A stretch of 64,000 nt of DNA from Planctomycetota bacterium (GTDB taxonomy: Bacteria > Planctomycetota > Phycisphaerae > Sedimentisphaerales > Anaerohalosphaeraceae): positions 1 to 64,000 of the forward strand of contig VRUI01000019.1 in assembly GCA_019456225.1 (NCBI GenBank), written 5' to 3'. Each line of letters starts with the position of its first letter. Position 1 is the first letter of the stretch. The position numbers and the translations under genes were made by a program. The notes below the pieces were generated by a model. That model worked only from the letters and a program-made list of their open reading frames with translations, was not told the origin of the DNA and made no database searches. Of this stretch, positions 1 to 64,000 are shown one piece after another.

Positions 1-93
1 GGGATCGTCGTTCACAAAGACGACGACAGCGTTTCGACAAGTCAGGCAGTGACCGAAGTAGAAGGCGTTAAATCAGTTGGAAAAGTGCAATGA
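1..93 (+). CDS. C-terminal end of a phage-type protein (partial)
   Basis: Frame 1 is open from the window edge to a TGA at 91-93, giving the last 30 residues (ending VGKVQ). The stop overlaps the next start in an ATGA. This tight coupling with two further plus-strand genes suggests a phage-type late operon. Too little remains to assign a function. Confidence 0.5.
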   Translation, partial: GIVVHKDDDSVSTSQAVTEVEGVKSVGKVQ

Positions 94-305
94 GCCTGAA
101 CTATACACCAATAGCGGAAGTTGACGATGTGGGTTTTTTGGCGATACCTTTTCCTTTGTCGCCCGCTGCGGCTGGTATGTATGATCGGGTATGGATTCCT
201 CGTGGTCGCTATCTTAATAGATATACGGGCGAAGTTGAGTATTTGACAGACCCGCCGGGCTTCGGCGAGGGATATTTTGGTGAAGGTCTTTTTGGTTGGA
301 GTTAA
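90..305 (+). CDS. Small hypothetical phage-type protein
   Basis: A 71-residue protein whose ATG overlaps the preceding TGA (ATGA), typical of translationally coupled phage structural genes. The C-terminal half is rich in Gly, Tyr and Phe with a repeated GEGYFGEGLFG motif; there is no signal peptide or membrane segment. The next gene starts 4 bp after its stop. I do not recognise the family. The position just upstream of an adaptor-like gene would fit a small virion or assembly protein, but that is inference from context. Confidence 0.5.
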   Translation: MSLNYTPIAEVDDVGFLAIPFPLSPAAAGMYDRVWIPRGRYLNRYTGEVEYLTDPPGFGEGYFGEGLFGWS

Positions 306-309
306 TATT

Positions 310-1098
310 ATGACTGGTGCACAAGTTTTAAATATAATCATGGCAAGGATCGGAACGGGTTCCGGTGTGACGAGTATTAACACCGAAGTTGACGGTGTGC
401 TTTACGACATTACAAGCCGTGCCGATTTCTATACGTCCGTTTCTACGATCAATACAGTTGTTGATCAATACGAATATGACGAGCCTGAAGGGCTGAAGCG
501 GATATATGAATGTTCAATATCCGGCGTGGGCCTCTTGGAGAAAAAGACATACCGCGACTACCTGAAGGCACTCGCCGACGGTACTGCTGCTATTGCCGGA
601 CAGCCTTTGTACTATGCCAGACGGCATGGAAAGATATTCATGTGGCCGGTCCCTGACGCGGTCTATGCTGTTGATGTAGATTTTGCCGGATTCCATCCTG
701 AAACATGGACCAATATTCTGCTAGGCCCCGAATTCAATGAGGCAATCTTCGAGGGTGTTCTGGCCGCTTTGTATAGAGGACAACTCTTTGAGAAACTGCG
801 TCTAAACAATAAGAAGATAACTAACCGGGATATTCTTGAGGACGTCACCCAGGATCAGGACGTTACTACCGACACCGATGCGGATGGTACTGCCGACGAT
901 AAGACGGTTACTGTTGATGATGGTTTCGTTGGTTCGGTCAATACTGACGATGATGCTGAGGCTATGACGTACGAGTTTGATAAGTCATTCCCGGAGATTT
1001 CAAAACATGCCGAAGCATACGAGGCTGAGGTCGCAAAACTCATCGAAAATCTGGAACAGGATATTGAGACGGTATTGGTTGAATATCGAGACATTTAA
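310..1098 (+). CDS. Putative phage head-tail adaptor-like protein
   Basis: 262 residues from the ATG at 310, which has a GGAG about 9 nt upstream; the earlier in-frame TTG at 277 lacks a good site and would overlap the previous gene. The N-terminal part (about 1-150) has the pattern of virion adaptor/tail-completion proteins: a short helix, a region with Tyr-rich strands, then 'G.P.YY...GKIFMWPVPDA.YAVDVDFAGF' type strands (about 92-120) and a helix ending GVLAALYRGQL. The last third is acidic (Asp/Thr-rich) with a final coiled helix. The context beside an integrase supports a phage origin. The adaptor assignment rests on pattern only. Confidence 0.45.
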   Translation: MTGAQVLNIIMARIGTGSGVTSINTEVDGVLYDITSRADFYTSVSTINTVVDQYEYDEPEGLKRIYECSISGVGLLEKKTYRDYLKALADGTAAIAGQPLYYARRHGKIFMWPVPDAVYAVDVDFAGFHPETWTNILLGPEFNEAIFEGVLAALYRGQLFEKLRLNNKKITNRDILEDVTQDQDVTTDTDADGTADDKTVTVDDGFVGSVNTDDDAEAMTYEFDKSFPEISKHAEAYEAEVAKLIENLEQDIETVLVEYRDI

Positions 1099-1109
1099 AT
1101 GAGGTTAAA

Positions 1110-1361
1110 ATGAAACCAAAATCTTTATTAACACTTTTTGCCATTGCAGGTATTTTAATCGGATGGGGTATAACCTGGGCTAACCAAAATGCTAAGATCC
1201 ATGCAAACTCTATCGGGATCGATACGCTTACAGACCGCGTTGAAAATGTGTCCTCGCAGGCAACTGAATCTGATAAAGCAATCGTCCGGATGGAGACAAA
1301 GATCGAATACATCATCAAGGGCATCGATGAGATCAAGGCGGAGGTAAAGGGCAGGAATTAA
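1110..1361 (+). CDS. Small membrane protein with coiled coil (phage type)
   Basis: 83 residues: a single N-terminal hydrophobic segment (about 5-23, LLTLFAIAGILIGWGITWA) followed by a heptad-like helix (about 30-80) with regular Ile/Val/Leu spacing. It starts 11 bp after the adaptor-like gene, behind a GAGG. This architecture occurs among phage lysis accessory proteins (holin- or spanin-like), but no specific motif is present, so the function is open. Confidence 0.5.
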   Translation: MKPKSLLTLFAIAGILIGWGITWANQNAKIHANSIGIDTLTDRVENVSSQATESDKAIVRMETKIEYIIKGIDEIKAEVKGRN

Positions 1362-1368
1362 CCTGCCC
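1349..1368. terminator. Hairpin between converging phage and integrase genes
   Basis: GGGCAGG and CCTGCCC form a perfect 7-bp stem around AATTAA. It overlaps the end of the small membrane gene and precedes the end of the converging integrase. A T-tract is lacking on both sides, so termination is only a suggestion. Confidence 0.35.
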
Positions 1369-1390
1369 CCCCTGCCGCCATAATTGCCAA

Positions 1391-2662
1391 TCATCCAAAC
1401 TTCAAAGCCGCTTCATCGGCCAGTCCCTGATTGCGTTCCGCATAAATAGCAGTAGCACTCATATTAGTATGCCCCAGAGCGGCCCCTGCTGACTCGTAGC
1501 CGTACTCCTTCCTTACTTTGGTAGCTGCGGTATGTCTAAGCTGATAGGCCGTCCAGTCGGGCACCTGAAGCCCTGCCTTTCGTGCAGCTTTAATCGCATA
1601 GCGGATCGCCTTGCCGTAGCTGGTTGTATCATAAGCGTTGCCAGGCTTGCGATTGGGATCTTCTTTCTTATTGCTGCCCGGTTTGTTGCCGCAGGAAATT
1701 GGGGTTTTGCGGAATTTAAACTGTCTTATCCTTCTGTCCTGTTCTGATTCCTGGGGAGTGAAACAATAAGAATCATCCTTCCTGAGCAAAAATGGCCGCA
1801 GAATCTCCTGTCCTTTTGGCCCGATGGAGATAATGCGTCTTAATGTCGGGTCATCCAGGTGCTGAGTCTTGTATTTGTACGGGTAATAATGCCAGATTTC
1901 TCCGCTACGGTCAATATCGCATGGCCGCATTATCACTACCTCTCCGGGCCGCATGCTGGAAAGGAGTTGAAGCCGGATCATTGCAGCGACAACCTTTGTG
2001 GTGTAATCAAGCACCATGTGGACATACTTCTCTTCTACAGGAAGGACTCTCTGCTTTTCCTTTGCCTTGCATCGCCCCCGCTTTAAGCCGACAACGGCTT
2101 GGAGGCCATGGAGGATCACCGGTGATACAATCTGCTCAGATACCGCCCATTTGAACATCCTCTTGATTATGCAAACCCGCTTGTTAATGAGTTTACGACA
2201 CCAGCCCAACTCTATCATCCTTTGCCGAACCTCTTTTAATCTGAGAGGGCCAAACTCTTCTATTGGCAGATTTGCAAACAGGTCAACCAGCGGCCTGACG
2301 GAGTACCTGATATTGCCGGGCTCTTTCGTTGGAGTGCCCTCAGAGTCAACGTAATAATCGTTGGCGTATTCCATGTATGCACTTACAAGGCTTGCTATGT
2401 TGACTATATCACCCTGAGAATTCTGGCTGGTCTCAAAGAGATGCTTTTCCAGTAAGGCCTTAGCGATCTCAATAGCTACACTATAGTCGGTGGTAGCAAA
2501 CCGGGCTCCGATGGGCGTGAGCGGACGAGCTTTGATTGACGGTTCTCCCGGTAACTTGACCTTCCACCAATAGCGGTTTTTGTTGAGGTAGATACTTCCC
2601 GGCAATGCGTTATGAGTTGTTTTTTTACTTGATCCTGCTGTTCGTTTTTTTGGTGCTGCCAT
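1391..2662 (-). CDS. Tyrosine recombinase / integrase
   Basis: 423-residue site-specific recombinase of the phage integrase family. The start is the ATG at 2662 (MAAPKKRT), with AGGA 6-7 nt upstream; the longer frame has no better start. There is a basic N-terminal segment and a SAM-like core-binding domain (about 85-190). The catalytic domain shows the first Arg in SSMRPGE (R238), the LRH box (R376, with Tyr instead of the usual first His), His398 in LGH and the nucleophile Tyr407. It lies directly downstream of initiator tRNA-fMet in the same orientation, with converging phage-like genes on its other side. It therefore probably integrated this element into the tRNA 3' end. Confidence 0.93.
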   Translation of the reverse strand: MAAPKKRTAGSSKKTTHNALPGSIYLNKNRYWWKVKLPGEPSIKARPLTPIGARFATTDYSVAIEIAKALLEKHLFETSQNSQGDIVNIASLVSAYMEYANDYYVDSEGTPTKEPGNIRYSVRPLVDLFANLPIEEFGPLRLKEVRQRMIELGWCRKLINKRVCIIKRMFKWAVSEQIVSPVILHGLQAVVGLKRGRCKAKEKQRVLPVEEKYVHMVLDYTTKVVAAMIRLQLLSSMRPGEVVIMRPCDIDRSGEIWHYYPYKYKTQHLDDPTLRRIISIGPKGQEILRPFLLRKDDSYCFTPQESEQDRRIRQFKFRKTPISCGNKPGSNKKEDPNRKPGNAYDTTSYGKAIRYAIKAARKAGLQVPDWTAYQLRHTAATKVRKEYGYESAGAALGHTNMSATAIYAERNQGLADEAALKFG

Positions 2663-2770
2663 GACATTTCCTTTAAATATAACAGTACTACGAGTTCTAA
2701 TTAAACTCGCAAGAGTTATATTCAAAGTTATACGCCATAAAAAACGCGTCAAATCAAAAAAATAAGCCGC

Positions 2771-2789
2771 TGTAAACCTAGTGTTTACA
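2771..2789. promoter_or_regulatory. Perfect inverted repeat between tRNA-fMet and integrase
   Basis: TGTAAAC, a 5-bp spacer (CTAGT) and GTTTACA form a perfect 7-bp dyad 14 bp beyond the 3' end of the tRNA and 109 bp upstream of the integrase start. It could be an integrase core or arm site, an operator for the integrase, or a weak tRNA terminator. The sequence alone does not decide. Confidence 0.4.
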
Positions 2790-2802
2790 ACGACTTACAA
2801 AA

Positions 2803-2876
<74 letters not shown>

Positions 2877-2934
2877 GTATCAAAATCATCTTATCACTGT
2901 TAATAATTCCAAGCAACAACTAAAATTAAGAATT

Positions 2935-3351
2935 CTACAAATTTTTGGAAATTCTATTTAATATAACTTCAGCCTGGCCCTCGGCATAATGCTTTGCAGG
3001 CCATTGCGTGAAAACAGCATCGCCAGAATTCCTGCCAATCACATGGAAATGCACGTGATTGACTTCCTGCCCTGCCGCAGCACCATTATTACACAATACA
3101 TTATACCCATCACATCCCAACCCGGAAACAACAGCTGATGCGATCTTAGCAGTACATTCAACAATATCAGCAAGCAACTGAGGGGGACATTGGTCAAACC
3201 GCTCAAAATGAGCCTTAGGAATTACCAGCGTATGGCCATCGCTTAAAGGACTGATATCAAGAAAAGCAATAACGGATTCATCTTCATAAACTTTGCAGCA
3301 AGGGATATCTCCAGCTGCTATCTTACAAAAAATACAATCCTGACTACCCAT
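2935..3351 (-). CDS. HIT family (histidine triad) nucleotide-binding protein
   Basis: 138-residue HINT-type protein that hydrolyses nucleoside phosphoramidates or related nucleotide conjugates. Seen: an N-terminal CIFCKI segment, the DISP...GHTLVIPK strand-turn region, and the triad NHVHFHVIGR (HxHxH) near residues 98-108. Family members of this length act as soluble dimers. It lies just downstream of the terminator closing the ribosomal block, so it is probably transcribed separately or by read-through. Confidence 0.9.
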   Translation of the reverse strand: MGSQDCIFCKIAAGDIPCCKVYEDESVIAFLDISPLSDGHTLVIPKAHFERFDQCPPQLLADIVECTAKIASAVVSGLGCDGYNVLCNNGAAAGQEVNHVHFHVIGRNSGDAVFTQWPAKHYAEGQAEVILNRISKNL

Positions 3352-3370
3352 TGTTAATACCTGTAAACAG

Positions 3371-3417
3371 AAAAAACGGGCAATTTAGAAAGCATATCGC
3401 TAAGCGTAAATTGCCCG
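3371..3417 (-). terminator. Rho-independent terminator after rplQ
   Basis: On the minus strand an 11-bp perfect stem (CGGGCAATTTA / TAAATTGCCCG) is followed by TTTTTT. It lies 27 bp after the rplQ stop and marks the end of the S10-spc-alpha block. Confidence 0.9.
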
Positions 3418-3443
3418 GAAAAGTTTTAACTTTAAACGTATTT

Positions 3444-3869
3444 CTATTTTTTGGATGACCTCTTGTCGTCCTGCCCGACAAGCTGCAGCAAAACCAACTG
3501 GCCATTATCACCAAGACGCCTCTTAGGAAGACGAATGATCCGGGTGTATCCGCCGGGCCTGTCAAGATAACGAGGACCAATCTCACTAAACAGCTTACCT
3601 ATAACCGTACCGACCTGAACATTGTTGCCGTTCTCTTCCTTATATATCGCACGGTTATTCAATAGAGCAATAGCACGCCGACGAGATGCAAGGTCGCCCT
3701 TCTTGGCAAGAGTAATTAGCTTTTCGGCAAAACCACGAACTTCCTTAGCCTTTGGCATGGTCGTCGAAATGGTTTCATGCTCAAAAAGCGAAGAAACAAT
3801 ATTTCTTCTCATCGCCAGGCGATGCGAACTTGTACGGTTTAAATGACGTCCTGCTACACGATGACGCAT
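3444..3869 (-). CDS. rplQ: 50S ribosomal protein L17
   Basis: 141 residues. The L17 N-terminus MRHRVAGRHLNRTSSHRLAM is clear, followed by the FEHE.I.TT.PKAKE region and the GGYTRI core. Last gene of the alpha-operon series (rpsM, rpsK, rpsD, rpoA, rplQ), 40 bp after rpoA and closed by a strong terminator. L17 binds 23S rRNA near the exit tunnel. The tail after GGYTRIIRLPKRRLGD is slightly extended and basic. Confidence 0.97.
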   Translation of the reverse strand: MRHRVAGRHLNRTSSHRLAMRRNIVSSLFEHETISTTMPKAKEVRGFAEKLITLAKKGDLASRRRAIALLNNRAIYKEENGNNVQVGTVIGKLFSEIGPRYLDRPGGYTRIIRLPKRRLGDNGQLVLLQLVGQDDKRSSKK

Positions 3870-3909
3870 ATTCTTATATCCTTCTTAGCAATTCAATTTA
3901 AAAAACGAA

Positions 3910-4911
3910 CTAATCAATATCAATCATGCCCAGAGTCAAGCCCAAATCGGCAAGTTTTCTCTGGATCTCACGAAGACTGGTTTTACCAAAACTTCTTACC
4001 TTCAACAATTCACTCTCGGTCATCTTAACAAGACCACCAACACACTCTAAATCAATCGCGTCGAGGCAGTTGCTCGAACGAACCGTCAAGTCCAGCGACT
4101 CGATCGGCATAGCGAGCTTAGCCGCCAATTCTTCGTCAACTGCGGACTCTTCTTCTTCAATAGCCACTACTTCTTCTTCGACAGTTTCTTCACCGATCTC
4201 GGCATACTGTACGAAAGGATTAATGTACTTACGCAATATCTTCGAAGCTTCAACAAGAGCCAAATCAGGGCTTACCGTCCCATCGGTCCAAATCTCAAGA
4301 ATCAACTTATCATAGTTAGTACGCTGACCTACACGTGTATCCTCGGTCTTATACCGCACGCGTGTCACCGGCGAATAAATCGCGTCAATCTCGATGTATC
4401 CGACTTCCCGATCAAAACGGTCTGCTTCAGCTATACGTTCAGCCGCGGGAGAATAGCCTCTACCAATGCAAACTTCCATCTCCATCTCGAATTTTACATT
4501 CTTTGTCAAGGTGGCTAGAACGAGATCAGGATTAAAAATTTCAACCGAAGCATCGCATTCGATCATACTGGCAGTAACCGGGCCGGCTTTATTAGCAGAA
4601 ACGGTTATAGTCTTTGGCTCATCGTCATTGAGTTTAACGATTATCTGCTTTGTATTCAGGACGATCTCTGTAATGTCTTCCATCACACCTTTGATAGAAG
4701 TAAATTCATGATCAACGCCCGAAATCTTGATTGAGGTAACCGCACTTCCCTCAAGCGAGGAAAGCAATACACGACGCAAACTGTTGCCGATCGTAGTTCC
4801 GAATCCGCGTTCAAAAGGCTCTATATAAAAACGCCCGTAATTTTCGCTCGAAACATCCGCATCACGCTCAACGCCCGTAGGCAGTTCTAAACCTCTCCAG
4901 GTAATTCTCAT
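3910..4911 (-). CDS. rpoA: DNA-directed RNA polymerase subunit alpha
   Basis: 333 residues from the ATG at 4911, which has GGAGG 12 nt upstream; the longer frame lacks this site. The N-terminal dimerisation domain contains FERGFGTTIGNSLRRVLLSSLEG (about 33-55). A conspicuous acidic linker (EEE/DEE-rich, about 238-262) precedes the C-terminal domain with the helix-hairpin-helix ending VRSFGKTSLREIQ. The alpha dimer nucleates RNA polymerase assembly and the C-terminal domain contacts UP elements and activators. It sits between rpsD and rplQ as in most bacteria. Confidence 0.98.
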   Translation of the reverse strand: MRITWRGLELPTGVERDADVSSENYGRFYIEPFERGFGTTIGNSLRRVLLSSLEGSAVTSIKISGVDHEFTSIKGVMEDITEIVLNTKQIIVKLNDDEPKTITVSANKAGPVTASMIECDASVEIFNPDLVLATLTKNVKFEMEMEVCIGRGYSPAAERIAEADRFDREVGYIEIDAIYSPVTRVRYKTEDTRVGQRTNYDKLILEIWTDGTVSPDLALVEASKILRKYINPFVQYAEIGEETVEEEVVAIEEEESAVDEELAAKLAMPIESLDLTVRSSNCLDAIDLECVGGLVKMTESELLKVRSFGKTSLREIQRKLADLGLTLGMIDID

Positions 4912-5022
4912 TTTGCTTTGGCCTCCATAATATGCGGCAAATGTTCTCAGCCCTACGCCAATGGCCAACAAAGGCATACGCTATCTGTAATTTGCAGCTG
5001 TTAATAAAATATCATAAAACTT

Positions 5023-5655
5023 TTATCTAGAACAGAATTCAACAACCAACTGCTCTTCAACGACCAACTGAACATCTTCACGAGTCGGGAAAGCAACAAT
5101 CGTAGCTTCAGGCTTATCCGGATTAAGCTGCAGCCACGCCTGAGGTATAAAATTGGGATTCGAGGCAAGCTGTTCCTTAACGGCTTTGCGACTCTTGTCG
5201 GAATTCTTAAGAGTGATCTTATCGCCGACTTTCATCGCCACATCACTAATATCAACCTTGCGTCCGTTAATATGAATATGACCATGAGCGATCAACTGCC
5301 TGGCCGCCTTACGAGAAGACGCGAAATTCAACTTATAGATCACATTATCAAGACGCATTTCAAGTAAGCCCAGCAAGTTAACGCCAGTATTACCCTTCAT
5401 CCTTTCGGCCCTTGAGAAATAACGACGGAACTGCTTGTCAAGCAAACCGTAAAATCTTTTAACTTTCTGTTTTTCACGAAGACGAACACCATAGTCGCTG
5501 TGCCTGCCACGACGCCAGCCGTGCATTCCAGGAGCCATATGACGCTCGCGTCGTTCTACAGCACATTTGGCAGTGTCGCACCGGGTGCCTTTGAGCATCA
5601 GTTTCATGCCTTCACGACGGCAATACTTACACGATGAACCGAGATAACGTCCCAT
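5023..5655 (-). CDS. rpsD: 30S ribosomal protein S4
   Basis: 210 residues: the MGRYLGS N-terminus, a Cys pair region (CKYCRREGMKL) reminiscent of zinc-type S4, and the S4 RNA-binding domain (RLDNVIYKLNFASSRKAARQLIAHGHIHING, about 97-130). S4 initiates 30S assembly by binding the 5' domain of 16S rRNA and in many bacteria represses the alpha operon. No specific leader structure was identified here. Confidence 0.97.
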   Translation of the reverse strand: MGRYLGSSCKYCRREGMKLMLKGTRCDTAKCAVERRERHMAPGMHGWRRGRHSDYGVRLREKQKVKRFYGLLDKQFRRYFSRAERMKGNTGVNLLGLLEMRLDNVIYKLNFASSRKAARQLIAHGHIHINGRKVDISDVAMKVGDKITLKNSDKSRKAVKEQLASNPNFIPQAWLQLNPDKPEATIVAFPTREDVQLVVEEQLVVEFCSR

Positions 5656-5767
5656 ATATTACAAGCTTCCAATTATAAGTTTCTATCTAAATTATTTTCC
5701 AATTTCGTAACGATCCGGATACCGGATCAATGTCAGAAATCCATTATCTGACATCTGAATTCTAAAA

Positions 5768-6148
5768 TTATACACGTCTGCGTTTGCGGGGTCTGCATCC
5801 ATTATGAGGAATAGGAGTAACATCTTCAATAGAAGAAATCCTGAGACCTGCCTGCTGGATAGCCGAGATCGCACCTTCGCGACCGGAACCGGGACCCTTA
5901 ACCTGAATATCAACTTCACGAACACCGTGACGCATCGCGGTCTTGGCACACTTCTCTGCTGCACGTTGTGCGGCAAAAGGAGTACTCTTGCGTGAACCTT
6001 TAAATCCAACCGAACCGCCCGAATCCTGACAGATAGTCGAACCATCCATATCGGTTATGGTAACCAGCGTATTATTGAACGTAGCCTTTACATGAACCAT
6101 CGCTCTTACGACATTTTTTCTTACTTTTCTTTTAGTGCTCTTAGCCAT
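5768..6148 (-). CDS. rpsK: 30S ribosomal protein S11
   Basis: 126 residues with the S11 signatures [26 protein letters not shown] and [14 protein letters not shown], ending [14 protein letters not shown]11 forms the 30S platform with S18 and contacts the mRNA exit region. It lies 53 bp after rpsM, in the alpha-operon order. Confidence 0.98.
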
Positions 6149-6201
6149 TTACCTTATAACCTTAAATAGTTTCCAATTGACTCATCTGCCAATATTAACT
6201 C

Positions 6202-6579
6202 TTAGCCCTTAACGCCCTTCTTACCGGCAACTGTCTTCTTCTTACCCTTTCGCGTACGGGCATTACTCTGTGTCTGCTGACCACGTACCGGCAAACCACG
6301 CCTGTGCCGCATTCCCCTGTAACAGGCAATATCACGAAGTCGTGTAATATTCTGCGAAACCTGCCGGCGCAAGTTACCTTCAACAAGCAAGTCGCGAGTA
6401 ATGATCTGAGCGATACGGCTAACCTCATCTTCAGAAAGTTTGCCCGCTTTGATCGTCCCATCGACCTTAGCTTCTTTTAAAATATTCGCTGCCGTAAGCT
6501 TGCCAATACCGTGAATATAAGTAAGACCAATCCACAATGGCTTATTGTTAGGTACATCTACACCAACTATACGCGGCAT
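6202..6579 (-). CDS. rpsM: 30S ribosomal protein S13
   Basis: 125 residues starting [26 protein letters not shown], with the helix-hairpin-helix and the C-terminal [19 protein letters not shown] motif. S13 lies in the 30S head and contacts S19, L5 and the P-site tRNA. The start has CAGGAG 7 nt upstream. The gap to rpmJ holds one of the 7-nt-period repeat elements. Confidence 0.98.
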
Positions 6580-6620
6580 AATAACTCCTGTGTAATCAAA
6601 TAATCAAAAACTCTTTTTAA

Positions 6621-6686
6621 TATAGCATCGGCCAAAAGCCGATTCAATCAACTATTAACTAAAAACCAAAAACTAACGACTAATCA
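6621..6686. repeat. Heptamer-word repeat element (rpmJ/rpsM)
   Basis: Read on the minus strand: directly at the rpmJ TGA run 7-nt words TTAGTCG, TTAGTTT, TTGGTTT, TTAGTTA, ATAGTTG, then an imperfect hairpin (TCGGCTTTTGGCCGA) and an A+T tail ATGCTATATTAA. Same layout as the copy at 11361-11420. Confidence 0.75.
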
Positions 6687-6800
6687 GCCCTGGCGCTGCT
6701 TATGACGAGGATTTGCGGAGCAGATCACACGTACAACACCTTTACGGCGTATCACTTTACAACTTTCACAAATACGTTTTACCGAACTTCTGACTTTCAT
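6684..6800 (-). CDS. rpmJ: 50S ribosomal protein L36
   Basis: 38 residues, read directly from the sequence: it starts [20 protein letters not shown] and ends HKQRQG. The zinc-binding CxxC...C...H pattern of L36 is intact (CESC, IC, RH). Placed between infA and rpsM, its standard position in the spc/alpha series. Confidence 0.96.
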
Positions 6801-6832
6801 AATATCACCAATTTATATCTAATGAAAAATCT

Positions 6833-7048
6833 CTAATTTCTAAGTACTATTCGACCTCGCGAAAGGTCATACGGACTCATCTCAACTGTAACTGTATCAC
6901 CAGGTAAAATCCTGATGAAATGCATCCGCATCTTGCCGGAAACATGAGCTATTATCTGATGGCCGCCTTCAAGCTCAACCTTAAACATCGCGTTAGGCAA
7001 TGCGTCAAGTACTTTGGCCTCAACTCTAATAGCATCTTTTTTCGGCAT
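6833..7048 (-). CDS. infA: Translation initiation factor IF-1
   Basis: 71 residues, an OB-fold protein with the IF-1 signatures [26 protein letters not shown] and [15 protein letters not shown]. It binds the 30S A site with IF-2 and IF-3 during initiation. Standard location between map and rpmJ. Confidence 0.97.
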
Positions 7049-7056
7049 AAAATCAA

Positions 7057-7116
7057 TATCAGCCGTCAGGCTGAATCCTCAATTTTAATTTTTTATTCTT
7101 AATTTTTAATTTATTT
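7057..7116. repeat. Heptamer-word repeat element (infA/map)
   Basis: On the minus strand A+T-rich 7-nt words (AAATTAA, AAATTAA, GAATAAA, AAATTAA) begin at the map stop codon. They lead into the hairpin TCAGCCTGACGGCTGA just upstream of infA. Confidence 0.65.
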
Positions 7117-7896
7117 ACTCGGCAAAGTCAAAACTTCGCAACCGCTCTTTACTATCGCAATAGTATGCTCAAAATGAGCGGAACATTTTTTATCCTTCGT
7201 AACAACCGTCCAGCCGTCCCGAAGCACTCTAACAGCCTTACCACCGGCATTTACCATCGGCTCAACCGCCAAAACCAAACCTTCACGAAGAAGAATGTCG
7301 TCCCTTAGCAACTCACGGTTAACAAAATTCGGCACTTTCGGATCTTCATGCATCTCAGTTCCGATCCCATGCCCGACAAAATCTTCAACAACCGCAAAAC
7401 CGGCTTTTTTCGCACAAGCTGCCATGTCACCGGCAATTTCGCTCCACTTTATACCAGGAGCAGCCTTTTCGATAGCAATATCCAAAAGCCGCCTGGTAAC
7501 ATCCATCAGCTTTTGCTTCTCATCGGAAACATTTCCGATTGGCATCGTCACTGCCGAATCACCGCAATAACCGTCAAGCTTTACTCCAAAATCAACGCTG
7601 AGAATATCACCGTCATTGAGTCTCACTTTTGGCGACGGTATCCCGTGAACAACCTGATCGTTTACCGAGGCACAAATAGCACCCGGAAAGGGACGTCTGG
7701 CATACGGACTTTCAACACCTTTAAAAAGTGTCGCAGCACCAACAGACCTGGCCATCTCAATAGACAACTTATCCATCTCACCGGTAGTAACACCCGGTTT
7801 TGCCATTTCCTGCAATTTTAAAAGAACATCTGCTACAACTGCACCTGCTTTGCGGAGCATTTCAATTTCTCTGGCGCTCCTGAGAGTTATAGCCAT
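7111..7896 (-). CDS. map: Methionine aminopeptidase, type I
   Basis: 261-residue metalloenzyme that removes the initiator Met from nascent proteins. The five metal ligands are recognisable: Asp in LSVDFGVKLDGYCGDSAVT (two Asp), His in GHGIGTEMHEDP, Glu in VEPMV and Glu in HFEHTIAI. The N-terminal zinc-finger extension of eukaryotic type I enzymes is absent. It lies between adk and infA, 17 bp after adk, as in the spc operons of many bacteria. Confidence 0.97.
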   Translation of the reverse strand: MAITLRSAREIEMLRKAGAVVADVLLKLQEMAKPGVTTGEMDKLSIEMARSVGAATLFKGVESPYARRPFPGAICASVNDQVVHGIPSPKVRLNDGDILSVDFGVKLDGYCGDSAVTMPIGNVSDEKQKLMDVTRRLLDIAIEKAAPGIKWSEIAGDMAACAKKAGFAVVEDFVGHGIGTEMHEDPKVPNFVNRELLRDDILLREGLVLAVEPMVNAGGKAVRVLRDGWTVVTKDKKCSAHFEHTIAIVKSGCEVLTLPSK

Positions 7897-7913
7897 TTTT
7901 CTAACCTGACCGC

Positions 7914-8564
7914 TTAACTTAACTTGTCAAGTTCGGCAATAACCGACGCTTTAACATCATCAACTGCCTGATTGGCGTTGATCTCGATAATCTTTTTATC
8001 AACACTCTTGTAGTAACCTACAACCGCTGCTGTCTGCTCGTGATATATCTTCAAACGATTAGCAACAACTTCCGGAACATCATCTGCTCTCTGAGTAAGT
8101 TCGCCGCAGCCCTTGTCGCACTGACCCTCGACTTTGGGCTTTAAATTTATTATATGATATACACCGCCGCAAGCCGGACAGCTTCTGCGACCGGTCATAC
8201 GAGCTTCGATAACCTCATCGGGAACCTGAAGATCAAGAACCGCATCGATCTTTCCGCCGATAGCGTCAAGAGCCTTATCAAGCTCTTCGCCCTGAAGTAC
8301 AGTCCTCGGAAAACCGTCAAGAACATAACCGCCTTCAGCCTTTTGTATCGCACCGATCATCATACCGATGATCACATCATCGGGAACCAACTGACCAGAA
8401 TCCATATAACCTTGAGCCTTCTGACCCAACTCGCTGTTTGCCGCCCTTTCAGCGCGAAGTATATCGCCGCTGGACATATGTATAAGGCCATAATTTTCAA
8501 TTATGCTCATACATGCGGTACCTTTACCGGCACCGGGAGGGCCTAACAATACAAGTCGCATCAT
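7914..8564 (-). CDS. adk: Adenylate kinase
   Basis: 216 residues. P-loop GPPGAGKGT at 8-16, AMP-binding MSSGDILRAE and DGFPRT, and a long-form LID domain with four cysteines (CPAC at about 133-136; CDKGC) that suggest a structural zinc. It interconverts ATP+AMP and 2 ADP. The ATG overlaps the secY stop (ATGA), so translation is coupled; a second ATG follows immediately and is an alternative start. Confidence 0.97.
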   Translation of the reverse strand: MMRLVLLGPPGAGKGTACMSIIENYGLIHMSSGDILRAERAANSELGQKAQGYMDSGQLVPDDVIIGMMIGAIQKAEGGYVLDGFPRTVLQGEELDKALDAIGGKIDAVLDLQVPDEVIEARMTGRRSCPACGGVYHIINLKPKVEGQCDKGCGELTQRADDVPEVVANRLKIYHEQTAAVVGYYKSVDKKIIEINANQAVDDVKASVIAELDKLS

Positions 8565-9937
8565 CTGAATGCCCCTTTAATTCTGCCCGACTCGCTGAAT
8601 CCATCATAGTTACGCATTATCAAGTTAGCTTCGATCTTTTGAACCAGGTCAAGCGATACACTTACTACGATCAGAAGACCGGTACCGCCAAGGAACATCG
8701 CAACTCTATAGTCAACTCCAAGTGCCTGAGATACGACTGATGGAACAACCGCAATAAACGCCAGAAAAGATGCACCGAAATATGTGATCCGAATCATTAC
8801 AGTCTCAAGATATTCCGCTGTTCTGTGACCGGGACGAAGACCGGGAATAAAACTGCCGTTATCACGAAGACGTTTTGCCATTTCCTTAGGTTGGAACTGA
8901 ACTGTCGTCCAGAAATAAGCAAACAGAAAAATCATCACAACAAATATAAAGTTATAAGTAAAAGCCGAAGGCGTAAATGAATCGCCAATCGTCACAAAAA
9001 TACCTCTCCATCTCTCAGAATCACTTATAATGCCGATCTGAGCGATCTGCTGAATAATGATCGGAGGGAACATCATCAAACTGGAAGCAAAGATGATCGG
9101 CATAACGCCGCCATGATTGATTCTAAGCGGAAGATAATGTCTCTGACCGCCGAACATACGCCTGCCGCGCATCTGCTTGGCCTGCTGGATCGGAATACGC
9201 CTCTGACCCTGAGTGATCAAAATAGCACCGGCTACTACGAAAACAAATGCACCGATCAAAAATATTACCGTACCGACGCCGTAACTACCTTCTGGGGCAC
9301 CAACGGTAAAGTCAGCTCTTTCGATCACAAACTGAATAGCCCAGGGCATCCTCGATACGATACCGGCCATAATCAATAGACTTATGCCGTTACCAATGCC
9401 ATACTCGTCGATCTGCTCACCAAGCCACATCAAGAACAATGTACCGGCAGTCATCGCCACAACGCCCATAAATATAGCACGGCCTTCCATTCCAGCAATC
9501 AAGTACCCCTTATGCATCTTCATGATCATAAGCGATTGCACGACACATAAAGGAACGGTAAGATACCGGGTATACTCCTGTATCTTTTTATGACCTGCCG
9601 CACCTTCCTGCCGCAATTTTCTTAGAGGGGTCCAAACCTCACCAAGCAGCATCAGAATAATTGAAGCTGATATATAAGGCATAATCCCAAGACCGAACAG
9701 ACTGGTCTTATCAAGACGACCGCCGCTGAACATCTGAAGATATTCGGCAACTCGCCCCAAAGGCGTACCACTGTCTTCATCACCTTTTTGGTCAGACACT
9801 TGCTGCATCTTCTCATTATCGAAAAATGGTACGGGAATCTGGAAACCCATCCTGTAAATCACAAGCAGCGCAATAGTGAACAGAATCTTCTTACGAAGAT
9901 CAGGAATCTTAAAAACATTTATAAAAGTTGACAGCAT
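8561..9937 (-). CDS. secY: Preprotein translocase subunit SecY
   Basis: 458 residues with about ten transmembrane helices. Landmarks are the N-terminal FxxPDLRKKILFT segment, GIMPYISASIILMLL (plug/TM2 region), the QGQRRIPIQQAKQMRG cytosolic loop and FKPxxMA-type 'QFQPKEMAKRLRDNGSFIPGLRPGHRT'. Forms the protein-conducting channel with SecE, which is also encoded in this window. The usual spc position after rplO. Confidence 0.98.
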   Translation of the reverse strand: MLSTFINVFKIPDLRKKILFTIALLVIYRMGFQIPVPFFDNEKMQQVSDQKGDEDSGTPLGRVAEYLQMFSGGRLDKTSLFGLGIMPYISASIILMLLGEVWTPLRKLRQEGAAGHKKIQEYTRYLTVPLCVVQSLMIMKMHKGYLIAGMEGRAIFMGVVAMTAGTLFLMWLGEQIDEYGIGNGISLLIMAGIVSRMPWAIQFVIERADFTVGAPEGSYGVGTVIFLIGAFVFVVAGAILITQGQRRIPIQQAKQMRGRRMFGGQRHYLPLRINHGGVMPIIFASSLMMFPPIIIQQIAQIGIISDSERWRGIFVTIGDSFTPSAFTYNFIFVVMIFLFAYFWTTVQFQPKEMAKRLRDNGSFIPGLRPGHRTAEYLETVMIRITYFGASFLAFIAVVPSVVSQALGVDYRVAMFLGGTGLLIVVSVSLDLVQKIEANLIMRNYDGFSESGRIKGAFR

Positions 9938-9958
9938 ATTTATTTCCCTATGTATATA

Positions 9959-10408
9959 CTAAGCAACCACTTTAACAGTACCGCCGCAGCCCGATATCTT
10001 CTGTTCAGCACTCTTGCTGAACTTCTGGGCTGAGACACTTAATTTCTTAGTCAACTCGCCGTCGCCAAGGATCTTAACTTTGCTCTTGACGTTGTTAACC
10101 AAACCAACACCGACAAGTTCTTCGACACTGATGTCTGTACCGTCATCGAAGAAAGTCTCAAGTTGAGATACGTTAACTATCTCAAAACGTCTGGCAAAGT
10201 TGTAATTGCTGAACCCGCGCTTCGGGATCCGCCTGAACAAAGGCATTTGACCGCCTTCGTAGTTGCCAAGTCCGCCGGAACCTGCTCTCTGGCCGCAGCC
10301 CTTATGGCCTCTGCCTGAGGTCTTTCCGTGTCCGGAACCTTTACCTCGTCCGATTCTTTTCCGTTTCTTGTTAGAACCGGCAATCGCAGTTATCTCATTG
10401 GTCATCAT
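9959..10408 (-). CDS. rplO: 50S ribosomal protein L15
   Basis: 149 residues with the Gly/Arg-rich KRIGRGKGSGHGKTSGRGHKG N-terminal tail and the GFSNYNF core. Two consecutive ATGs are possible starts; the first is used here. rpmD (L30), which usually sits between rpsE and rplO, is absent: the intergenic gap is only 14 bp. Confidence 0.97.
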   Translation of the reverse strand: MMTNEITAIAGSNKKRKRIGRGKGSGHGKTSGRGHKGCGQRAGSGGLGNYEGGQMPLFRRIPKRGFSNYNFARRFEIVNVSQLETFFDDGTDISVEELVGVGLVNNVKSKVKILGDGELTKKLSVSAQKFSKSAEQKISGCGGTVKVVA

Positions 10409-10422
10409 TATTGATACCGCCT

Positions 10423-10932
10423 TTATACAGCTTCTATCTCTACACCACGAAGAGATTCTATCGTTTCTTTATCACGCAATTTTGTCAAACCGTCAATTAC
10501 AGCTTTTACTACATTCTTCGGAGAAGTGCTGCCGTAAATCTTAGTCAGAACATTATGAACGCCCGCAAACTCAAGTACAGCACGTGCACTCGAACCGGCT
10601 ATAACACCGGTACCCGCACTTGCCGGAACCATCGTAATCTTTGTCGCCCTGCATCTGCCTTCAACCATATGAGGCAAAGTACCGTCAACAAGCGATATAT
10701 TCACAAGATTCTTCTTCGCGTCTTTAACCGCCTTTTCTACTGCTTGCGGGACTTCGTTAGCCTTGCCGTAACCGATACCAACTGTACCGTTGCGATCACC
10801 GACAACTACTAGTCCGGCAAAGCTGAAACGACGCCCGCCCTTGACAACCTTCGAACAACGGTAGATCTTTACTACCGTATCTTCGATGGGCTGTTCTTTT
10901 TCTATCCCAAATTTACCTGCTTCTTCTGCCAA
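10423..10932 (-). CDS. rpsE: 30S ribosomal protein S5 (TTG start)
   Basis: 169 residues. The only start that keeps the full N-terminal domain is the TTG at 10930-10932, with GGAG 7 nt upstream. The double-stranded RNA-binding domain reads VVKGGRRFSFAGLVVVGDRNGTVGIGYGKA, followed by the C-terminal GTGVIAG...VLEFAGVHNVLTKIYGS. S5 contributes to decoding fidelity in the 30S body. Confidence 0.97.
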   Translation of the reverse strand: MAEEAGKFGIEKEQPIEDTVVKIYRCSKVVKGGRRFSFAGLVVVGDRNGTVGIGYGKANEVPQAVEKAVKDAKKNLVNISLVDGTLPHMVEGRCRATKITMVPASAGTGVIAGSSARAVLEFAGVHNVLTKIYGSTSPKNVVKAVIDGLTKLRDKETIESLRGVEIEAV

Positions 10933-10968
10933 CGTTATTCTCCAAAATTATTTTGAAATATTCAAAAT

Positions 10969-11334
10969 TTAGAAAGCAAGTCCGGCTTTTCTCGCAGCGT
11001 CTGCCAGGGCCTTAACCCTGCCGTGATACTTATAACCGTTGCGATCAAAACTGACACATTTAATACCAACATTAAGAGCCTGCTTGGCGATAGATGTTCC
11101 TATCACTTCTGCGGCCCCACTATTACCACCGTATGTGACATCTTCACGAACACCCTTGCACCGGGTACTCGATGAAGCAAGAGTCACACCTGCATAATCA
11201 TCTATGATCTGTACATAGATATGCCTGCCCGAACGAAACACCGTCATTCTCGGTCTCTCAGGAGAACCAAAAATTTTCCTGCGAGCACGATAGTTACGCC
11301 TTATCCGAGATTTCTTTAAATTCTCACTACGCAT
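10969..11334 (-). CDS. rplR: 50S ribosomal protein L18
   Basis: 121 residues; core RARRKIFGSPERPRMTVFRSGRHIYVQIIDD and C-terminal VSFDRNGYKYHGRVKALADAARKAGLAF are classic L18. It binds 5S rRNA with L5. It is separated from rplF by an 83-bp gap holding a heptamer-word repeat. Confidence 0.98.
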   Translation of the reverse strand: MRSENLKKSRIRRNYRARRKIFGSPERPRMTVFRSGRHIYVQIIDDYAGVTLASSSTRCKGVREDVTYGGNSGAAEVIGTSIAKQALNVGIKCVSFDRNGYKYHGRVKALADAARKAGLAF

Positions 11335-11360
11335 CTTATTATTATCCCAATATCTTCAAA

Positions 11361-11420
11361 CTATTTAAATAGCCTCGGCCTTTAGGCCGATTCAATAAAC
11401 TATCGACTATCGACTAATCA
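11361..11420. repeat. Heptamer-word repeat element (rplR/rplF)
   Basis: On the minus strand TTAGTCG, ATAGTCG, ATAGTTT words start at the rplF TGA. They are followed by TTGAAT, the perfect hairpin TCGGCC-TAAA-GGCCGA and the tail GGCTATTTAAATAG. This is the clearest complete copy of the layout. Confidence 0.8.
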
Positions 11421-11996
11421 GCCGCCCGATGCAAACGCCTTACCGACCTTACGTCTGACAACTTCATCGGCGTAACGAATACCCTTGCCCTTATAAGGCT
11501 CCGGAGGACGAACCTTGCGAATCACCGCGGCAAACTGACCAAGAACCTGCTTGTCGCTGCAGAGCAACGTAAATGCGGCAGGAACATCGTTACCACGCGT
11601 TGCAGGAGTCTTGATCTCAATAGTGACACCCTTAGGTATCGCAAGATCAACTGTATGGCAGAATCCAACCTGCAAAATGAGCTTGCCATTCTGTTCTTTC
11701 AGGTTGTAACCTGTACCAAAAATCTGCATCTTCTTCTCGTAACCGACACTTACACCTGTAACCATATTGTTTACAAGCGAACGCATCGTACCATGCAAAG
11801 CCTTAAACTGACGAGCGTCAGGTTTAGGATTATCGACGATTACCTGTTTAGCCTCTGCATCAACTTTAACATCGATACCAGAAACACATTCCAACTCAAG
11901 CGTTCCCTTGGGACCGGTAACCTTAACCGAGCTGCCCTTGACATCTACTGTTACACCTGCCGGGATTGCTATTGCTTTTTTTCCTATGCGACTCAT
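11418..11996 (-). CDS. rplF: 50S ribosomal protein L6
   Basis: 192 residues with MSRIGKKAIAIPAGV, the GPKGTLE strand of domain 1 and the domain 2 signature PPEPYKGKGIRYADE near the C-terminus. Its start lies 1 bp after the rpsH stop, so the two are translationally coupled. L6 binds near the sarcin-ricin loop. Slightly longer than the ~180-residue norm. Confidence 0.98.
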   Translation of the reverse strand: MSRIGKKAIAIPAGVTVDVKGSSVKVTGPKGTLELECVSGIDVKVDAEAKQVIVDNPKPDARQFKALHGTMRSLVNNMVTGVSVGYEKKMQIFGTGYNLKEQNGKLILQVGFCHTVDLAIPKGVTIEIKTPATRGNDVPAAFTLLCSDKQVLGQFAAVIRKVRPPEPYKGKGIRYADEVVRRKVGKAFASGG

Positions 11997-11997
11997 A

Positions 11998-12396
11998 TTA
12001 ACTCACCATGCAAATTAATTCGCCGCTAACGTTTTCACGGCGGCAGACTCTGTCACTCATTACACCCTTGCTTGTCGATACAACTGTTATACCGAGACCG
12101 CCGAGTACCTTGGGCAATTCTTTAACTTCGCTATAAACACGACAACCAGGCTTACTTACACGCTTGATCTCGCTGATTACAGGGCCGCCAATAGCCGTAT
12201 ACTTCAACGTAACACGGATAAGGCCCTGATTACCGTCATCGATTCGGTCATAATCAACTATATAACCTTCATCTTTAAGAACCGACGCAATACCTTCGCA
12301 AATCTTAGACGCTTTGATCATCACGTCTGGCTTAGATACGCGACTAGCGTTGCGAATTCTCGTCAACATATCAGCAATAGGATCACTGAGACTCAT
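11998..12396 (-). CDS. rpsH: 30S ribosomal protein S8
   Basis: 132 residues: DPIADMLTRIRNASRV at the N-terminus and the STSKGVMSDRVCRRENVSGELICMV C-terminus (usual 'T-S-K/R-G-x-x-[ST]-D' motif). S8 binds helix 21 of 16S rRNA and often autoregulates the spc operon. Standard position between rpsN and rplF. Confidence 0.98.
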   Translation of the reverse strand: MSLSDPIADMLTRIRNASRVSKPDVMIKASKICEGIASVLKDEGYIVDYDRIDDGNQGLIRVTLKYTAIGGPVISEIKRVSKPGCRVYSEVKELPKVLGGLGITVVSTSKGVMSDRVCRRENVSGELICMVS

Positions 12397-12423
12397 ATAT
12401 AAAGCTCCAACACGTTTAATTTA

Positions 12424-12523
12424 ACACTGTTTATTATTCTTATTAAAATCGATCAGTATTAACTGATCGCTAATCGCTGTTGAGCGAAGCGAAATCCGCC
12501 AGTATTGGCGGACTAATTGCTGT
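12424..12523. repeat. Heptamer-word repeat with two hairpins (rpsH/rpsN)
   Basis: The rpsN-rpsH gap holds CAATTAG and CGATTAG words on the minus strand, plus two inverted repeats: TCCGCCAATACTGGCGGA and CGATCAGTTAATACTGATCG. Related to the other copies but rearranged. Confidence 0.55.
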
Positions 12524-12709
12524 TTACCAGCTTGCCTTGCGAACACCGGGAATTTTCCCTTCGTTAGCCATTGTTCTAAAACAAATCCTGCAAATCTTGA
12601 ACTTGCGATAAACCGCTCTCGCCCTGCCGCAAAGTTCACATCGGGTATAACCCCGGCTTCTGTATTTCGGTTTTTTCCTGGCTTTATTTTCCAGTGCTGT
12701 CGTTGACAT
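12524..12709 (-). CDS. rpsN: 30S ribosomal protein S14, zinc-binding type
   Basis: 61 residues, the short type-Z S14, with two CxxC pairs (CELC and CRIC) and the [25 protein letters not shown] core. It lies in the 30S head. The N-terminus [15 protein letters not shown] is normal for the family. Confidence 0.97.
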
Positions 12710-12714
12710 TCAAA

Positions 12715-12765
12715 ACTCCAAATATTTCATTAGTCATTATACAATCGACATTAGACATTCGATTA
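12715..12765. repeat. Heptamer-word repeat (rpsN/rplE)
   Basis: On the minus strand, directly after the rplE TAA, come the words TCGAATG, TCTAATG, TCGATTG, TATAATG, ACTAATG: five units of period 7 with only one or two changes each. Confidence 0.75.
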
Positions 12766-13311
12766 GTCGTTCATTCCTACAAAAGGCATACCAAACAGCC
12801 TAAGCATTGCCAAACCGCTTTCATTGTTTTCGGCGGTAGTTACAAATGTTATATTCATACCCTGGGTCGTCTCGATACGGCCAGGATCGATCTCAGGAAA
12901 TACGCTCTGCTCGTCAAGACCCAGCGAATAATTACCCCGACCGTCAAATGCTTTCGGGTTCAAACCCCTAAAGTCCTTTACACGAGGAATAGCCAGGTTG
13001 ATCAGGCGATCCATAAACTCATACATGCGTTCTTTACGAAGAGTAACCTTCAAACCGGTTTTATCGCCTTCACGAACCTTAAAGTTCGATACACTCTTCT
13101 TGGCCTTGCATATCAAAGGTTTCTGACCGGAGATCATCGTCAGATCCTTAATAGCATTTTCCAAAAACTTCTTATCGGCAAGTGCTTTACCCAGACCCAT
13201 CGAAATGACGATCTTTTCCATCTTAGGAATTGACATTACATTAGCAATGTTCAATTCTTTCTTAAGTTCGGGCATTACTTTTGACTTATATAAATCTCTA
13301 AAGCGTGACAT
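12763..13311 (-). CDS. rplE: 50S ribosomal protein L5
   Basis: 182 residues from the ATG at 13311 (MSRFRDLYKSKVMPEL), which has GAGG 6 nt upstream; the frame extends four codons further without a better site. Signatures NVMSIPKMEKIVISMGLG and the C-terminal 'FPEIDPGRIETTQGMNITFVTTA'. Binds 5S rRNA and forms the B1b bridge with S13. Confidence 0.97.
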   Translation of the reverse strand: MSRFRDLYKSKVMPELKKELNIANVMSIPKMEKIVISMGLGKALADKKFLENAIKDLTMISGQKPLICKAKKSVSNFKVREGDKTGLKVTLRKERMYEFMDRLINLAIPRVKDFRGLNPKAFDGRGNYSLGLDEQSVFPEIDPGRIETTQGMNITFVTTAENNESGLAMLRLFGMPFVGMND

Positions 13312-13371
13312 CTGTAACCTCAATTACTATTTAGTTTACCAGGCTTGTCCCGGAAATATTCCCAATTAAAT

Positions 13372-13713
13372 CTATTTCTTCTTCTTAGCTTTTGCAACAA
13401 CGCCAATTTCGCTGCCGTCAACTGCAACACGTTTTTTAACACCCTTGGCGTCGATGCTGAAACGAACCCTTGTACCCTTACCGGTCTTGTTACTGACCGG
13501 CAAAACGTTACTCATATGAATAGGCTGCTCAACACGAATACGACCGCCCTGAGGATTCTTCTGCGACGGACGAACATGCTTGTAAACAAGGTTGAGCTTT
13601 TCAACTACGACCCGGTCCTTGTCCTTGATCACCTTCATGATCTTGCCTGTCTTACCCTTATTGTCGCCGGCAATTACTTGTACCATATCACCTTTTTTTA
13701 TATGACTTGCCAT
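13372..13713 (-). CDS. rplX: 50S ribosomal protein L24
   Basis: 113 residues from the ATG at 13713. The KOW motif is HIKKGDMVQVIAGDNKGKTGKI (about 3-24), followed by the VEKLNLVYKHVRPSQKNPQGG segment. L24 is an assembly initiator protein of the 50S subunit. The longer frame (13 more codons) is not supported by a ribosome-binding site. Confidence 0.96.
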   Translation of the reverse strand: MASHIKKGDMVQVIAGDNKGKTGKIMKVIKDKDRVVVEKLNLVYKHVRPSQKNPQGGRIRVEQPIHMSNVLPVSNKTGKGTRVRFSIDAKGVKKRVAVDGSEIGVVAKAKKKK

Positions 13714-13775
13714 ATTAAAATCTCGTACTATTAAATCCTGGTAATTTACCACTCACTTTAAAAGTTGCTGCTGAA

Positions 13776-14165
13776 TCAAACAACTTCGTTTGCAAGCGAG
13801 ATAATCTTCATAAAATTCTTCTCACGCAATTCGCGGGCAACTGCACCGAAAATTCGGGTACCGACAGGGTTACCGTCCGCATCAAGCATTACTGCCGCGT
13901 TACTGTCGAAACGAACATAGCTGCCGTCGCTTCTGCGAACAGGATACTTTGTGCGAATAATAACACATTTGTGAACTTTCTTACTGTCGAGTGGACAGTT
14001 AGGAAGATTCTTCTTGATCGCGACAACTACAACATCGCCCACAGAAGCTGTAGGACGCACCTTTTTGCCCTTACGCGAACTGCCTCTACCGAGCACCTTA
14101 ATGCACTGTGCCAACTTAACGCCGCTGTTATCGGCTATATTTAACATACTTTCTTGCTGGATCAA
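13776..14165 (-). CDS. rplN: 50S ribosomal protein L14 (TTG start)
   Basis: 129 residues. The conserved L14 N-terminus (M-I-Q-Q-E-S-M-L-N) is only complete if translation begins at the TTG at 14163-14165, which has GAGGA about 8 nt upstream; the first ATG would remove six conserved residues. The core [13 protein letters not shown] and [12 protein letters not shown] motifs are intact. L14 contacts the 30S subunit and L19. Confidence 0.95.
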
Positions 14166-14176
14166 CGTTCTGTCCT

Positions 14177-14440
14177 CTAATCAACTATGCCTTTTTTAAT
14201 TACAGATACAAGACGAAAGTTCTTGCTCTTGCTTATCGGTCTGCATTCAACGATATCTACTGTATCACCGATGCCCGCTACGTTATTTTCGTCATGAACA
14301 CCAAGTTTAGTGCGACGTTTAATATACTTGCCGTACATAGGGTGCTTAACCTTATAATCGATCTGCACTTTAATGCTTTTGTCGCCGCTCTTGCTGACAA
14401 CTGTCGCTCGCTTGACATTTTTAATCGTATTATCTTCCAT
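14177..14440 (-). CDS. rpsQ: 30S ribosomal protein S17
   Basis: 87 residues from the ATG at 14440 (MEDNTIKN), with AAGGG 6 nt upstream. OB-fold; the family motif [21 protein letters not shown] is clear. The upstream rpmC stop is 9 bp away. S17 is a primary 16S rRNA binder. Confidence 0.97.
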
Positions 14441-14449
14441 CAATTGCCC

Positions 14450-14647
14450 TTACTGGCTTTTAAGCTCATTTTCTCTTATGACCGTCTTAATCCGGGCGAT
14501 ATCACGCTTAAGATTACCGGCTGCCTTAAAATTTTCAACTTTTTCGGTCATTGCCTGACTACGCATGTTAAAAAGCTGCTTCTGCTTGTCTTCCAAGGTA
14601 CTTAAAAGCTCATTGCTTCTAATCTCTCGTATTTCTGATACCTTCAT
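14450..14647 (-). CDS. rpmC: 50S ribosomal protein L29
   Basis: 65 residues: two antiparallel helices with MKVSEIREIRSNELLSTLEDKQKQLFNMRSQ and the C-terminal NLKRDIARIKTVIRENE. L29 lies at the tunnel exit near L23, forming part of the SRP and trigger-factor dock. Confidence 0.97.
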   Translation of the reverse strand: MKVSEIREIRSNELLSTLEDKQKQLFNMRSQAMTEKVENFKAAGNLKRDIARIKTVIRENELKSQ

Positions 14648-14664
14648 TTCAACTCCAAATCAAC

Positions 14665-15084
14665 TTATAGAGAATGTCTCTTTGTTATAAATCTGCAGCG
14701 GACAGGCATCTTGTAAGCTACTCTTGCAAGAGCTGCACGCGCGATGTCTTCAGGAACCCCGCCGATCTCATAAAGTACGGCACCGGGTTTGACACGTGCA
14801 ACCCAGCCGGCTATCTCTGCTTTACCTTTACCCATCCTGGTTTCAAGCGGTTTACAGGTATAAGAATGATCCGGGAATATCCGGATATGTACTTTACCTT
14901 CACGATGCAAAAAATGAGTCGCCGCTACTCGACCGGCTTCGATCTGGCGACCGGTAACCCAACTGCACTCAAGGGCCTGTAATCCAAACTCGCCAAATGC
15001 AACAAAGTTGCCCCGACATGCATTGCCCTTCATTTTACCACGCATTTTCTTGCGATATTTAACTCTTTTAGGCATTAAAGCCAT
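14665..15084 (-). CDS. rplP: 50S ribosomal protein L16
   Basis: 139 residues starting MALMPKRVKYRKKMRGKMKG, with conserved FGEFGLQALE and the C-terminal RVAYKMPVRCRFI. L16 positions A-site tRNA. 17 bp separate it from rpmC. Confidence 0.98.
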   Translation of the reverse strand: MALMPKRVKYRKKMRGKMKGNACRGNFVAFGEFGLQALECSWVTGRQIEAGRVAATHFLHREGKVHIRIFPDHSYTCKPLETRMGKGKAEIAGWVARVKPGAVLYEIGGVPEDIARAALARVAYKMPVRCRFITKRHSL

Positions 15085-15110
15085 TGTAAAATCCTCTTAC
15101 AAATTTTTAA

Positions 15111-15180
15111 ATTAAACAGCCTCAACCGAAAGGCCGAATCATTAAATTATAAATAATCAATCATCAATAATAAATTTATT
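15111..15180. repeat. Heptamer-word repeat element (rplP/rpsC)
   Basis: On the minus strand the words TTATTGA, TGATTGA, TTATTTA, TAATTTA run into the hairpin CGGCC-TTTC-GGTTG and the tail AGGCTGTTTAATTT, which ends about 25 bp before the rplP start. Confidence 0.65.
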
Positions 15181-15220
15181 CGCTACCGCCAACGTGCGAA
15201 AACGCACAAATTACAAATAC

Positions 15221-16081
15221 TTAACTCTTCTCAGTACCGGCATCACTTGCAGGAGCTTCCGGTGCTGTAGGAGCTTCCGGTGCTGCTGGTGCCGCTGGTG
15301 CCGCAGGAGGAGCAACCGATGGTTTTCCGGCTGCCGGAATCGGAGCCTTTCCACCACGACCACCGCCGCCGCCTTTACCACCCTTATTGAAGCCGCCGCC
15401 ACCTTGACGAGGTCTGCGAGGACGAGAAATCGGAACGATCTCTTCGCCAAACTTACCTTTATATATCCAAACCTTAACACCGATCGCACCGTATGTTGTC
15501 CTAGATGTCGCAACACCGTAATCAACATTGGCGTCAAGTGTCTGAAGCGGAATACTTCCAAGCTTCTGAGTTTCGCTTCTGGCAATTTCAGCTCCGCCCA
15601 AACGACCGCCGCAGATAACCTTAACGCCCTTGGCGCCGGCATTCATCGCATTTTCACAAGCCATCTTCATCGCACGCCTGTAAGAACCGCGCTTCTGAAG
15701 TTGAGTTGCAATATTTTCTGCTGTCAATACCGCATCAAGAGCAGGCTCTTTGATTTCGATGACATTTACATTAATCTTGCGATCCACAAGATCTTCAAGT
15801 TCTTCGCGAAGCTTATCAACTTCTGCACCGCGAGGACCAATCACCATACCAGGACGAGCTGTCGACAGCGTAACCTTAACCTCGTTACGAGTACGGCAAA
15901 TCTCTGTCTTTGCCACGGCAGCATAAGGAGGCTGCCTGTTAAAACGGGCGTCTATGTATTTCCGGATCTTCCAGTCTTCGACAAGAAAATCGCCATAGTT
16001 AGCCTTAGGAGCAAACCAGGTGCTCTGCCACCCAAGTGTAATACCTGTCCTGAATCCAATTGGAGATGTCTTCTGACCCAT
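15221..16081 (-). CDS. rpsC: 30S ribosomal protein S3 with low-complexity tail
   Basis: 286 residues. The first ~215 are normal S3: MGQKTSPIGFRTGI, the KH domain (VTLSTARPGMVIGPRGAEVDKL) and the C-domain DYGVATSRTTYGAIGVKVWIYKG. The last ~70 are a Gly-rich stretch followed by Pro/Ala repeats, longer than in most bacteria and probably disordered. S3 guards the mRNA entry channel. Followed by rplP, preceded by rplV. Confidence 0.97.
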   Translation of the reverse strand: MGQKTSPIGFRTGITLGWQSTWFAPKANYGDFLVEDWKIRKYIDARFNRQPPYAAVAKTEICRTRNEVKVTLSTARPGMVIGPRGAEVDKLREELEDLVDRKINVNVIEIKEPALDAVLTAENIATQLQKRGSYRRAMKMACENAMNAGAKGVKVICGGRLGGAEIARSETQKLGSIPLQTLDANVDYGVATSRTTYGAIGVKVWIYKGKFGEEIVPISRPRRPRQGGGGFNKGGKGGGGGRGGKAPIPAAGKPSVAPPAAPAAPAAPEAPTAPEAPASDAGTEKS

Positions 16082-16157
16082 ACTTGTCCAATCTTTTCAA
16101 ACTACGAAAATTATTACCTTTTATTTAATCGCCGAATAACGGCACGTTTAATACAAT

Positions 16158-16706
16158 TTACTCTTCTGAAACTGCTATATGAATATGGCAAGCCTGCTTT
16201 TTGATCGGATGAGCACGACCGCGGTCCTTTGCGATCCATGTCTTAGTTCCGATACGCCTGCCGGCACCATCAACACGCGACTCGCTGATATAAAGGTTAT
16301 CGACGTCTGCAGCACTTTCATCAGCAGCAGCTATCGCTGTCTGAAGAACCTTTTCGATCATTCTCGCCGCACGCTTGTGCTCAAACTTAAGAACATCAAG
16401 AGCATCCTGCGTACTTCTGCCAGAGATAAGGGCCGTTACAAGCCTGGCCTTTGTCGGTGATGATGGAGCATATTTGTAAGATGCGCGCCACTCAGAAATC
16501 TCGGCAACTTCGACACTTAGAGCATCTGCAAGCCGCTCAACATCATCAGCAGTTGGTTTAGGTTTATACAGCCCCTTGCGCCAGTTATTTATCGCCTTTA
16601 CCGCAGCCTTAACATCGAAACCGCCGTGAGTTATGCGGCTGGCAATATCAGAACTGCTCATCTTGCGCTCTTTACATACTTCGTTTAATTTTTTGCTGCT
16701 TAGCAT
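16158..16706 (-). CDS. rplV: 50S ribosomal protein L22 with N-terminal HTH-like domain
   Basis: 182 residues from the ATG at 16706 (AAGG 8 nt upstream). Residues ~75-182 are a normal L22: YKYAPSSPTKARLVTALISGRS, then FEHKRAARMIEKVLQTAIA and the C-terminal hook DRGRAHPIKKQACHIHIAV. The first ~70 residues are not part of standard L22 (about 110 residues). They resemble a Cro/XRE-type helix-turn-helix: KLNEVCKERKMSSSDIA, INNWRKG and VERLADALSVEVAEISEW. This could give DNA- or RNA-binding autoregulation, or be a lineage-specific ribosomal element exposed near the tunnel exit. Confidence 0.93.
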   Translation of the reverse strand: MLSSKKLNEVCKERKMSSSDIASRITHGGFDVKAAVKAINNWRKGLYKPKPTADDVERLADALSVEVAEISEWRASYKYAPSSPTKARLVTALISGRSTQDALDVLKFEHKRAARMIEKVLQTAIAAADESAADVDNLYISESRVDGAGRRIGTKTWIAKDRGRAHPIKKQACHIHIAVSEE

Positions 16707-16789
16707 TATCAAAACCTTACTAATTAGCCGGAGGTCTAATTAAATACCTCACTTGACGTTATATTTTAAATACGATTTACAAAAAACCG

Positions 16790-17056
16790 CTACTTCTTAT
16801 TACCAGAGTGACCCCTGAACGTTCTTGTCATAGAGAACTCACCAAGTTTGTGACCTACCATATCCTCAGTCACAAATACCTTAAGAAAAGCTTTGCCGTT
16901 ATGTACCATGAACGTAAAACCAACAAATTCAGGTATAATAGTACAAGCTCTTGCCCATGTCTTGATAGGCTCTCTGGTCCCATTTTCGTTCTGCTTAACT
17001 ACCTTAAGGTAGAGCTTCTCATCAACGAACGGTCCTTTTTTCTGAGATCTTCCCAT
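16790..17056 (-). CDS. rpsS: 30S ribosomal protein S19
   Basis: 88 residues: [19 protein letters not shown] and the C-terminal [17 protein letters not shown] signature. S19 lies in the 30S head beside S13. Standard position between rplB and rplV. Confidence 0.98.
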
Positions 17057-17070
17057 TAACTTTCAACCTT

Positions 17071-17136
17071 ATTTTGAACAGCATCGCCAAAGGCGATTCC
17101 ACAATTTTGATTTCTAATTTTTAATCTTTAATTTAA
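17071..17136. repeat. Heptamer-word repeat element (rpsS/rplB)
   Basis: On the minus strand, immediately after the rplB stop, come the words AAATTAA, AGATTAA, AAATTAG, AAATCAA. They are followed by TTGTGGAAT, the hairpin TCGCC-TTT-GGCGA and the tail ATGCTGTTCAAAATAAG. Confidence 0.75.
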
Positions 17137-17991
17137 CTACAGTACCAGCTGATATCCACGGTTACTCTTACGTCTGCGGATAATACGCTTGTTACTGTTA
17201 TTTCTCGGGTTCCTGGTCTTTCCGCCCTTGGCAAGTACACCCGTAGGCGAACAAGGGTGACGGCCGCCGTTACTTCTACTTTCACCACCACCCATCGGGT
17301 GAGCAACAGGGTTCATCGCTTTACCGCGAACATGAGGCCTGCGACCCATATGACGCTTACGGCCGGCTTTACCGATCTTGACATGCTGATAATCGCCGTT
17401 ACTAAGCTGACCGATAGTAGCGCGACACTCTTTGCGAACCATACGCATCTCACCACTCGGTAAAATGATAGTCGCCCAGTCGCCTTCTTTAGCCATAAGC
17501 CTTGCAACACCGCCCGCACCACGAACAAGCTTGCCGCCCTGACCAGCTGTCATTTCAATATTATGAACTTCAACGCCGACAGGAATACTCTCTAGCGGCA
17601 TACAGTTACCAGTTTTAGGCTCAACGAGAAAACCGCTCTCAATAATCTCACCAACCTTGATACCGGCAGGTGAAAGGATATATCTCTTTTCGCCGTCTTT
17701 GTACTGAACAAGCGAAATAAAGCAGTTCCGGTTCGGATCATATTCGATACTTTCAACTCTCGCCGTCATACCGTCTTTGTTACGTTTAAAATCGATAATA
17801 CGATAGATCCTGCGAGCACCGCCGCCGCGGAAACGAACTGTCGTCTTACCATGATGATTACGACCGCCGTGCTTCTTTATACGCTTGCACAGTGTCTTTT
17901 CGGGCTTACTTGTCGTAAGCTCTTTATTGTAATCGATCACAGAACTGTTTCTTCGTCCCGGTGATGTTGGTTTATAAATTTTAATAGCCAT
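17137..17991 (-). CDS. rplB: 50S ribosomal protein L2
   Basis: 284 residues with MAIKIYKPTSPGRRNSSV, the SH3-like domain, and the C-terminal VRGKAMNPVAHPMGGGE motif including the conserved His of the peptidyl-transferase region. L2 is required for subunit association and peptidyl transfer. Confidence 0.98.
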   Translation of the reverse strand: MAIKIYKPTSPGRRNSSVIDYNKELTTSKPEKTLCKRIKKHGGRNHHGKTTVRFRGGGARRIYRIIDFKRNKDGMTARVESIEYDPNRNCFISLVQYKDGEKRYILSPAGIKVGEIIESGFLVEPKTGNCMPLESIPVGVEVHNIEMTAGQGGKLVRGAGGVARLMAKEGDWATIILPSGEMRMVRKECRATIGQLSNGDYQHVKIGKAGRKRHMGRRPHVRGKAMNPVAHPMGGGESRSNGGRHPCSPTGVLAKGGKTRNPRNNSNKRIIRRRKSNRGYQLVL

Positions 17992-18045
17992 AATACTAAA
18001 TTTCCCTGTCTGTTAGACTCAGATAATTCCTCTGGTCAAATCCCG

Positions 18046-18324
18046 TTAAAACAGATCAATATGATAATCTTCGTGCAGTACTACAACTGCCTTCTTCCAG
18101 CTTCTTGTCGTACCATAATTGGCGCCTTTGCGACGAACTTTACCTTTACGGTTAGAAGTACGTACTTCGGTAACCTTTACGCCGTAAAGCCTCTGGATCG
18201 CTCCGCGAATCTGAGTCTTATTAGCCTTCTTGTTAACCTCGAAAGAATACGCATTAAGCTTATTCGCAAAATGCATCCCCTGCTCGGTCACCAACGGTTT
18301 AATTACTATGTTATGATCTTCCAC
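18046..18324 (-). CDS. rplW: 50S ribosomal protein L23 (GTG start)
   Basis: 92 residues starting at a GTG (18322-18324). Motifs VIKPLVTEQG and YSFEVNKKANKTQIRGAIQRLYGVKVTEVRT are typical. L23 is the tunnel-exit docking protein for trigger factor and SRP. 12 bp after rplD. Confidence 0.97.
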   Translation of the reverse strand: MEDHNIVIKPLVTEQGMHFANKLNAYSFEVNKKANKTQIRGAIQRLYGVKVTEVRTSNRKGKVRRKGANYGTTRSWKKAVVVLHEDYHIDLF

Positions 18325-18336
18325 TGTTATACCCGT

Positions 18337-18966
18337 CTAATTTTCTGTTTCTTTGTTAATAAGGGTCATAAATGCATCCTTAGTGATCAGCATCTTCTGA
18401 CGGTTACAAATGTCACCGGCATTCAGGTCGCTAATCGGCATAACCGCAACCTTAGGAACATTCCTGGCTGACTTGTAAAGATTCTCATTATATTCGCTTA
18501 TAGCGACAAGACAACTTCTGTCAATATTCAGGTTGCCCAGCAAAATAGCAAAGTCTTTAGTCTTGGGAGCGTCAAAGCTAAGCTCATCAACTACACGAAC
18601 ACTGCCGCTAAGCAGCTTGGCCAGAATCGCAGAATCTGTCGCAAGAGCCCTTTGCTTTTTAGGCATACGCTTGCTGAAATCCCTTGCTACCTTGGCAAAT
18701 GTAACACCGCCGCCGACACGCTTACCGGTACGGGCGTTACCAACACGGGCGTTACCTGTACCCTTCTGCTTGAACAGCTTACGGGTCGATCCCTGAACCA
18801 TACCACGGCTCTTGGTTGCCGCCGTACCAACACGCTTGTTTGCGTGGTACATTACGATTGCCTGCTTAAGAAGAGTATGCCTTACATAGCCGCCGAACAA
18901 ACCTTCGTCAACCTGCAGGCTTTCAACTTCCTTGCCTTCTTTATTGTATACTGCAATATCAATCAT
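18337..18966 (-). CDS. rplD: 50S ribosomal protein L4
   Basis: 209 residues: the extended loop region RGMVQGSTRKLFKQKGTGNARVGNARTGKRVGGGVTF (tunnel-lining loop) and the Rossmann-like core. L4 is the S10-operon autoregulator in enterobacteria; no corresponding leader structure was identified here. Confidence 0.97.
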   Translation of the reverse strand: MIDIAVYNKEGKEVESLQVDEGLFGGYVRHTLLKQAIVMYHANKRVGTAATKSRGMVQGSTRKLFKQKGTGNARVGNARTGKRVGGGVTFAKVARDFSKRMPKKQRALATDSAILAKLLSGSVRVVDELSFDAPKTKDFAILLGNLNIDRSCLVAISEYNENLYKSARNVPKVAVMPISDLNAGDICNRQKMLITKDAFMTLINKETEN

Positions 18967-19048
18967 TTCTATATTCCAAAGTCTTTTCTAACTTCATTCG
19001 AAAAACTTAAAATTCTTAATCAAAAAAAATAGCCGACCCAAAAAAGCG

Positions 19049-19702
19049 TTATTGCTGCTTTGTTTTGGAACGGCGAATTTCTACATAACCACCCGGAGCA
19101 CCAGGAACTGAGCCTTTAACGATCAAAAGGTTCTGTGTTTCGTCGATCGAGATAAGCTCATTGTGTTTACTCGTAATACGAACGGCACCCATATGACCTG
19201 CCATGCGTTTACCCTTCTTCAGGTTACCGCCATGACCGGCGTCACTTGCGTGACTCGATATCGCACCAGGGGCTCTATGCTTACGCTTACAACCATGAGA
19301 TGCAGGGAAACCGCCAAAACCATGACGTTTCATACCGCCGGCAAAACCTTTACCCTTGCTCGTACCGGAAATATCAAGATACTTAGTGTCGACGAAAGCA
19401 GCAACATTCAGCTCATCGCCCACTGCACATTCGATCTGACCGTCATTGTCAAACCTGGCCTCGCGAACAAACCTCTTACTTGCGCTGCCGGACTTACTGA
19501 AATGCCCTTCTGCAGGTTTCTTAACACGTGACTTTTTGACAGCGTCAAAGCCCATCTGTACAGCACTGTATCCGTCCTTCTCGCTGGTCTTGATCTGCGT
19601 AACAACACAAGGACCGGCTTGAATAACGGTTACCGGAGATATCTTCCCCTGGGCATCATAAACCTGAGTCATACCAATTTTTTTTCCAAGCAACATCAAC
19701 AT
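19049..19702 (-). CDS. rplC: 50S ribosomal protein L3
   Basis: 217 residues from the ATG at 19702 (AAAGGA 7 nt upstream); an adjacent ATG at 19705 is equally possible. The MLMLLGKKIGMTQVYD start and the central FAGGMKRHGFGGFPASHGCKRKHRAPGAI loop that reaches the peptidyl-transferase centre are intact. Second gene of the S10 series. Confidence 0.96.
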   Translation of the reverse strand: MLMLLGKKIGMTQVYDAQGKISPVTVIQAGPCVVTQIKTSEKDGYSAVQMGFDAVKKSRVKKPAEGHFSKSGSASKRFVREARFDNDGQIECAVGDELNVAAFVDTKYLDISGTSKGKGFAGGMKRHGFGGFPASHGCKRKHRAPGAISSHASDAGHGGNLKKGKRMAGHMGAVRITSKHNELISIDETQNLLIVKGSVPGAPGGYVEIRRSKTKQQ

Positions 19703-19747
19703 CATTCTATCCTTTAAATGTGCAAAAAGCACCAAACCTAACAAAGA

Positions 19748-19793
19748 ACAGTCTGCGTATTAAACGACTTACGACTTACAACTTACGAACTTA
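19748..19793. repeat. Heptamer-word repeat (rplC/rpsJ)
   Basis: On the minus strand the words AAGTTCG, TAAGTTG, TAAGTCG, TAAGTCG, TTTAATA start inside the rpsJ TAA stop codon. No hairpin follows here. Confidence 0.7.
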
Positions 19794-20105
19794 AGCCTTG
19801 ATCTTTACAAAAACACCTGCCGGCACTACAAGGCGGTTAAGAGCCTCGACCGTACGAGCATTCGCTTCGTGAATATCGATCAGACGTTTATGAGTACGCA
19901 TCTCAAACTGCTCACGAGACTTCTTATTTACGTGAGGACTACGCAGTACTGTATAACGTTCGATCCGCGTAGGCAGCGGAACCGGGCCGCTTACACGGGC
20001 ATTAGTACGACGAGCCTGCTCGACAATCTCCTTAGCGGAAGTGTCAAGCGACTTAGTGTCGTAGGCTTCCATTCTTATTCTGATACGTTCTGTCTCAGTT
20101 GGCAT
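19791..20105 (-). CDS. rpsJ: 30S ribosomal protein S10
   Basis: 104 residues with [22 protein letters not shown] and [42 protein letters not shown]10 is a 30S head protein and, as NusE, a transcription antitermination factor. It heads the S10 series, behind a 394-bp spacer after fusA. Confidence 0.98.
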
Positions 20106-20499
20106 TTCTGTCCCTTAAGCCGAAACTACATTAACAATATCTAAACCGTTTTTGCGAAAGGTTGCCAAGATAACATCTTAACGCACAAAAACAAGCATAT
20201 TTATTAGAAATACACAAAAAAATTACAAATTAAGCCTTTTTATTAAAAAAAACAGTTCACAACACTGAAAAAAAAATAATTATCAGTCTTTGACCGAAGA
20301 TCGCGTTAGATCGCGTTAAAAAGGAGGCAATAAAGGAAGGTTTCCCCATCAAATACAGATAATACCGCTTTGCCGACTGCAAAGCCGCTTTATCTGCCAT
20401 AACATTGATGAAAAAACAGCCCAACTAATATCGCACAAAGCACTTTTATGCTCGCTCCGACTGTTAAAACGGATAATATATCAAACTTGTTGAACCACG
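20106..20499. other. Spacer between fusA and rpsJ
   Basis: 394 bp, A+T-rich, no credible gene. It contains a candidate rpsJ promoter (20167-20194), a tandem 10-bp direct repeat GATCGCGTTA x2 (20299-20318), and a weak hairpin (CTTTGC / GCAAAG, 20368-20384) that might attenuate fusA read-through. Confidence 0.6.
20167..20194 (-). promoter_or_regulatory. Candidate sigma-70-type promoter of the S10 operon
   Basis: On the minus strand TTGTTT, a 16-bp spacer and TATCTT lie about 60 bp upstream of the rpsJ start in an A+T-rich tract. The match to consensus is moderate. Confidence 0.35.
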
Positions 20500-22581
20500 T
20501 CAATAATTTTCTAAGATTTTTTTGGCAATTTGTGCAGGAATTTTTTCATAATTCAATGGTTCCATCGAATAACTGCCTCTGCCACCCGTTGCGCTGCGAA
20601 TATCACCGGAATATCCGAACATTTCTACCAGGGGAACTTTCGCATCAAGCACTCGCATATTGCCGGAAAGATGAGTATCTGTGATCGTTCCACGCTTGGA
20701 AATCAGATTACCCTGAACTGCTCCATAATTTGCCTCAGGAACAACTACCTGAACCTTCATAATTGGCTCAAGCAGTACCGGACCTGCCTTACTCATAGCA
20801 TTCCTGATCGCCAGCACACCAGCCTGCTCAAAAGCCATCTCTGAAGAGTCAACCTCATGGCTGGAACCCTCAAGGATAGTAACTTTAACACCAACAACAG
20901 GATAACCCGCCAATGAACCGCTGGTCAGACCTTCTTTAATACCCTGAATTGTAGGCTTAATATATTCTTTAGGGATCGATCCGCCAACAACGGCACTTTC
21001 AACCTCATTCTTACTCAAATAACAACCATCATCATCAAGCATAAGCTCAACACTGATAACTGCATGACCGTACTGTCCCCTGCCGCCGGTCTGCTTGACA
21101 AACTTACCCTCAGCCTCGACACTCTTGCTGATAGTCTCTTTATAGGCAACCTTAGGCTGGCCGACACGAACATCTACCCCCATATCACGAACGATCTTAT
21201 TCTGCAAAATCTCAAGATGAAGCTCACCCATGCCGCTGATAATAGTTTGACCAGTTTCCTCGTCATATTTACAACCAAAAGTAGGGTCCTCACGACGCAA
21301 AACAGTAAGAGCGTCACCAAGCTTGGCACGTTCGGCAGAAGACTTAGGCTCAATAGACATACTGATAACAGCCTCTGGGAACGTAATACTCTCCATAATA
21401 ACCTGGGATTTCGTATCACAAAGAGTATCGCCGGTAAGAGTATTCTTTAGCCCAATAACCGCGACAATATCACCCGCCCTGGCCACATCAATAAGATCAC
21501 GGGAATTTGCATGCATCTCAAAGATACGAGTAACATTTTCTTTATTGTTTCGAGTACTGTTAAAGACACGAGTGCCGCGTTTAAGTTCACCCTGGTAAAT
21601 CCGGATAAAGTAAAGATCGCCGTGCTTATCACTGGTGATCTTAAAAGCAAGAGCAACCAGAGGCTTTCTCGAATCACAGGAAACAACAATCTCAGCGTCT
21701 ACATCGCCTGGCTTATGACCAACAATATCAGGCCTGTCACAAGGAGCAGGAAGGTAATCACAAACACCGTCGATCAATTTGCGTGTGCCGATATTCTTAA
21801 GAGCCGAGCCCACAAAAACCGGATAAAACATACCAGAAAGAGTACCCTTGCGAATCGCCTTCTTTAACAGATCGTTATCGATAGGCTCATCGTGCAGATA
21901 CGCTTCCATAAGCTCGTCATCAAACTCAGAAGCATGCTCGACAAGATCATGCCTTGCGATCTCCGCGGCATCTTTCATGTCTTCCGGAATATCCGCTTCG
22001 CTAACCTTTGCACCAAGCTTTTCCTGCTCGTACAAATAAGCCCGCATATCCATAAGATCGACAAGACCGCGGAAAGTGTCCGCCGCACCTATCGGAATCT
22101 GCAAGGGAACGGCATTAGCAAGCAGTTTCTGATGAATACTCTGAACTGACATCTCAAAATCCGCACCAACCTTGTCCATCTTATTCATGAAGCAAATACA
22201 AGGAAGACTGTATTTCTGGCCCTGACGCCAAACAGTCTCACTCTGGGCCTGAACACCCTCACTAGAGTCAAACACGGCAACGGCGCCGTCAAGAACGCGA
22301 AGAGAACGTTCGACCTCGGCAGTAAAGTCGACGTGACCGGGGGTATCGATCAGATTGATCTCATAGCCGTTCCACGGACATTTCGTAGCCGCCGAAGCGA
22401 TTGTAATACCACGCTGCTGTTCTTCTTCCATGAAGTCCATTACTGCCGTACCGTTATGAACTTCTCCGATCTTATAGGTCTTGCCTGAATAAAACAGGAT
22501 ACGCTCGGTAACTGTTGTTTTACCGGCATCGATATGAGCCATAACTCCAATATTACGAATCTTCTCAACGTTCTTTGACAT
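20500..22581 (-). CDS. fusA: Elongation factor G
   Basis: 693-residue translocation GTPase. G1 AHIDAGKTT (about 15-23), the RGITI switch, G3 DTPGHVDF, G4 NKMDK, then domains II-V including GMGELHLEI (domain III) and RGQYGHAVI (domain IV). Standard str-operon order rpsL-rpsG-fusA; tuf is not attached here but lies upstream of secE. Confidence 0.98.
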   Translation of the reverse strand: MSKNVEKIRNIGVMAHIDAGKTTVTERILFYSGKTYKIGEVHNGTAVMDFMEEEQQRGITIASAATKCPWNGYEINLIDTPGHVDFTAEVERSLRVLDGAVAVFDSSEGVQAQSETVWRQGQKYSLPCICFMNKMDKVGADFEMSVQSIHQKLLANAVPLQIPIGAADTFRGLVDLMDMRAYLYEQEKLGAKVSEADIPEDMKDAAEIARHDLVEHASEFDDELMEAYLHDEPIDNDLLKKAIRKGTLSGMFYPVFVGSALKNIGTRKLIDGVCDYLPAPCDRPDIVGHKPGDVDAEIVVSCDSRKPLVALAFKITSDKHGDLYFIRIYQGELKRGTRVFNSTRNNKENVTRIFEMHANSRDLIDVARAGDIVAVIGLKNTLTGDTLCDTKSQVIMESITFPEAVISMSIEPKSSAERAKLGDALTVLRREDPTFGCKYDEETGQTIISGMGELHLEILQNKIVRDMGVDVRVGQPKVAYKETISKSVEAEGKFVKQTGGRGQYGHAVISVELMLDDDGCYLSKNEVESAVVGGSIPKEYIKPTIQGIKEGLTSGSLAGYPVVGVKVTILEGSSHEVDSSEMAFEQAGVLAIRNAMSKAGPVLLEPIMKVQVVVPEANYGAVQGNLISKRGTITDTHLSGNMRVLDAKVPLVEMFGYSGDIRSATGGRGSYSMEPLNYEKIPAQIAKKILENY

Positions 22582-22599
22582 AATAATCTTCTAACCAAC

Positions 22600-22648
22600 C
22601 AAACAATTTAAATTTCTTAACGACTTACTACTGACGACTTACGAATAT
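22600..22648. repeat. Heptamer-word repeat (fusA/rpsG)
   Basis: On the minus strand the words TAAGTCG, TCAGTAG, TAAGTCG, TTAAGAA, ATTTAAA occupy the centre of the rpsG-fusA gap. Similar words occur at rplC/rpsJ. Confidence 0.65.
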
Positions 22649-22706
22649 ATAAAAAAACTGCCACGGCTATTTGAAAAATAATCGTGGCAGTAGTAATGTT
22701 ATAATT

Positions 22707-23180
22707 TTACCATGCGAAGTGTGCGAACGCCTTGTTCGCTTCAGCCATGCGATGTACATTTTCACGCGTAGTCATCGCATTACCTTCTTTGCGGAAAGCA
22801 TCCATCAACTCGGTAGAAAGACGAACAGACATTGGTTTGCCCTTCTTACCGCGTGATGCGGCAAGGATCCAGCGAAAGGCCAGTGACTGCTGACGCTTCG
22901 TACGAACCTGCATAGGTACCTGGTAGCTCGCACCGCCAACACGCTTGCTGCGAACCTCAAGCATAGGCTTAACATTTTCAATAGCCGTCTCAAAAACTTC
23001 CAGAGGATCCGTGTCTTCTATCTTGCTCGCGATAATATCCATCGCGTCATAGAAAACCTTAAAAGCAATGCTCTTCTTACCGTCATGCATTAGACAGTTA
23101 ACGAATTTCGCAACTAGTCTGCTGTTATACTTAGCATCAGCCTGAAGTTGGCTGGACGATGCTGTAAACTTCTTTGCCAT
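22707..23180 (-). CDS. rpsG: 30S ribosomal protein S7
   Basis: 157 residues with [36 protein letters not shown] and the C-terminal [14 protein letters not shown]7 nucleates the 30S head and contacts E-site tRNA. Standard str-operon member. Confidence 0.98.
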
Positions 23181-23214
23181 TATTTCACCTTATAGAATAT
23201 CACTAAATTCTGTA

Positions 23215-23275
23215 TTATTAACTAGCTAATCGCTAATTGCTAATTGCTAATTGCTAATCGCTAATCGCTGTATTA
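23215..23275. repeat. Heptamer-word repeat (rpsG/rpsL)
   Basis: Seven near-perfect 7-nt units (ATTAGCG/ATTAGCA on the minus strand) follow the rpsL stop almost directly and end in CTAGTTAATAATACAG. The most regular array in the window. The same words recur at 33971, 54700 and 57096. Confidence 0.85.
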
Positions 23276-23635
23276 GCTTTTCGCGCCGTATTTACTGCGC
23301 CCTTGTTTACGTCCGTCAACACCGGCGGTATCGAGAACACCACGAATGATGTGATAACGAACACCAGGAAGGTCACGAACCCTGCCCCCACGGATCATAA
23401 CGGTGCTATGCTCCTGAAGGTTATGGTCGATACCCGGAATATAAGCGGTAACTTCCTTACCGTTCGTCAGGCGCACACGGGCGATCTTACGAAGAGCCGA
23501 GTTCGGCTTCTTAGGCGTCTGCGTCCTGACTATCAGGCAAACACCACGTTTCTGTGGGCAACCCGTAATATCAGAAATACGCTTATTACCCTTTCGTTTT
23601 CTACCCTTCCTGACTAATTGATTGATCGTCGGCAT
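23273..23635 (-). CDS. rpsL: 30S ribosomal protein S12
   Basis: 120 residues: [20 protein letters not shown], then [36 protein letters not shown] and the [10 protein letters not shown] motif. Lys42 and Lys87 equivalents (streptomycin-sensitivity positions in PKKPNS and [11 protein letters not shown]) look wild-type, although the usual 'VKDLPG' is RVRDLPG, so Arg occupies the position next to them. Confidence 0.97.
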
Positions 23636-23649
23636 ATTATCTCCAAGCC

Positions 23650-23765
23650 TGATTAAAAATTATCTCGGCCAAAAGGCCAAATTATTCATTATACATTTAT
23701 ATTAAATTAACCTCGGCCGCAAGGCCGTTTCCAAAATTAGTAATTCGTAATTAAAAATTACTGCT
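23650..23765. repeat. Two heptamer-word/hairpin copies in tandem (rpsL/rpoC)
   Basis: On the minus strand A+T words (TAATTTTTAATTACGAATTA) precede the hairpin CGGCCTTGCGGCCG with tail AGGTTAATTTAA. A second word stretch then leads to the hairpin TTGGCCTTTTGGCCGA with tail GATAATTTTTAAT. This is the only site with two complete units. Confidence 0.7.
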
Positions 23766-26700
23766 CTAAAGGCCTAACGCAGCCTTAACAGCCTGATCGG
23801 CAGCACTTTCAGCTTCTTTTGCCTCTCTAAGCTCTTCAAGCTGCTTCGGTACCGGAGGCTCAACCAGATGTTTAACCTTAATATCAAGATGAGGCTTAAA
23901 CGCAGTACCCGCTGGAATCAAGTGTCCAAGGATAACATTTTCCTTCAAACCACGTAATCGGTCGATCTTACCCGAAAGCGAAGCCTCTGTCAACACTTTT
24001 GTTGTTTCCTGGAAGCTTGCAGCTGAAATAAAGCTCTCAGACTGCAAAGAAGCCTTAGTAATACCCAATAAAAGCGTATTTGCAGACGCCGGACGGGGTC
24101 TTTTTCCTTTCGCACAAGTACCGCCAAGCATCTCAACTTTCTCATTTGCAGCATCAAGCTCTTCTTTGGTCACGATAAGATCGACTTCAAGTTCCGTATC
24201 ACCGGCATCCTTCACCCTGATCTTATTCGCCAGTTTTTCATTCTGTTCAAGGAAATTACGCTTATCAATGACCTCACCAGGCAAAAAGTCGCTGTCACCG
24301 ACAGATTCGATCTCAACCTTACGCATCATCTGAGAAACGATGATCTCGATATGCTTATCGCTGATCGTTACGCTCTGAGCACGATAAACATTCTGGATCT
24401 CGCGAAGCAGATACCTTTGCAATGCCTCTTCACCTTTAATACGCAAAATATCATGCGGAACAAGAGGACCATCCGTCAAAGCATCCCCGGCCTGAACAGT
24501 ATCACCAGTATGGAAATTCAGATGCCTGTCCCGCGGTACATGGTGTTCTTTTTCCATTCCGCTTTCGCTGCGAACAACAATTGTCATCTTACCGCGGCGT
24601 TTATCACTCTTAAGCTCAATCGTTCCGCTGATCTCGGCCATCGCAGCCGGGTTCTTCGGCAAGCGAGCCTCAAAAATTTCAGTTACACGAGGCAGACCAC
24701 CTGTAATATCCTGCGTACCGACGCCGCCTCTCGGAAGCCGGGCAAGCATCGCACCGGCAAAAACATCCTGACCTTCGTCAACTTCGATCCTCGCCTTGGC
24801 AGGCAGATAGTGAACGTCAAGAATTTTGCCTTCAGAATCTTCAATAATAACCTGCGGATGCTTGTCACCCTTATGCTCAATAACGACCGGGCGGCCAGTC
24901 TGACCTTTACGCTCTTCTTCAACACGCATCGTCTCACCGTCAATGACATCAACAAGACGAACAATACCCGATACTTCCGCAAGGATCGGAACCCTATGCG
25001 GATCCCAGGAGAACAGTGTCTCGCCCTTCTTGGCCTTGTCGCCTTCTTTAACAGGAACCTCACCGCCATAAGGAACTTTAAAACGCTCAAGCTCACGCCC
25101 CTTATCATCAACAACACACAACTCACCATTACGCTTAATCGCGACAGTTGCGGTCCTTCCGTCAATATCAAGCGTCGCGGTGCTCACATCAATAAACTTG
25201 ACAATTCCGTCACGAGTTGCTTCCTGCTTGGTTTCCAATACTGAGATTGACGCAATACCACCCGTATGGAACGTACGCATTGTAAGCTGAGTTCCAGGCT
25301 CACCGATCGACTGTGCGCCGATAATACCAACAGCAAGACCCTCTTCTACAAGAAGACCTGTACTCAAATCCCAACCATAACACTTAGCACAAATACCGAT
25401 CTGGCTTTCACAGGTAAGAGCACTGCGAACGCGAATTGCATCAAGACCCAGATCTTCGATCTGCTCAGCAGCTTCCGACGTAATAACCTCATTTTCATGA
25501 ACGATCATCTCGCCGCTGATCGGGTTGCGTATATTATCCCGTGCCGTTCTACCGACAACGATCTGCTTAAGCGGAACGTCAACAGTCTCACCCTTATAAA
25601 CCGTCGTCTTGGTAATACCCTGAAGAGTACTGCAATCAATCTGGGTAATCATAACATTCTGTGCGACGTCAGCGAGTTTTCGAGTAAGATAACCGGAGTC
25701 CGCCGTCTTAAGAGCTGTATCTGCCAAACCTTTTCGTGCACCATGAGTCGAGCAAAAATACTCAAGAACGTTAAGGCCTTCACGGAAGTTAGACAAAATC
25801 GGAGTCTCAATGATCTCACCACTCGGCTTTGCCATCAAAGCACGCATACCCGCAAGCTGCTGGATCTGGTCGACACTACCTCGCGCACCCGAGTCCTTCA
25901 TAACCCAGATCGGGTTAAGGTATGTACCACCCTCACGGTCGTCATGCTGCATAGCATTCATCATCGCCATCGTAACCTCGACACGGGCATGAGTCCAGGC
26001 ATCGATAACCTGGTTATAACGCTCGCCCTCGGTCAGAACACCCATATTATAATTCCTGATGATCTTATCGACACGCTTCTGTGTCTTTTCTATAATAGCA
26101 ACTTTTTCTTTCGGAATACGCATGTCATTAATACCAATACTCAGACCGGCAAGTGACGCCTGTTTGAAACCGATCTCCTTAATATTGTCAAGCAAATCGA
26201 TCGTAGCCCGAGAACCGCGAATATCGTAACAGTCCTGAATAACCCGGCCCAATTTCTTCTTATCAAGAAGAATATTGTAGAACGGCATCTCGTCGTCGAG
26301 AATATCATTGAACAAACACCTGCCGGGAGTAGTCTCAATAATTCCGCCCGGGCCGTCTTTATCAGAATAAATAACTCGCTTTTCCTTTGGAACACGAACC
26401 TTAACTTTCGCGTGAAGATGAACCTTACCCATCTCACAAGCGGTGATCGCTTCAATAGGATCACGGAAAATCATACCTTCGCCCTTTTGATCCGGACGCA
26501 TCGTCGTAATATAGTAGTTACCCAGAACCATATCCTGTGAAGGACCAAGCATCGGGGCACCATTCTGAGGCGAGAAAATATTATTCGTCGCCATAATAAG
26601 CGTATGAGCCTCAACCTGAGCTTCAATACTAAGCGGCAGGTGAACAGCCATCTGGTCACCGTCAAAGTCAGCATTAAAGCCCTGACAAACCAGCGGATGA

Positions 26701-28031
26701 AGCATAATAGCATTACCCTCGATCAACTTGGGCTCAAACGCCTGAATACCCATTCTATGAAGAGTAGGAGCACGGTTAAGCATAACCGGATGCTGATGGA
26801 TCACTTCTTCAAGAATATCCCAGACCTGCTCGTCGCGGCGCTCAAGCATACGCTTGGCGCTCTTGATCGTATCGGCAAGTCCGCGGTCTTTAAGTTTACG
26901 AATAATAAACGGCTGGAAAAGCTCAAGAGCAATCTTCTTAGGCATACCGCACTCATTAAGCTTAAGCGTCGGGCCGACAACGATAACCGAACGAGCAGAA
27001 TAGTCAACACGCTTGCCCAGAAGGTTCTCACGGAAACGACCCTGCTTACCCTTGATCATATCGGTAAGACTCTTAAGAGGACGATTATTACTGCCAAGAA
27101 CCGGACGCCTGCACCTGCCGTTATCAAGAAGCGAATCAACAGCCTGCTGAAGCATCCGCTTTTCATTACGGATAATAACCTCAGGAGCATTCAGATCGAT
27201 AAGTTTTTTCAGACGATTGTTACGGTTAATAATACGTCTGTAAAGATCGTTAAGGTCACTCGTCGCAAAGTTACCGCTTTCGAGCATGACCAAAGGACGA
27301 AGATCTGGAGGAATTACAGGAACAACATCAAGCACCATCCACTCGGGCTTATTTTCACTGCTCCGAACACCGTTGATCATCTTAAGACGTTTAGTGATGT
27401 CTTTAATTTTCTGCTTACTGTTAGTCGCAGCAAGAGCCAGACGAAGCTCAGTACTTACCTGATCAAGTTCAAGCTTACAAAGAAGTTCCTTCATCGCCTC
27501 AGCACCCATACCGGCCTTAAAGCAGTTACCGTATTTCTCGGTTGCTTCGCGATAATCATCCTCGGTAAGGATCTGACACAAATTCAGAGGGCTTTGACCT
27601 GGATCGGTAACTACATAGTCCTGGAAGTAGATAACCTTTTCAAGCGTAGAGGTCTTCATGCCGAGAATAGTACTCAAACGACTCGGCAGTGCTTTGAAAA
27701 ACCATATATGAACCACAGGAGCTGCAAGATTGATATGCCCCATACGTTTGCGACGAACGCGGCTGTGAGTAACCTTAACACCGCAGCGGTCACAAATAAT
27801 TCCTTTAAATTTCGTGCCCTTATACTTACCGCAAGCGCACTCCCAGTCCCTCTCAGGACCGAATATCCTCTCACAGAACAAACCGTCCTTCTCAGGACGA
27901 TATGTCCGGTAGTTAATCGTCTCAGGTTTGCGCACCTCACCAAAGGACCAGCTCCTGATGTCGTTGGGACTGGCAAGACCTATCTTGACTGAACCATAAT
28001 CGTTTATGCGATCGTAAATCGATTCTACCAT
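23766..28031 (-). CDS. rpoC: DNA-directed RNA polymerase subunit beta'
   Basis: 1421 residues. Features in order: N-terminal zinc ribbon (CACGKYKG...CDRCGV, about 64-84), clamp, the catalytic [12 protein letters not shown] (three Asp chelating Mg2+, near 460), bridge-helix/trigger-loop region with [18 protein letters not shown]-like '[18 protein letters not shown]', second zinc site ([13 protein letters not shown]) and the [23 protein letters not shown] trigger loop. Transcribed after rpoB (79-bp gap). Length is normal for the family without large lineage inserts. Confidence 0.98.
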
Positions 28032-28110
28032 TTTATGATTAACTCCGAATCATATATTATAAAAATGTCAGGAAAAAATCCCTAACAATTAAACACTAAA
28101 CTTTAGACAA

Positions 28111-31100
28111 TTACAGCGGCGAACCTAAACGTTTCTTCTCAAGCTGGATATTCAAACAAAGCCCGCGTATCTCGTTACACAACACGTCAAACGATATCGG
28201 AGTACCGGCTTCGAGCTTATTATTGCCCTTAACCATCGACTCGTATATCTTCGTTCTGCCTTCGATGTCATCGCTCTTAACCGTCAGGAGTTCCTGCAAC
28301 GTATAAGCTGCGCCATAAGCTTCAAGTGCCCATACTTCCATCTCGCCGAAACGCTGACCGCCTGTCCTGGCTTTACCGCCAAGAGGCTGCTGCGTGATCA
28401 AGCTGTAAGGACCAGTCGCACGAGCATGGATCTTCTCGTCGACAAGGTGATGCAGCTTAAGCATATACATGTAACCTATCGTAGCGTCCTGTCCGAGAGC
28501 TTCGCCCGTCCTGCCGTCATACAACTGAACCTTCAAATCATCCGGTATCGTCGCGAAAATCTCATCCGGTGGAGGAACCTGCTTTTGCTCTTCAAGCTCT
28601 GCCATTCTGGTTTTAACATGATTGTTAGCTTCTTCGGTGATCGAATGAATCTCTTTTTCGCTCGCACCGTCAAACACCGGAGTAATGCAGTTAACGCCAA
28701 GTATCTTCGCGGACCAGCCAAGCAATGTCTCAAGGATCTGACCGACATTCATACGACTAGGAACGCCAAGCGGGTTAAGACAGATATCAACCGGGGTTCC
28801 GTCTTCAAGGAAAGGCATATCCTCTTGAGGAATGATCTTGGCGATAACACCCTTGTTACCGTGGCGACCGGCCATCTTATCGCCGATCGACAAAGTACGC
28901 TTAGTGGCGATATATATCTTCACCATCTCAAGAACACCGCTCTGAAGTTCGTCGCCATGCTTAAGCCTGGCCAAAGTAAGCACACGATCTTCCTGCATAT
29001 CCGCGATCTTCGGCATATACTTATCTACTATGCCGGCTGCGTCTTTACGCAGCTTAGCCGGTTTGACCCAGTCAACTGTGAAATTCTCGATCTGCTCAAG
29101 GATAATATCGTTGTCATCACTGACACCGGCTTTCTGCAATGTAGTCGGGTCAACAATTTCAATCGATAAAGCAACCTGAATCTCATCGATCATCTTTTTG
29201 AAGATCATACTTTCTTTGGTTTTCTTTTCATTTTCAACGTCACTCATTTTCTGCTTATGAGCAAGCTTCTGCTCATCGGTACCACTGCCGCGACGCATAA
29301 AGTGGCGAGTTCCAATAACAACGCCGCTTGTTCCGCTGGGAACTTCAAGCGAATCGTTCTTAACATCCTCGCCCGCCCTGCCGAAAATCGCATGGAGCAA
29401 TTTCTCTTCAGGGGTAAGCTCTGTTTTGCTTTTTGGAGAAACCTTACCAACAAGAATATCGCCGGACGAAACACGAGTACCTTCACAAACTATACCGTAC
29501 TCGTTAAGATTACGCAGAGATTTCTCACTGACATTAGGAATGTCGCATGTGAATTCTTCACGACCAAGTTTCGTCTCACGAACGTCAACCGAGAACTCGT
29601 CGATATGGATACTGGTAAACACATCGTCTTTAACGAGTCGCTCGTTAATGATCATCGCATCCTCAAAGTTGTAACCGTCAAACGGAACAAATGCGACAAG
29701 CAGATTCTTACCAAGCGACAACACGCCGTTATTAGTACCGCCGCCGTCAGCAATGATCTGCCCCGCCTTAACCTTATCACCAAGCGAAACGAGCGGCTTT
29801 TGAGTAAGACACGTACGCTCGTTCAAACCGGCATACTTGATCATATCATATTCGTCTGTTTCATCGATCACTATCTTGAGGCAATCGACAGAAGTAACAA
29901 CACCGGCATTAATAGCCTTGACGACCATACTCGAATTCCGCGCCACGTCGGATTCCATACCGGTACCTACAAATGGCTGCTCGGTTATCAATAGAGGAAC
30001 CGACTGACGCATCATGTTCGATCCCATCAAAGCACGGTTTGCATCGTCATGCTCGAGGAAAGGAATAAGAGCCGCAGAAACACCAACTGTCTGCTTCGGC
30101 GAAATATCTACATAATCGACTTTCTTGCTGTCCGCCTGAGAAAGGTCGCCTTCGCATCTGGCAAGAACCATACCCTTACGCAGCGAACCGCTCTTTGGGT
30201 CAACCATGCTCGGAGGAGCAAAGATCGAAGTCATTTCCTGATCTGCACGCAGGTACTCAACTTTCTTGGTGACCTTCATCTTATCGGCTTTACGATAAGG
30301 CGTAATAAGGAAACCATACTCGTCGATCTTCGCAAAAATACCAAGCGAAACGATAAGACCAATATTAGTTCCTTCAGGAGTTTCGATAGGACACACACGG
30401 CCATAGTGGCTGATATGAACGTCACGAACCTCAAAACCGGCACGTTTGCGGTTAAGACCGCCGGGACCAAGAGCACTCAAACGACGCTCATGAGTCAACT
30501 GACTTAGAGCATTGGTCTGGTCGACAACCTGGCTAAGCTCGCCCCTACCGAAGAAATAATCAATACTGGAAGAAACACTCTTGGAATTGACCAGGTCGGC
30601 AATACGCGTAACGTCTTCAGGACTCTTCATACTCATTCGTTCCTGAACAGTCCTGCGAAGCTTCAAAAGCCCCTTACGAATCTCATCCGCCGCAAGTTCA
30701 TCGATAGTACGAAGACGCCTGTTACCAAGATGGTCGATATCATCGACGCAGCCCTCGCCGCGACGAAGACCGATGATATACTTCATCGTATTGAGGAAAT
30801 CATCCGGCTTAAGAGTCATCTCTGATTCCGGAATATTCAACCCAAACTTACGATTAAGCCTGAACCGGCCAACCTTACCAAGACGATAACGATTCTCGTC
30901 AAAAAACTTCTCAACAAACAACTGCTTAGCCTTTTCAATATGAGCGGGATTGCCCGGACGAAGCCTCATATACAGTTTCAGCAAAGCTTCTTCGTGGCTC
31001 TCGCACTCGTCATCTGAGATAGTATTAAGGATCAGAGCATCGCTGGCGTTCTTAACTACTTCAACACTTTCAAGCTCGCTGTTCTGAATAAGACCGACAC

Positions 31101-31866
31101 TGTCACCAAGCATACAACCGGCACTGACAAGTACCTCGCCGCTTTCGGTGTCAACGATCGGACCGACAGACCACATCGAAGCGTCAAGCTTATTAGTCTT
31201 GACCTTTTTCGTTTCATAGAAAAGACGAACGATAGACTCGGTCGTACCGAAGTCTTCGCTCATCGCGCGCAAAAACGTAGTCGCAGGGATCTTACTCGAC
31301 TGGTCGATACGAACGACCATCCTGTCCTTACGAGTTACAGCCAGTTCGATCCAGCTGCCCCGTTCAGGTATGATCCTGCAACCGTGGAATATCCTGTCTT
31401 CGCCTTCCTTAGAGTCAATACCAAAGTCAACACCCGGACTGCGGTGAAGCTGGTTAACAATGACACGCTCGGCACCATTAATAATAAACTCGCCGCCGCC
31501 GATCATAATAGGCATTTCGCCCAGGTAGATCGACTGCTCGGCAATATCATCATGGTTGACGCGATTAAGACGACACCGGATCTTCAACGGGTGACCATAG
31601 GTCAATCGAAGTTCTCGACACTGCTGTACAGTATACCGGGGTTTCTCCAGCTCATAAGCTATGAATTCAAGTTCTGTATTCTTGTCATAGCTGACGATAG
31701 GAAAGATCTCCCTGAGAAGCGCTTCAAATCCTTTACGCTCGCGACCCTCAGGAGTCTTATCGTCCTGGATAAACCGACGGTAACTTGCACGTTGTATTTC
31801 AGTCAGGTTCGGAACTTCGATACCATCACCGATCTTACCAAAATTTCGGATGGTGCGTGACTTCAT
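28111..31866 (-). CDS. rpoB: DNA-directed RNA polymerase subunit beta
   Basis: 1251 residues from the ATG at 31866 (GGAG 8 nt upstream); the frame extends seven codons further. Features: the rifampicin-region motif [46 protein letters not shown], the [20 protein letters not shown] stretch, the [15 protein letters not shown] active-site element and the C-terminal [18 protein letters not shown]. Order rplK-rplA-rplJ-rplL-rpoB-rpoC is conserved. Confidence 0.98.
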
Positions 31867-31934
31867 GCAATTATCTCCGCTTTGCAATATTATATTTTAC
31901 AACCGTAATCTACGGTCAACAGCAATTCAAAATT

Positions 31935-32001
31935 ATAAAATTAGACTCGGCCCAAGGCCGCTGCATCATTTTTGATTTCTAATTTTTAATTCTTGATTTA
32001 A
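31935..32001. repeat. Heptamer-word repeat element (rpoB/rplL)
   Basis: On the minus strand, after the rplL stop, come A+T words of period 7 (AATTAAA, AATTAGA, AATCAAA) and then the hairpin CGGCC-TTGG-GCCG with tail AGTCTAATTTTATAA. The word set is nearly the same as at rpsS/rplB and infA/map. Confidence 0.7.
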
Positions 32002-32400
32002 CTATGCTACTTCGATTGTAGCGCCTGCTGCCTCAAGCTTAGCCTTGGCATCTTCTGCGTCTTCTTTGCTGCAGCCTTCTTTAACCATGCCAGGACAGCC
32101 GTCTACTACTGCTTTGGCCTCTTTAAGACCAAGACCGGTAAGAGCGCGAACTTCCTTGATAACCTGGATCTTCTTGTCCCCGATCTCTTTAAGGATCACG
32201 TCAAAGCTGGTCTTCTCTTCTTCTTCTGCTTCGCCGCCGCCCGCAGGACCGGCCATCATTACCGCGCCGCCTGCTGCCGGCTCAATACCATGAACGTCTT
32301 TAAGGTAATCGCCAAGCTCTTTAGCCTGCATAAGTGTAAGTTCAACGATCTTGTCGCCGATTGCTTTGATATCTTCGTTCCATGTTCTTTCGTCTGACAT
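32002..32400 (-). CDS. rplL: 50S ribosomal protein L7/L12
   Basis: 132 residues: N-terminal dimerisation helices (about 1-35), an Ala/Gly hinge, and the C-terminal domain [36 protein letters not shown] that recruits GTPase factors. The hinge is Gly/Ala/Glu-rich ([20 protein letters not shown]). Confidence 0.97.
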
Positions 32401-32479
32401 TCTAATACTCCTGTTTTCTGCGTTCCGTGCTAGCCGAAACTACGCCGTCTCGTTTAACCCAAAAGGGGCAAGCACAAAA

Positions 32480-32575
32480 ACAATTTAAATATTAAATTAG
32501 CTCCCGCCAAAGGCGGGTTTCTTCATTCTTCATTCAACATTCTTCATTCCAAACTGACCGAAAGGTCAGTTTGAG
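32480..32575. repeat. Heptamer-word repeat with two hairpins (rplL/rplJ)
   Basis: On the minus strand, just after the rplJ stop, is the perfect hairpin CAAACTGACC-TTTC-GGTCAGTTTG. It is followed by words GAATGAA, GAATGTT, GAATGAA, GAATGAA, the hairpin CCCGCC-TTT-GGCGGG and the tail AGCTAATTTAAT. It may tune the rplJ:rplL ratio, but that is inference. Confidence 0.8.
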
Positions 32576-33103
32576 TTACGCTGCTTCTTCCAGTTTCTCA
32601 ACCAGACTCTTGATACATCCGGCAATCGCACCTGCCGGACCGGCAATTGCTCCGGCAAGATTCGAACCAGGAGATTGAGCGATCAGAACAACATCGCCCT
32701 GAAGCTCGCTACGGCTCATCATCTTTGCCAGGCTCTTAGCGCCGGCCGCATCAACTACAGCACCGTCAACAAACGCGCCTTTAAACTCAACATCGGGAAA
32801 CTTCTTAACCCAGTCGGCCATTTCTTTAGCAACGTCAACTACGCTGTCGCCGCCAAATGCAACCGCGTTCGGCCCTTCAAGGAAAAACGTGCTCGCATCT
32901 GCGCGGTCAAGAGTATCCAGCGCTCGACGCATCATAGCGTTCCTGACCAGGGTAATACCAATACCCTTTTCCTTCAGAACGCCGCGCATCTCATTATTAT
33001 CATTGCCGCCGATGCCCTTAAAGTCCAGCACGACAAAATCAGTAATATCCGTAAACTTCCGTTCAAGTTGTTTTTCAAGTAAACCTTTAACATACTTACT
33101 CAT
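32576..33103 (-). CDS. rplJ: 50S ribosomal protein L10
   Basis: 175 residues; the globular N-domain binds the 23S GTPase-associated region and a C-terminal helix anchors L7/L12 dimers. Seen: VVLDFKGIGG, GITLVRNAMMRRALD and the Ala/Gly-rich C-terminus ending VEKLEEAA. Confidence 0.95.
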   Translation of the reverse strand: MSKYVKGLLEKQLERKFTDITDFVVLDFKGIGGNDNNEMRGVLKEKGIGITLVRNAMMRRALDTLDRADASTFFLEGPNAVAFGGDSVVDVAKEMADWVKKFPDVEFKGAFVDGAVVDAAGAKSLAKMMSRSELQGDVVLIAQSPGSNLAGAIAGPAGAIAGCIKSLVEKLEEAA

Positions 33104-33168
33104 AAAATCACCTGCCTGTCTTTCTTATTAAAATTTAGCCACACGGCTATTTATCAAATCAAAAACGA

Positions 33169-33849
33169 TCAACCCACAACATTCAAAAGAATGCTCGGGC
33201 TCATCGTCGCACTTATCGCAACCTTCTTAATATACACACCTTTGACAGAACTGGGCTTGGCATGCTTAATATGTGCAATAAATGTATCAATGTTTTCCCT
33301 AAGCTTTCCGTCGTCAAAGCTAAGCTTACCAACGATAGCATGGATATTACCGCCTGAATCATTTCTAAACTCAACTTTACCGGCCGCAAACTCGCCGACA
33401 GCTTTTACCACTTCCGCAGTTACCGTACCGTTCTTCGGAGACGGCATCTTGCCCTGAGGACCAAGAACCCGACCAAGCTTTCCAACCTTGCCCATAAGGC
33501 GAGGTGAAGCGATCGCAACATCAAAATCCATCCAACCGTCGGTAATCTTCTGAACCAGTTCATCGGAACCAGCCTCACAAGCACCAGCCGCAAGAGCCGC
33601 CTCAACTTCAGAATCTTCACAAAAAGCAATAACCTTACGGCTCTTACCGATACCGTTAGGCAAAGCGATCGCTCCGCGAATCATCTGGTCGGCATGCTTA
33701 GGATCGATCCCAAGGTGCATCACCAACTCGACCGTCTGGTCAAACTTCGTTGTACCGAAGCCTTTAAGCTTTTTTACCCCATCAGATATGCCGAAAACTT
33801 CCTGACTGGAGTTCTCAGAATCCTTTTTATAACGTTTACTTCTACCCAT
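33169..33849 (-). CDS. rplA: 50S ribosomal protein L1
   Basis: 226 residues with [35 protein letters not shown] and the signature [20 protein letters not shown]1 forms the mobile stalk at the E site. 65 bp separate it from rplJ. Confidence 0.98.
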
Positions 33850-33970
33850 TATATACTCCGCGAATAATTTTTTTCGCTCCCACTATCAGCCGTGGTAAGC
33901 CATTTAACATTAATACCGAAAAATCCGGCAACAAAGAACAAAATAATAAGTACCGCCACAAAAAACAAAA

Positions 33971-33995
33971 GCTAATTGCTAATCGCTAATCAACA
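33971..33995. repeat. Heptamer words overlapping the rplK stop
   Basis: On the minus strand the TAG stop of rplK is itself inside the first of the units GATTAGC, GATTAGC, AATTAGC. Same words as 23215-23275 and 57096-57140. Confidence 0.65.
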
Positions 33996-34411
33996 ACTTC
34001 AATGCCCATACTGCGAGCCGTACCTTCGATAATCTTATCGGCCTGTTCAAGGTCATAAGCATTTAGATCGGCCATCTTAGCCTCGACGATCTTACGGACC
34101 TGAGCCTTCGTAACACTGCCAACCTTATTAGTATTAGGTTCGCCGCTGCCCTTGGCAAGACCGGCTTCCTGCTTAAGCAAAACTGCCGCAGGAGGACTCT
34201 TTACGATAAAGTCAAAGCTCTTATCGCCATATACTGTTATCACAATAGGAACTGTCGTACCGTTAAGATCTTTAGTACGCTCATTAAACTGAGAAACAAA
34301 CTGGCCGATATTAACGCCATGCTGCCCAAGTGCAGGACCGATAGGAGGTGCAGGTGTAGCCTGACCGCCCGATGCCTGAAGTTTAATTACGCCTGTTATT
34401 TCTTTAGCCAT
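33986..34411 (-). CDS. rplK: 50S ribosomal protein L11
   Basis: 141 residues: [31 protein letters not shown] (N-domain) and the C-terminal rRNA-binding domain ending [11 protein letters not shown]11 forms the GTPase-associated centre with L10-L12 and is needed for RelA activation in many bacteria. The stop codon lies in a heptamer repeat. Confidence 0.98.
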
Positions 34412-34429
34412 CGTAAAACCTCTTACAAA

Positions 34430-34505
34430 CTTTTAATAAAATAGCCTCGCCGAAGGCGAAACCTTAATCTACTTTCTACTGTCTATTATCCACTCTCTAA
34501 AAAGT
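34430..34505. repeat. Heptamer-word repeat element (rplK/nusG)
   Basis: On the minus strand the words AGAGTGG, ATAATAG, ACAGTAG, AAAGTAG, ATTAAGG are followed by the hairpin TCGCC-TTC-GGCGA and the tail GGCTATTTTATTAA, directly upstream of rplK. Confidence 0.75.
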
Positions 34506-34518
34506 TTAGTTCAAAGAA

Positions 34519-35058
34519 CTAAACTTTTTCAATCTGCCAGTATTCAATATCAAGCGGAGTACTTCTGCCGAATATCGATACTATAACGCGAACGACACCA
34601 CGCTCAGGATCGATCGCATCGACTGTACCTTCAAAATTCTCAAACGCTCCGTCGTTGATCTTAACAACGTCGCCCTTCTGGAAATCAACCTTAATATTAG
34701 GCGTATCTTCGGGACGTTCGATTTCATTAAGCAACTTGGAAACTTCCGTATCACGCATCGCGGTAGGAACACCCTCGGTGCCGATAAAGTCGCCGACACC
34801 CATCGTTTCCTTGATAACAAACCATGCATCGTCGCAAGCTCTGCCGTCTTCCTTGGTATCCAGTTCCATAAAAACGTAACCAGGATACAGTTTACGCTTA
34901 TGAACTCGCTGTTTACCGGCGCGAATACGCTTAACCTGCTCAACTGGAACAATAATCCGACCGACACTTTCAATACCTTCGGCCTTCATCTTGTTTTCCA
35001 GGGCATCTCGCACCTGAAGTTCTTTATTTGATGCCACTCTAAGGACAAACCATTGCAT
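34519..35058 (-). CDS. nusG: Transcription termination/antitermination protein NusG
   Basis: 179 residues: an N-terminal NGN domain (MQWFVLRVASNKE... KLYPGYVFMEL) and a C-terminal KOW domain (VDFQKGDVVKINDGAFENFEGTVDAIDPERG). NusG binds the polymerase clamp and couples transcription to Rho or the ribosome. Lies between secE and rplK as usual. Confidence 0.97.
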   Translation of the reverse strand: MQWFVLRVASNKELQVRDALENKMKAEGIESVGRIIVPVEQVKRIRAGKQRVHKRKLYPGYVFMELDTKEDGRACDDAWFVIKETMGVGDFIGTEGVPTAMRDTEVSKLLNEIERPEDTPNIKVDFQKGDVVKINDGAFENFEGTVDAIDPERGVVRVIVSIFGRSTPLDIEYWQIEKV

Positions 35059-35146
35059 CTGATAACCTTTGATTACGCAATGTTAGTATATATTTTAAAA
35101 AAACGATAACCGAAAATTGTCGGCGTCTCAATGCCGTCAAAACCAA

Positions 35147-35530
35147 TTAATATTTAAAGATCAGTATCTTGAACACATAAATGAAAAAGTTGTCTGCGGC
35201 AAAAAGCAAGGCAGTCATCAAGGCAACTACGGAAATAACCACCACAGTCGACGCGATGATCTCTTTCCTGCTTGACCAGCTGACCTTCTTGATCTCTCCT
35301 TCCGCAGAGATCATAAAGTCGGCAATACCAGGCTTATTGACAATCCAGAAAATCAGCCACGAAAAACCAACGCAAACACCGGTAGGAACAAATGCCTTAA
35401 CCCACACATTACCGGTACTCAACTGCCGGTAAAGTGCATAGCAACCCGTCGCTAGCATAGCAAATGCTACCAGCGCACTGTAAAGACGAGTGTAATAACC
35501 CTGTCCGCGTTTATAAATCTTTAATGCCAT
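35147..35530 (-). CDS. secE: Preprotein translocase subunit SecE
   Basis: 127 residues with three predicted transmembrane segments (about 17-36, 46-66 and 94-120). The conserved amphipathic SecE motif EIKKVSWSSRKEI precedes the last one. Many bacteria have only one helix; the longer form is a lineage trait. Gene order tRNA-Trp-secE-nusG is conserved. It partners SecY, encoded at 8561-9937. Confidence 0.93.
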   Translation of the reverse strand: MALKIYKRGQGYYTRLYSALVAFAMLATGCYALYRQLSTGNVWVKAFVPTGVCVGFSWLIFWIVNKPGIADFMISAEGEIKKVSWSSRKEIIASTVVVISVVALMTALLFAADNFFIYVFKILIFKY

Positions 35531-35624
35531 AATTATACCGCCATTAGTTTCAGGTTTAAGGAATTACTTAATAATTACTTAGGACTCATCAATACTACTA
35601 CTCGACAGCCCGAAAAATCCAAAA

Positions 35625-35697
35625 CAGGCCAGGAGGGAGTCGAACCCCCAACCGACGGTTTTGGAAACCGTTACTCTGCCAATTGAGCTACTGGCCT
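35625..35697 (-). tRNA. tRNA-Trp (CCA)
   Basis: A 73-nt cloverleaf with anticodon CCA, acceptor AGGCCAG/CTGGCCT and discriminator G73, as expected for tRNA-Trp. CCA is not encoded. Located between rpmG and secE, a common bacterial arrangement. Confidence 0.96.
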
Positions 35698-35702
35698 ATT
35701 AT

Positions 35703-35870
35703 TTATTTACGCCTGATCTTATGAGGCGTACGCTTACGTTCCTTCTTGCAGAACTTGTTAAGTTCGAACTTAGGAGTTCCGCCTTGAACATTAACTTCTG
35801 TACGATAGTTACGTTCGCCGCATTCTTTGCATTCCAGCCAGACAAATTCTCGCTTCTTTGACCTTGCCAT
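35703..35870 (-). CDS. rpmG: 50S ribosomal protein L33
   Basis: 55 residues, read from the sequence: starts MARSKKREFVWLECKEC, ends KKERKRTPHKIRRK. It has the first zinc pair CKEC but only one Cys (FCKK) where zinc-type L33 has a second CxxC, so it is a partly degenerate form. It starts behind GAGGTATCT and lies 5 bp upstream of tRNA-Trp. Confidence 0.93.
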   Translation of the reverse strand: MARSKKREFVWLECKECGERNYRTEVNVQGGTPKFELNKFCKKERKRTPHKIRRK

Positions 35871-36011
35871 AGATACCTCTCAAAAAACAACACCCATTCC
35901 GTTAAAAACCAGTTTTATATAAGACAAAAAAGTAGATCAAAACAAAAACAGACCAAAAAACGGCCCATTTTCAACAACCCTCTATTATGCCCCTTCAGGC
36001 CCGGATGGGTA

Positions 36012-36046
36012 TTAAAAAGGTGCCCGAAAATCAATCCGGGCACCTG
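36012..36046 (-). terminator. Rho-independent terminator after tuf
   Basis: On the minus strand AGGTGCCCG and CGGGCACCT form a perfect 9-bp stem followed by TTTTTAA, 15 bp after the tuf stop. The rpmG-secE-nusG genes downstream must rely on read-through or their own promoter. Confidence 0.9.
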
Positions 36047-36061
36047 ATAATTTAATTTAAA

Positions 36062-37273
36062 CTATTCGATGATCTCGGTAACAACACCGGCACCAACTGT
36101 CCTGCCGCCTTCACGAATAGCAAAGCGGAGACCCTTTTCCATAGCGATCTCAGAGATGATCTCAACAACCATCTCGATGTTATCGCCAGGCATACACATC
36201 TCAACAGTCTTACCTTCACGACTGCGAATCTCAGTTACAGCACCAGTTACGTCGGTTGTACGGAAGAAGAACTGAGGCCTGTAGCCCGCGAAGAACGGCG
36301 AGTGACGTCCGCCTTCCTCTTTCTTCAATACGTATACTTCAGAAAGGAACTTGGTATGAGGTGTGATCGAACCGGGAGCGGCAACTACCTGACCGCGAAC
36401 AAGGTCTTTCTTTTCAACACCGCGAAGGAGGATACCAACGTTATCGCCGGCCTGACCGTCATTGAGAGTCTTGTTAAACATCTCAACACCGGTACATGTT
36501 GTCTTAGTGACTTCGTCGGAAAGACCAACAACCTCAACTGCATCGCCAATAGAAACTTTACCACGCTCAATACGACCGGTACCAACTGTACCGCGGCCCT
36601 TGATGCTGAATACGTCCTCGATAGGAAGAAGGAAAGGAAGGTCAACCAAACGCTCAGGAACGGGAATGTACTCATCCACTGCTGCCATAAGCTCATCGAT
36701 AGAACCACAAGCTTCATCGTCTTTACCCTCGGCATTCATAGCCGCAAGAGCAGAACCGCGAATGATCGGAATATCATCGCCCGGGAAATCATAGCTGTCA
36801 AGCAGCTCACGAATTTCCATCTCGACAAGTTCGATCAATTCTTCGTCATCGACCTGGTCAACCTTATTGAGGTATACAACGATCTTAGGTACGTTTACCT
36901 GACGGGCAAGCAGGATATGCTCGCGAGTCTGAGGCATAGGACCGTCAGATGCGGCAACAACAAGGATAGCACCGTCCATCTGAGCGGCACCGGTGATCAT
37001 GTTCTTGACATAGTCAGCATGACCCGGACAGTCAACGTGAGCATAGTGACGAGTTTCCGTCTCATACTCAACATGAGCGGTATTAATAGTAATACCACGC
37101 TCTTTTTCTTCAGGAGCGTTATCGATTTCGTCAAATGCCTTGACAGTCGTACCCTGTTTGACAGACATACGCATTGTAATAGCTGCCGTAAGAGTAGTTT
37201 TGCCGTGGTCAATATGACCAATTGTACCGATGTTCAAATGTTCTTTATTACGTTCAAATACTTCTTTCGCCAT
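36062..37273 (-). CDS. tuf: Elongation factor Tu
   Basis: 403 residues. GTPase motifs GHIDHGKTT (18-26), [13 protein letters not shown] and [11 protein letters not shown], followed by the two beta-barrel domains with [13 protein letters not shown] and the C-terminal [16 protein letters not shown]. The C-terminal part shows the usual small inserts. tRNA-Thr lies upstream, and both appear to share the promoter at 37580-37607. Confidence 0.98.
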
Positions 37274-37400
37274 GGTTCAATAACCTCCAGCTTTCTTCAT
37301 TTCTATTATGTTAAACTTAATAAACGTTAAAATCTCATCGACAGAGATATACATACAATTATATAATTTACCAGCCCAAAACCACCAAACTGGCCCACAA

Positions 37401-37472
<72 letters not shown>

Positions 37473-37579
37473 GGCGAAATACCACCGGCCGCCGTAATAC
37501 TGCTTTCTGCGGCCCAGAACTGTTTTCAATGCTAAAAATCTAGGGATTCACTGTCCAGAGCCCCTTACGCAAAAGTCAG

Positions 37580-37607
37580 AGTATATAGACTTAAATACAA
37601 AGTGCAA
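37580..37607 (-). promoter_or_regulatory. Sigma-70-type promoter of tRNA-Thr/tuf
   Basis: On the minus strand TTGCAC, a 16-bp spacer and TATACT, about 105 bp upstream of tRNA-Thr. Both hexamers differ from consensus at only one or two positions. Confidence 0.6.
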
Positions 37608-37760
37608 ACAGAAAAAAAGGAATTTTTTAAAAAAAATAAAAAAATTATCAAATAAAAATGAAAGTTCAATAAGACACAAAACCCCAGAATAACCACAAAG
37701 TTGAAGATTTTCATATTATCGGTCCAAACCGGTAAACATCTTAAGGCTTTTAATAGATTT

Positions 37761-37776
37761 ACCTATATGTATAGGT
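37761..37776. promoter_or_regulatory. 16-bp palindrome upstream of tuf
   Basis: ACCTATA-TG-TATAGGT is a perfect 7-bp dyad, 154 bp upstream of the tuf promoter and 232 bp downstream of gltD. A possible operator; no regulator is known for it. Confidence 0.35.
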
Positions 37777-38007
37777 AGGTCAGATCAAGGTGGAACGTTC
37801 ATTCTGGACATTACGGATATTTCCCATCTATGGTTTTGGGCGTTTTTTTTGGAAATTAATTGAAATTAATTGACATAAATCGAGAAAAATGAAGATATTT
37901 TGAAATATTTGAAGAAAAATGGCGCGTTTTTGATCATTTTTGGGCGCTTAATTCAGAGGATAACTAAATTCAACAAAGGGGTAATGTCCGCTCTGCAGGC
38001 GTTCTCG

Positions 38008-39441
38008 CTAGGGCTGCTGTTTGTCGTTTGCTCGCAGCCAGTTGTCGATTGCTGCTGCTGCTTTTCGGCCGCTGTCTATTGCGCGGACTACCAGCGAGGC
38101 GCCAGTCACTGTATCTCCCGCCGTGAATACCCATGGCTCAGATGACTGGAAGTTTTCGGCTTTTACGTTTCCACTTTCATCGAGTTGGACGTCCAGAGTT
38201 TCGACGAGCCCCTCGTGGGCGACGTGCACGAATCCCATGGCCAGCAGAACCAGGTCTGCCTGGATATCGAATTCAGTTCCTTCGAGTTCTTTCAGCTTCC
38301 AGTTTCCGTCGATGTTTTCCCACTGGACTTTACAGCAGTGAATTCGCCTGACACGTCTATCGTCACCGGAGAATTTTTTGGTGGTTACGCTCCACATTCT
38401 TTCGCAGCCTTCTTCGTGCGAGGTCGACTGCCGCATGATCCTGGGCCACATCGGCCATGGAGTATCGACCGGGCGATCTTCAGGCGGTTTTGGGAGTATC
38501 TCTAGCTGGAAAACATTTTTGGCCCCCTGCCGTCTGGCCGTTCCCACGCAGTCGCTTCCGGTGTCGCCGCCGCCTATTACTACGACATTTTTGCCCCTGG
38601 CAGAAGGGATCGAATCGGTTACTTCCTGGCCGGCTACCATCTTATTCTGGGCGGAAAGGTAATCCATCGCGAAAAGAATATTCTCGTATCCTCGACCGGG
38701 GATGACCAGATCTCTGGGCTGGCCTGCACCCATGGCCAAACATACGCAGTCAAACATCTTGCGGAGGTATCGAACTGAAATATCAACGCCTACCTCAACG
38801 CCGGTCTGGAAATCAACGCCCTCTGCGACAAGCTGGGCAAGTCTTCTGTCGATGACTTTCTTGTCCAGCTTAAAATCCGGTATTCCGTAACGCAGCAGCC
38901 CGCCTGCCGATTCATCCTTTTCGAAGACGACGACGTCATGCCCCATCCTCGCAAGCTGCTGAGCGGCGGCAAGACCGGCAGGTCCGGAACCGACGACAGC
39001 AACGCGCTTTCCGGTTTTGATCTTTGCGATAAGAGGTTTTATCCAACCCTCGGCAAAACCTTTTTCGACGATCTCAAACTCGATCTGTTTTATGACCACA
39101 GGCTCGTCGTTTACTCCCAGCGTACATGCCGTTTCGCAAGGCGCAGGGCATATCCGCCCTGTTATTTCCGGGAAATTGTTTGTCGAATGCAGATTTACGC
39201 AAGCCTCTTGCCACTGGCCATGGTGGACCAGTTCGTTAAACTCCGGGATCCTGTTCTTTACCGGACAGCCGGAACCATGACAAAACGGTATCCCGCAGTT
39301 CATGCATCTTGTAGCCTGCTTATCGATCATGTCGGGAGTCAGCGGAAGATTGATCTCTGCGAAATCTTTAACTCTCTCTTCGATGGGCCGATGGCCGACA
39401 TCCTGACGATTAAATTTTAAAAAGCCTTTTGGATCAGTCAC
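38008..39441 (-). CDS. gltD: Glutamate synthase (NADPH) small subunit
   Basis: 477 residues from a GTG at 39441 that lies inside the end of gltB (8-bp overlap) behind AGGAGG. The N-terminal Fe-S domain has CMNCGIPFCHGSGCP and CPAPCETAC; the FAD site is VAVVGSGPAGLAAAQQLARMG and the NADPH site VVVIGGGDTGSDCVGTA. It feeds electrons from NADPH through FAD and [4Fe-4S] clusters to GltB. The longer upstream frame inside gltB is unlikely to be translated. Confidence 0.95.
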   Translation of the reverse strand: MTDPKGFLKFNRQDVGHRPIEERVKDFAEINLPLTPDMIDKQATRCMNCGIPFCHGSGCPVKNRIPEFNELVHHGQWQEACVNLHSTNNFPEITGRICPAPCETACTLGVNDEPVVIKQIEFEIVEKGFAEGWIKPLIAKIKTGKRVAVVGSGPAGLAAAQQLARMGHDVVVFEKDESAGGLLRYGIPDFKLDKKVIDRRLAQLVAEGVDFQTGVEVGVDISVRYLRKMFDCVCLAMGAGQPRDLVIPGRGYENILFAMDYLSAQNKMVAGQEVTDSIPSARGKNVVVIGGGDTGSDCVGTARRQGAKNVFQLEILPKPPEDRPVDTPWPMWPRIMRQSTSHEEGCERMWSVTTKKFSGDDRRVRRIHCCKVQWENIDGNWKLKELEGTEFDIQADLVLLAMGFVHVAHEGLVETLDVQLDESGNVKAENFQSSEPWVFTAGDTVTGASLVVRAIDSGRKAAAAIDNWLRANDKQQP

Positions 39442-42400
39442 GGTACACCTCCTCGGTCGCCGGGACAGTTTCGGTGTTACGCTGTTCGTTGGCCCGCATC
39501 TTTGCAAGTGCCTTCCTGTAATCAACCGGTACAACTTTGACGAATTTACCCACCATATCCAGCCATCCATCGAGTATCTGCCTTGCTCTTTGACTAGACG
39601 TCCACTTCAGATGGCGTTCGATCAGATCGGCGAGAATTTTCTTATCCTTTTCTTTCCAGACGCTTTCAAGCTCTACCATATTAAGGTTGCAAAGCGTATC
39701 AAACAGCTGCATCTCGTCGAGAACATAAGCGATACCGCCGCTCATCCCCGCCGCAAAATTGCACCCTGTATTTCCAAGAACAACAACCGTCCCGCCGGTC
39801 ATATACTCGCACCCGTGATCGCCTACGCCTTCTACGACCGCTACCGCCCCGCTGTTGCGAACAGCAAACCGCTCACCGGCGATGCCGTTGATAAACGCCT
39901 CGCCGCCGGTCGCCCCATAAAGGAGCGTATTTCCGGCGATAATATTTTCGTGTGCGGCAAAGGATGCTTCTTTCGGCTTTTGGACAATGATCCGACCGCC
40001 CGAAAGACCCTTGCCGACATAATCATTCGCTTCGCCTATCAGCCGCATCGTGACACCCGGGGCAAGAAACGCACCAAAACTCTGACCTGCAGAACCGGTA
40101 AAGGTTACGTCTATAGTACCATCCGGCAAACCGGCGGCGCCATACTTCTGTGCGATCCGGTTACTGAGTATCGTCCCAGCCGTTCGGTCTGTATTTTTAA
40201 TCGTCCTATCGATCCTGACGGGCGTTTTGCTGTCGATAGCATCTTTCGCCTGTTCGATAATATCCCAGTCGAGATGGCCGTCAAGCTTGCTTACCTGGCT
40301 TCGGCTAAGCCGGATACCGGTACCTTCGGGAACCTTCGGCTGGTGGAAGATATTGCTTAGGTCAAGGCCCTTCGCCTTGTAGTGCTCGACAGCATCGCGA
40401 ACGCTCAATCTTTCGACCCTGCCGACCATATCTTCAAACTTGCTGAATCCAAGCTGAGCCATTATCTTACGAACTTCTTCGGCAACGAAGAACATATAGC
40501 GAGTAAGATACTCAGGCTTACCGGCAAACCGCTTAGTCAGTTCGGGATCCTGCGTTGCAATACCGTAAATACATGTCCCTTCATGGCATTTCCTGAGCAG
40601 TGTACAGCCCAGTGTCACAAGTGCGATAGTACCAAATCCAAACTGTTCTGCTCCAAGCAATGCGGCGATAACGATATCACGTCCGGTTTTCATCTGACCG
40701 TCGGCCTGAACGCGAATCCTGTCACGAAGGCCGTTAATAAGCAGCACCTGCTGAGTTTCGGCAAGACCAAGCTCCCACGGCCCGCCGGTATGTTTTATCG
40801 ACGATAGCGGACTTGCACCCGTCCCGCCGTCATGGCCGCTGATGAGAACTTCGTCTGCATTACCCTTTGCGACACCGGCGGCAATGGTACCAACCCCGAC
40901 TTCCGAGACCAGCTTAACTGAAACCTTAACGCCGGGATTGCTGCACTTTAAATCGTATATCAGCTGGGCGAGATCTTCGATAGAATAAATATCGTGATGC
41001 GGCGGCGGCGAGATCAGGGTCACCCCCGGCGTCGAATGACGCATACGGGCGATATCTTCGGTAACTTTATGACCCGGAAGCTGTCCGCCTTCGCCGGGCT
41101 TTGCACCCTGTGCCATCTTGATCTGAATCTCTTTAGCGTGGGCGAGATAATTTATCGTAACACCGAACCTGCCGCTTGCGACCTGTTTGATCGCAGAGTT
41201 TTTTGAATCACCGTTAGGCTCAAGCGTATACCTGGACGCATCCTCGCCGCCTTCGCCGGTATTGCTCATTGCGCCGATACGGTTCATAGCGACTGCCATG
41301 CACTCATGAGCGGCTTTGCTGATCGAGCCCTGGCTCATCGCACCTGTGCAAAAACGCTTTACGATATTTTCAGCCGGTTCCACCTCATCAATATCGACCG
41401 AGTTACCTTCGGTAAAATCAAACAGACCGCGAAGAGTATGTATTTTTTTCGACTGGTCATTTACAGCGTTGGAAAAATCGTCATACGCCTTCTGATCGTC
41501 ATTGGTCACCGCATGCTGCAAACGGGCGACCGTCGTCGGGTTCCAAATGTGCTGTTCGCCGTCATCGCGGTAGCTGTACTCGCCGCCGAAATCAAGCGGC
41601 AAGGCAGCAGGGGCTTTTTCGGCAAATGCCGACGAGTGTCTTTTAACGGCGTCTGCTGCAATTTCGACAAGCCCGATACCGCCAATACGAGAGCTTGTGC
41701 CGGTGAAATATTCATCGACAAAATCACCGTCAAGGCCGATAGCCTCAAACAACTGAGCCGAATGATAACTGCGAAGAGTCGATATCCCCATCTTGCTCAT
41801 CGTCTTGAGTATGCCTTTTTTGATCGCGGCGATATAGTTGTCGGCGGCCTGTGAGCAGTCAACGTCTTTGCGGAACATCCCATTTGAATGAAGCTGAGTT
41901 ATGGAGTCAAACGCCAGGTAAGGATTGATCGCATTTGCGCCGAAACCGGAAAGCAGACAGAAATGCATTACCTCTCGCGGTTCTGCGCTTTCAACGATAA
42001 GCCCGGCTTCGCTGCGAAGGCCGCGATCAAGCAATCCATGATGAACCGCCGATACTCCAAGCAGCGAAGGGATCGCCGCTTTCGCCAGTGTTATGCCTTT
42101 GTCACTTATTATGATCAAAGAAGCGCCGTCAGATATTGCTTTTTCGGCCGCGGCGATAAGTTCGTCGATGCCCTTCTTAAGACTTGCCGCGGCATCTTCT
42201 GCATTCGCATCGAATAAAGCCGGTATCGTAGCAATCTTAAAATCGTCCCGCTTAACTGTACGAAGTCTTTCGACGTCACCATTAGTCAATATCGGATGGG
42301 GAAGCTTAAGCTGCCTGCAGTGCGCCGCCATCTCCGCGAGAATATTCCGCCGTTTGCCCGTAAACATCATCAGGCTCATTACAAGCCCTTCACGCAGCGG

Positions 42401-43990
42401 ATCGATAGGAGGATTTGTCACCTGTGCGAATAGCTGCTTGAAATAATTAAACAGCATTTTGGGTTGATCGCTAAGAACGGCAAGCGGCGTATCATTACCC
42501 ATCGAACCGATCGGCTCCTGGGCATTAACCGCCATCGGCGTTAGAATATCACTTAGTTCCTCGCGGGTATACCCGAACGCACGCTGGTATTTCAAAACTT
42601 CTTCAGGGTCGCTCTTAGACTCGCTGGATATATCGAAAAGACCGCGAAGCTCAATACGGTTTTCCATCAGCCAGCGGCGATACGGCCTTTGCCTGGCGAT
42701 CTTGCTCTTGATCTCGTTATTGGTTATGATCCTGCCTTCTTCGGTATCGACCAGGAACATCCTGCCGGGCTGGAGACGCCCCTTTTGACTAACTTTCTCC
42801 GGCGGCACTTCAACAACGCCGGCCTCGCTTGCCATTATCGCAACACCATCGGTTGTTACTGTGTATCTGCAAGGCCTGAGCCCGTTACGGTCAAGCATAC
42901 CGCCAAGGATTCGCCCGTCGGTAAACACCATCGCGGCCGGCCCGTCCCAGGGCTCCATTATAGAAGCGTGATATTCATAAAAAGCTCGCTTGTCCTCACT
43001 GATATGATAACGCTCTCCGAATGCTTCCGGGATCAGCATCATCATCGCGTGCGGCATACTTCTGCCGCCCCGGACAAGAAGCTCGAGCATGTTATCGAAA
43101 CATGCCGAATCGCTCGCATCCTTATATACTATAGGGAACAGATCCTTGAGATCGTCGCCGAACGCGGCACACGTCATTTTCGCTTCACGCGACTTCATGC
43201 AGTTTCGGTTGCCGCTTAGCGTGTTGATCTCGCCGTTATGAGCTATATTCCTGAAGGGCTGAGCAAGCTTCCAGTTCGGGAAAGTATTCGTGCTGTAACG
43301 CTGATGAACGATAGCGATTGCGCTCTTAAGCCGCTCGTCAGCAAGGTCGGGGTAATATGCAAACAACTGCCACGCCATGAACATCCCCTTATAGCAGATC
43401 GTCCTGCATGAAAGAGTGACGATGTAGAAATCAGCCGCTGCGGTGCCAAACTTTTCACGAACCAGACGATGCGCCCTCTTCCTTGCCAGGAAAAGCTTAA
43501 GCTCAAGAACCCAGTTAGTATAATTGACTCCGCCGACGAATATCTGCTTGATCGAAGGCTCTGCCGAAAGTGCCAGAGGACCCAGACAATCCGGCGAAGT
43601 GGGTACATCCCGCCAGCCGAGAACCTCCATGTCGTAATGCTTTATCGATTCTTCGAGTATCCTGCTGCACTCGGCGGCAAGCGTATCGTCCTTTGGACAA
43701 AACACAACGCCTGCTCCATAATTGAGTGGTTCCGGCAGGTCAAATCCCATATCCGAAGCGACTGCTCTAAAAAATTCATGCGGGATCTGAAACAGTATCC
43801 CCGCACCGTCACCGGTCACTTCGTCGGAACCTGCTGCTCCGCGATGATGAAGATTGGCAAGGATCTCCTGGCCATACTCGATTATAGAGTGGCTCGCCGC
43901 CCCGGAAATATTGGCAACGGCACCGATACCGCAGGCATCATGCTCACGCCGCGATTCATACAAGCCCTGATCTTCTGGAATACAACTCAT
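39434..43990 (-). CDS. gltB: Glutamate synthase large subunit
   Basis: 1518 residues from the ATG at 43990. The N-terminal class II glutamine amidotransferase domain begins after a short propeptide at Cys20 (EHDACGIGAV). A central domain and the FMN-binding synthase domain (MSQGSISKAAHECMAVAMNRIGAMSNTGEGGED; SGHDGGTGASPLSSIKHTGGPWELGLAE) follow. The [3Fe-4S] ligands are CTLLRKCHEGTC and the C-terminal GXGXG beta-helix domain is complete. It makes two glutamates from glutamine and 2-oxoglutarate, completing the GS-GOGAT cycle with the nearby glnN. Confidence 0.97.
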   Translation of the reverse strand: MSCIPEDQGLYESRREHDACGIGAVANISGAASHSIIEYGQEILANLHHRGAAGSDEVTGDGAGILFQIPHEFFRAVASDMGFDLPEPLNYGAGVVFCPKDDTLAAECSRILEESIKHYDMEVLGWRDVPTSPDCLGPLALSAEPSIKQIFVGGVNYTNWVLELKLFLARKRAHRLVREKFGTAAADFYIVTLSCRTICYKGMFMAWQLFAYYPDLADERLKSAIAIVHQRYSTNTFPNWKLAQPFRNIAHNGEINTLSGNRNCMKSREAKMTCAAFGDDLKDLFPIVYKDASDSACFDNMLELLVRGGRSMPHAMMMLIPEAFGERYHISEDKRAFYEYHASIMEPWDGPAAMVFTDGRILGGMLDRNGLRPCRYTVTTDGVAIMASEAGVVEVPPEKVSQKGRLQPGRMFLVDTEEGRIITNNEIKSKIARQRPYRRWLMENRIELRGLFDISSESKSDPEEVLKYQRAFGYTREELSDILTPMAVNAQEPIGSMGNDTPLAVLSDQPKMLFNYFKQLFAQVTNPPIDPLREGLVMSLMMFTGKRRNILAEMAAHCRQLKLPHPILTNGDVERLRTVKRDDFKIATIPALFDANAEDAAASLKKGIDELIAAAEKAISDGASLIIISDKGITLAKAAIPSLLGVSAVHHGLLDRGLRSEAGLIVESAEPREVMHFCLLSGFGANAINPYLAFDSITQLHSNGMFRKDVDCSQAADNYIAAIKKGILKTMSKMGISTLRSYHSAQLFEAIGLDGDFVDEYFTGTSSRIGGIGLVEIAADAVKRHSSAFAEKAPAALPLDFGGEYSYRDDGEQHIWNPTTVARLQHAVTNDDQKAYDDFSNAVNDQSKKIHTLRGLFDFTEGNSVDIDEVEPAENIVKRFCTGAMSQGSISKAAHECMAVAMNRIGAMSNTGEGGEDASRYTLEPNGDSKNSAIKQVASGRFGVTINYLAHAKEIQIKMAQGAKPGEGGQLPGHKVTEDIARMRHSTPGVTLISPPPHHDIYSIEDLAQLIYDLKCSNPGVKVSVKLVSEVGVGTIAAGVAKGNADEVLISGHDGGTGASPLSSIKHTGGPWELGLAETQQVLLINGLRDRIRVQADGQMKTGRDIVIAALLGAEQFGFGTIALVTLGCTLLRKCHEGTCIYGIATQDPELTKRFAGKPEYLTRYMFFVAEEVRKIMAQLGFSKFEDMVGRVERLSVRDAVEHYKAKGLDLSNIFHQPKVPEGTGIRLSRSQVSKLDGHLDWDIIEQAKDAIDSKTPVRIDRTIKNTDRTAGTILSNRIAQKYGAAGLPDGTIDVTFTGSAGQSFGAFLAPGVTMRLIGEANDYVGKGLSGGRIIVQKPKEASFAAHENIIAGNTLLYGATGGEAFINGIAGERFAVRNSGAVAVVEGVGDHGCEYMTGGTVVVLGNTGCNFAAGMSGGIAYVLDEMQLFDTLCNLNMVELESVWKEKDKKILADLIERHLKWTSSQRARQILDGWLDMVGKFVKVVPVDYRKALAKMRANEQRNTETVPATEEVYRD

Positions 43991-44027
43991 CTTTAAACTT
44001 TCACAGTTATTACAATAGAGGCTCAGC

Positions 44028-44056
44028 AGGTTACTGTATGCACGACAAATAGTCAA
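44028..44056 (-). promoter_or_regulatory. Sigma-70-type promoter of gltBD
   Basis: On the minus strand TTGACT, a 17-bp spacer and TAACCT, about 38 bp upstream of the gltB start. Contrasts with the sigma-54-type promoters of glnN and the amt genes. Confidence 0.55.
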
Positions 44057-44074
44057 TGCAAATCTAAACAACTT

Positions 44075-44104
44075 AAAACTAACGACTAACGACTATCGAC
44101 TAAT
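44075..44104. repeat. Heptamer words upstream of gltB
   Basis: On the minus strand TTAGTCG, ATAGTCG, TTAGTCG, TTAGTTT, TAAGTTG lie between the glnN terminator and the gltB promoter. Confidence 0.7.
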
Positions 44105-44147
44105 TAAAACCGCCTCGCCAGGATTGAATATCGACCCGGACGAGGCA
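44102..44147 (-). terminator. Terminator after glnN
   Basis: On the minus strand GCCTCG...CGAGGC, extended by CCGGG/CCTGG, forms a stem around an A+T loop followed by GGTTTTAATTA, 36 bp after the glnN stop. It separates glnN from gltBD. Confidence 0.8.
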
Positions 44148-44182
44148 GTAACATTAAAGGACTAATAGATATACGTTGATGC

Positions 44183-46288
44183 TTATCTGAGGAAAAGCAT
44201 CTCAGCGTATGTCGGCAGAGGCCAGATTTCGGCGTCTACGATCTGCTCGAGACTGTCGGCGGCCTGACGAACAGGCGTACACGCGGCAAATACATCGTCA
44301 CGGAAAGAGATTGCCTGCTTGTCTGTTTCTTCGATAGCACCGGCCTTTTCGAGGCCGGCTTCAAGAGCAGCAACGGCACCGCTAAGTTCACTGATCAATC
44401 CGCAAACCTTTGTCAGGACATCCTTCTGGGCACTTGCGTCAACACCGGCTGCTGTTATGGAAGCAACTGCATCGGCGAGAGTTGCCGAGTACTCCGTGCA
44501 AGCCGGAATGATCTGACGTTTAGCCATCTGGATCATTGTCTTCGCTTCGATATTGATCTTCATACTGTATGCTTCAAGGAGAATATCCATACGAGCTTCG
44601 AGCTCTTCTTCGCTAAGAACATTCTGAGCCTCGAAAACAGCGACATTTTCTTTGTCATTGATTGACAGAATCGAATCAACAGTTGACTTGAGGTTTGGCA
44701 GTCCGCGTTTTGCAGCTTCAATGGGCCACTCGGCCGCATAGTTGTCACCGTTAAACAGTATGCGATGATGCTCCTTGACATACTTACTGAGCAATGCCTG
44801 AACAGCGGTGTTGCTGCTGTCCTTTTCGATCACTTCGGCAAACTCCGAGAGAACTTCAGCTACGATAGTATTAAGAACGAATACCGGACCCGAAGTTGAC
44901 TGAGAAGAACCAACCATACGGAACTCAAACCTGTTGCCGGTAAAGGCAAACGGCGAAGTCCTGTTACGGTCTGTGCAGTCACGCGGAAGCGGAGGAAGCG
45001 TAGAAATGCCAAGTTCGAGCTGACCGCCCTGCTTCGATTCCTTTGCGCCGCCTTCGGCAAGCTGGCTGACAATATCTGTAAGCTGATCGCCCAGGAAGAT
45101 CGAAACGATCGCCGGAGGAGCTTCGTTGGCACCAAGACGGTGATCGTTACCTGTGTTGGCAACGCTTGCACGAAGGAGCTTGGCATATTTGTCAACAGCG
45201 CGAATTATTGCGGTAAGGAACACCAGGAACACCATATTATCGTGAGGAGTATCGCCAGGATCAAGCAGGTTGATGCCGCAATCGGTACCAATCGACCAGT
45301 TAACGTGCTTACCCGAACCGTTTACGCCGGCGAATGGCTTTTCGTGAAGAAGACATACAAAACCGTGTCTGTTAGCTACCTTTTCCATTGTTTCCATAGT
45401 TAAATGGTTGTGGTCGGTCGCGACGTTTACAGTTGCGAAGATTGGAGCCAGTTCGTACTGAGCAGGCGATACTTCGTTATGCTGTGTCTTAGCCGAAACG
45501 CCAAGCTTCCACAGTTCTACATTGATCTCATTCATATAAGATGCTACACGTTCATGAAGAGTACCGAAGTAGTGGTCGTCCATTTCCTGGCCGCGCGGCG
45601 AAGGAGCGCCAAACAGTGTTCTGCCTGCCAGAACAAGATCAAGACGGGCTTCGTAAAAAGTTCTGTCTACAAGGAAGTATTCCTGCTCAGGGCCCAGTGT
45701 TGAAGTTACACGGTTTGTCGTGGTATTGCCGAGGGCCTTAAGAACGCGAACGGCCTGCTTGTTAAGAGCATCCATCGAACGAAGCAGAGGAGTCTTTTTG
45801 TCAAGTGCCTGACCGTTGTAGGAGCAGAACGCACTTGGAATAAACAGCGTGATGTTCTTGCCGTCTTCTTTGACAAATACCGGCGAGGTGCAGTCCCATG
45901 CCGTATACCCGCGAGCCTCGAATGTTACACGAAGTCCGCCTGACGGAAATGACGACGCGTCCGGTTCGCCCTGAATAAGCTCTTTACCGCTAAATTCCAT
46001 AACCGTCGTACCGTCACCGACCGGTGAGATAAACGAATCATGCTTTTCAGCAGTAAGACCTGTCATCGGCTGGAACCAGTGACAATAGTGCGTCGCGCCT
46101 TTTTCTATCGCCCAATCCTTCATGGCGTTGGCGATAACGTTAGCTGTGTCGACATCAAGAACCTTTTCGCCGGAAAGGACTTTCTTGAATGACTTAAATA
46201 CATCCTTGGGCAGACGCTCTTTCATCGTCGATTCGTTAAAAACGTTTGACCCAAACAATTCTGTGGTTGTTTCAAATGACTGACTCAT
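44183..46288 (-). CDS. glnN: Glutamine synthetase type III
   Basis: 701 residues from the ATG at 46288 (GGAG 6 nt upstream). Type III GS is recognised by its ~700-residue length, the GATHYCHWFQPMTGLTAEKHDSF N-terminal motif, the nucleotide/metal site TSTLGPEQEYFLVD, and GVNGSGKHVNWSIGTD with KTQHNEVSPAQYE. It lacks the adenylylation Tyr context of GSI. It is the only GS in the window and carries its own sigma-54-type promoter, so ammonia assimilation is probably nitrogen-regulated. Confidence 0.96.
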   Translation of the reverse strand: MSQSFETTTELFGSNVFNESTMKERLPKDVFKSFKKVLSGEKVLDVDTANVIANAMKDWAIEKGATHYCHWFQPMTGLTAEKHDSFISPVGDGTTVMEFSGKELIQGEPDASSFPSGGLRVTFEARGYTAWDCTSPVFVKEDGKNITLFIPSAFCSYNGQALDKKTPLLRSMDALNKQAVRVLKALGNTTTNRVTSTLGPEQEYFLVDRTFYEARLDLVLAGRTLFGAPSPRGQEMDDHYFGTLHERVASYMNEINVELWKLGVSAKTQHNEVSPAQYELAPIFATVNVATDHNHLTMETMEKVANRHGFVCLLHEKPFAGVNGSGKHVNWSIGTDCGINLLDPGDTPHDNMVFLVFLTAIIRAVDKYAKLLRASVANTGNDHRLGANEAPPAIVSIFLGDQLTDIVSQLAEGGAKESKQGGQLELGISTLPPLPRDCTDRNRTSPFAFTGNRFEFRMVGSSQSTSGPVFVLNTIVAEVLSEFAEVIEKDSSNTAVQALLSKYVKEHHRILFNGDNYAAEWPIEAAKRGLPNLKSTVDSILSINDKENVAVFEAQNVLSEEELEARMDILLEAYSMKINIEAKTMIQMAKRQIIPACTEYSATLADAVASITAAGVDASAQKDVLTKVCGLISELSGAVAALEAGLEKAGAIEETDKQAISFRDDVFAACTPVRQAADSLEQIVDAEIWPLPTYAEMLFLR

Positions 46289-46395
46289 TTTGTTCTCCAA
46301 AAAACTTAAATTTCCTTTAACATTGTTTACTATAGGTTATATAATTGCAAAGCAACAGAAACATTTGCAAATCCTGAACAATTCTTATATATCAA

Positions 46396-46411
46396 AGCAA
46401 CTGCCATACCA
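46396..46411 (-). promoter_or_regulatory. Sigma-54 (RpoN)-type promoter of glnN
   Basis: On the minus strand TGGTATGGCAGTTGCT: GG at -24 and GC at -12 with the exact 10-bp spacing, 108 bp upstream of the start codon. Confidence 0.7.
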
Positions 46412-46500
46412 GTAAAAACCACAATTGGCCGCTTTTTGTATGTCCTTTTAGATTATAGACTTACGATGATTCCGAGGCAAAGGCCAAGTCCTGAATCCCC

Positions 46501-46512
46501 ACATTTCCGTAA
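46501..46512 (-). promoter_or_regulatory. Second upstream element of glnN
   Basis: TTACGGAAATGT on the minus strand resembles the CTACGTAAATGT elements of amt1 and amt2 with two changes. It lies about 90 bp upstream of the glnN -24/-12 site. Confidence 0.4.
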
Positions 46513-46528
46513 ATAAATCCACCTCTAC

Positions 46529-46542
46529 CTACAATTTCGTAG
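46529..46542. promoter_or_regulatory. Palindromic upstream activating element of glnN
   Basis: CTACAATTTCGTAG reads almost the same on both strands (CTACGAAATTGTAG). It lies about 120 bp upstream of the -24/-12 element, the usual distance of bacterial enhancer-binding protein sites. Related to the elements before amt1 and amt2. Confidence 0.5.
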
Positions 46543-46587
46543 ATTAAGTCTCAGCAGGAAATCAGCAAAATTGACAAATTCAATGCT

Positions 46588-46929
46588 CTATCCAATCGCC
46601 TCATTACCTTTTTCGCCTGTGCGAACACGAATACAGTCGGCAAGCTCAACAACAAAGATCTTACCGTCACCGATCTCGCCGGTTCGAGCACCGGCGATAA
46701 GAGCGTCGATGGTCTTATCGAGAAAATCATCATTGACGGCGATCTCGATGCGAACCTTCTTAAGAAGATTCACATCAAACTGGACACCGCGATAACTCTC
46801 ATGATACCCCTTCTGTGCGCCGCAGCCAAGTGAGTTTGTCACAGACATTTTGCCGACACCTGCCTCATTAAGAGACTTCTTAACTTCATCAAGTCGATGC
46901 GGCTGAATATAAGCTATAATAAGTTTCAT
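46588..46929 (-). CDS. glnB: Nitrogen regulatory protein P-II (copy 1)
   Basis: 113 residues from the ATG at 46929 (AGGA 8-9 nt upstream). A PII trimer subunit: T-loop [18 protein letters not shown]/2-oxoglutarate loop TGEIGDGK and C-terminal RVRTGE. Position 51, uridylylated Tyr in enterobacterial GlnB/GlnK, is Phe; Arg38 is Ala. It follows amt1 by 90 bp and so is GlnK-like: expected to plug the ammonium channel in response to ATP/ADP and 2-oxoglutarate rather than covalent modification. Symbol could equally be glnK. Confidence 0.93.
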
Positions 46930-46984
46930 AATCAAATTCCTTTATGTTTTTTGCTGGCAACCCCCTCCGGCATAACTTTATTTT

Positions 46985-47022
46985 AGTTTTGCCGAAGGCG
47001 AGTTCCGCTATTTTGATTTTTA
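46985..47022. repeat. Short hairpin element (glnB1/amt1)
   Basis: On the minus strand after the amt1 stop, A+T words (TGTAAAA, ATCAAAA, TAGCGGA) lead to an imperfect hairpin CTCGCC-TTC-GGCAAAA, a degraded copy of the heptamer-word element. Confidence 0.45.
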
Positions 47023-48363
47023 CATTGAACTAAAGATCTGGAAGCCGCCGTATGATTCCATACCGTGCTCGCTGATATCGAGGCCCTGGAGTTCTTCCTT
47101 TTCACTAACACGCAGACCTATTGTAAGGTCGATCAGCTTAAATACAAGCCCCATGCTCACAACCACAAAACCTACTACAGCAGCTATACCGATAAACTGA
47201 GTGCCGAGTTGCGCCAGGCCTCCGCCGTACAGGAGGCCATCATTTTTAAGGTCAAGCGAGCTCTGACCGAAAATACCGACCGCCAGGGTTCCCCAGATAC
47301 CGCAAATACCGTGGACTGGGAACGCACCGACAGGATCATCGATCTTGAGCTTATCGAGTATTCCGACGCCAAATACAACAAGAACCCCACCAATAGCACC
47401 GATCACCATCGCCGCCCACGGATCAATGAATGCACATGGAGCAGTCACTGCTACCAGACCGGCCAATGCACCGTTCATGGCCATAGAAAGGTCAGGCTTG
47501 CCGAATCTCTTCCAAACAGTCATCAGCGCAGCAATCCCGCCAAGAGCAGCAGCCAGACTGGTATTGATCGCAACACGTCCGATTAGTTCACCATTGCCGA
47601 CGCTAAGTGTCGACCCGGCATTAAATCCAAACCAGCCGAACCAAAGAATAAACACGCCAAGCGAAGCAAGCGGAATACTGTGAGCCTGAATAGCCTTAGG
47701 TTTGCCGTCAATACCATATTTACCGGCACGAGGTTTCAGCATGAAGGTACCTACCAAAGCAGCCACGCCGCCTGTCGTATGCACAACGGCAGAACCGGCA
47801 AAATCGCTAAAGCCCATCCCGGCAAGCCATCCACCGCCCCATATCCAGTGCCCGATAACAGGATAAATGAAAGCAGAAATAATCAGCGAATAAACCAGGT
47901 ATGCGACGAACTTCATACGCTCGGCCATCCCGCCGGCTACGATAGTAGCAGCCGCCCCGCAAAATGCAGCCTGGAAAAGCCAGAACGCAAAAAGTGGAAC
48001 ATCCGCCCCGGATTCCGCTCCGGCAAGGCACCAGCCCGAAAAACCGCAAAAACCGTTACCCTCACCGAACATCAAAGCATAACCGACAACAAAGAAACCA
48101 ACCGACGCCATGCAAAAATCGAGAAAATTCTTAGTCAGAATATTACACGTATTCTTAGCACGAATAAAACCGGCCTCGACCATACCGAAACCGGCCTGCA
48201 TGAAGAACACCAGAAATGCCCCCAGCAAAACCCAAACAGTATCAAGCCCCTGCTGAAGATCTGCAATATCAATATCGCCTTCCGCTGCGAAACAAGAACC
48301 GCTCATCGACAACACTGTCAATAAAGCGACAACCAAAATACCGGTTTTTTTAGATCTGAACAT
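47020..48363 (-). CDS. amt: Ammonium transporter (copy 1)
   Basis: 447 residues: signal peptide (about 1-26, cleaved near CFAA), then about eleven transmembrane helices. Amt/Mep signatures are [20 protein letters not shown], the Phe gate region, GGVAALVGTFMLKPRAGKY, and the twin-His helices (VVHTTGG; PVHGICGIWGT). It imports ammonium. Headed by a sigma-54 promoter and paired with glnB1. Confidence 0.96.
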   Translation of the reverse strand: MFRSKKTGILVVALLTVLSMSGSCFAAEGDIDIADLQQGLDTVWVLLGAFLVFFMQAGFGMVEAGFIRAKNTCNILTKNFLDFCMASVGFFVVGYALMFGEGNGFCGFSGWCLAGAESGADVPLFAFWLFQAAFCGAAATIVAGGMAERMKFVAYLVYSLIISAFIYPVIGHWIWGGGWLAGMGFSDFAGSAVVHTTGGVAALVGTFMLKPRAGKYGIDGKPKAIQAHSIPLASLGVFILWFGWFGFNAGSTLSVGNGELIGRVAINTSLAAALGGIAALMTVWKRFGKPDLSMAMNGALAGLVAVTAPCAFIDPWAAMVIGAIGGVLVVFGVGILDKLKIDDPVGAFPVHGICGIWGTLAVGIFGQSSLDLKNDGLLYGGGLAQLGTQFIGIAAVVGFVVVSMGLVFKLIDLTIGLRVSEKEELQGLDISEHGMESYGGFQIFSSM

Positions 48364-48424
48364 TTGTGATACTCCCTAAATAAACTGACTCTAATTATAT
48401 TAAACACACGCAGCTTATCTATAA

Positions 48425-48440
48425 AGCAACAACCATGCCA
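48425..48440 (-). promoter_or_regulatory. Sigma-54-type promoter of amt1
   Basis: On the minus strand TGGCATGGTTGTTGCT: a near-consensus TGGCAY-N5-TTGCW with GG/GC spacing of 10 bp. It lies 61 bp upstream of the start codon. Confidence 0.8.
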
Positions 48441-48542
48441 AAACAGGAATACACAACAAAATTAACCATAAGCCTCGCATTGAGAAGACTTTAGGGAGAA
48501 TAACCAAGTAGTACAAAAACAGCCGTACTTACAAGAAATATA

Positions 48543-48554
48543 ACATTTACGTAG
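48543..48554 (-). promoter_or_regulatory. Upstream activating element of amt1
   Basis: CTACGTAAATGT (minus strand), identical to the 12 bp upstream of amt2. It lies about 103-114 bp upstream of the amt1 -24/-12 element, consistent with an enhancer for an NtrC-type activator. Confidence 0.5.
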
Positions 48555-48765
48555 CTAAAACCAAGCAAAATCAACAAAAACGTAGATTCCCCGCAAAACG
48601 GAAACTAATTATAAATTATAAATCAATAGCTGGGACCCGCCCGATGCGAGCCCCAGCCGGGGCTTTGTGCGTGAGAAAGCAGCCCGCTTTATTAAACTTA
48701 ATTTTTCAAAATTTCTTAATGACAGCAAAAGCCCGCATGCTTTCAAATAAACTTTCCTGCCGCCT

Positions 48766-48786
48766 GAAAAAGTGCGAACCGCACTT
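48766..48786 (-). terminator. Terminator at the end of glnB2
   Basis: On the minus strand AAGTGCG-GTT-CGCACTT followed by TTTT; the stem begins within the glnB2 stop codon. Confidence 0.8.
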
Positions 48787-49126
48787 ATCCGATTGCATCC
48801 CTGCCAGTTACGCCCGTACGAACCCTGATACAATCTGTCAGGTCAAGAATAAATATCTTGCCGTCTCCGATCTCGCCCGTCCTGGCTCCAGCGATTATCG
48901 CATCGGTCGTCGTCTTTAGAAAATCTTCGGTAACCGCGATCTCGATGCGGATCTTCTTGAGCAGATTTACATCAAACTCCACACCACGATAGCTTTCGTG
49001 ATATCCCTTCTGCGCCCCGCAGCCAAGAGAGTTAGTAATTGACATTTTTCCTACATCGGCCTCGGCAAGACTTTTTTTCACTTCTTCAAGTCGATGCGGC
49101 TGAATATACGCTATTATTAACTTCAT
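48785..49126 (-). CDS. glnB: Nitrogen regulatory protein P-II (copy 2)
   Basis: 113 residues from the ATG at 49126 (GGAG 7 nt upstream); the reading frame continues far upstream but only this part is PII. It differs from copy 1 at about 20 positions; it too has Ala38 and Phe51, but Glu50 in place of Gln. Placed 109 bp after amt2, so it is the GlnK-like partner of that transporter. The high similarity to copy 1 points to tandem duplication of an amt-glnB unit. Confidence 0.93.
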
Positions 49127-49235
49127 ATTAAACTCCAATCTATATATATTATTTTGTCTCGTGCTGTTGGCTTCCAACCGACAGCTCTTTTCCGCGGACT
49201 TGACGCCCACGGAAAAGCCTATTAGACATTTGAGA

Positions 49236-50606
49236 TTACATATTAAAAATCTGGAAACCGCTATACGCTTCCATACCGTGTTCTGTGATGTCGAGACCCT
49301 TGACTTCTTCCTCGGGCGATACACGCAATCCGACGGTTGCTTTGATACCCAGGAAAAGAACAAGACCAATCCCGAACGCCCAGGCAAAACATGCGATCAC
49401 ACCGGTAAACTGTATGCCAAGCTGACCGAATCCGCCGCCGTAGAACAGCCCTGTGCTGTCACCGGTGCCAAGGACACCTTCGGCGTTGAACAAACCGCAG
49501 GCAAGCGTACCGAACGCACCGCAAACACCGTGCACAGACACCGCACCAACCGGGTCATCGACCTTTAAGACACGGTCTATAAAGTAAACACTGAATACCA
49601 CTAAAGCGCCAGCGGTTCCGCCGATCATGATCGCACCAACAGGAGTTACCGTATAACAGCCGGCTGTGATACCAACGAGACCTGCAAGTGCACCATTAAG
49701 CGACATCGAACCGTCAGGCTTCTTGCCGATTATCCACGAAACAATCATAGCGATTATCGCACCGGCAGCTGCGGCCATATTTGTAGTAACCGCTACGCGA
49801 CCGATCTCTCCGTTACCGATAGTCGTACTGCCGGGATTAAACCCAAACCATCCGAACCACAGAATGAACACGCCAAGTGCCGCGAGAGTTACGTTGTGAC
49901 CAAGGATAGCTTTAGGTTTCCCATCCACACCGTATTTTCCGATACGAGGCCCGAGAACGATAGCACCTGCAAGTGCCAGCCATCCGCCGATTGAGTGAAC
50001 AACAGTAGAACCGGCAAAGTCACAGAAGCCCATCCCTTCAAGCCATCCGCCACCGTGAAACAGGCTGCCCCATGCCCACGAACCGAAGATCGGATAGATA
50101 AACGCACAGATAAAGACGCTGTAAGTAAGATACGCTTTAAACTTCGTGCGACCGGCCATTGCACCGGATACGATCGTTGCAGCCGTTCCTGCGAAAACTG
50201 TCTGGAAGATCAAAAACGTCCAGCTCCAGTCATCGCCGCTCTTTGTCAGATCCGAAACACCAAATCCGTCCCAGCCGAATATGCCTTTACTTACGCCAAA
50301 CATAAGACTGAATCCGATCACGAAGAACGCTATCGTCCCTATCGAAAAGTCCATTAGGTTCTTCATCAGGATATTGACGGCGTTCTTGGCACGTGTAAAA
50401 CCCGCCTCGACCATCGCGAAACCTGCCTGCATGAAAAACACCATAAACGCCGCAATACAAGTCCAGACAATATTGATATTGTTCTGCATCTCATCTCTAA
50501 GGAGATCGATGGGACTGGCAGCTGCTTCTGCACCTGTTTCTTCCGCGAAGGCATACCCCCCGCAAACCACACACAAAAATAAACCTGTTAAAATAAACTT
50601 TCTCAT
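49236..50606 (-). CDS. amt: Ammonium transporter (copy 2)
   Basis: 456 residues with an N-terminal signal peptide ([18 protein letters not shown]), an extra ~15-residue periplasmic segment, and the Amt core: [47 protein letters not shown], and [11 protein letters not shown] (second channel His). C-terminal [19 protein letters not shown] is the cytosolic tail that PII contacts. Own sigma-54 promoter; heads amt2-glnB2. Confidence 0.96.
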
Positions 50607-50692
50607 TTTTTTACCCTTTAAAATAGTTACATATTAAGTTTAACTTACGCGCGCCGTTCAAATAGGCCCTGTTTGACGGCACGATAGATATA

Positions 50693-50708
50693 TGCAACAT
50701 GCGTGCCA
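50693..50708 (-). promoter_or_regulatory. Sigma-54-type promoter of amt2
   Basis: On the minus strand TGGCACGCATGTTGCA, a full match to TGGCAC-N5-TTGCA with the exact spacing, 86 bp upstream of the start codon. Confidence 0.88.
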
Positions 50709-50795
50709 GAAGGAAAAAAAATGAAAAATAATCATAAGACGTGAATACAGCAAGACTTACAAAGGAATACAATCTTGTACAAACACACGACTGCG

Positions 50796-50838
50796 CTACA
50801 ATTTTGTATTTATTAGCATAAATATTACATTTACGTAG
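50796..50838. promoter_or_regulatory. Upstream activating region of amt2
   Basis: Two inverted half-sites: CTACAATTTTGTA (50796-50808, plus strand) and CTACGTAAATGTA (50826-50838, minus strand). The second contains the 12-bp word shared with amt1. Centred about 115-125 bp upstream of the -24/-12 element. Confidence 0.5.
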
Positions 50839-50915
50839 ATATTAGCCTGCAAAGCAAGCTTCAATCACCCCCCTTTTATTGGTGAGCAAGATTATTGCTT
50901 AATCTTAAAATTCTA

Positions 50916-50943
50916 TTGCGGATTAGAAACGCTAAGGTATAAT
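50916..50943 (+). promoter_or_regulatory. Sigma-70-type promoter of the rubrerythrin-like gene
   Basis: TTGCGG, a 16-bp spacer and a perfect TATAAT, about 65 bp upstream of the ATG at 51008. Confidence 0.65.
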
Positions 50944-51007
50944 TTAGTACAGGCAATCACAAAAATTGAATTAAATGCGATAGAATTCTCAAAGGCATGA
51001 GGAAAAG

Positions 51008-51460
51008 ATGGACGACAAACTATCCTGCACTCAAATTCTGGAGTTAGCCCTCGATAAGGAAAAACAAGCTTATGAATTCTACAGGAAGGCTGGTCAAACA
51101 GTTAAGGACTCCAATGCGAAAATGCTTTTCGATCTATTTGCAATAGAAGAACAAAAGCATATAGCACGGCTGGAGTTCGAGTTAATTAAGTCCGGCAAAA
51201 CCACCCCGCAAACCGAAGACCTGCTGGATCTCAACGACCTCGATTTCATAGTCGATGTCACCGACGAAATGAAAGACATATACATGGATATACTCTTAGG
51301 TGCAATCAATAAAGAACATGAGTCTTTCAAACTCTACATAAGCCTGCTGGCAATAGCCGACTCTCCGGAATCAAGAAATGTTCTTGAAGCTCTAATAGAA
51401 GAAGAGGCCCGCCACAAGCTCCTGCTAGAAATGAAATACAACCACGCAAGCATACATTAA
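51008..51460 (+). CDS. Rubrerythrin-like ferritin-superfamily protein
   Basis: 150 residues forming a four-helix bundle. Diiron-type motifs: LALDKEKQAYEFYR (helix 1 Glu), AIEEQKHIARLE (EExxH), AINKEHESFKLY and LIEEEARHKLLLE (second EExxH). The rubredoxin-like C-terminal domain is absent. Family members act in peroxide reduction or oxidative stress in anaerobes. GAGGA precedes the ATG. It converges on the next gene with overlapping stop codons. Confidence 0.85.
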   Translation: MDDKLSCTQILELALDKEKQAYEFYRKAGQTVKDSNAKMLFDLFAIEEQKHIARLEFELIKSGKTTPQTEDLLDLNDLDFIVDVTDEMKDIYMDILLGAINKEHESFKLYISLLAIADSPESRNVLEALIEEEARHKLLLEMKYNHASIH

Positions 51461-53094
51461 TCCGACCAGAAAACCGCATCACCGTCGCCTTCAAACCATT
51501 TCCTGGGCTTACCATCCCTGGTAACAGTTGAATTGCCGCCATCGTCATCCATATCAGTACCAAAACTATACAACAGAAAACCCTCATCTGTCCGCTTATA
51601 GACAAAAGGTTCACCACTGAAAGGATCAACCGGCAATTTCTCCAGGTACCCGCCGCTTACCAGCACTTTAGAATCAGCAGGCAACTCGCCTTTATCCTTT
51701 TCATAACGCAAAACCGCGCAGACCATAATGATCGACCGATGTTCGGCGATCAAACGCCATGAAAAAGGTCTTGTCTTCAGTAATACAAAGCAAGCGTCTC
51801 TAATTAAATACCCTAAATCCTCAAGCATAGAAGATTCGATCGTTTCAACCTCACTATCTGACAACTGCCACGGCGGAATGTTCATTATCCGCTCGGCCTC
51901 TTCGTAAAAGGACTCTATAGATTCTGTCACAGCACGCCTGTCCGGATAATTCCCAAGAATAAATCCGCTAACAATTTCTTTATTGCCGCGCACTGCCGCC
52001 GGCAAGCCCTTAAAAAGTGCCCTGCCGTTACCCGATCCGTCATCTGTAAATGTATGCTGAATGTAATCATATTGAAAAACTTTTTCAGCATTCAGATTAA
52101 GAACATGCCCGGCATCTTTCTCAAACTTTTCCATATGCTTTTGACATCGACTTAATGCAGAAGCCGAAATGTTTTTGTTTTTAATAGCATCATTAATGCA
52201 CTCTATACCTATAGCATGTATCGCAATCCCCACAAGCTGTTCGATAAGAAGCCCCGTACCCGTCATATGCCTGCCAAAATTACACAGCACCAAACTGTCA
52301 TCAAGCGCCCCGTCAATATCACCTTCATGCAGTTTCACTGGAATCTGCAGTTGGGACATTCTTAGTGCCAGTTTCTTAGCGTCTCCCATAAATGGAATTA
52401 CGCTGCCTATAAGGCCTGTAGTCAAACTCAGTTCTGAAGGTGCTTTAATTTCCGAAACAGCCTCAGGGTCGATCTCGTACCGGGGCCAGTTGTAAGGTTT
52501 ACTCGCCCCTTCTCTCAAAGCCGAAAACGCCGGCTCCATCTTAACAAGGAACTCCTTGACCAGTTCGATGTCATCACCTTCAATGCCATCCTCAGCCCAC
52601 ATAATGGTTTCAATAGCCTCCGGTATCTCGACAGCACCAAGTTTAGCGGCCTTTTTATAATATGGATAAGCATTAAGCGACTCATCCCTGCCTTTACTGA
52701 CATGATCATTCAGCCATTCGAGATAATCAACAGAAATTACCGGTGTCCCTATAACCATGTAGCCTGTACGCAAAACCGCAAGCAACAGCAAAACTCCGAT
52801 GACTTTCATCGTAGTAACAATAACCTTCTTCCACAAAGGCCGGCATCGCTTCTTTCCATGACGAATAAGACTACCAAGTATATTGACTTCACCAAACTCA
52901 CTAATAACCTCCTCTGCGGCTTGCAATTTTTCCTGATCGGTTTTACAATCCTTCAATGCCATATAGAAATGATCTGTAAGTTCATCGCGTACCTCCTGGC
53001 GGATCTTTTTGCGGTACCTTACCTTTTTAACTACCGAGTCAATAAAGTCCAAAGCGATTTTCGGCAAAATATCTTGAGATTTGTTATCACTCAT
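51457..53094 (-). CDS. HAAS-domain membrane protein of planctomycete type
   Basis: 545 residues. The N-terminus (about 1-75) resembles the HAAS signalling domain (helical, RQEVRDELTDHFYMAL), often found next to PadR regulators. One transmembrane helix follows (about 91-115, VIVTTMKVIGVLLLLAVL), then a long extracytoplasmic, mostly helical region. The C-terminus PVDPFSGEPFVYKRTDEGFLLYSFGTDMDDDGG is a motif frequent in planctomycete exported proteins. Probably regulated with the PadR gene upstream (53262-53612). Function unknown; a membrane sensor or envelope protein is plausible. Confidence 0.75.
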   Translation of the reverse strand: MSDNKSQDILPKIALDFIDSVVKKVRYRKKIRQEVRDELTDHFYMALKDCKTDQEKLQAAEEVISEFGEVNILGSLIRHGKKRCRPLWKKVIVTTMKVIGVLLLLAVLRTGYMVIGTPVISVDYLEWLNDHVSKGRDESLNAYPYYKKAAKLGAVEIPEAIETIMWAEDGIEGDDIELVKEFLVKMEPAFSALREGASKPYNWPRYEIDPEAVSEIKAPSELSLTTGLIGSVIPFMGDAKKLALRMSQLQIPVKLHEGDIDGALDDSLVLCNFGRHMTGTGLLIEQLVGIAIHAIGIECINDAIKNKNISASALSRCQKHMEKFEKDAGHVLNLNAEKVFQYDYIQHTFTDDGSGNGRALFKGLPAAVRGNKEIVSGFILGNYPDRRAVTESIESFYEEAERIMNIPPWQLSDSEVETIESSMLEDLGYLIRDACFVLLKTRPFSWRLIAEHRSIIMVCAVLRYEKDKGELPADSKVLVSGGYLEKLPVDPFSGEPFVYKRTDEGFLLYSFGTDMDDDGGNSTVTRDGKPRKWFEGDGDAVFWSD

Positions 53095-53156
53095 TATCCT
53101 GTCCTTAAGAAAATGGCTAAACTGTTCACATCAACAGTTAGAAAGTTTTCAATTCA

Positions 53157-53252
53157 TGATTGGTTATTCCTTGTTGAGTATTGGTTATTCAAATTAGACA
53201 GTTGTGAATATCCAATAACGAACAAGGAACACCCAATATCCAATAGATGACT
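53157..53252. repeat. Large imperfect palindrome of 7-nt words
   Basis: Two arms (TTGGTTATTCCTTGTTGAGT... and ...GAACAAGGAACACCCAATATCCAA) are imperfect inverted repeats around GACAGTTGTG, in the gap between the PadR gene and the HAAS-domain gene. Read on the minus strand it parses into 7-nt units (ATTGGAT, ATTGGGT, GTTCCTT, GTTCGTT, ATTGGAT). Confidence 0.6.
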
Positions 53253-53261
53253 TTTGAATAA

Positions 53262-53612
53262 CTACGCAGGTGACAGGTCGGGTTTTAGAAAACCGAACAC
53301 CAGGTTCACACCCTGCTGAAGCTTCTGCCACTGATCTTTCTTAGCGGCAAGCTGCTCGAGCCCGGTACTGGTAATAGAATAATACCTGCGCTTTCGACCA
53401 TTTTCACTTTTGCGAGTGATCGCAACAACAAGCCCCTTGGCCTCAAGATTATAAAGCAAAGGATACAAAGTCCCCCGCCCAAGCGTAAGTATCTCACCGC
53501 TGCGCTTTTCAATGGCATCGCTAAGCTCATAACCATACATTTCGCCCCGCGAAAGAATCTCAAGCACAACAATTGGGGCAACGCCTTTTAATAGTTCACG
53601 TTCAAATTTCAT
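53262..53612 (-). CDS. PadR family transcriptional regulator
   Basis: 116 residues with a winged-helix domain: LLKGVAPIVVLEILSRGEMYGYELSDAIEKRS, the wing with GRGTLYPLLYNLEAKGLV and GRKRRYYSITSTGLEQL. The C-terminal dimerisation helix is shortened, as in PadR-s2 members. It sits upstream of the HAAS-domain gene; PadR/HAAS pairs commonly respond to envelope stress or toxic compounds. A dyad in its own promoter (53650-53678) suggests autorepression. Confidence 0.92.
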   Translation of the reverse strand: MKFERELLKGVAPIVVLEILSRGEMYGYELSDAIEKRSGEILTLGRGTLYPLLYNLEAKGLVVAITRKSENGRKRRYYSITSTGLEQLAAKKDQWQKLQQGVNLVFGFLKPDLSPA

Positions 53613-53649
53613 AATACATCTCCATTTACAAGGTTATCTTACATTACTT

Positions 53650-53678
53650 ATTATGTATCACATACTATGTAAAGTCAA
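53650..53678 (-). promoter_or_regulatory. Promoter of the PadR gene with overlapping dyad
   Basis: On the minus strand TTGACT, a 17-bp spacer and CATAAT, 38 bp upstream of the PadR start. The spacer holds an imperfect ATAGTAT-GTG-ATACATA dyad of the kind PadR proteins bind. Autoregulation is inferred. Confidence 0.5.
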
Positions 53679-54005
53679 ATTAAATCTGGCAGATTTGGTA
53701 AAATAGTAGAAAATATGTTCAAATGGGTTAATTCAATGACCTGCAAAAGTTAAGCAAGGTAATTAGCAAAACACTCAAAAGACCCATAAAATCATGCGTA
53801 ACAGGCTGAAAATTATTTTAAATTTTTTTTGCTCTAACACAACATATTGTGGGTTGCCCATCTTATCCATTTACACATAGTGTGTTAATTTTGCCGTTAA
53901 AATAGGTCTTCGTGTTAAGCAAATGCCTAGCATTTTCCTACAGGAAATCCCTCAACCTATATAACTCCTTGCCACACAGTGCCTTATGGTTGTTTATGTG
54001 TTTTT

Positions 54006-54033
54006 TAAAGTTTTTAACATGCCGGGTCGATAT
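54006..54033 (+). promoter_or_regulatory. Sigma-28 (FliA)-like promoter
   Basis: TAAAGTTT, a 12-bp spacer and GTCGATAT: a perfect -35 and 6 of 8 matches to the -10 consensus GCCGATAA, with one base more than the usual 11-bp spacer. It points to the FlgM-like gene 239 bp downstream. Confidence 0.4.
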
Positions 54034-54271
54034 CAATATTGTTATTACGGTTCTTTGATATTACTAGAAATTAAAGCATACTACATATTGTGGTTAACGC
54101 AAAACATCAGTGATACTAACAATGGAATACACCTTAGTTATAAGGAACATTTAAATATTCGCATAATGGAGTTGTGAATTTTTAAGTCTAGCAGTCATTT
54201 GGTTACAAGTGGCTGCAGCCGGCAGCATGAAAATGGAATGATTGCAAAACCGGAAGAAAAGTAGGTAAATT

Positions 54272-54565
54272 ATGAATTTTTCAAAAACAGAATTAAATGG
54301 CAATGCACATCGCGGCGAGAGTGAAATCGTAGAATTTCGCAGCAGCGTCGAGATCAATCTTCAGCAGATCGAACGGGAACTGTTTGGGGACACAAATTCA
54401 ACGCCGCTTGGGCAGTTACTCGAAATGATAGGATCGCTTCCTGAGATTCGTCATGAAAAAGTCTATAACGTCCGCGACCGCCTCGACACCGAACGCTACG
54501 ACATGGACAACACCCTCGACTCAGCGATCGACAAAGTGCTGGAAGAATTGCTCTCGGACAGTTGA
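54272..54565 (+). CDS. FlgM-like anti-sigma-28 family protein
   Basis: 97 residues. The C-terminal half (about 58-92: PEIRHEKVYNVRDRLDTERYDMDNTLDSAIDKVLEELL) follows the FlgM pattern R-x-x-K-V-x-x-(I/V)-R-x-x-(I/L)-x-x-x-x-Y-x-(V/M)-D followed by an amphipathic helix. The N-terminal half is polar and likely disordered, as in FlgM. FlgM binds and inhibits the flagellar sigma factor FliA. No other flagellar gene is in the window, so the assignment is tentative. Confidence 0.55.
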   Translation: MNFSKTELNGNAHRGESEIVEFRSSVEINLQQIERELFGDTNSTPLGQLLEMIGSLPEIRHEKVYNVRDRLDTERYDMDNTLDSAIDKVLEELLSDS

Positions 54566-54695
54566 TCGGCAAAATTACTTTTGCCGGCTATCAACTGACG
54601 CACTGTCGCAAACGCCAAATGCGACAGTGCTTCAATTGAAGTTTCACCTCAATTAACCTCCTGAAGAATCTCGCAGGATCAGTCAAGCCCAACCG

Positions 54696-54750
54696 AATGC
54701 TAATCGCAAAAAGCTTATAGCTAACAGCTAATCGCTAATTGCTGCATCTA
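54696..54750. repeat. Heptamer-word repeat (downstream of spoVG)
   Basis: GCTAATC, GCAAAAA, GCTTATA, GCTAACA, GCTAATC, GCTAATT, GCTGCAT on the plus strand; on the minus strand they follow the spoVG TAG. Same ATTAGC-type words as at rpsG/rpsL. Confidence 0.65.
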
Positions 54751-55176
54751 AGGTACATCGTAGTCTTCGATGTCCATGCTAACCGGTTTATAATCGGGTG
54801 ACTTGGACCTTTCCATCTCTTCCTCGAAAGCGGCAACGATCGTACTCTGGATACGTCTACGGCATTCGGCATTGATCGGATGAGCAATATCGGCATGAAG
54901 TTTCATACGTCCCTGGGCGTCCTGTTTGGCACGCTCTTCGGAAAGTTTTCCACCGCAATTATTGCAGTACTTGCTCCTGAGATGATTTTTCCCGCCACAA
55001 TGGGTACAATGGTCGCTCATTTTTCTTGAAGGCATTGCCACAAACAGCCCGTTCGTACCCTCGATAACCTTGATATCGCGAACAACAAAATCGTTATCCA
55101 AGGTCATCGAACAAAAGCCTTTTAGCCTGTCATCCTTGTTGGCAACCAACTTAACTCTTACTTCGGTGATTTCCAT
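54748..55176 (-). CDS. spoVG: SpoVG-like regulator with inserted zinc ribbon
   Basis: 142 residues; ordinary SpoVG is about 85-100. The N-terminal beta-sheet ([11 protein letters not shown]...[35 protein letters not shown]) and the C-terminal helix ([25 protein letters not shown]) are standard. Between them lies an insert of about 30 residues with C57xxC60...C71xxC74 (CTHCGGK / CNNCGGK), a typical zinc ribbon. SpoVG is a DNA/RNA-binding global regulator. It follows ispE by 21 bp, an adjacency also known from Firmicutes. Confidence 0.93.
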
Positions 55177-55197
55177 AATTTACGCCTCACGTAAAAC

Positions 55198-56118
55198 TTA
55201 CCATCTATTGTTGTATACTACTAGACTTTCACAGTTGCAGTTTTCTTTAAGCTGCACCTGATAATGTTTCACGTCTTCGTCGCTTACATCTCCAAGAAGA
55301 CAATACACCGTTGAACCGCTGCCGCTAAGGCAGACATGTCCAATTCCAAGCGACTGAATATCTCGTTTCAACTCGGCAAGCTGAGGGTATAAATCAAAAC
55401 AGCACTCTTCAAGTATATTTGCGCACATCCCGGCAACAAAATCAATATCCTTTTTCTCAATTTCAAGATTAATTTTTTCGGAAAGCCGCTCAAAAAGGCC
55501 CTTATCAATACTGAAATTCTCATAAACCCCTTTTGTAGAGACACTTACGCCCGGAAGAGCCAAGAGAAGCCTGAATGAATATTTTTCTTCAATTTCCCGT
55601 ATTTTTTCTCCCCTGCCCCAGCAAAACGCCAGGGGGCCGCCAAGAAAGAAAGCAACATCACTACCAAGCCTTCCGGCCATCTCATGCAGTTTCTCATCGG
55701 ATAGCCCCAATCCGAAGAACCGATTCATCCCCAAAAGCGCTGCCGCGGCATCACTGCTTGCGCTGCCGAGCCCGCTCCCTGCCGGGATATTTTTCGTTAG
55801 AGTGATCTTTACACAACGAGCCTGCCTTAGCTTTTCCTCATCCTCTAAACCCGTGATAACCATATCATAAGCACGCCAAACCAGGTTATCCTGGCCATCA
55901 GGAGCCCAATGGGCCCCCTTGCACACTAGCTCTATCCCATCAGTATCACCCTTTTCAAAGAGCAGCTCATCGAACCAGGCAACCTTTGCCATAACAGTTT
56001 CAAGCTCATGAAAACCGTCAGCCCGCTTTTCGCCGATAAGCAAACTAAGATTGACCTTACAAGGAGCCAAAACAACAAGCCGGCCATCAACAACATTAAA
56101 CTGCTCAGAAAATCCCAT
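55198..56118 (-). CDS. ispE: 4-(cytidine 5'-diphospho)-2-C-methyl-D-erythritol kinase
   Basis: 306 residues, a GHMP kinase of the MEP isoprenoid pathway. Substrate motif APCKVNLSLLIGEKRADGFHELETVM near residues 17-43, ATP site PAGSGLGSASSDAAAAL (about 113-129), and the C-terminal CLSGSGSTVYCLL. It phosphorylates the 2-OH of CDP-ME. Cotranscription with spoVG is likely from the 21-bp gap. Confidence 0.93.
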   Translation of the reverse strand: MGFSEQFNVVDGRLVVLAPCKVNLSLLIGEKRADGFHELETVMAKVAWFDELLFEKGDTDGIELVCKGAHWAPDGQDNLVWRAYDMVITGLEDEEKLRQARCVKITLTKNIPAGSGLGSASSDAAAALLGMNRFFGLGLSDEKLHEMAGRLGSDVAFFLGGPLAFCWGRGEKIREIEEKYSFRLLLALPGVSVSTKGVYENFSIDKGLFERLSEKINLEIEKKDIDFVAGMCANILEECCFDLYPQLAELKRDIQSLGIGHVCLSGSGSTVYCLLGDVSDEDVKHYQVQLKENCNCESLVVYNNRW

Positions 56119-56237
56119 AAGAAACCTTAAAAAAACCGAAAATCTATCTGCTAACCTTTGAATTTTTTATTCAGACATCAACCATAACTGCCGATTTAAC
56201 CATATTATTATTTCAAAACGCTCAAATGTCAATTCCT

Positions 56238-56267
56238 TTGGCATTTTGTACAATCTTCTGATATAAT
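56238..56267 (+). promoter_or_regulatory. Sigma-70-type promoter of the DedA-family gene
   Basis: TTGGCA, an 18-bp spacer and a perfect TATAAT, 31 bp upstream of the ATG at 56298. Confidence 0.65.
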
Positions 56268-56297
56268 ACCGCTTCTGTATAGATTTTCGAGGATTAA

Positions 56298-57095
56298 ATG
56301 GAAAAAGAAAAGATTGCTAAGCTGCCATGGTGGCATCTGCACCGGCATTTATACGACTGGGTTCTGCATTTCGCGGAGACCAAACACGGTCTGACAGCCC
56401 TCTTTGTGCTTAGTTTCGCGGAATCAAGCTTCTTTCCGGTCCCGCCGGACGTCCTGCTGGCGCCTTTGACACTGGGAGCACCAAAAAAATGGTTCCGTTT
56501 CGCACTTACCTGTTCGGTCGCATCCATTCTTGGTGGAATTTTTGGTTTTTTCATTGGATTTTTCTTGTGGGTCAATGTTGGTAATTTTTTCTTTGAGCAC
56601 ATCCCAGGTTTTTCAAGGGATATTGTTGTAATGCAAAATGATTCAGAGAAAGTGGGCAGCATACACCCAGAAAGCATTAAAACTGATTTTCCTTTTACCA
56701 AAAAAGAATTGATCTATCCAATAAAATTTACTGACCTGGAAAGCAACGAAATATCAATACCTGAAAGTGAAGTTAAAAAAACATCTATAAGCGCTTTTTC
56801 AACTGTTGGTGCTGCGTATAACAAAAACGATTGGAAGGTTGTTTCTATAGCAGGATTTACTCCAATTCCATACAAAGTGATAACAATTACTGCTGGCGTT
56901 TTCAGAATTGAATTTTGGATTTTCTGTATAGCCTCGGCCTTAAGTCGTTCCGCTAGATTTTTCCTTGTCGCCAGTCTCTTTAGATGGAAAGGCGAAGCGA
57001 TCAAACCGTTTATCGACAAATATTTCAACTGGCTGTCACTGGCATTTGTAATACTGCTGATAGGCGGATTCGCAGCCCTGAACCTATTACACTAA
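56298..57095 (+). CDS. DedA/VTT family membrane protein (YqaA-like) with central insert
   Basis: 265 residues. N-terminal amphipathic segment, then AESSFFPVPPDVLLAPLTLGAPKKWFRFAL and GGIFGFFIGFFLW, typical of DedA proteins, followed by AGFTPIPYKVITITAGVFRI and a C-terminal helix pair. A stretch of about 55 residues (about 105-160), rich in Ser, Glu and Ile with no hydrophobic helix, interrupts the usual spacing between the GxxFG helix and the TPIP motif. Family members are undecaprenyl-phosphate or phospholipid flippases or scramblases; the precise substrate is unknown here. Confidence 0.85.
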   Translation: MEKEKIAKLPWWHLHRHLYDWVLHFAETKHGLTALFVLSFAESSFFPVPPDVLLAPLTLGAPKKWFRFALTCSVASILGGIFGFFIGFFLWVNVGNFFFEHIPGFSRDIVVMQNDSEKVGSIHPESIKTDFPFTKKELIYPIKFTDLESNEISIPESEVKKTSISAFSTVGAAYNKNDWKVVSIAGFTPIPYKVITITAGVFRIEFWIFCIASALSRSARFFLVASLFRWKGEAIKPFIDKYFNWLSLAFVILLIGGFAALNLLH

Positions 57096-57140
57096 GAAGC
57101 TAATTGCTAATTGCTAATTGCTAATCGCTAATTGCTAATA
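57096..57140. repeat. Heptamer-word repeat before AMMECR1 gene
   Basis: GCTAATT, GCTAATT, GCTAATT, GCTAATC, GCTAATT, GCTAATA on the plus strand starting 3 bp after the TAA of the DedA-family gene: six units of period 7. Here the flanking genes run on the plus strand, yet the word has the same plus-strand orientation as at 23215-23275. Confidence 0.85.
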
Positions 57141-57145
57141 AAATT

Positions 57146-57706
57146 ATGAACGAAAACCAAAAAAACATATTACTCGACATCGTCAGAGACGCCGTAAACG
57201 CTGCCGTCGGGGGACAGGCTATTGAATCACCCGTCTCGGACGATGACGATCTAAACCTCGAATGCGGCTGTTTTGTCACCCTCAAAAACAGCGACAATCT
57301 GAGAGGCTGCCTCGGCCAGTTCACCTCCGATAAACCGATCATCGAACTGATCTCCGAGATAGCTCAGGCATCGGCAAGCAAAGACTCACGTTTCAGCGCA
57401 AACCCCATCACCGGCGACGAACTTGACGAACTGGACGTAGAGATTTCACTGCTTTCACCCTTAAAGAAAACCGACAACCCGCTTTCGCTGAGGCTGGGAA
57501 TCGACGGCATTTACATAGTCAATGGCGGCAGATCAGGCTGCTTCCTTCCGCAGGTAGCCACTGAGATCGGCTGGAACAAAGAGGAATTCCTTTCCTACTG
57601 CTGCAGCGGAAAAGCCGGCCTTAGCCCAAACGCCTGGAAGGACCCCGACACTGAAGTTTTTCTTTTTACAGCGGAAATATTTGGAGCGAGATTTGATGAC
57701 GTTTAA
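57146..57706 (+). CDS. AMMECR1 family protein (AmmeMemoRadiSam system protein A-like)
   Basis: 186 residues with the family core LECGCFVTLKNSDNLRGCLGQFTSDKPIIELISEIAQASASKDSRF (about 33-78) and GIDGIYIVNGGRSGCFLPQVATEIGW. The conserved LRGCLG motif is intact. Other AmmeMemoRadiSam components (Memo, radical SAM) are not in the window, so the biochemical role is unknown. It starts just beyond the heptamer repeat. Confidence 0.92.
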   Translation: MNENQKNILLDIVRDAVNAAVGGQAIESPVSDDDDLNLECGCFVTLKNSDNLRGCLGQFTSDKPIIELISEIAQASASKDSRFSANPITGDELDELDVEISLLSPLKKTDNPLSLRLGIDGIYIVNGGRSGCFLPQVATEIGWNKEEFLSYCCSGKAGLSPNAWKDPDTEVFLFTAEIFGARFDDV

Positions 57707-58793
57707 TAAAACTAATACCCTTAAATATTCTGCGATATTGCTGACATGTGTTTGGACGCTGCTTGCTGTCTGCGGCTGCACCGAACAACGGGCGGCAACT
57801 AGTGCCCGCAACATCCCGGCCACCGATCTGTCAACGCCGGCCGGCATGATAAAAAGCCTCGAAAAGCTTCCGCCCGTAGAAAAGATCGAGCACTGGGAAA
57901 ACGAATACGCACCGGGCATCACGATAACGACAAAGCATTACAATATCCACACGACAATGCTGGAACCCTTGACCCTGACCAGGGTGCCCGGATATATGGA
58001 GTCGGCATACGCCGCCTACCAGCAGCAGCTGCCTAAACCTGTCGAAGCAAAAACAAAATTTACGGTATACCTCTTCGGCGACCGTCAACAGTGGGAAAAG
58101 TTTACCCGAAAATTCACCGGCCACAACGCTGAAATGTATCTGAAGATCCAAAAGGGAGCCTACTACCTAAACGGTGTCTGCGTTGCCTATAACATCGGAA
58201 GATCAAGAACATTTTCGGTACTGGGTCATGAAGGATGGCACCAGTTCAACTTCAGACACTTCGCATACCGCCTGCCAAGCTGGCTGGACGAGGGAATTGC
58301 GACCCTGTTCGAAACAAGCGAGTACAAGAACGGATTTTTCTATTTTCGACCTGAACGAAATGGATCGAGACTTGCCTCTCTAAGAAAGATCCTGGAAGCC
58401 GACAAAATAATCCCGCTCGGAAAACTCCTCACACTTAACCCCGGCGAAGTCGTCGGACATGCAGACACTGACGCTGTCCTGGCATTCTACGCACAGGCGT
58501 ATGCCCTCGTGCGTTTCCTCAAAGAAGACGATTACGGAAGAAACCTGCTCCAATTCCAGAGCCTTCTGCTCGATGCCAAAAACGGCAACTGGCCGCTCGA
58601 TGAAAAAATGCAGAAGACGGCATTGAATAGAAATTTGCCGATGACCGCACAATGGAACAGGTATCTTTCGCCAAGACTCTTCGCCCATTACATCGGCGAA
58701 CATCAGGCACTTAGGGACAGCTACATCGCATTTTGCATGAAGATCGCACGAAATGTCAGGCTCAAAAGAACCATGGAGATCATGCGTAAATGA
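57696..58793 (+). CDS. Lipoprotein with HExxH metallopeptidase motif (DUF1570-like)
   Basis: 365 residues from the ATG at 57696 (GGAG 9-10 nt upstream), overlapping the AMMECR1 gene by 11 bp. N-terminal signal (about 10-25) with a Cys pair (CGC; Cys28 or Cys26 as lipid anchor). The middle carries HEGWH (178-182) followed by LDEGIATLFE (Glu199), the arrangement of gluzincin-type zinc peptidases. Probably a membrane-anchored, extracytoplasmic peptidase of a type common in Planctomycetota; substrate unknown. It overlaps the maf start by ATGA, so three genes form a coupled run. Confidence 0.75.
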   Translation: MTFNKTNTLKYSAILLTCVWTLLAVCGCTEQRAATSARNIPATDLSTPAGMIKSLEKLPPVEKIEHWENEYAPGITITTKHYNIHTTMLEPLTLTRVPGYMESAYAAYQQQLPKPVEAKTKFTVYLFGDRQQWEKFTRKFTGHNAEMYLKIQKGAYYLNGVCVAYNIGRSRTFSVLGHEGWHQFNFRHFAYRLPSWLDEGIATLFETSEYKNGFFYFRPERNGSRLASLRKILEADKIIPLGKLLTLNPGEVVGHADTDAVLAFYAQAYALVRFLKEDDYGRNLLQFQSLLLDAKNGNWPLDEKMQKTALNRNLPMTAQWNRYLSPRLFAHYIGEHQALRDSYIAFCMKIARNVRLKRTMEIMRK

Positions 58794-59368
58794 GTTTCAT
58801 CCTTGCCTCAGCATCACCGCGAAGAAAGCTCCTGCTCGCCCAGGCCGGCCTGGATTTTGAAACCATAGTCTCTGACGTAGACGAGTCGCTGTTCAGCACA
58901 GAAGGCGTAACTTCTGCCGAGCATACTAAGATCCTTGCACTGGAAAAAGCGAAAGACGTCGCAAAGAAATTTCCGGACCAACTGGTAATGGGAGCAGACA
59001 CCGTCGTAGACTGCAACGGGATAATAATCGGAAAACCCGACGACGCCGCCCATGCCGAACAGATCACCCGCATGCTGTTCAGCCAGCCGCACAAAGTGAT
59101 TACAGGCGTTGCGCTTGTAAGGATCGCAGACAACACAGAGATAGTACAAGCGGCAACAACGGTGGTTTATCCAAAGAAGCTAACCGAAGAACAGATCGCC
59201 GATCATATAACAAACGGTTCCTGGCAGGGAAAAGCCGGAGCATACGGAATACAGGAAACAGGCGACGAATTCGTAGAGAAAATAGAAGGCTCTTTCACAA
59301 ACGTAATAGGCCTGCCAATGGAACTGGTAAAAGAAATGCTGTTAAAAGCAAACCAGCAGAAGCCCTAA
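58790..59368 (+). CDS. maf: Maf-like nucleotide pyrophosphatase
   Basis: 192 residues: SASPRRKLLLAQAG (about 7-20), the metal/substrate loop LVMGADTVV, and GKAGAYGIQETG. Maf/YhdE proteins hydrolyse non-canonical or methylated (d)NTPs and can influence cell division. The ATG overlaps the preceding TGA, giving strict translational coupling with the lipoprotein peptidase. Confidence 0.93.
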   Translation: MSFILASASPRRKLLLAQAGLDFETIVSDVDESLFSTEGVTSAEHTKILALEKAKDVAKKFPDQLVMGADTVVDCNGIIIGKPDDAAHAEQITRMLFSQPHKVITGVALVRIADNTEIVQAATTVVYPKKLTEEQIADHITNGSWQGKAGAYGIQETGDEFVEKIEGSFTNVIGLPMELVKEMLLKANQQKP

Positions 59369-59406
59369 GCGCCAGCGCCGGGCTGACCCCAGTACATAAA
59401 AACCCT

Positions 59407-60129
59407 CTACCGGCGCCCTGAAACATCAACCACAAAAGCCTGGGTGCATAACTTAACGATCTCGGCGCTTAGATTAAACCACCTGACGCACTTGTCGAGA
59501 ACATCGCTGTCGCTTGTTGCGATGATATCGGCGGCGGCGATAAGCTCGTTGTCCGGGTTGTCGAAAAGCTGCGCCTCCCACGGCCAGCGGTTGGCAGCGG
59601 CAAGATCGCCGACGATAACCTTAAGCTTACCCGAGTTGGAAACCGGCCTGTCAAAAAACCACTTAACATTACTCACTCCGGCACTGCTGAGGAAATCTGC
59701 GATAAGGGCGAAAGCATCCAAAGTCTCGCTAACTCTCCTGTACGAACCGTGGATACCGGACAGATCGCGGCTGCAGCCGTCACGGGCGACAAATACCGCG
59801 GCGCCGCTAAGTGCGGCCTCGACAGTGATTAAGAGGTTGAATCCGTCGATTAGCAAAGTCTGGTTTTTGAGAGCGTCAAGCTCAACCCGCCGCGAGTTCC
59901 TGCTTTGACGCTGCTGATCGGAGCACGCGCACCGACGTATCGCAAGTCGCTGACGGTCGGTAAAATTAAACCGGTCGCCGACAAGCTTAAGCGAACCGTT
60001 GGGCGGATACCCTTTGCTCAAAAGCATAGACAGATCGGCGACGGCGGTGCAAAAATCGGCATAAAACTCATCGCCGAACACCCGCAGATCGCCCGGGGCC
60101 ATGCCCCTGTGTTTTCTCTTATCAGGCAT
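59407..60129 (-). CDS. DUF434 domain protein
   Basis: 240 residues. N-terminal DUF434-like helical region (MAPGDLRVFGDEFYADFCTAVADLSMLLSKGYPPNGSLKLVGDRFNFTDRQRLAIRRCAC), then a C-terminal nuclease-like alpha/beta domain: LLIDGFNLLITVEAAL near 92-107, FFDRPVSNSG and AAADIIATSDSDVLDK, which resemble acidic sites of PIN-type folds. Role unknown. Convergent with maf. Confidence 0.75.
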   Translation of the reverse strand: MPDKRKHRGMAPGDLRVFGDEFYADFCTAVADLSMLLSKGYPPNGSLKLVGDRFNFTDRQRLAIRRCACSDQQRQSRNSRRVELDALKNQTLLIDGFNLLITVEAALSGAAVFVARDGCSRDLSGIHGSYRRVSETLDAFALIADFLSSAGVSNVKWFFDRPVSNSGKLKVIVGDLAAANRWPWEAQLFDNPDNELIAAADIIATSDSDVLDKCVRWFNLSAEIVKLCTQAFVVDVSGRR

Positions 60130-60469
60130 AATACAATATTATACGAACTGAACCGGTCACTGCGAAGAAGATTATGACCAATATCGGGTATGAAGTAACG
60201 AATCCCTGTTGTTGGTCCAAAAACCGCGATTCAAGCAAATACCCCGGTTTCCGGAAAGCGATACCCTCGAAAAATGACACATTATGACACCTTTTTGACA
60301 CACTTTTTCAGTTTGCGGAATTTAAAATGTCCAATATGTCCGGTAATTAGCCCAAAAAAGAGCAGCAATCCTCATAGCCGTCTTCATATTCATCCACCTG
60401 CTAACAAACTGGAAATTCTATCATCAACATGGGTGAAAGAAAAGCATTTTCACTCATTCTACCGGACTA
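60130..60469. other. Spacer before the DUF4411 gene
   Basis: 340 bp. It contains three spaced TGACAC words (60278-60300) and no convincing gene. Promoters for the DUF434 gene (minus strand) should lie here but are not clear. Confidence 0.5.
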
Positions 60470-60949
60470 CTATGATACCATAAACTGCATCCCAAGCCGT
60501 CTAACCATCTCGAAATCATCAATCCATTCAATGCCCATCGCCTCACAAACATTAGGTATTTTAATTCTTCTCGTAGTATTAGTTTCAAATTGCTCTTTAG
60601 TCACAACAATAGCGTCTTCTGCCATTGCATGTGCAATAACCCATGGATCTGCAATCGATCTTTGTTTTGTGGAATCAACAAGTCTGCGGTGATTAGGATC
60701 TTGAAATACTCGGGCTAAACATCCCTGAACCCTATCGTCAATATCTCTGAAAAAGTAGTCCCTTTCACCGAGCCATTCCTTTAATGTATCATCAATCTTA
60801 TCAATCTCGCGTTTCACTTCTACTGTTGCAAAAACTTCTCCCGCTTGAGCAAGTTCATCAAGTTTACGCCAGTAATCACCAAAGAAATCGTTATGATAAT
60901 ACTTGTTCCACGCTTGAATAAAAACGTTTGAATCCAGACAAAAACTCAT
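60470..60949 (-). CDS. DUF4411 PIN-like toxin
   Basis: 159 residues: N-terminal CLDSNVFIQAWNKYY (acidic site Asp6), then EVKREIDKIDD, the ADPWVIAHAMAEDAIVVTKE block and C-terminal IKIPNVCEAMGIEW, typical of DUF4411 PIN-domain proteins. Such ribonuclease-like toxins are paired with XRE-ImmA/IrrE proteins, as here: the start overlaps the upstream gene by 4 bp (ATGA). Confidence 0.85.
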   Translation of the reverse strand: MSFCLDSNVFIQAWNKYYHNDFFGDYWRKLDELAQAGEVFATVEVKREIDKIDDTLKEWLGERDYFFRDIDDRVQGCLARVFQDPNHRRLVDSTKQRSIADPWVIAHAMAEDAIVVTKEQFETNTTRRIKIPNVCEAMGIEWIDDFEMVRRLGMQFMVS

Positions 60950-62163
60950 ATACCCCCTCCAACAGTTGCAAAAGGAATATTTACGGCGTTGGCAACACCA
61001 ACTAATTTATTGATTTTAACACCAAGTAAATTAGATGTATCGCGACCAGATAGTTGTCCATTTTGATACGCACCAATCACAATCTTACAAAAAGAATGAC
61101 CATTGTTCATCGACTTAATAACATAGTAATTTGGCCTGCTGTCTTGCAGACTTTGCCGTTCCTTTTCTAGTATTTTATTAGCATGCCATTCTTCCACAAA
61201 CATTTGAGCCAAATCTCTATATTTGCGGTTGGTTATCTTACCCCAAGTAAGTAGCCTCCGAGCAATGACCTCTCGGCTAACATTGAAATGCCTAGCACTT
61301 GAGTCAATACCTTCTTCAACCGTCTTGTCCATAATAACTCTACGCCATCTTTGACTAAAACACTTTTGAGGAACCAACACTTCAGCGGAAACGGCATTAC
61401 AAAATATTTCTATTCGGTCTGATTCGCCCGTAGCTCTTCTCGCAGCAACAAGATTAGAAATACCAGAAATGTTCAGCCACAAATGAGCAAGTTCGTGGAT
61501 AAGAGTAAATATTTGCCCAGCTTTTGCATCCTGAGCATTCAAGAATATGAATGGAGCATAATCATCCGTCAAAGCAAATCCTCTAGCTTCAATTATATCG
61601 ATCTGCTCGTAAGAATAACTCCCTCCTCGAAAAACAAATACACCTAATTCCTCAGCCTTGTTTATCCAAAGGCGCAAAGCGTCTCCAGCCCCTCTACATC
61701 TCCTGACATCATCAACAGTAACCCCCAACATAGTCCTTATAGTTTTAGCCAACTTCAGTACATTGTCAGTTAAGTTCGCAGATCCAATGAAGCCCAACTG
61801 AGGCATTTCTTCAAACCTTAAGTAATCTCGAAGCCACTGTTGTCTATCTTGAGTTTGCCTTACCAAGAAGTTCAAATGAGGACTAAATTCACTAGAATAA
61901 TCAGAAGGCAGTCTCCTGAAATCTCGTAATGTTTGGAAATCCTCTGGAGGTTCCGGTAAGAAGAAAACCGCAAGTGGTCGCTTATATACCTCTGATGCCT
62001 TACGAGCCTGCGGTATTGTAGGCTGTAATTCACCAGATTCCCAAGCAGATACTTCTTCTACAGAGCGACCTATTTTGCTTGCAGCGTCATCAAGACAGTA
62101 TCCGCAAGACTTACGGGCCCACTCCATAACATCTGGTGTAATATTGGCTCTAATCCTTGGCAT
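60946..62163 (-). CDS. XRE family regulator with ImmA/IrrE metallopeptidase domain
   Basis: 405 residues: an N-terminal helix-turn-helix (about 16-65, CLDDAASKIGRSVEEVSAWESG), a linker, then an ImmA/IrrE-type zinc peptidase with HELAH (223-227) and a C-terminal extension. It belongs to the type II toxin-antitoxin partner family seen with DUF4411. The ATG has GAGGG 5 nt upstream. Promoter at 62252-62280. Confidence 0.9.
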   Translation of the reverse strand: MPRIRANITPDVMEWARKSCGYCLDDAASKIGRSVEEVSAWESGELQPTIPQARKASEVYKRPLAVFFLPEPPEDFQTLRDFRRLPSDYSSEFSPHLNFLVRQTQDRQQWLRDYLRFEEMPQLGFIGSANLTDNVLKLAKTIRTMLGVTVDDVRRCRGAGDALRLWINKAEELGVFVFRGGSYSYEQIDIIEARGFALTDDYAPFIFLNAQDAKAGQIFTLIHELAHLWLNISGISNLVAARRATGESDRIEIFCNAVSAEVLVPQKCFSQRWRRVIMDKTVEEGIDSSARHFNVSREVIARRLLTWGKITNRKYRDLAQMFVEEWHANKILEKERQSLQDSRPNYYVIKSMNNGHSFCKIVIGAYQNGQLSGRDTSNLLGVKINKLVGVANAVNIPFATVGGGI

Positions 62164-62245
62164 TCAATCCCTCATAACTGTCCATATCCAGAACAGCAAT
62201 TTCATTCAACTCCTGACGATCTCTTAAATCCTTTATTATTACCAT
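62150..62245 (-). CDS. Possible leader peptide of the toxin-antitoxin operon
   Basis: A 31-residue frame (MVIIKDLRDRQELNEIAVLD...) whose ATG lies 6 nt after the -10 box, i.e. at the likely transcription start, which would make it leaderless. It overlaps the start of the main gene by 14 nt in another frame. No ribosome-binding site; coding status uncertain. Confidence 0.25.
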   Translation of the reverse strand: MVIIKDLRDRQELNEIAVLDMDSYEGLNAKD

Positions 62246-62251
62246 AAAAAG

Positions 62252-62280
62252 ATTATACCAGAAACAAAATATCAACACAA
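62252..62280 (-). promoter_or_regulatory. Promoter of the toxin-antitoxin operon
   Basis: On the minus strand TTGTGT, a 17-bp spacer and a perfect TATAAT, upstream of the XRE-ImmA/IrrE gene by about 90 bp. Confidence 0.55.
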
Positions 62281-62365
62281 GTATTAATTTGAGACGACAT
62301 TTGCCCATTTCACCTACAAAAAAGGCTCCCCCAACGAAATCAGGTTCAAATGATAATAAATTAGA

Positions 62366-63463
62366 CTAGATTATAAACTTTCCGTTTTCGTAGATCAGTT
62401 CGTTGTCTGCGAAGATCTGGCCTCCTTGTCTCATGTCGGCTAGCATGTCCCAGTGTACTGATGATTCGTTTTTTCCTCCTGTTTCGGGGTAGCAGGCGCC
62501 TACTGCCATGTGTATTGTTCCTCCGATCTTTTCGTCGAATAGCATGTTCTTTGTGAACTTTTGTATGCCGTCGTTCATGCCGATAGCTACCTCGCCGAAG
62601 CGGCGTGTCCCGTCTATCTCGAATATCTTATCGAGCAGGTCTTTGCCTTTGCCGGCGTTCCACTTTATTACTTCGCCGTCTTTTATCTCCAGCTCGATAT
62701 CTTCGATCTCCTGGCCCAGATAGAAACCCGGAAAGCTGAACCTTACCTTGCCGTTAACCGAATCTTCCACCGGCGCGGTAAAGACCTCTCCGGAAGGCAT
62801 GTTGTTTGTACCTGCCGAGTTTAGCCACGTTCTACCTTCACAGGAAAACTCGACATCGACATCAGCGCTTGCGTAGCGGATCATCTTTTTGCCGTTAAGA
62901 AAATCGACAACCCTTTGCTGATCGTCCTTTAGCTTTTGCCACCTGCCGACCGGGTCATCTTCAAACAAAAAACACGCCCCGTATACAAAATCTTCATACT
63001 CGGAAAGACTCATGCCTGCTTCCTGAGCGGCTGCGTCGGTAGGAAATACGCACAGGCTCCACTTAAGCTCGCCGGCGGCGGCCCTGATCATAAACGTCTT
63101 GTTAAGCTCAGTCCGGGCGATAGTAACCATCTGTTTCTTGTCGGCGGGGACGCTCTGGAGTTCCTTCATGTTGAACGGCGAGGTAATATTCAACAGCGAG
63201 TCATACTCATCGATGACCAGTTTGCCGGTCGGCGAGATGAATTTGAGCTGATCGTCAGAGGCGTTGTCGTAGAATATTTTCTCGGTGCCGTTAAGGGCGA
63301 TCTTAAACTCCGGATGTGCCCCGGCCCTGACGGCACGGGCGTAAACCGCCTTGATCAGATCCTCAGCGAGGTAGCTGCCCCGGATAAGAAGTTTGTCACC
63401 TGGTTTCAAACTAAGCGAATAATCAACAAGAACCTGAGCGTATTTGTCAAATAATGTCTGCAC
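62366..63463 (-). CDS. M29 family aminopeptidase
   Basis: 365 residues from the GTG at 63463 (AAAGG 6 nt upstream); the longer frame is unsupported. N-terminal TLFDKYAQVLVDYSLSLKPGDKLLIRG, the AmpS/PepS motif YPETGGKNESSVHWDMLADMRQGGQIFADN and C-terminal LIYENGKF. M29 enzymes are soluble cobalt/zinc aminopeptidases. Long repeated 'D.EL.IKDG' features are normal. Confidence 0.9.
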   Translation of the reverse strand: MQTLFDKYAQVLVDYSLSLKPGDKLLIRGSYLAEDLIKAVYARAVRAGAHPEFKIALNGTEKIFYDNASDDQLKFISPTGKLVIDEYDSLLNITSPFNMKELQSVPADKKQMVTIARTELNKTFMIRAAAGELKWSLCVFPTDAAAQEAGMSLSEYEDFVYGACFLFEDDPVGRWQKLKDDQQRVVDFLNGKKMIRYASADVDVEFSCEGRTWLNSAGTNNMPSGEVFTAPVEDSVNGKVRFSFPGFYLGQEIEDIELEIKDGEVIKWNAGKGKDLLDKIFEIDGTRRFGEVAIGMNDGIQKFTKNMLFDEKIGGTIHMAVGACYPETGGKNESSVHWDMLADMRQGGQIFADNELIYENGKFII

Positions 63464-63704
63464 AATAAACCTTTCCAGAATGAAATTAGTATTAGTAAAA
63501 AGATTATATCGGCAGGAAAGAGAAAAACGTACCAAAAAATCTCACAAATACTATAAACAGGATCGTGAGATCGCAAGGGCGCGTTGGTCAATTACAATAT
63601 CGCATTAAACCGCATGGGCACGGCCCACCCTACGTTCGATTCTATGTCCCCTCACCGACATCCCTGCAAAACAACCTCAATATTGCCCTTTCTTACTCTT
63701 GAAA

Positions 63705-63932
63705 TCAGGGAGAGAAAGGAAAATAGGGTATTTCAGGGTAAGCGTCAGGAGCCCCATTTATGCCAGTGCCTGTAAAAATCGCAAGCATTATCATCACGCC
63801 TATCAGAACGACCAGAGCAAAAACCGCCCAGAAGAACTCGCTGGAAAGAACATGCCTGATCCACGCGATAGACTCATGAACATCTGGATAATTAAACTCA
63901 TGTGAAATATGTTTTAGTTTTAAAGTTTGCAT
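63705..63932 (-). CDS. Small single-pass membrane protein
   Basis: 75 residues: a soluble N-terminal part (SHEFNYPDVHESIAWIRHVL), one strong hydrophobic helix (about 34-53, FFWAVFALVVLIGVMIMLAI) and a Pro-rich tail (DAYPEIPYFPFSP). No known family. About 240 bp upstream of the M29 gene in the same orientation. Confidence 0.55.
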   Translation of the reverse strand: MQTLKLKHISHEFNYPDVHESIAWIRHVLSSEFFWAVFALVVLIGVMIMLAIFTGTGINGAPDAYPEIPYFPFSP

Positions 63933-64000
63933 CGTAATACCCTTTCACAAAACAACAACCCTCTATTTAAATATATGCTAATTAATTGCGAAAGAGCAAA

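Follow-up and report, generated by a model that had tools for sequence, protein, structure and literature searches.

Ribosomal protein uL22 is universally conserved and lines the exit tunnel. In a Planctomycetota bacterium, its gene encodes about 70 residues in front of the usual protein, which raises the question whether this extension is a genuine part of the protein and whether it acts as a DNA-binding switch or as an element of the ribosome.

An extended rplV gene in an ordinary S10 cluster

The window, i.e. the whole stretch of 64,000 nucleotides that was analysed (positions 1-64,000, forward strand of contig VRUI01000019.1, assembly GCA_019456225.1), carries rplV at 16158..16706 on the minus strand, with its ATG at 16706 and the end of the reading frame, stop codon included, at 16158. 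The original prediction had read this 182-residue frame as about 70 N-terminal residues preceding a complete L22, and its coordinates, strand, length and motif reading are right. Residues 1-70 (16497..16706, minus strand) correspond to a Cro/C1-type helix-turn-helix (HTH) domain, as predicted by Pfam HTH_26, AlphaFold2 and fold matches in the PDB, and residues 71-182 (16161..16496, minus strand) to the complete uL22 core, as assigned by Pfam and by structure alignment with solved bacterial uL22. Ribosomal_L22 (PF00237) matches residues 75-179 (E 2.4e-26, 92.4 bits, cut-off 28) and TIGR01044, named 50S L22 in NCBIfam, scores 79 bits at a cut-off of 73.65. The gene is placed normally in an ordinary S10 cluster, between rpsS (S19; 16790..17056, minus strand) upstream and rpsC (S3; 15221..16081, minus strand) downstream, and HTH-uL22 is the sole uL22 found in the source genome, where it occurs in a single copy.

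A Shine-Dalgarno-like TAAGG (16715..16719, minus strand) lies 8 nt 5' of the ATG and recurs across the order, with an AAGGTT-like motif 5' of the rplV start in many order members. In a second group of carriers, family f8, rplV starts with GTG, which in several members is preceded by a GGAG- or GGA-type motif. An internal start giving only the L22 core had been considered in the original prediction; between residues 16 and 82 of the window gene, no ATG, GTG or TTG lies in frame, so that a core-only L22 could not be made from an ordinary start, and 42 of 76 carriers likewise lack an in-frame start between residues 64 and 80. For the 28 related-gene pairs in which it was measurable, omega is 0.04-0.38 for the extension and 0-0.11 for the core, which indicates that the extension is under purifying selection, though weaker than that on the uL22 core. 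Judged from these sequences, the conserved start, the lack of an internal core-only start and the purifying selection mark the extension as real protein, and its conservation at one and the same position across dozens of genera, combined with this selection, argues that it is not a product of chance. An artefact or a wrongly assigned start was ruled out by the start conservation, the internal-start scan and the omega values.

The extension is predicted to adopt a repressor-type fold

Pfam HTH_26 covers residues 6-73 and exceeds its cut-off of 22 bits both with the whole protein (E 6.5e-5, 23.5 bits) and with the extension alone (E 6.5e-6, 26.7 bits); among 14 diverse extension members it matches 4, and HTH_3, HTH_19 and HTH_31 match 4-5 each. 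A PDB sequence search with the extension alone gave nothing significant. The full-length AlphaFold2 model, built from 16 sequences, has a mean pLDDT of 83.5 and contains predicted helices at residues 4-14, 18-25, 32-43, 53-63 and 67-70, followed by the uL22 fold, and the extension modelled alone reaches a pLDDT of 89.5. Foldseek relates the latter model to Cro/C1 domains with a probability of ~1, but with best E-values of only ~0.03-0.1, and VIA-align yields Z values of 10.2 for CylR2, 10.0 for C.Csp231I, 9.9 for HppE, 9.4 for P22 c2, 9.3 for SinR and 8.9 for 434 Cro. Profile and models agree that the extension is a predicted repressor-type Cro/C1 HTH fold, as had been proposed from its Cro/XRE-like pattern; structure prediction, named beforehand as a possible refutation of that proposal, returned the HTH fold.

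With the full model, the matches listed in the fold search are uL22 proteins only, because the uL22 domain fills the list. In structure alignments, model residues 71-182 correspond to chain residues 1-110 of uL22 solved from bacteria, with Z up to 19. Thus, in the model, the HTH domain would sit exactly before the usual Met1 of E. coli-type uL22, i.e. with a zero-length junction and no linker.

Distribution in the Phycisphaerae

In the class sample, 58 of the 61 genomes of the Sedimentisphaerales-like order to which the window belongs carry the extension, and the remaining three have neither an extension match nor any L22 match in their assemblies, i.e. the extension is present on every L22 found within the order. 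Two further Phycisphaerae families carry it as well, f8 in 27 genomes and f12 in two, so that the distribution check foreseen for the Phycisphaerae arrives at one order plus two families. In carriers the extension is always fused to L22, and no free-standing copy with a strong match (E below 1e-11) was seen in profile searches of the class genomes. The named relatives are Sedimentisphaerales and Phycisphaerae MAGs with 56-69% full-length identity. The families f9, f10, f11 and f73-f83 of the class that were examined possess an ordinary L22 without the extension, and 134 non-matching class genomes fall outside this family-by-family listing. The profile searches covered the window's own phylum; in a sample of 391 phylum genomes, 29 match the extension profile, all belonging to the same order and families, and the extension was not found elsewhere in that sample.

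A profile built from the order only picks out the L22-attached extension as the sole significant match in genomes of f8 and f12, at E 1e-17 to 6e-12, and nothing comparable in f9, f10, f11, f74, f80 and f60. HHalign relates the order set to the f8/f12 set with a probability of 99.7% at 25% identity, suggesting that both extensions are one homologous domain.

A conserved basic face and a variable recognition helix

Cro/C1-type HTH domains typically bind DNA sequence-specifically, usually as dimers, and repressors read DNA with the outer face of helix 3. N41 and W42 do not vary at all in an alignment of 76 extension sequences; A38, P49 and A60 are nearly invariant, and basic residues are kept at positions 6 (94%), 27 (72%), 40 (82%) and 44 (72%). 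The surface positions of the recognition helix, 32-34, 36 and 37, rank with the least conserved of the domain, at an information content of 1.0-1.9 bits. The domain has a modest net positive charge (median +4, range -3 to +10), and its helix 2-3 segment appears several residues longer than in 434-type repressors. The conserved face looks like one that binds nucleic acid via backbone contacts rather than one that reads a single operator, and the recognition specificity of the variable helix 3 might differ by lineage.

A probable permanent element of the 50S subunit

uL22 belongs to the constitutive proteins of the 50S subunit and, with uL23, uL24 and uL29, rings the tunnel exit (PMC5071890). 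As the HTH domain ends where uL22 begins, we expect it to be fixed in one place, on the solvent-facing side of the subunit near the rim of the tunnel exit, and a linker-free fusion to such a protein is most simply read as a permanent ribosome element. We therefore consider it probable, though far from assured, that the HTH domain is a permanent, RNA-touching element of the ribosome and not a sequence-specific DNA-binding switch. A repressor-type domain would then have been recruited as a constitutive 50S element that docks on rRNA near the tunnel exit, its conserved basic face with the Asn-Trp pair contacting 23S rRNA or an adjoining ribosomal protein, and it may serve 50S assembly or stability or the architecture of the exit rim. 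Besides the missing linker, this reading draws on the variable recognition helix, the invariant Asn-Trp pair with its basic face, the lack of a conserved cis-element before rplV, the constant fusion to L22 throughout the order and in the 27 and two further genomes, the purifying selection, and the precedents of an HTH domain on the ribosome and of solvent-side extensions in chloroplasts (see below). Accounted against it are the modest net charge, the sister families of the class that do without the extension, and the comparison of 23S rRNA from nine carriers with that of three class non-carriers, one other planctomycete and E. coli, in which no carrier-specific loss was seen. The extension also evolves faster than the uL22 core, so that whatever it contacts must be under less constraint. 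That the HTH domain replaces a lost 23S element is not supported by this comparison, the changes in domain III and other length changes being common to non-carriers too.

The original prediction had offered two roles, i.e. linking free L22 to operon control or forming a ribosome surface element. As an autoregulator, free HTH-L22 would repress its own operon, at the level of DNA or mRNA, when rRNA is limiting, and would be idle on the ribosome. Autoregulation by ribosomal proteins is common, the fold is of the repressor type with DNA-binding regulators as best matches, and the basic face is retained. However, the surface positions of the recognition helix are variable, no Rfam ribosomal protein leader is present within the window, and the rpsS-rplV gap, where readable, ranges from 4-14 nt in some relatives up to over 50-100 nt and contains, directly 5' of rplV, no conserved element beyond the TAAGG motif. 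We found no positive evidence for operon control and regard autoregulation as improbable, the surface element being the better fit to a linker-free domain that is present on every L22 found in the order and combines a variable recognition helix with a conserved basic face. A dual use, in which the HTH domain resides on the ribosome but recognises specific DNA or mRNA as long as L22 is unassembled, and so ties 50S assembly to the regulation of the L22 operon or other genes, seems to us improbable, too.

The HTH domain might instead be a protein-protein platform, i.e. a docking module at the exit rim for a putative lineage-specific nascent-chain factor. The tunnel exit is surrounded by uL22, uL23, uL24 and uL29 (PMC5071890), and Cro/C1-type domains also occur in enzymes such as HppE/HEPD, themselves among the best fold matches; we judge this possibility unlikely, yet worth keeping in mind. 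Finally, a fusion fixed by chance could have left an appendage that folds but has no specific role, evolving nearly neutrally. The faster evolution relative to the core and the several class lineages without the extension would agree with such an ornament, but the invariant N41-W42, a fold core and basic positions that are strongly conserved, and the fact that all L22 proteins found in the order have kept the domain speak against it and make it very improbable.

Evolutionary history

In a tree of 13 concatenated ribosomal proteins, from which L22 was left out, the order forms one clade, whereas f8 and f12 stand beside f11 in another. A single clade of all carriers was rejected by the same proteins (AU p 0.0005), and a grouping of f8 with f12 is compatible with the data (p 0.06). 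Transfer of the whole gene, tested on the tree of the uL22 core, gave p 0.2, the core being too short to decide. Three histories would account for this pattern: an old fusion with several losses, two gains of the domain out of one HTH family, or transfer. A recent origin from phages was rejected, the extension being unmatched in 50,697 phage records, and so was a recent plasmid origin, as among the plasmid matches listed only the L22 core was covered.

Relation to known systems

Other bacterial uL22 proteins share the core fold, the gene order and the tunnel hairpin with HTH-uL22, but begin at its residue 71 and lack the HTH domain. CylR2, C.Csp231I, SinR, P22 c2 and 434 Cro have a helical repressor fold like that of the extension (Z 8.6-10.2), which differs from Cro/C1 (XRE) regulators in its fusion to a ribosomal protein, its longer helix 2-3 region and its variable recognition helix. 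A fusion of L22 with an unknown domain is described by NF008917 (PRK12279); with HTH-uL22 this profile reaches 35.3 bits at a cut-off of 526 and covers the L22 part alone. TniQ, a transposition protein of type V-K CAST transposons, resembles the extension family weakly at the profile level (E 7e-4) and aligns with it at helices 2-5 only. To our knowledge, none of the extensions of chloroplast uL22c or mitochondrial uL22m is an HTH domain. These organellar proteins are also enlarged by lineage-specific terminal extensions, and chloroplast ribosomal protein extensions, including that of uL22c, lie mostly on the solvent side (PMC5071890).

The nearest parallel is EDF1/Mbf1 of archaea and eukaryotes, a Cro/C1 HTH protein that, as proposed for HTH-uL22, contacts rRNA at the ribosome: EDF1 places its HTH domain between h16 and h33 of 18S rRNA, and archaeal MBF1 associates with ribosomes through the HTH domain, whereas EDF1 is stated to be absent from bacteria (PMC7486125). 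Unlike HTH-uL22, however, EDF1/Mbf1 is a separate small-subunit factor whose N-terminus is formed by an MBF1 or zinc-ribbon domain, and HTH-uL22 starts with the HTH domain at the N-terminus, directly followed by uL22. In the literature covered, which includes few subscription papers, no mention of an HTH-L22 fusion was found. Enlarged uL22 and ribosome-bound Cro/C1 domains are each known; what appears to be new is a bacterial protein that unites the two. If the proposed ribosomal role is correct, a transcription-factor fold has been recruited into the bacterial ribosome and kept across a whole order, in parallel to EDF1/Mbf1. HTH-uL22 is a concrete target for the structural study of Planctomycetota ribosomes and bears on what lineage-specific domains of ribosomal proteins do.

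Further features of the ribosomal genes and of the window

In the order, the tunnel hairpin of uL22 (window 16227-16271, minus strand) contains a three-residue insertion, VDGAGRRIGTKTWIAKDRG as compared with VDEGPTIKRFQPKDRG in f8, f12 and most others. The insertion is located at the same place in L001-L030 and L118-L137, and is present in 55 of 55 readable own-order sequences, six more being unreadable by pattern. In other bacteria, insertions and deletions in the uL22 hairpin are known from erythromycin-resistant mutants (PMC6685948). S3 ends in a Gly/Pro/Ala-rich C-terminal tail of ~70 residues (15221-15430, minus strand), and a gap of ~390 nt between fusA and rpsJ (20106-20499), 5' of the S10 genes, is a possible leader or promoter site that has no Rfam match.

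The 23S rRNA gene of the source genome (L152, G000:C87) is interrupted by a 771-nt insert after E. coli position 1917, which, as read by eye, contains a LAGLIDADG-like ORF at L152:3581-4090; the insert matches the group I intron model weakly, with 25.7 bits, i.e. below the cut-off of 50. Intervening sequences are also found in the 23S rRNA of two other genomes, 289 nt long after E. coli position 1871 (L139, G037) and 312 nt long after position 547 (L153, G274); both apparently encode small GIY-YIG-like proteins, as read by eye, and their ends seem to form complementary arms. Elsewhere in the window (60470-62163, minus strand), an XRE-type HTH protein of 405 residues with an HExxH-like motif adjoins a small PIN-like protein of 159 residues, a pair that by eye resembles a toxin-antitoxin pair.
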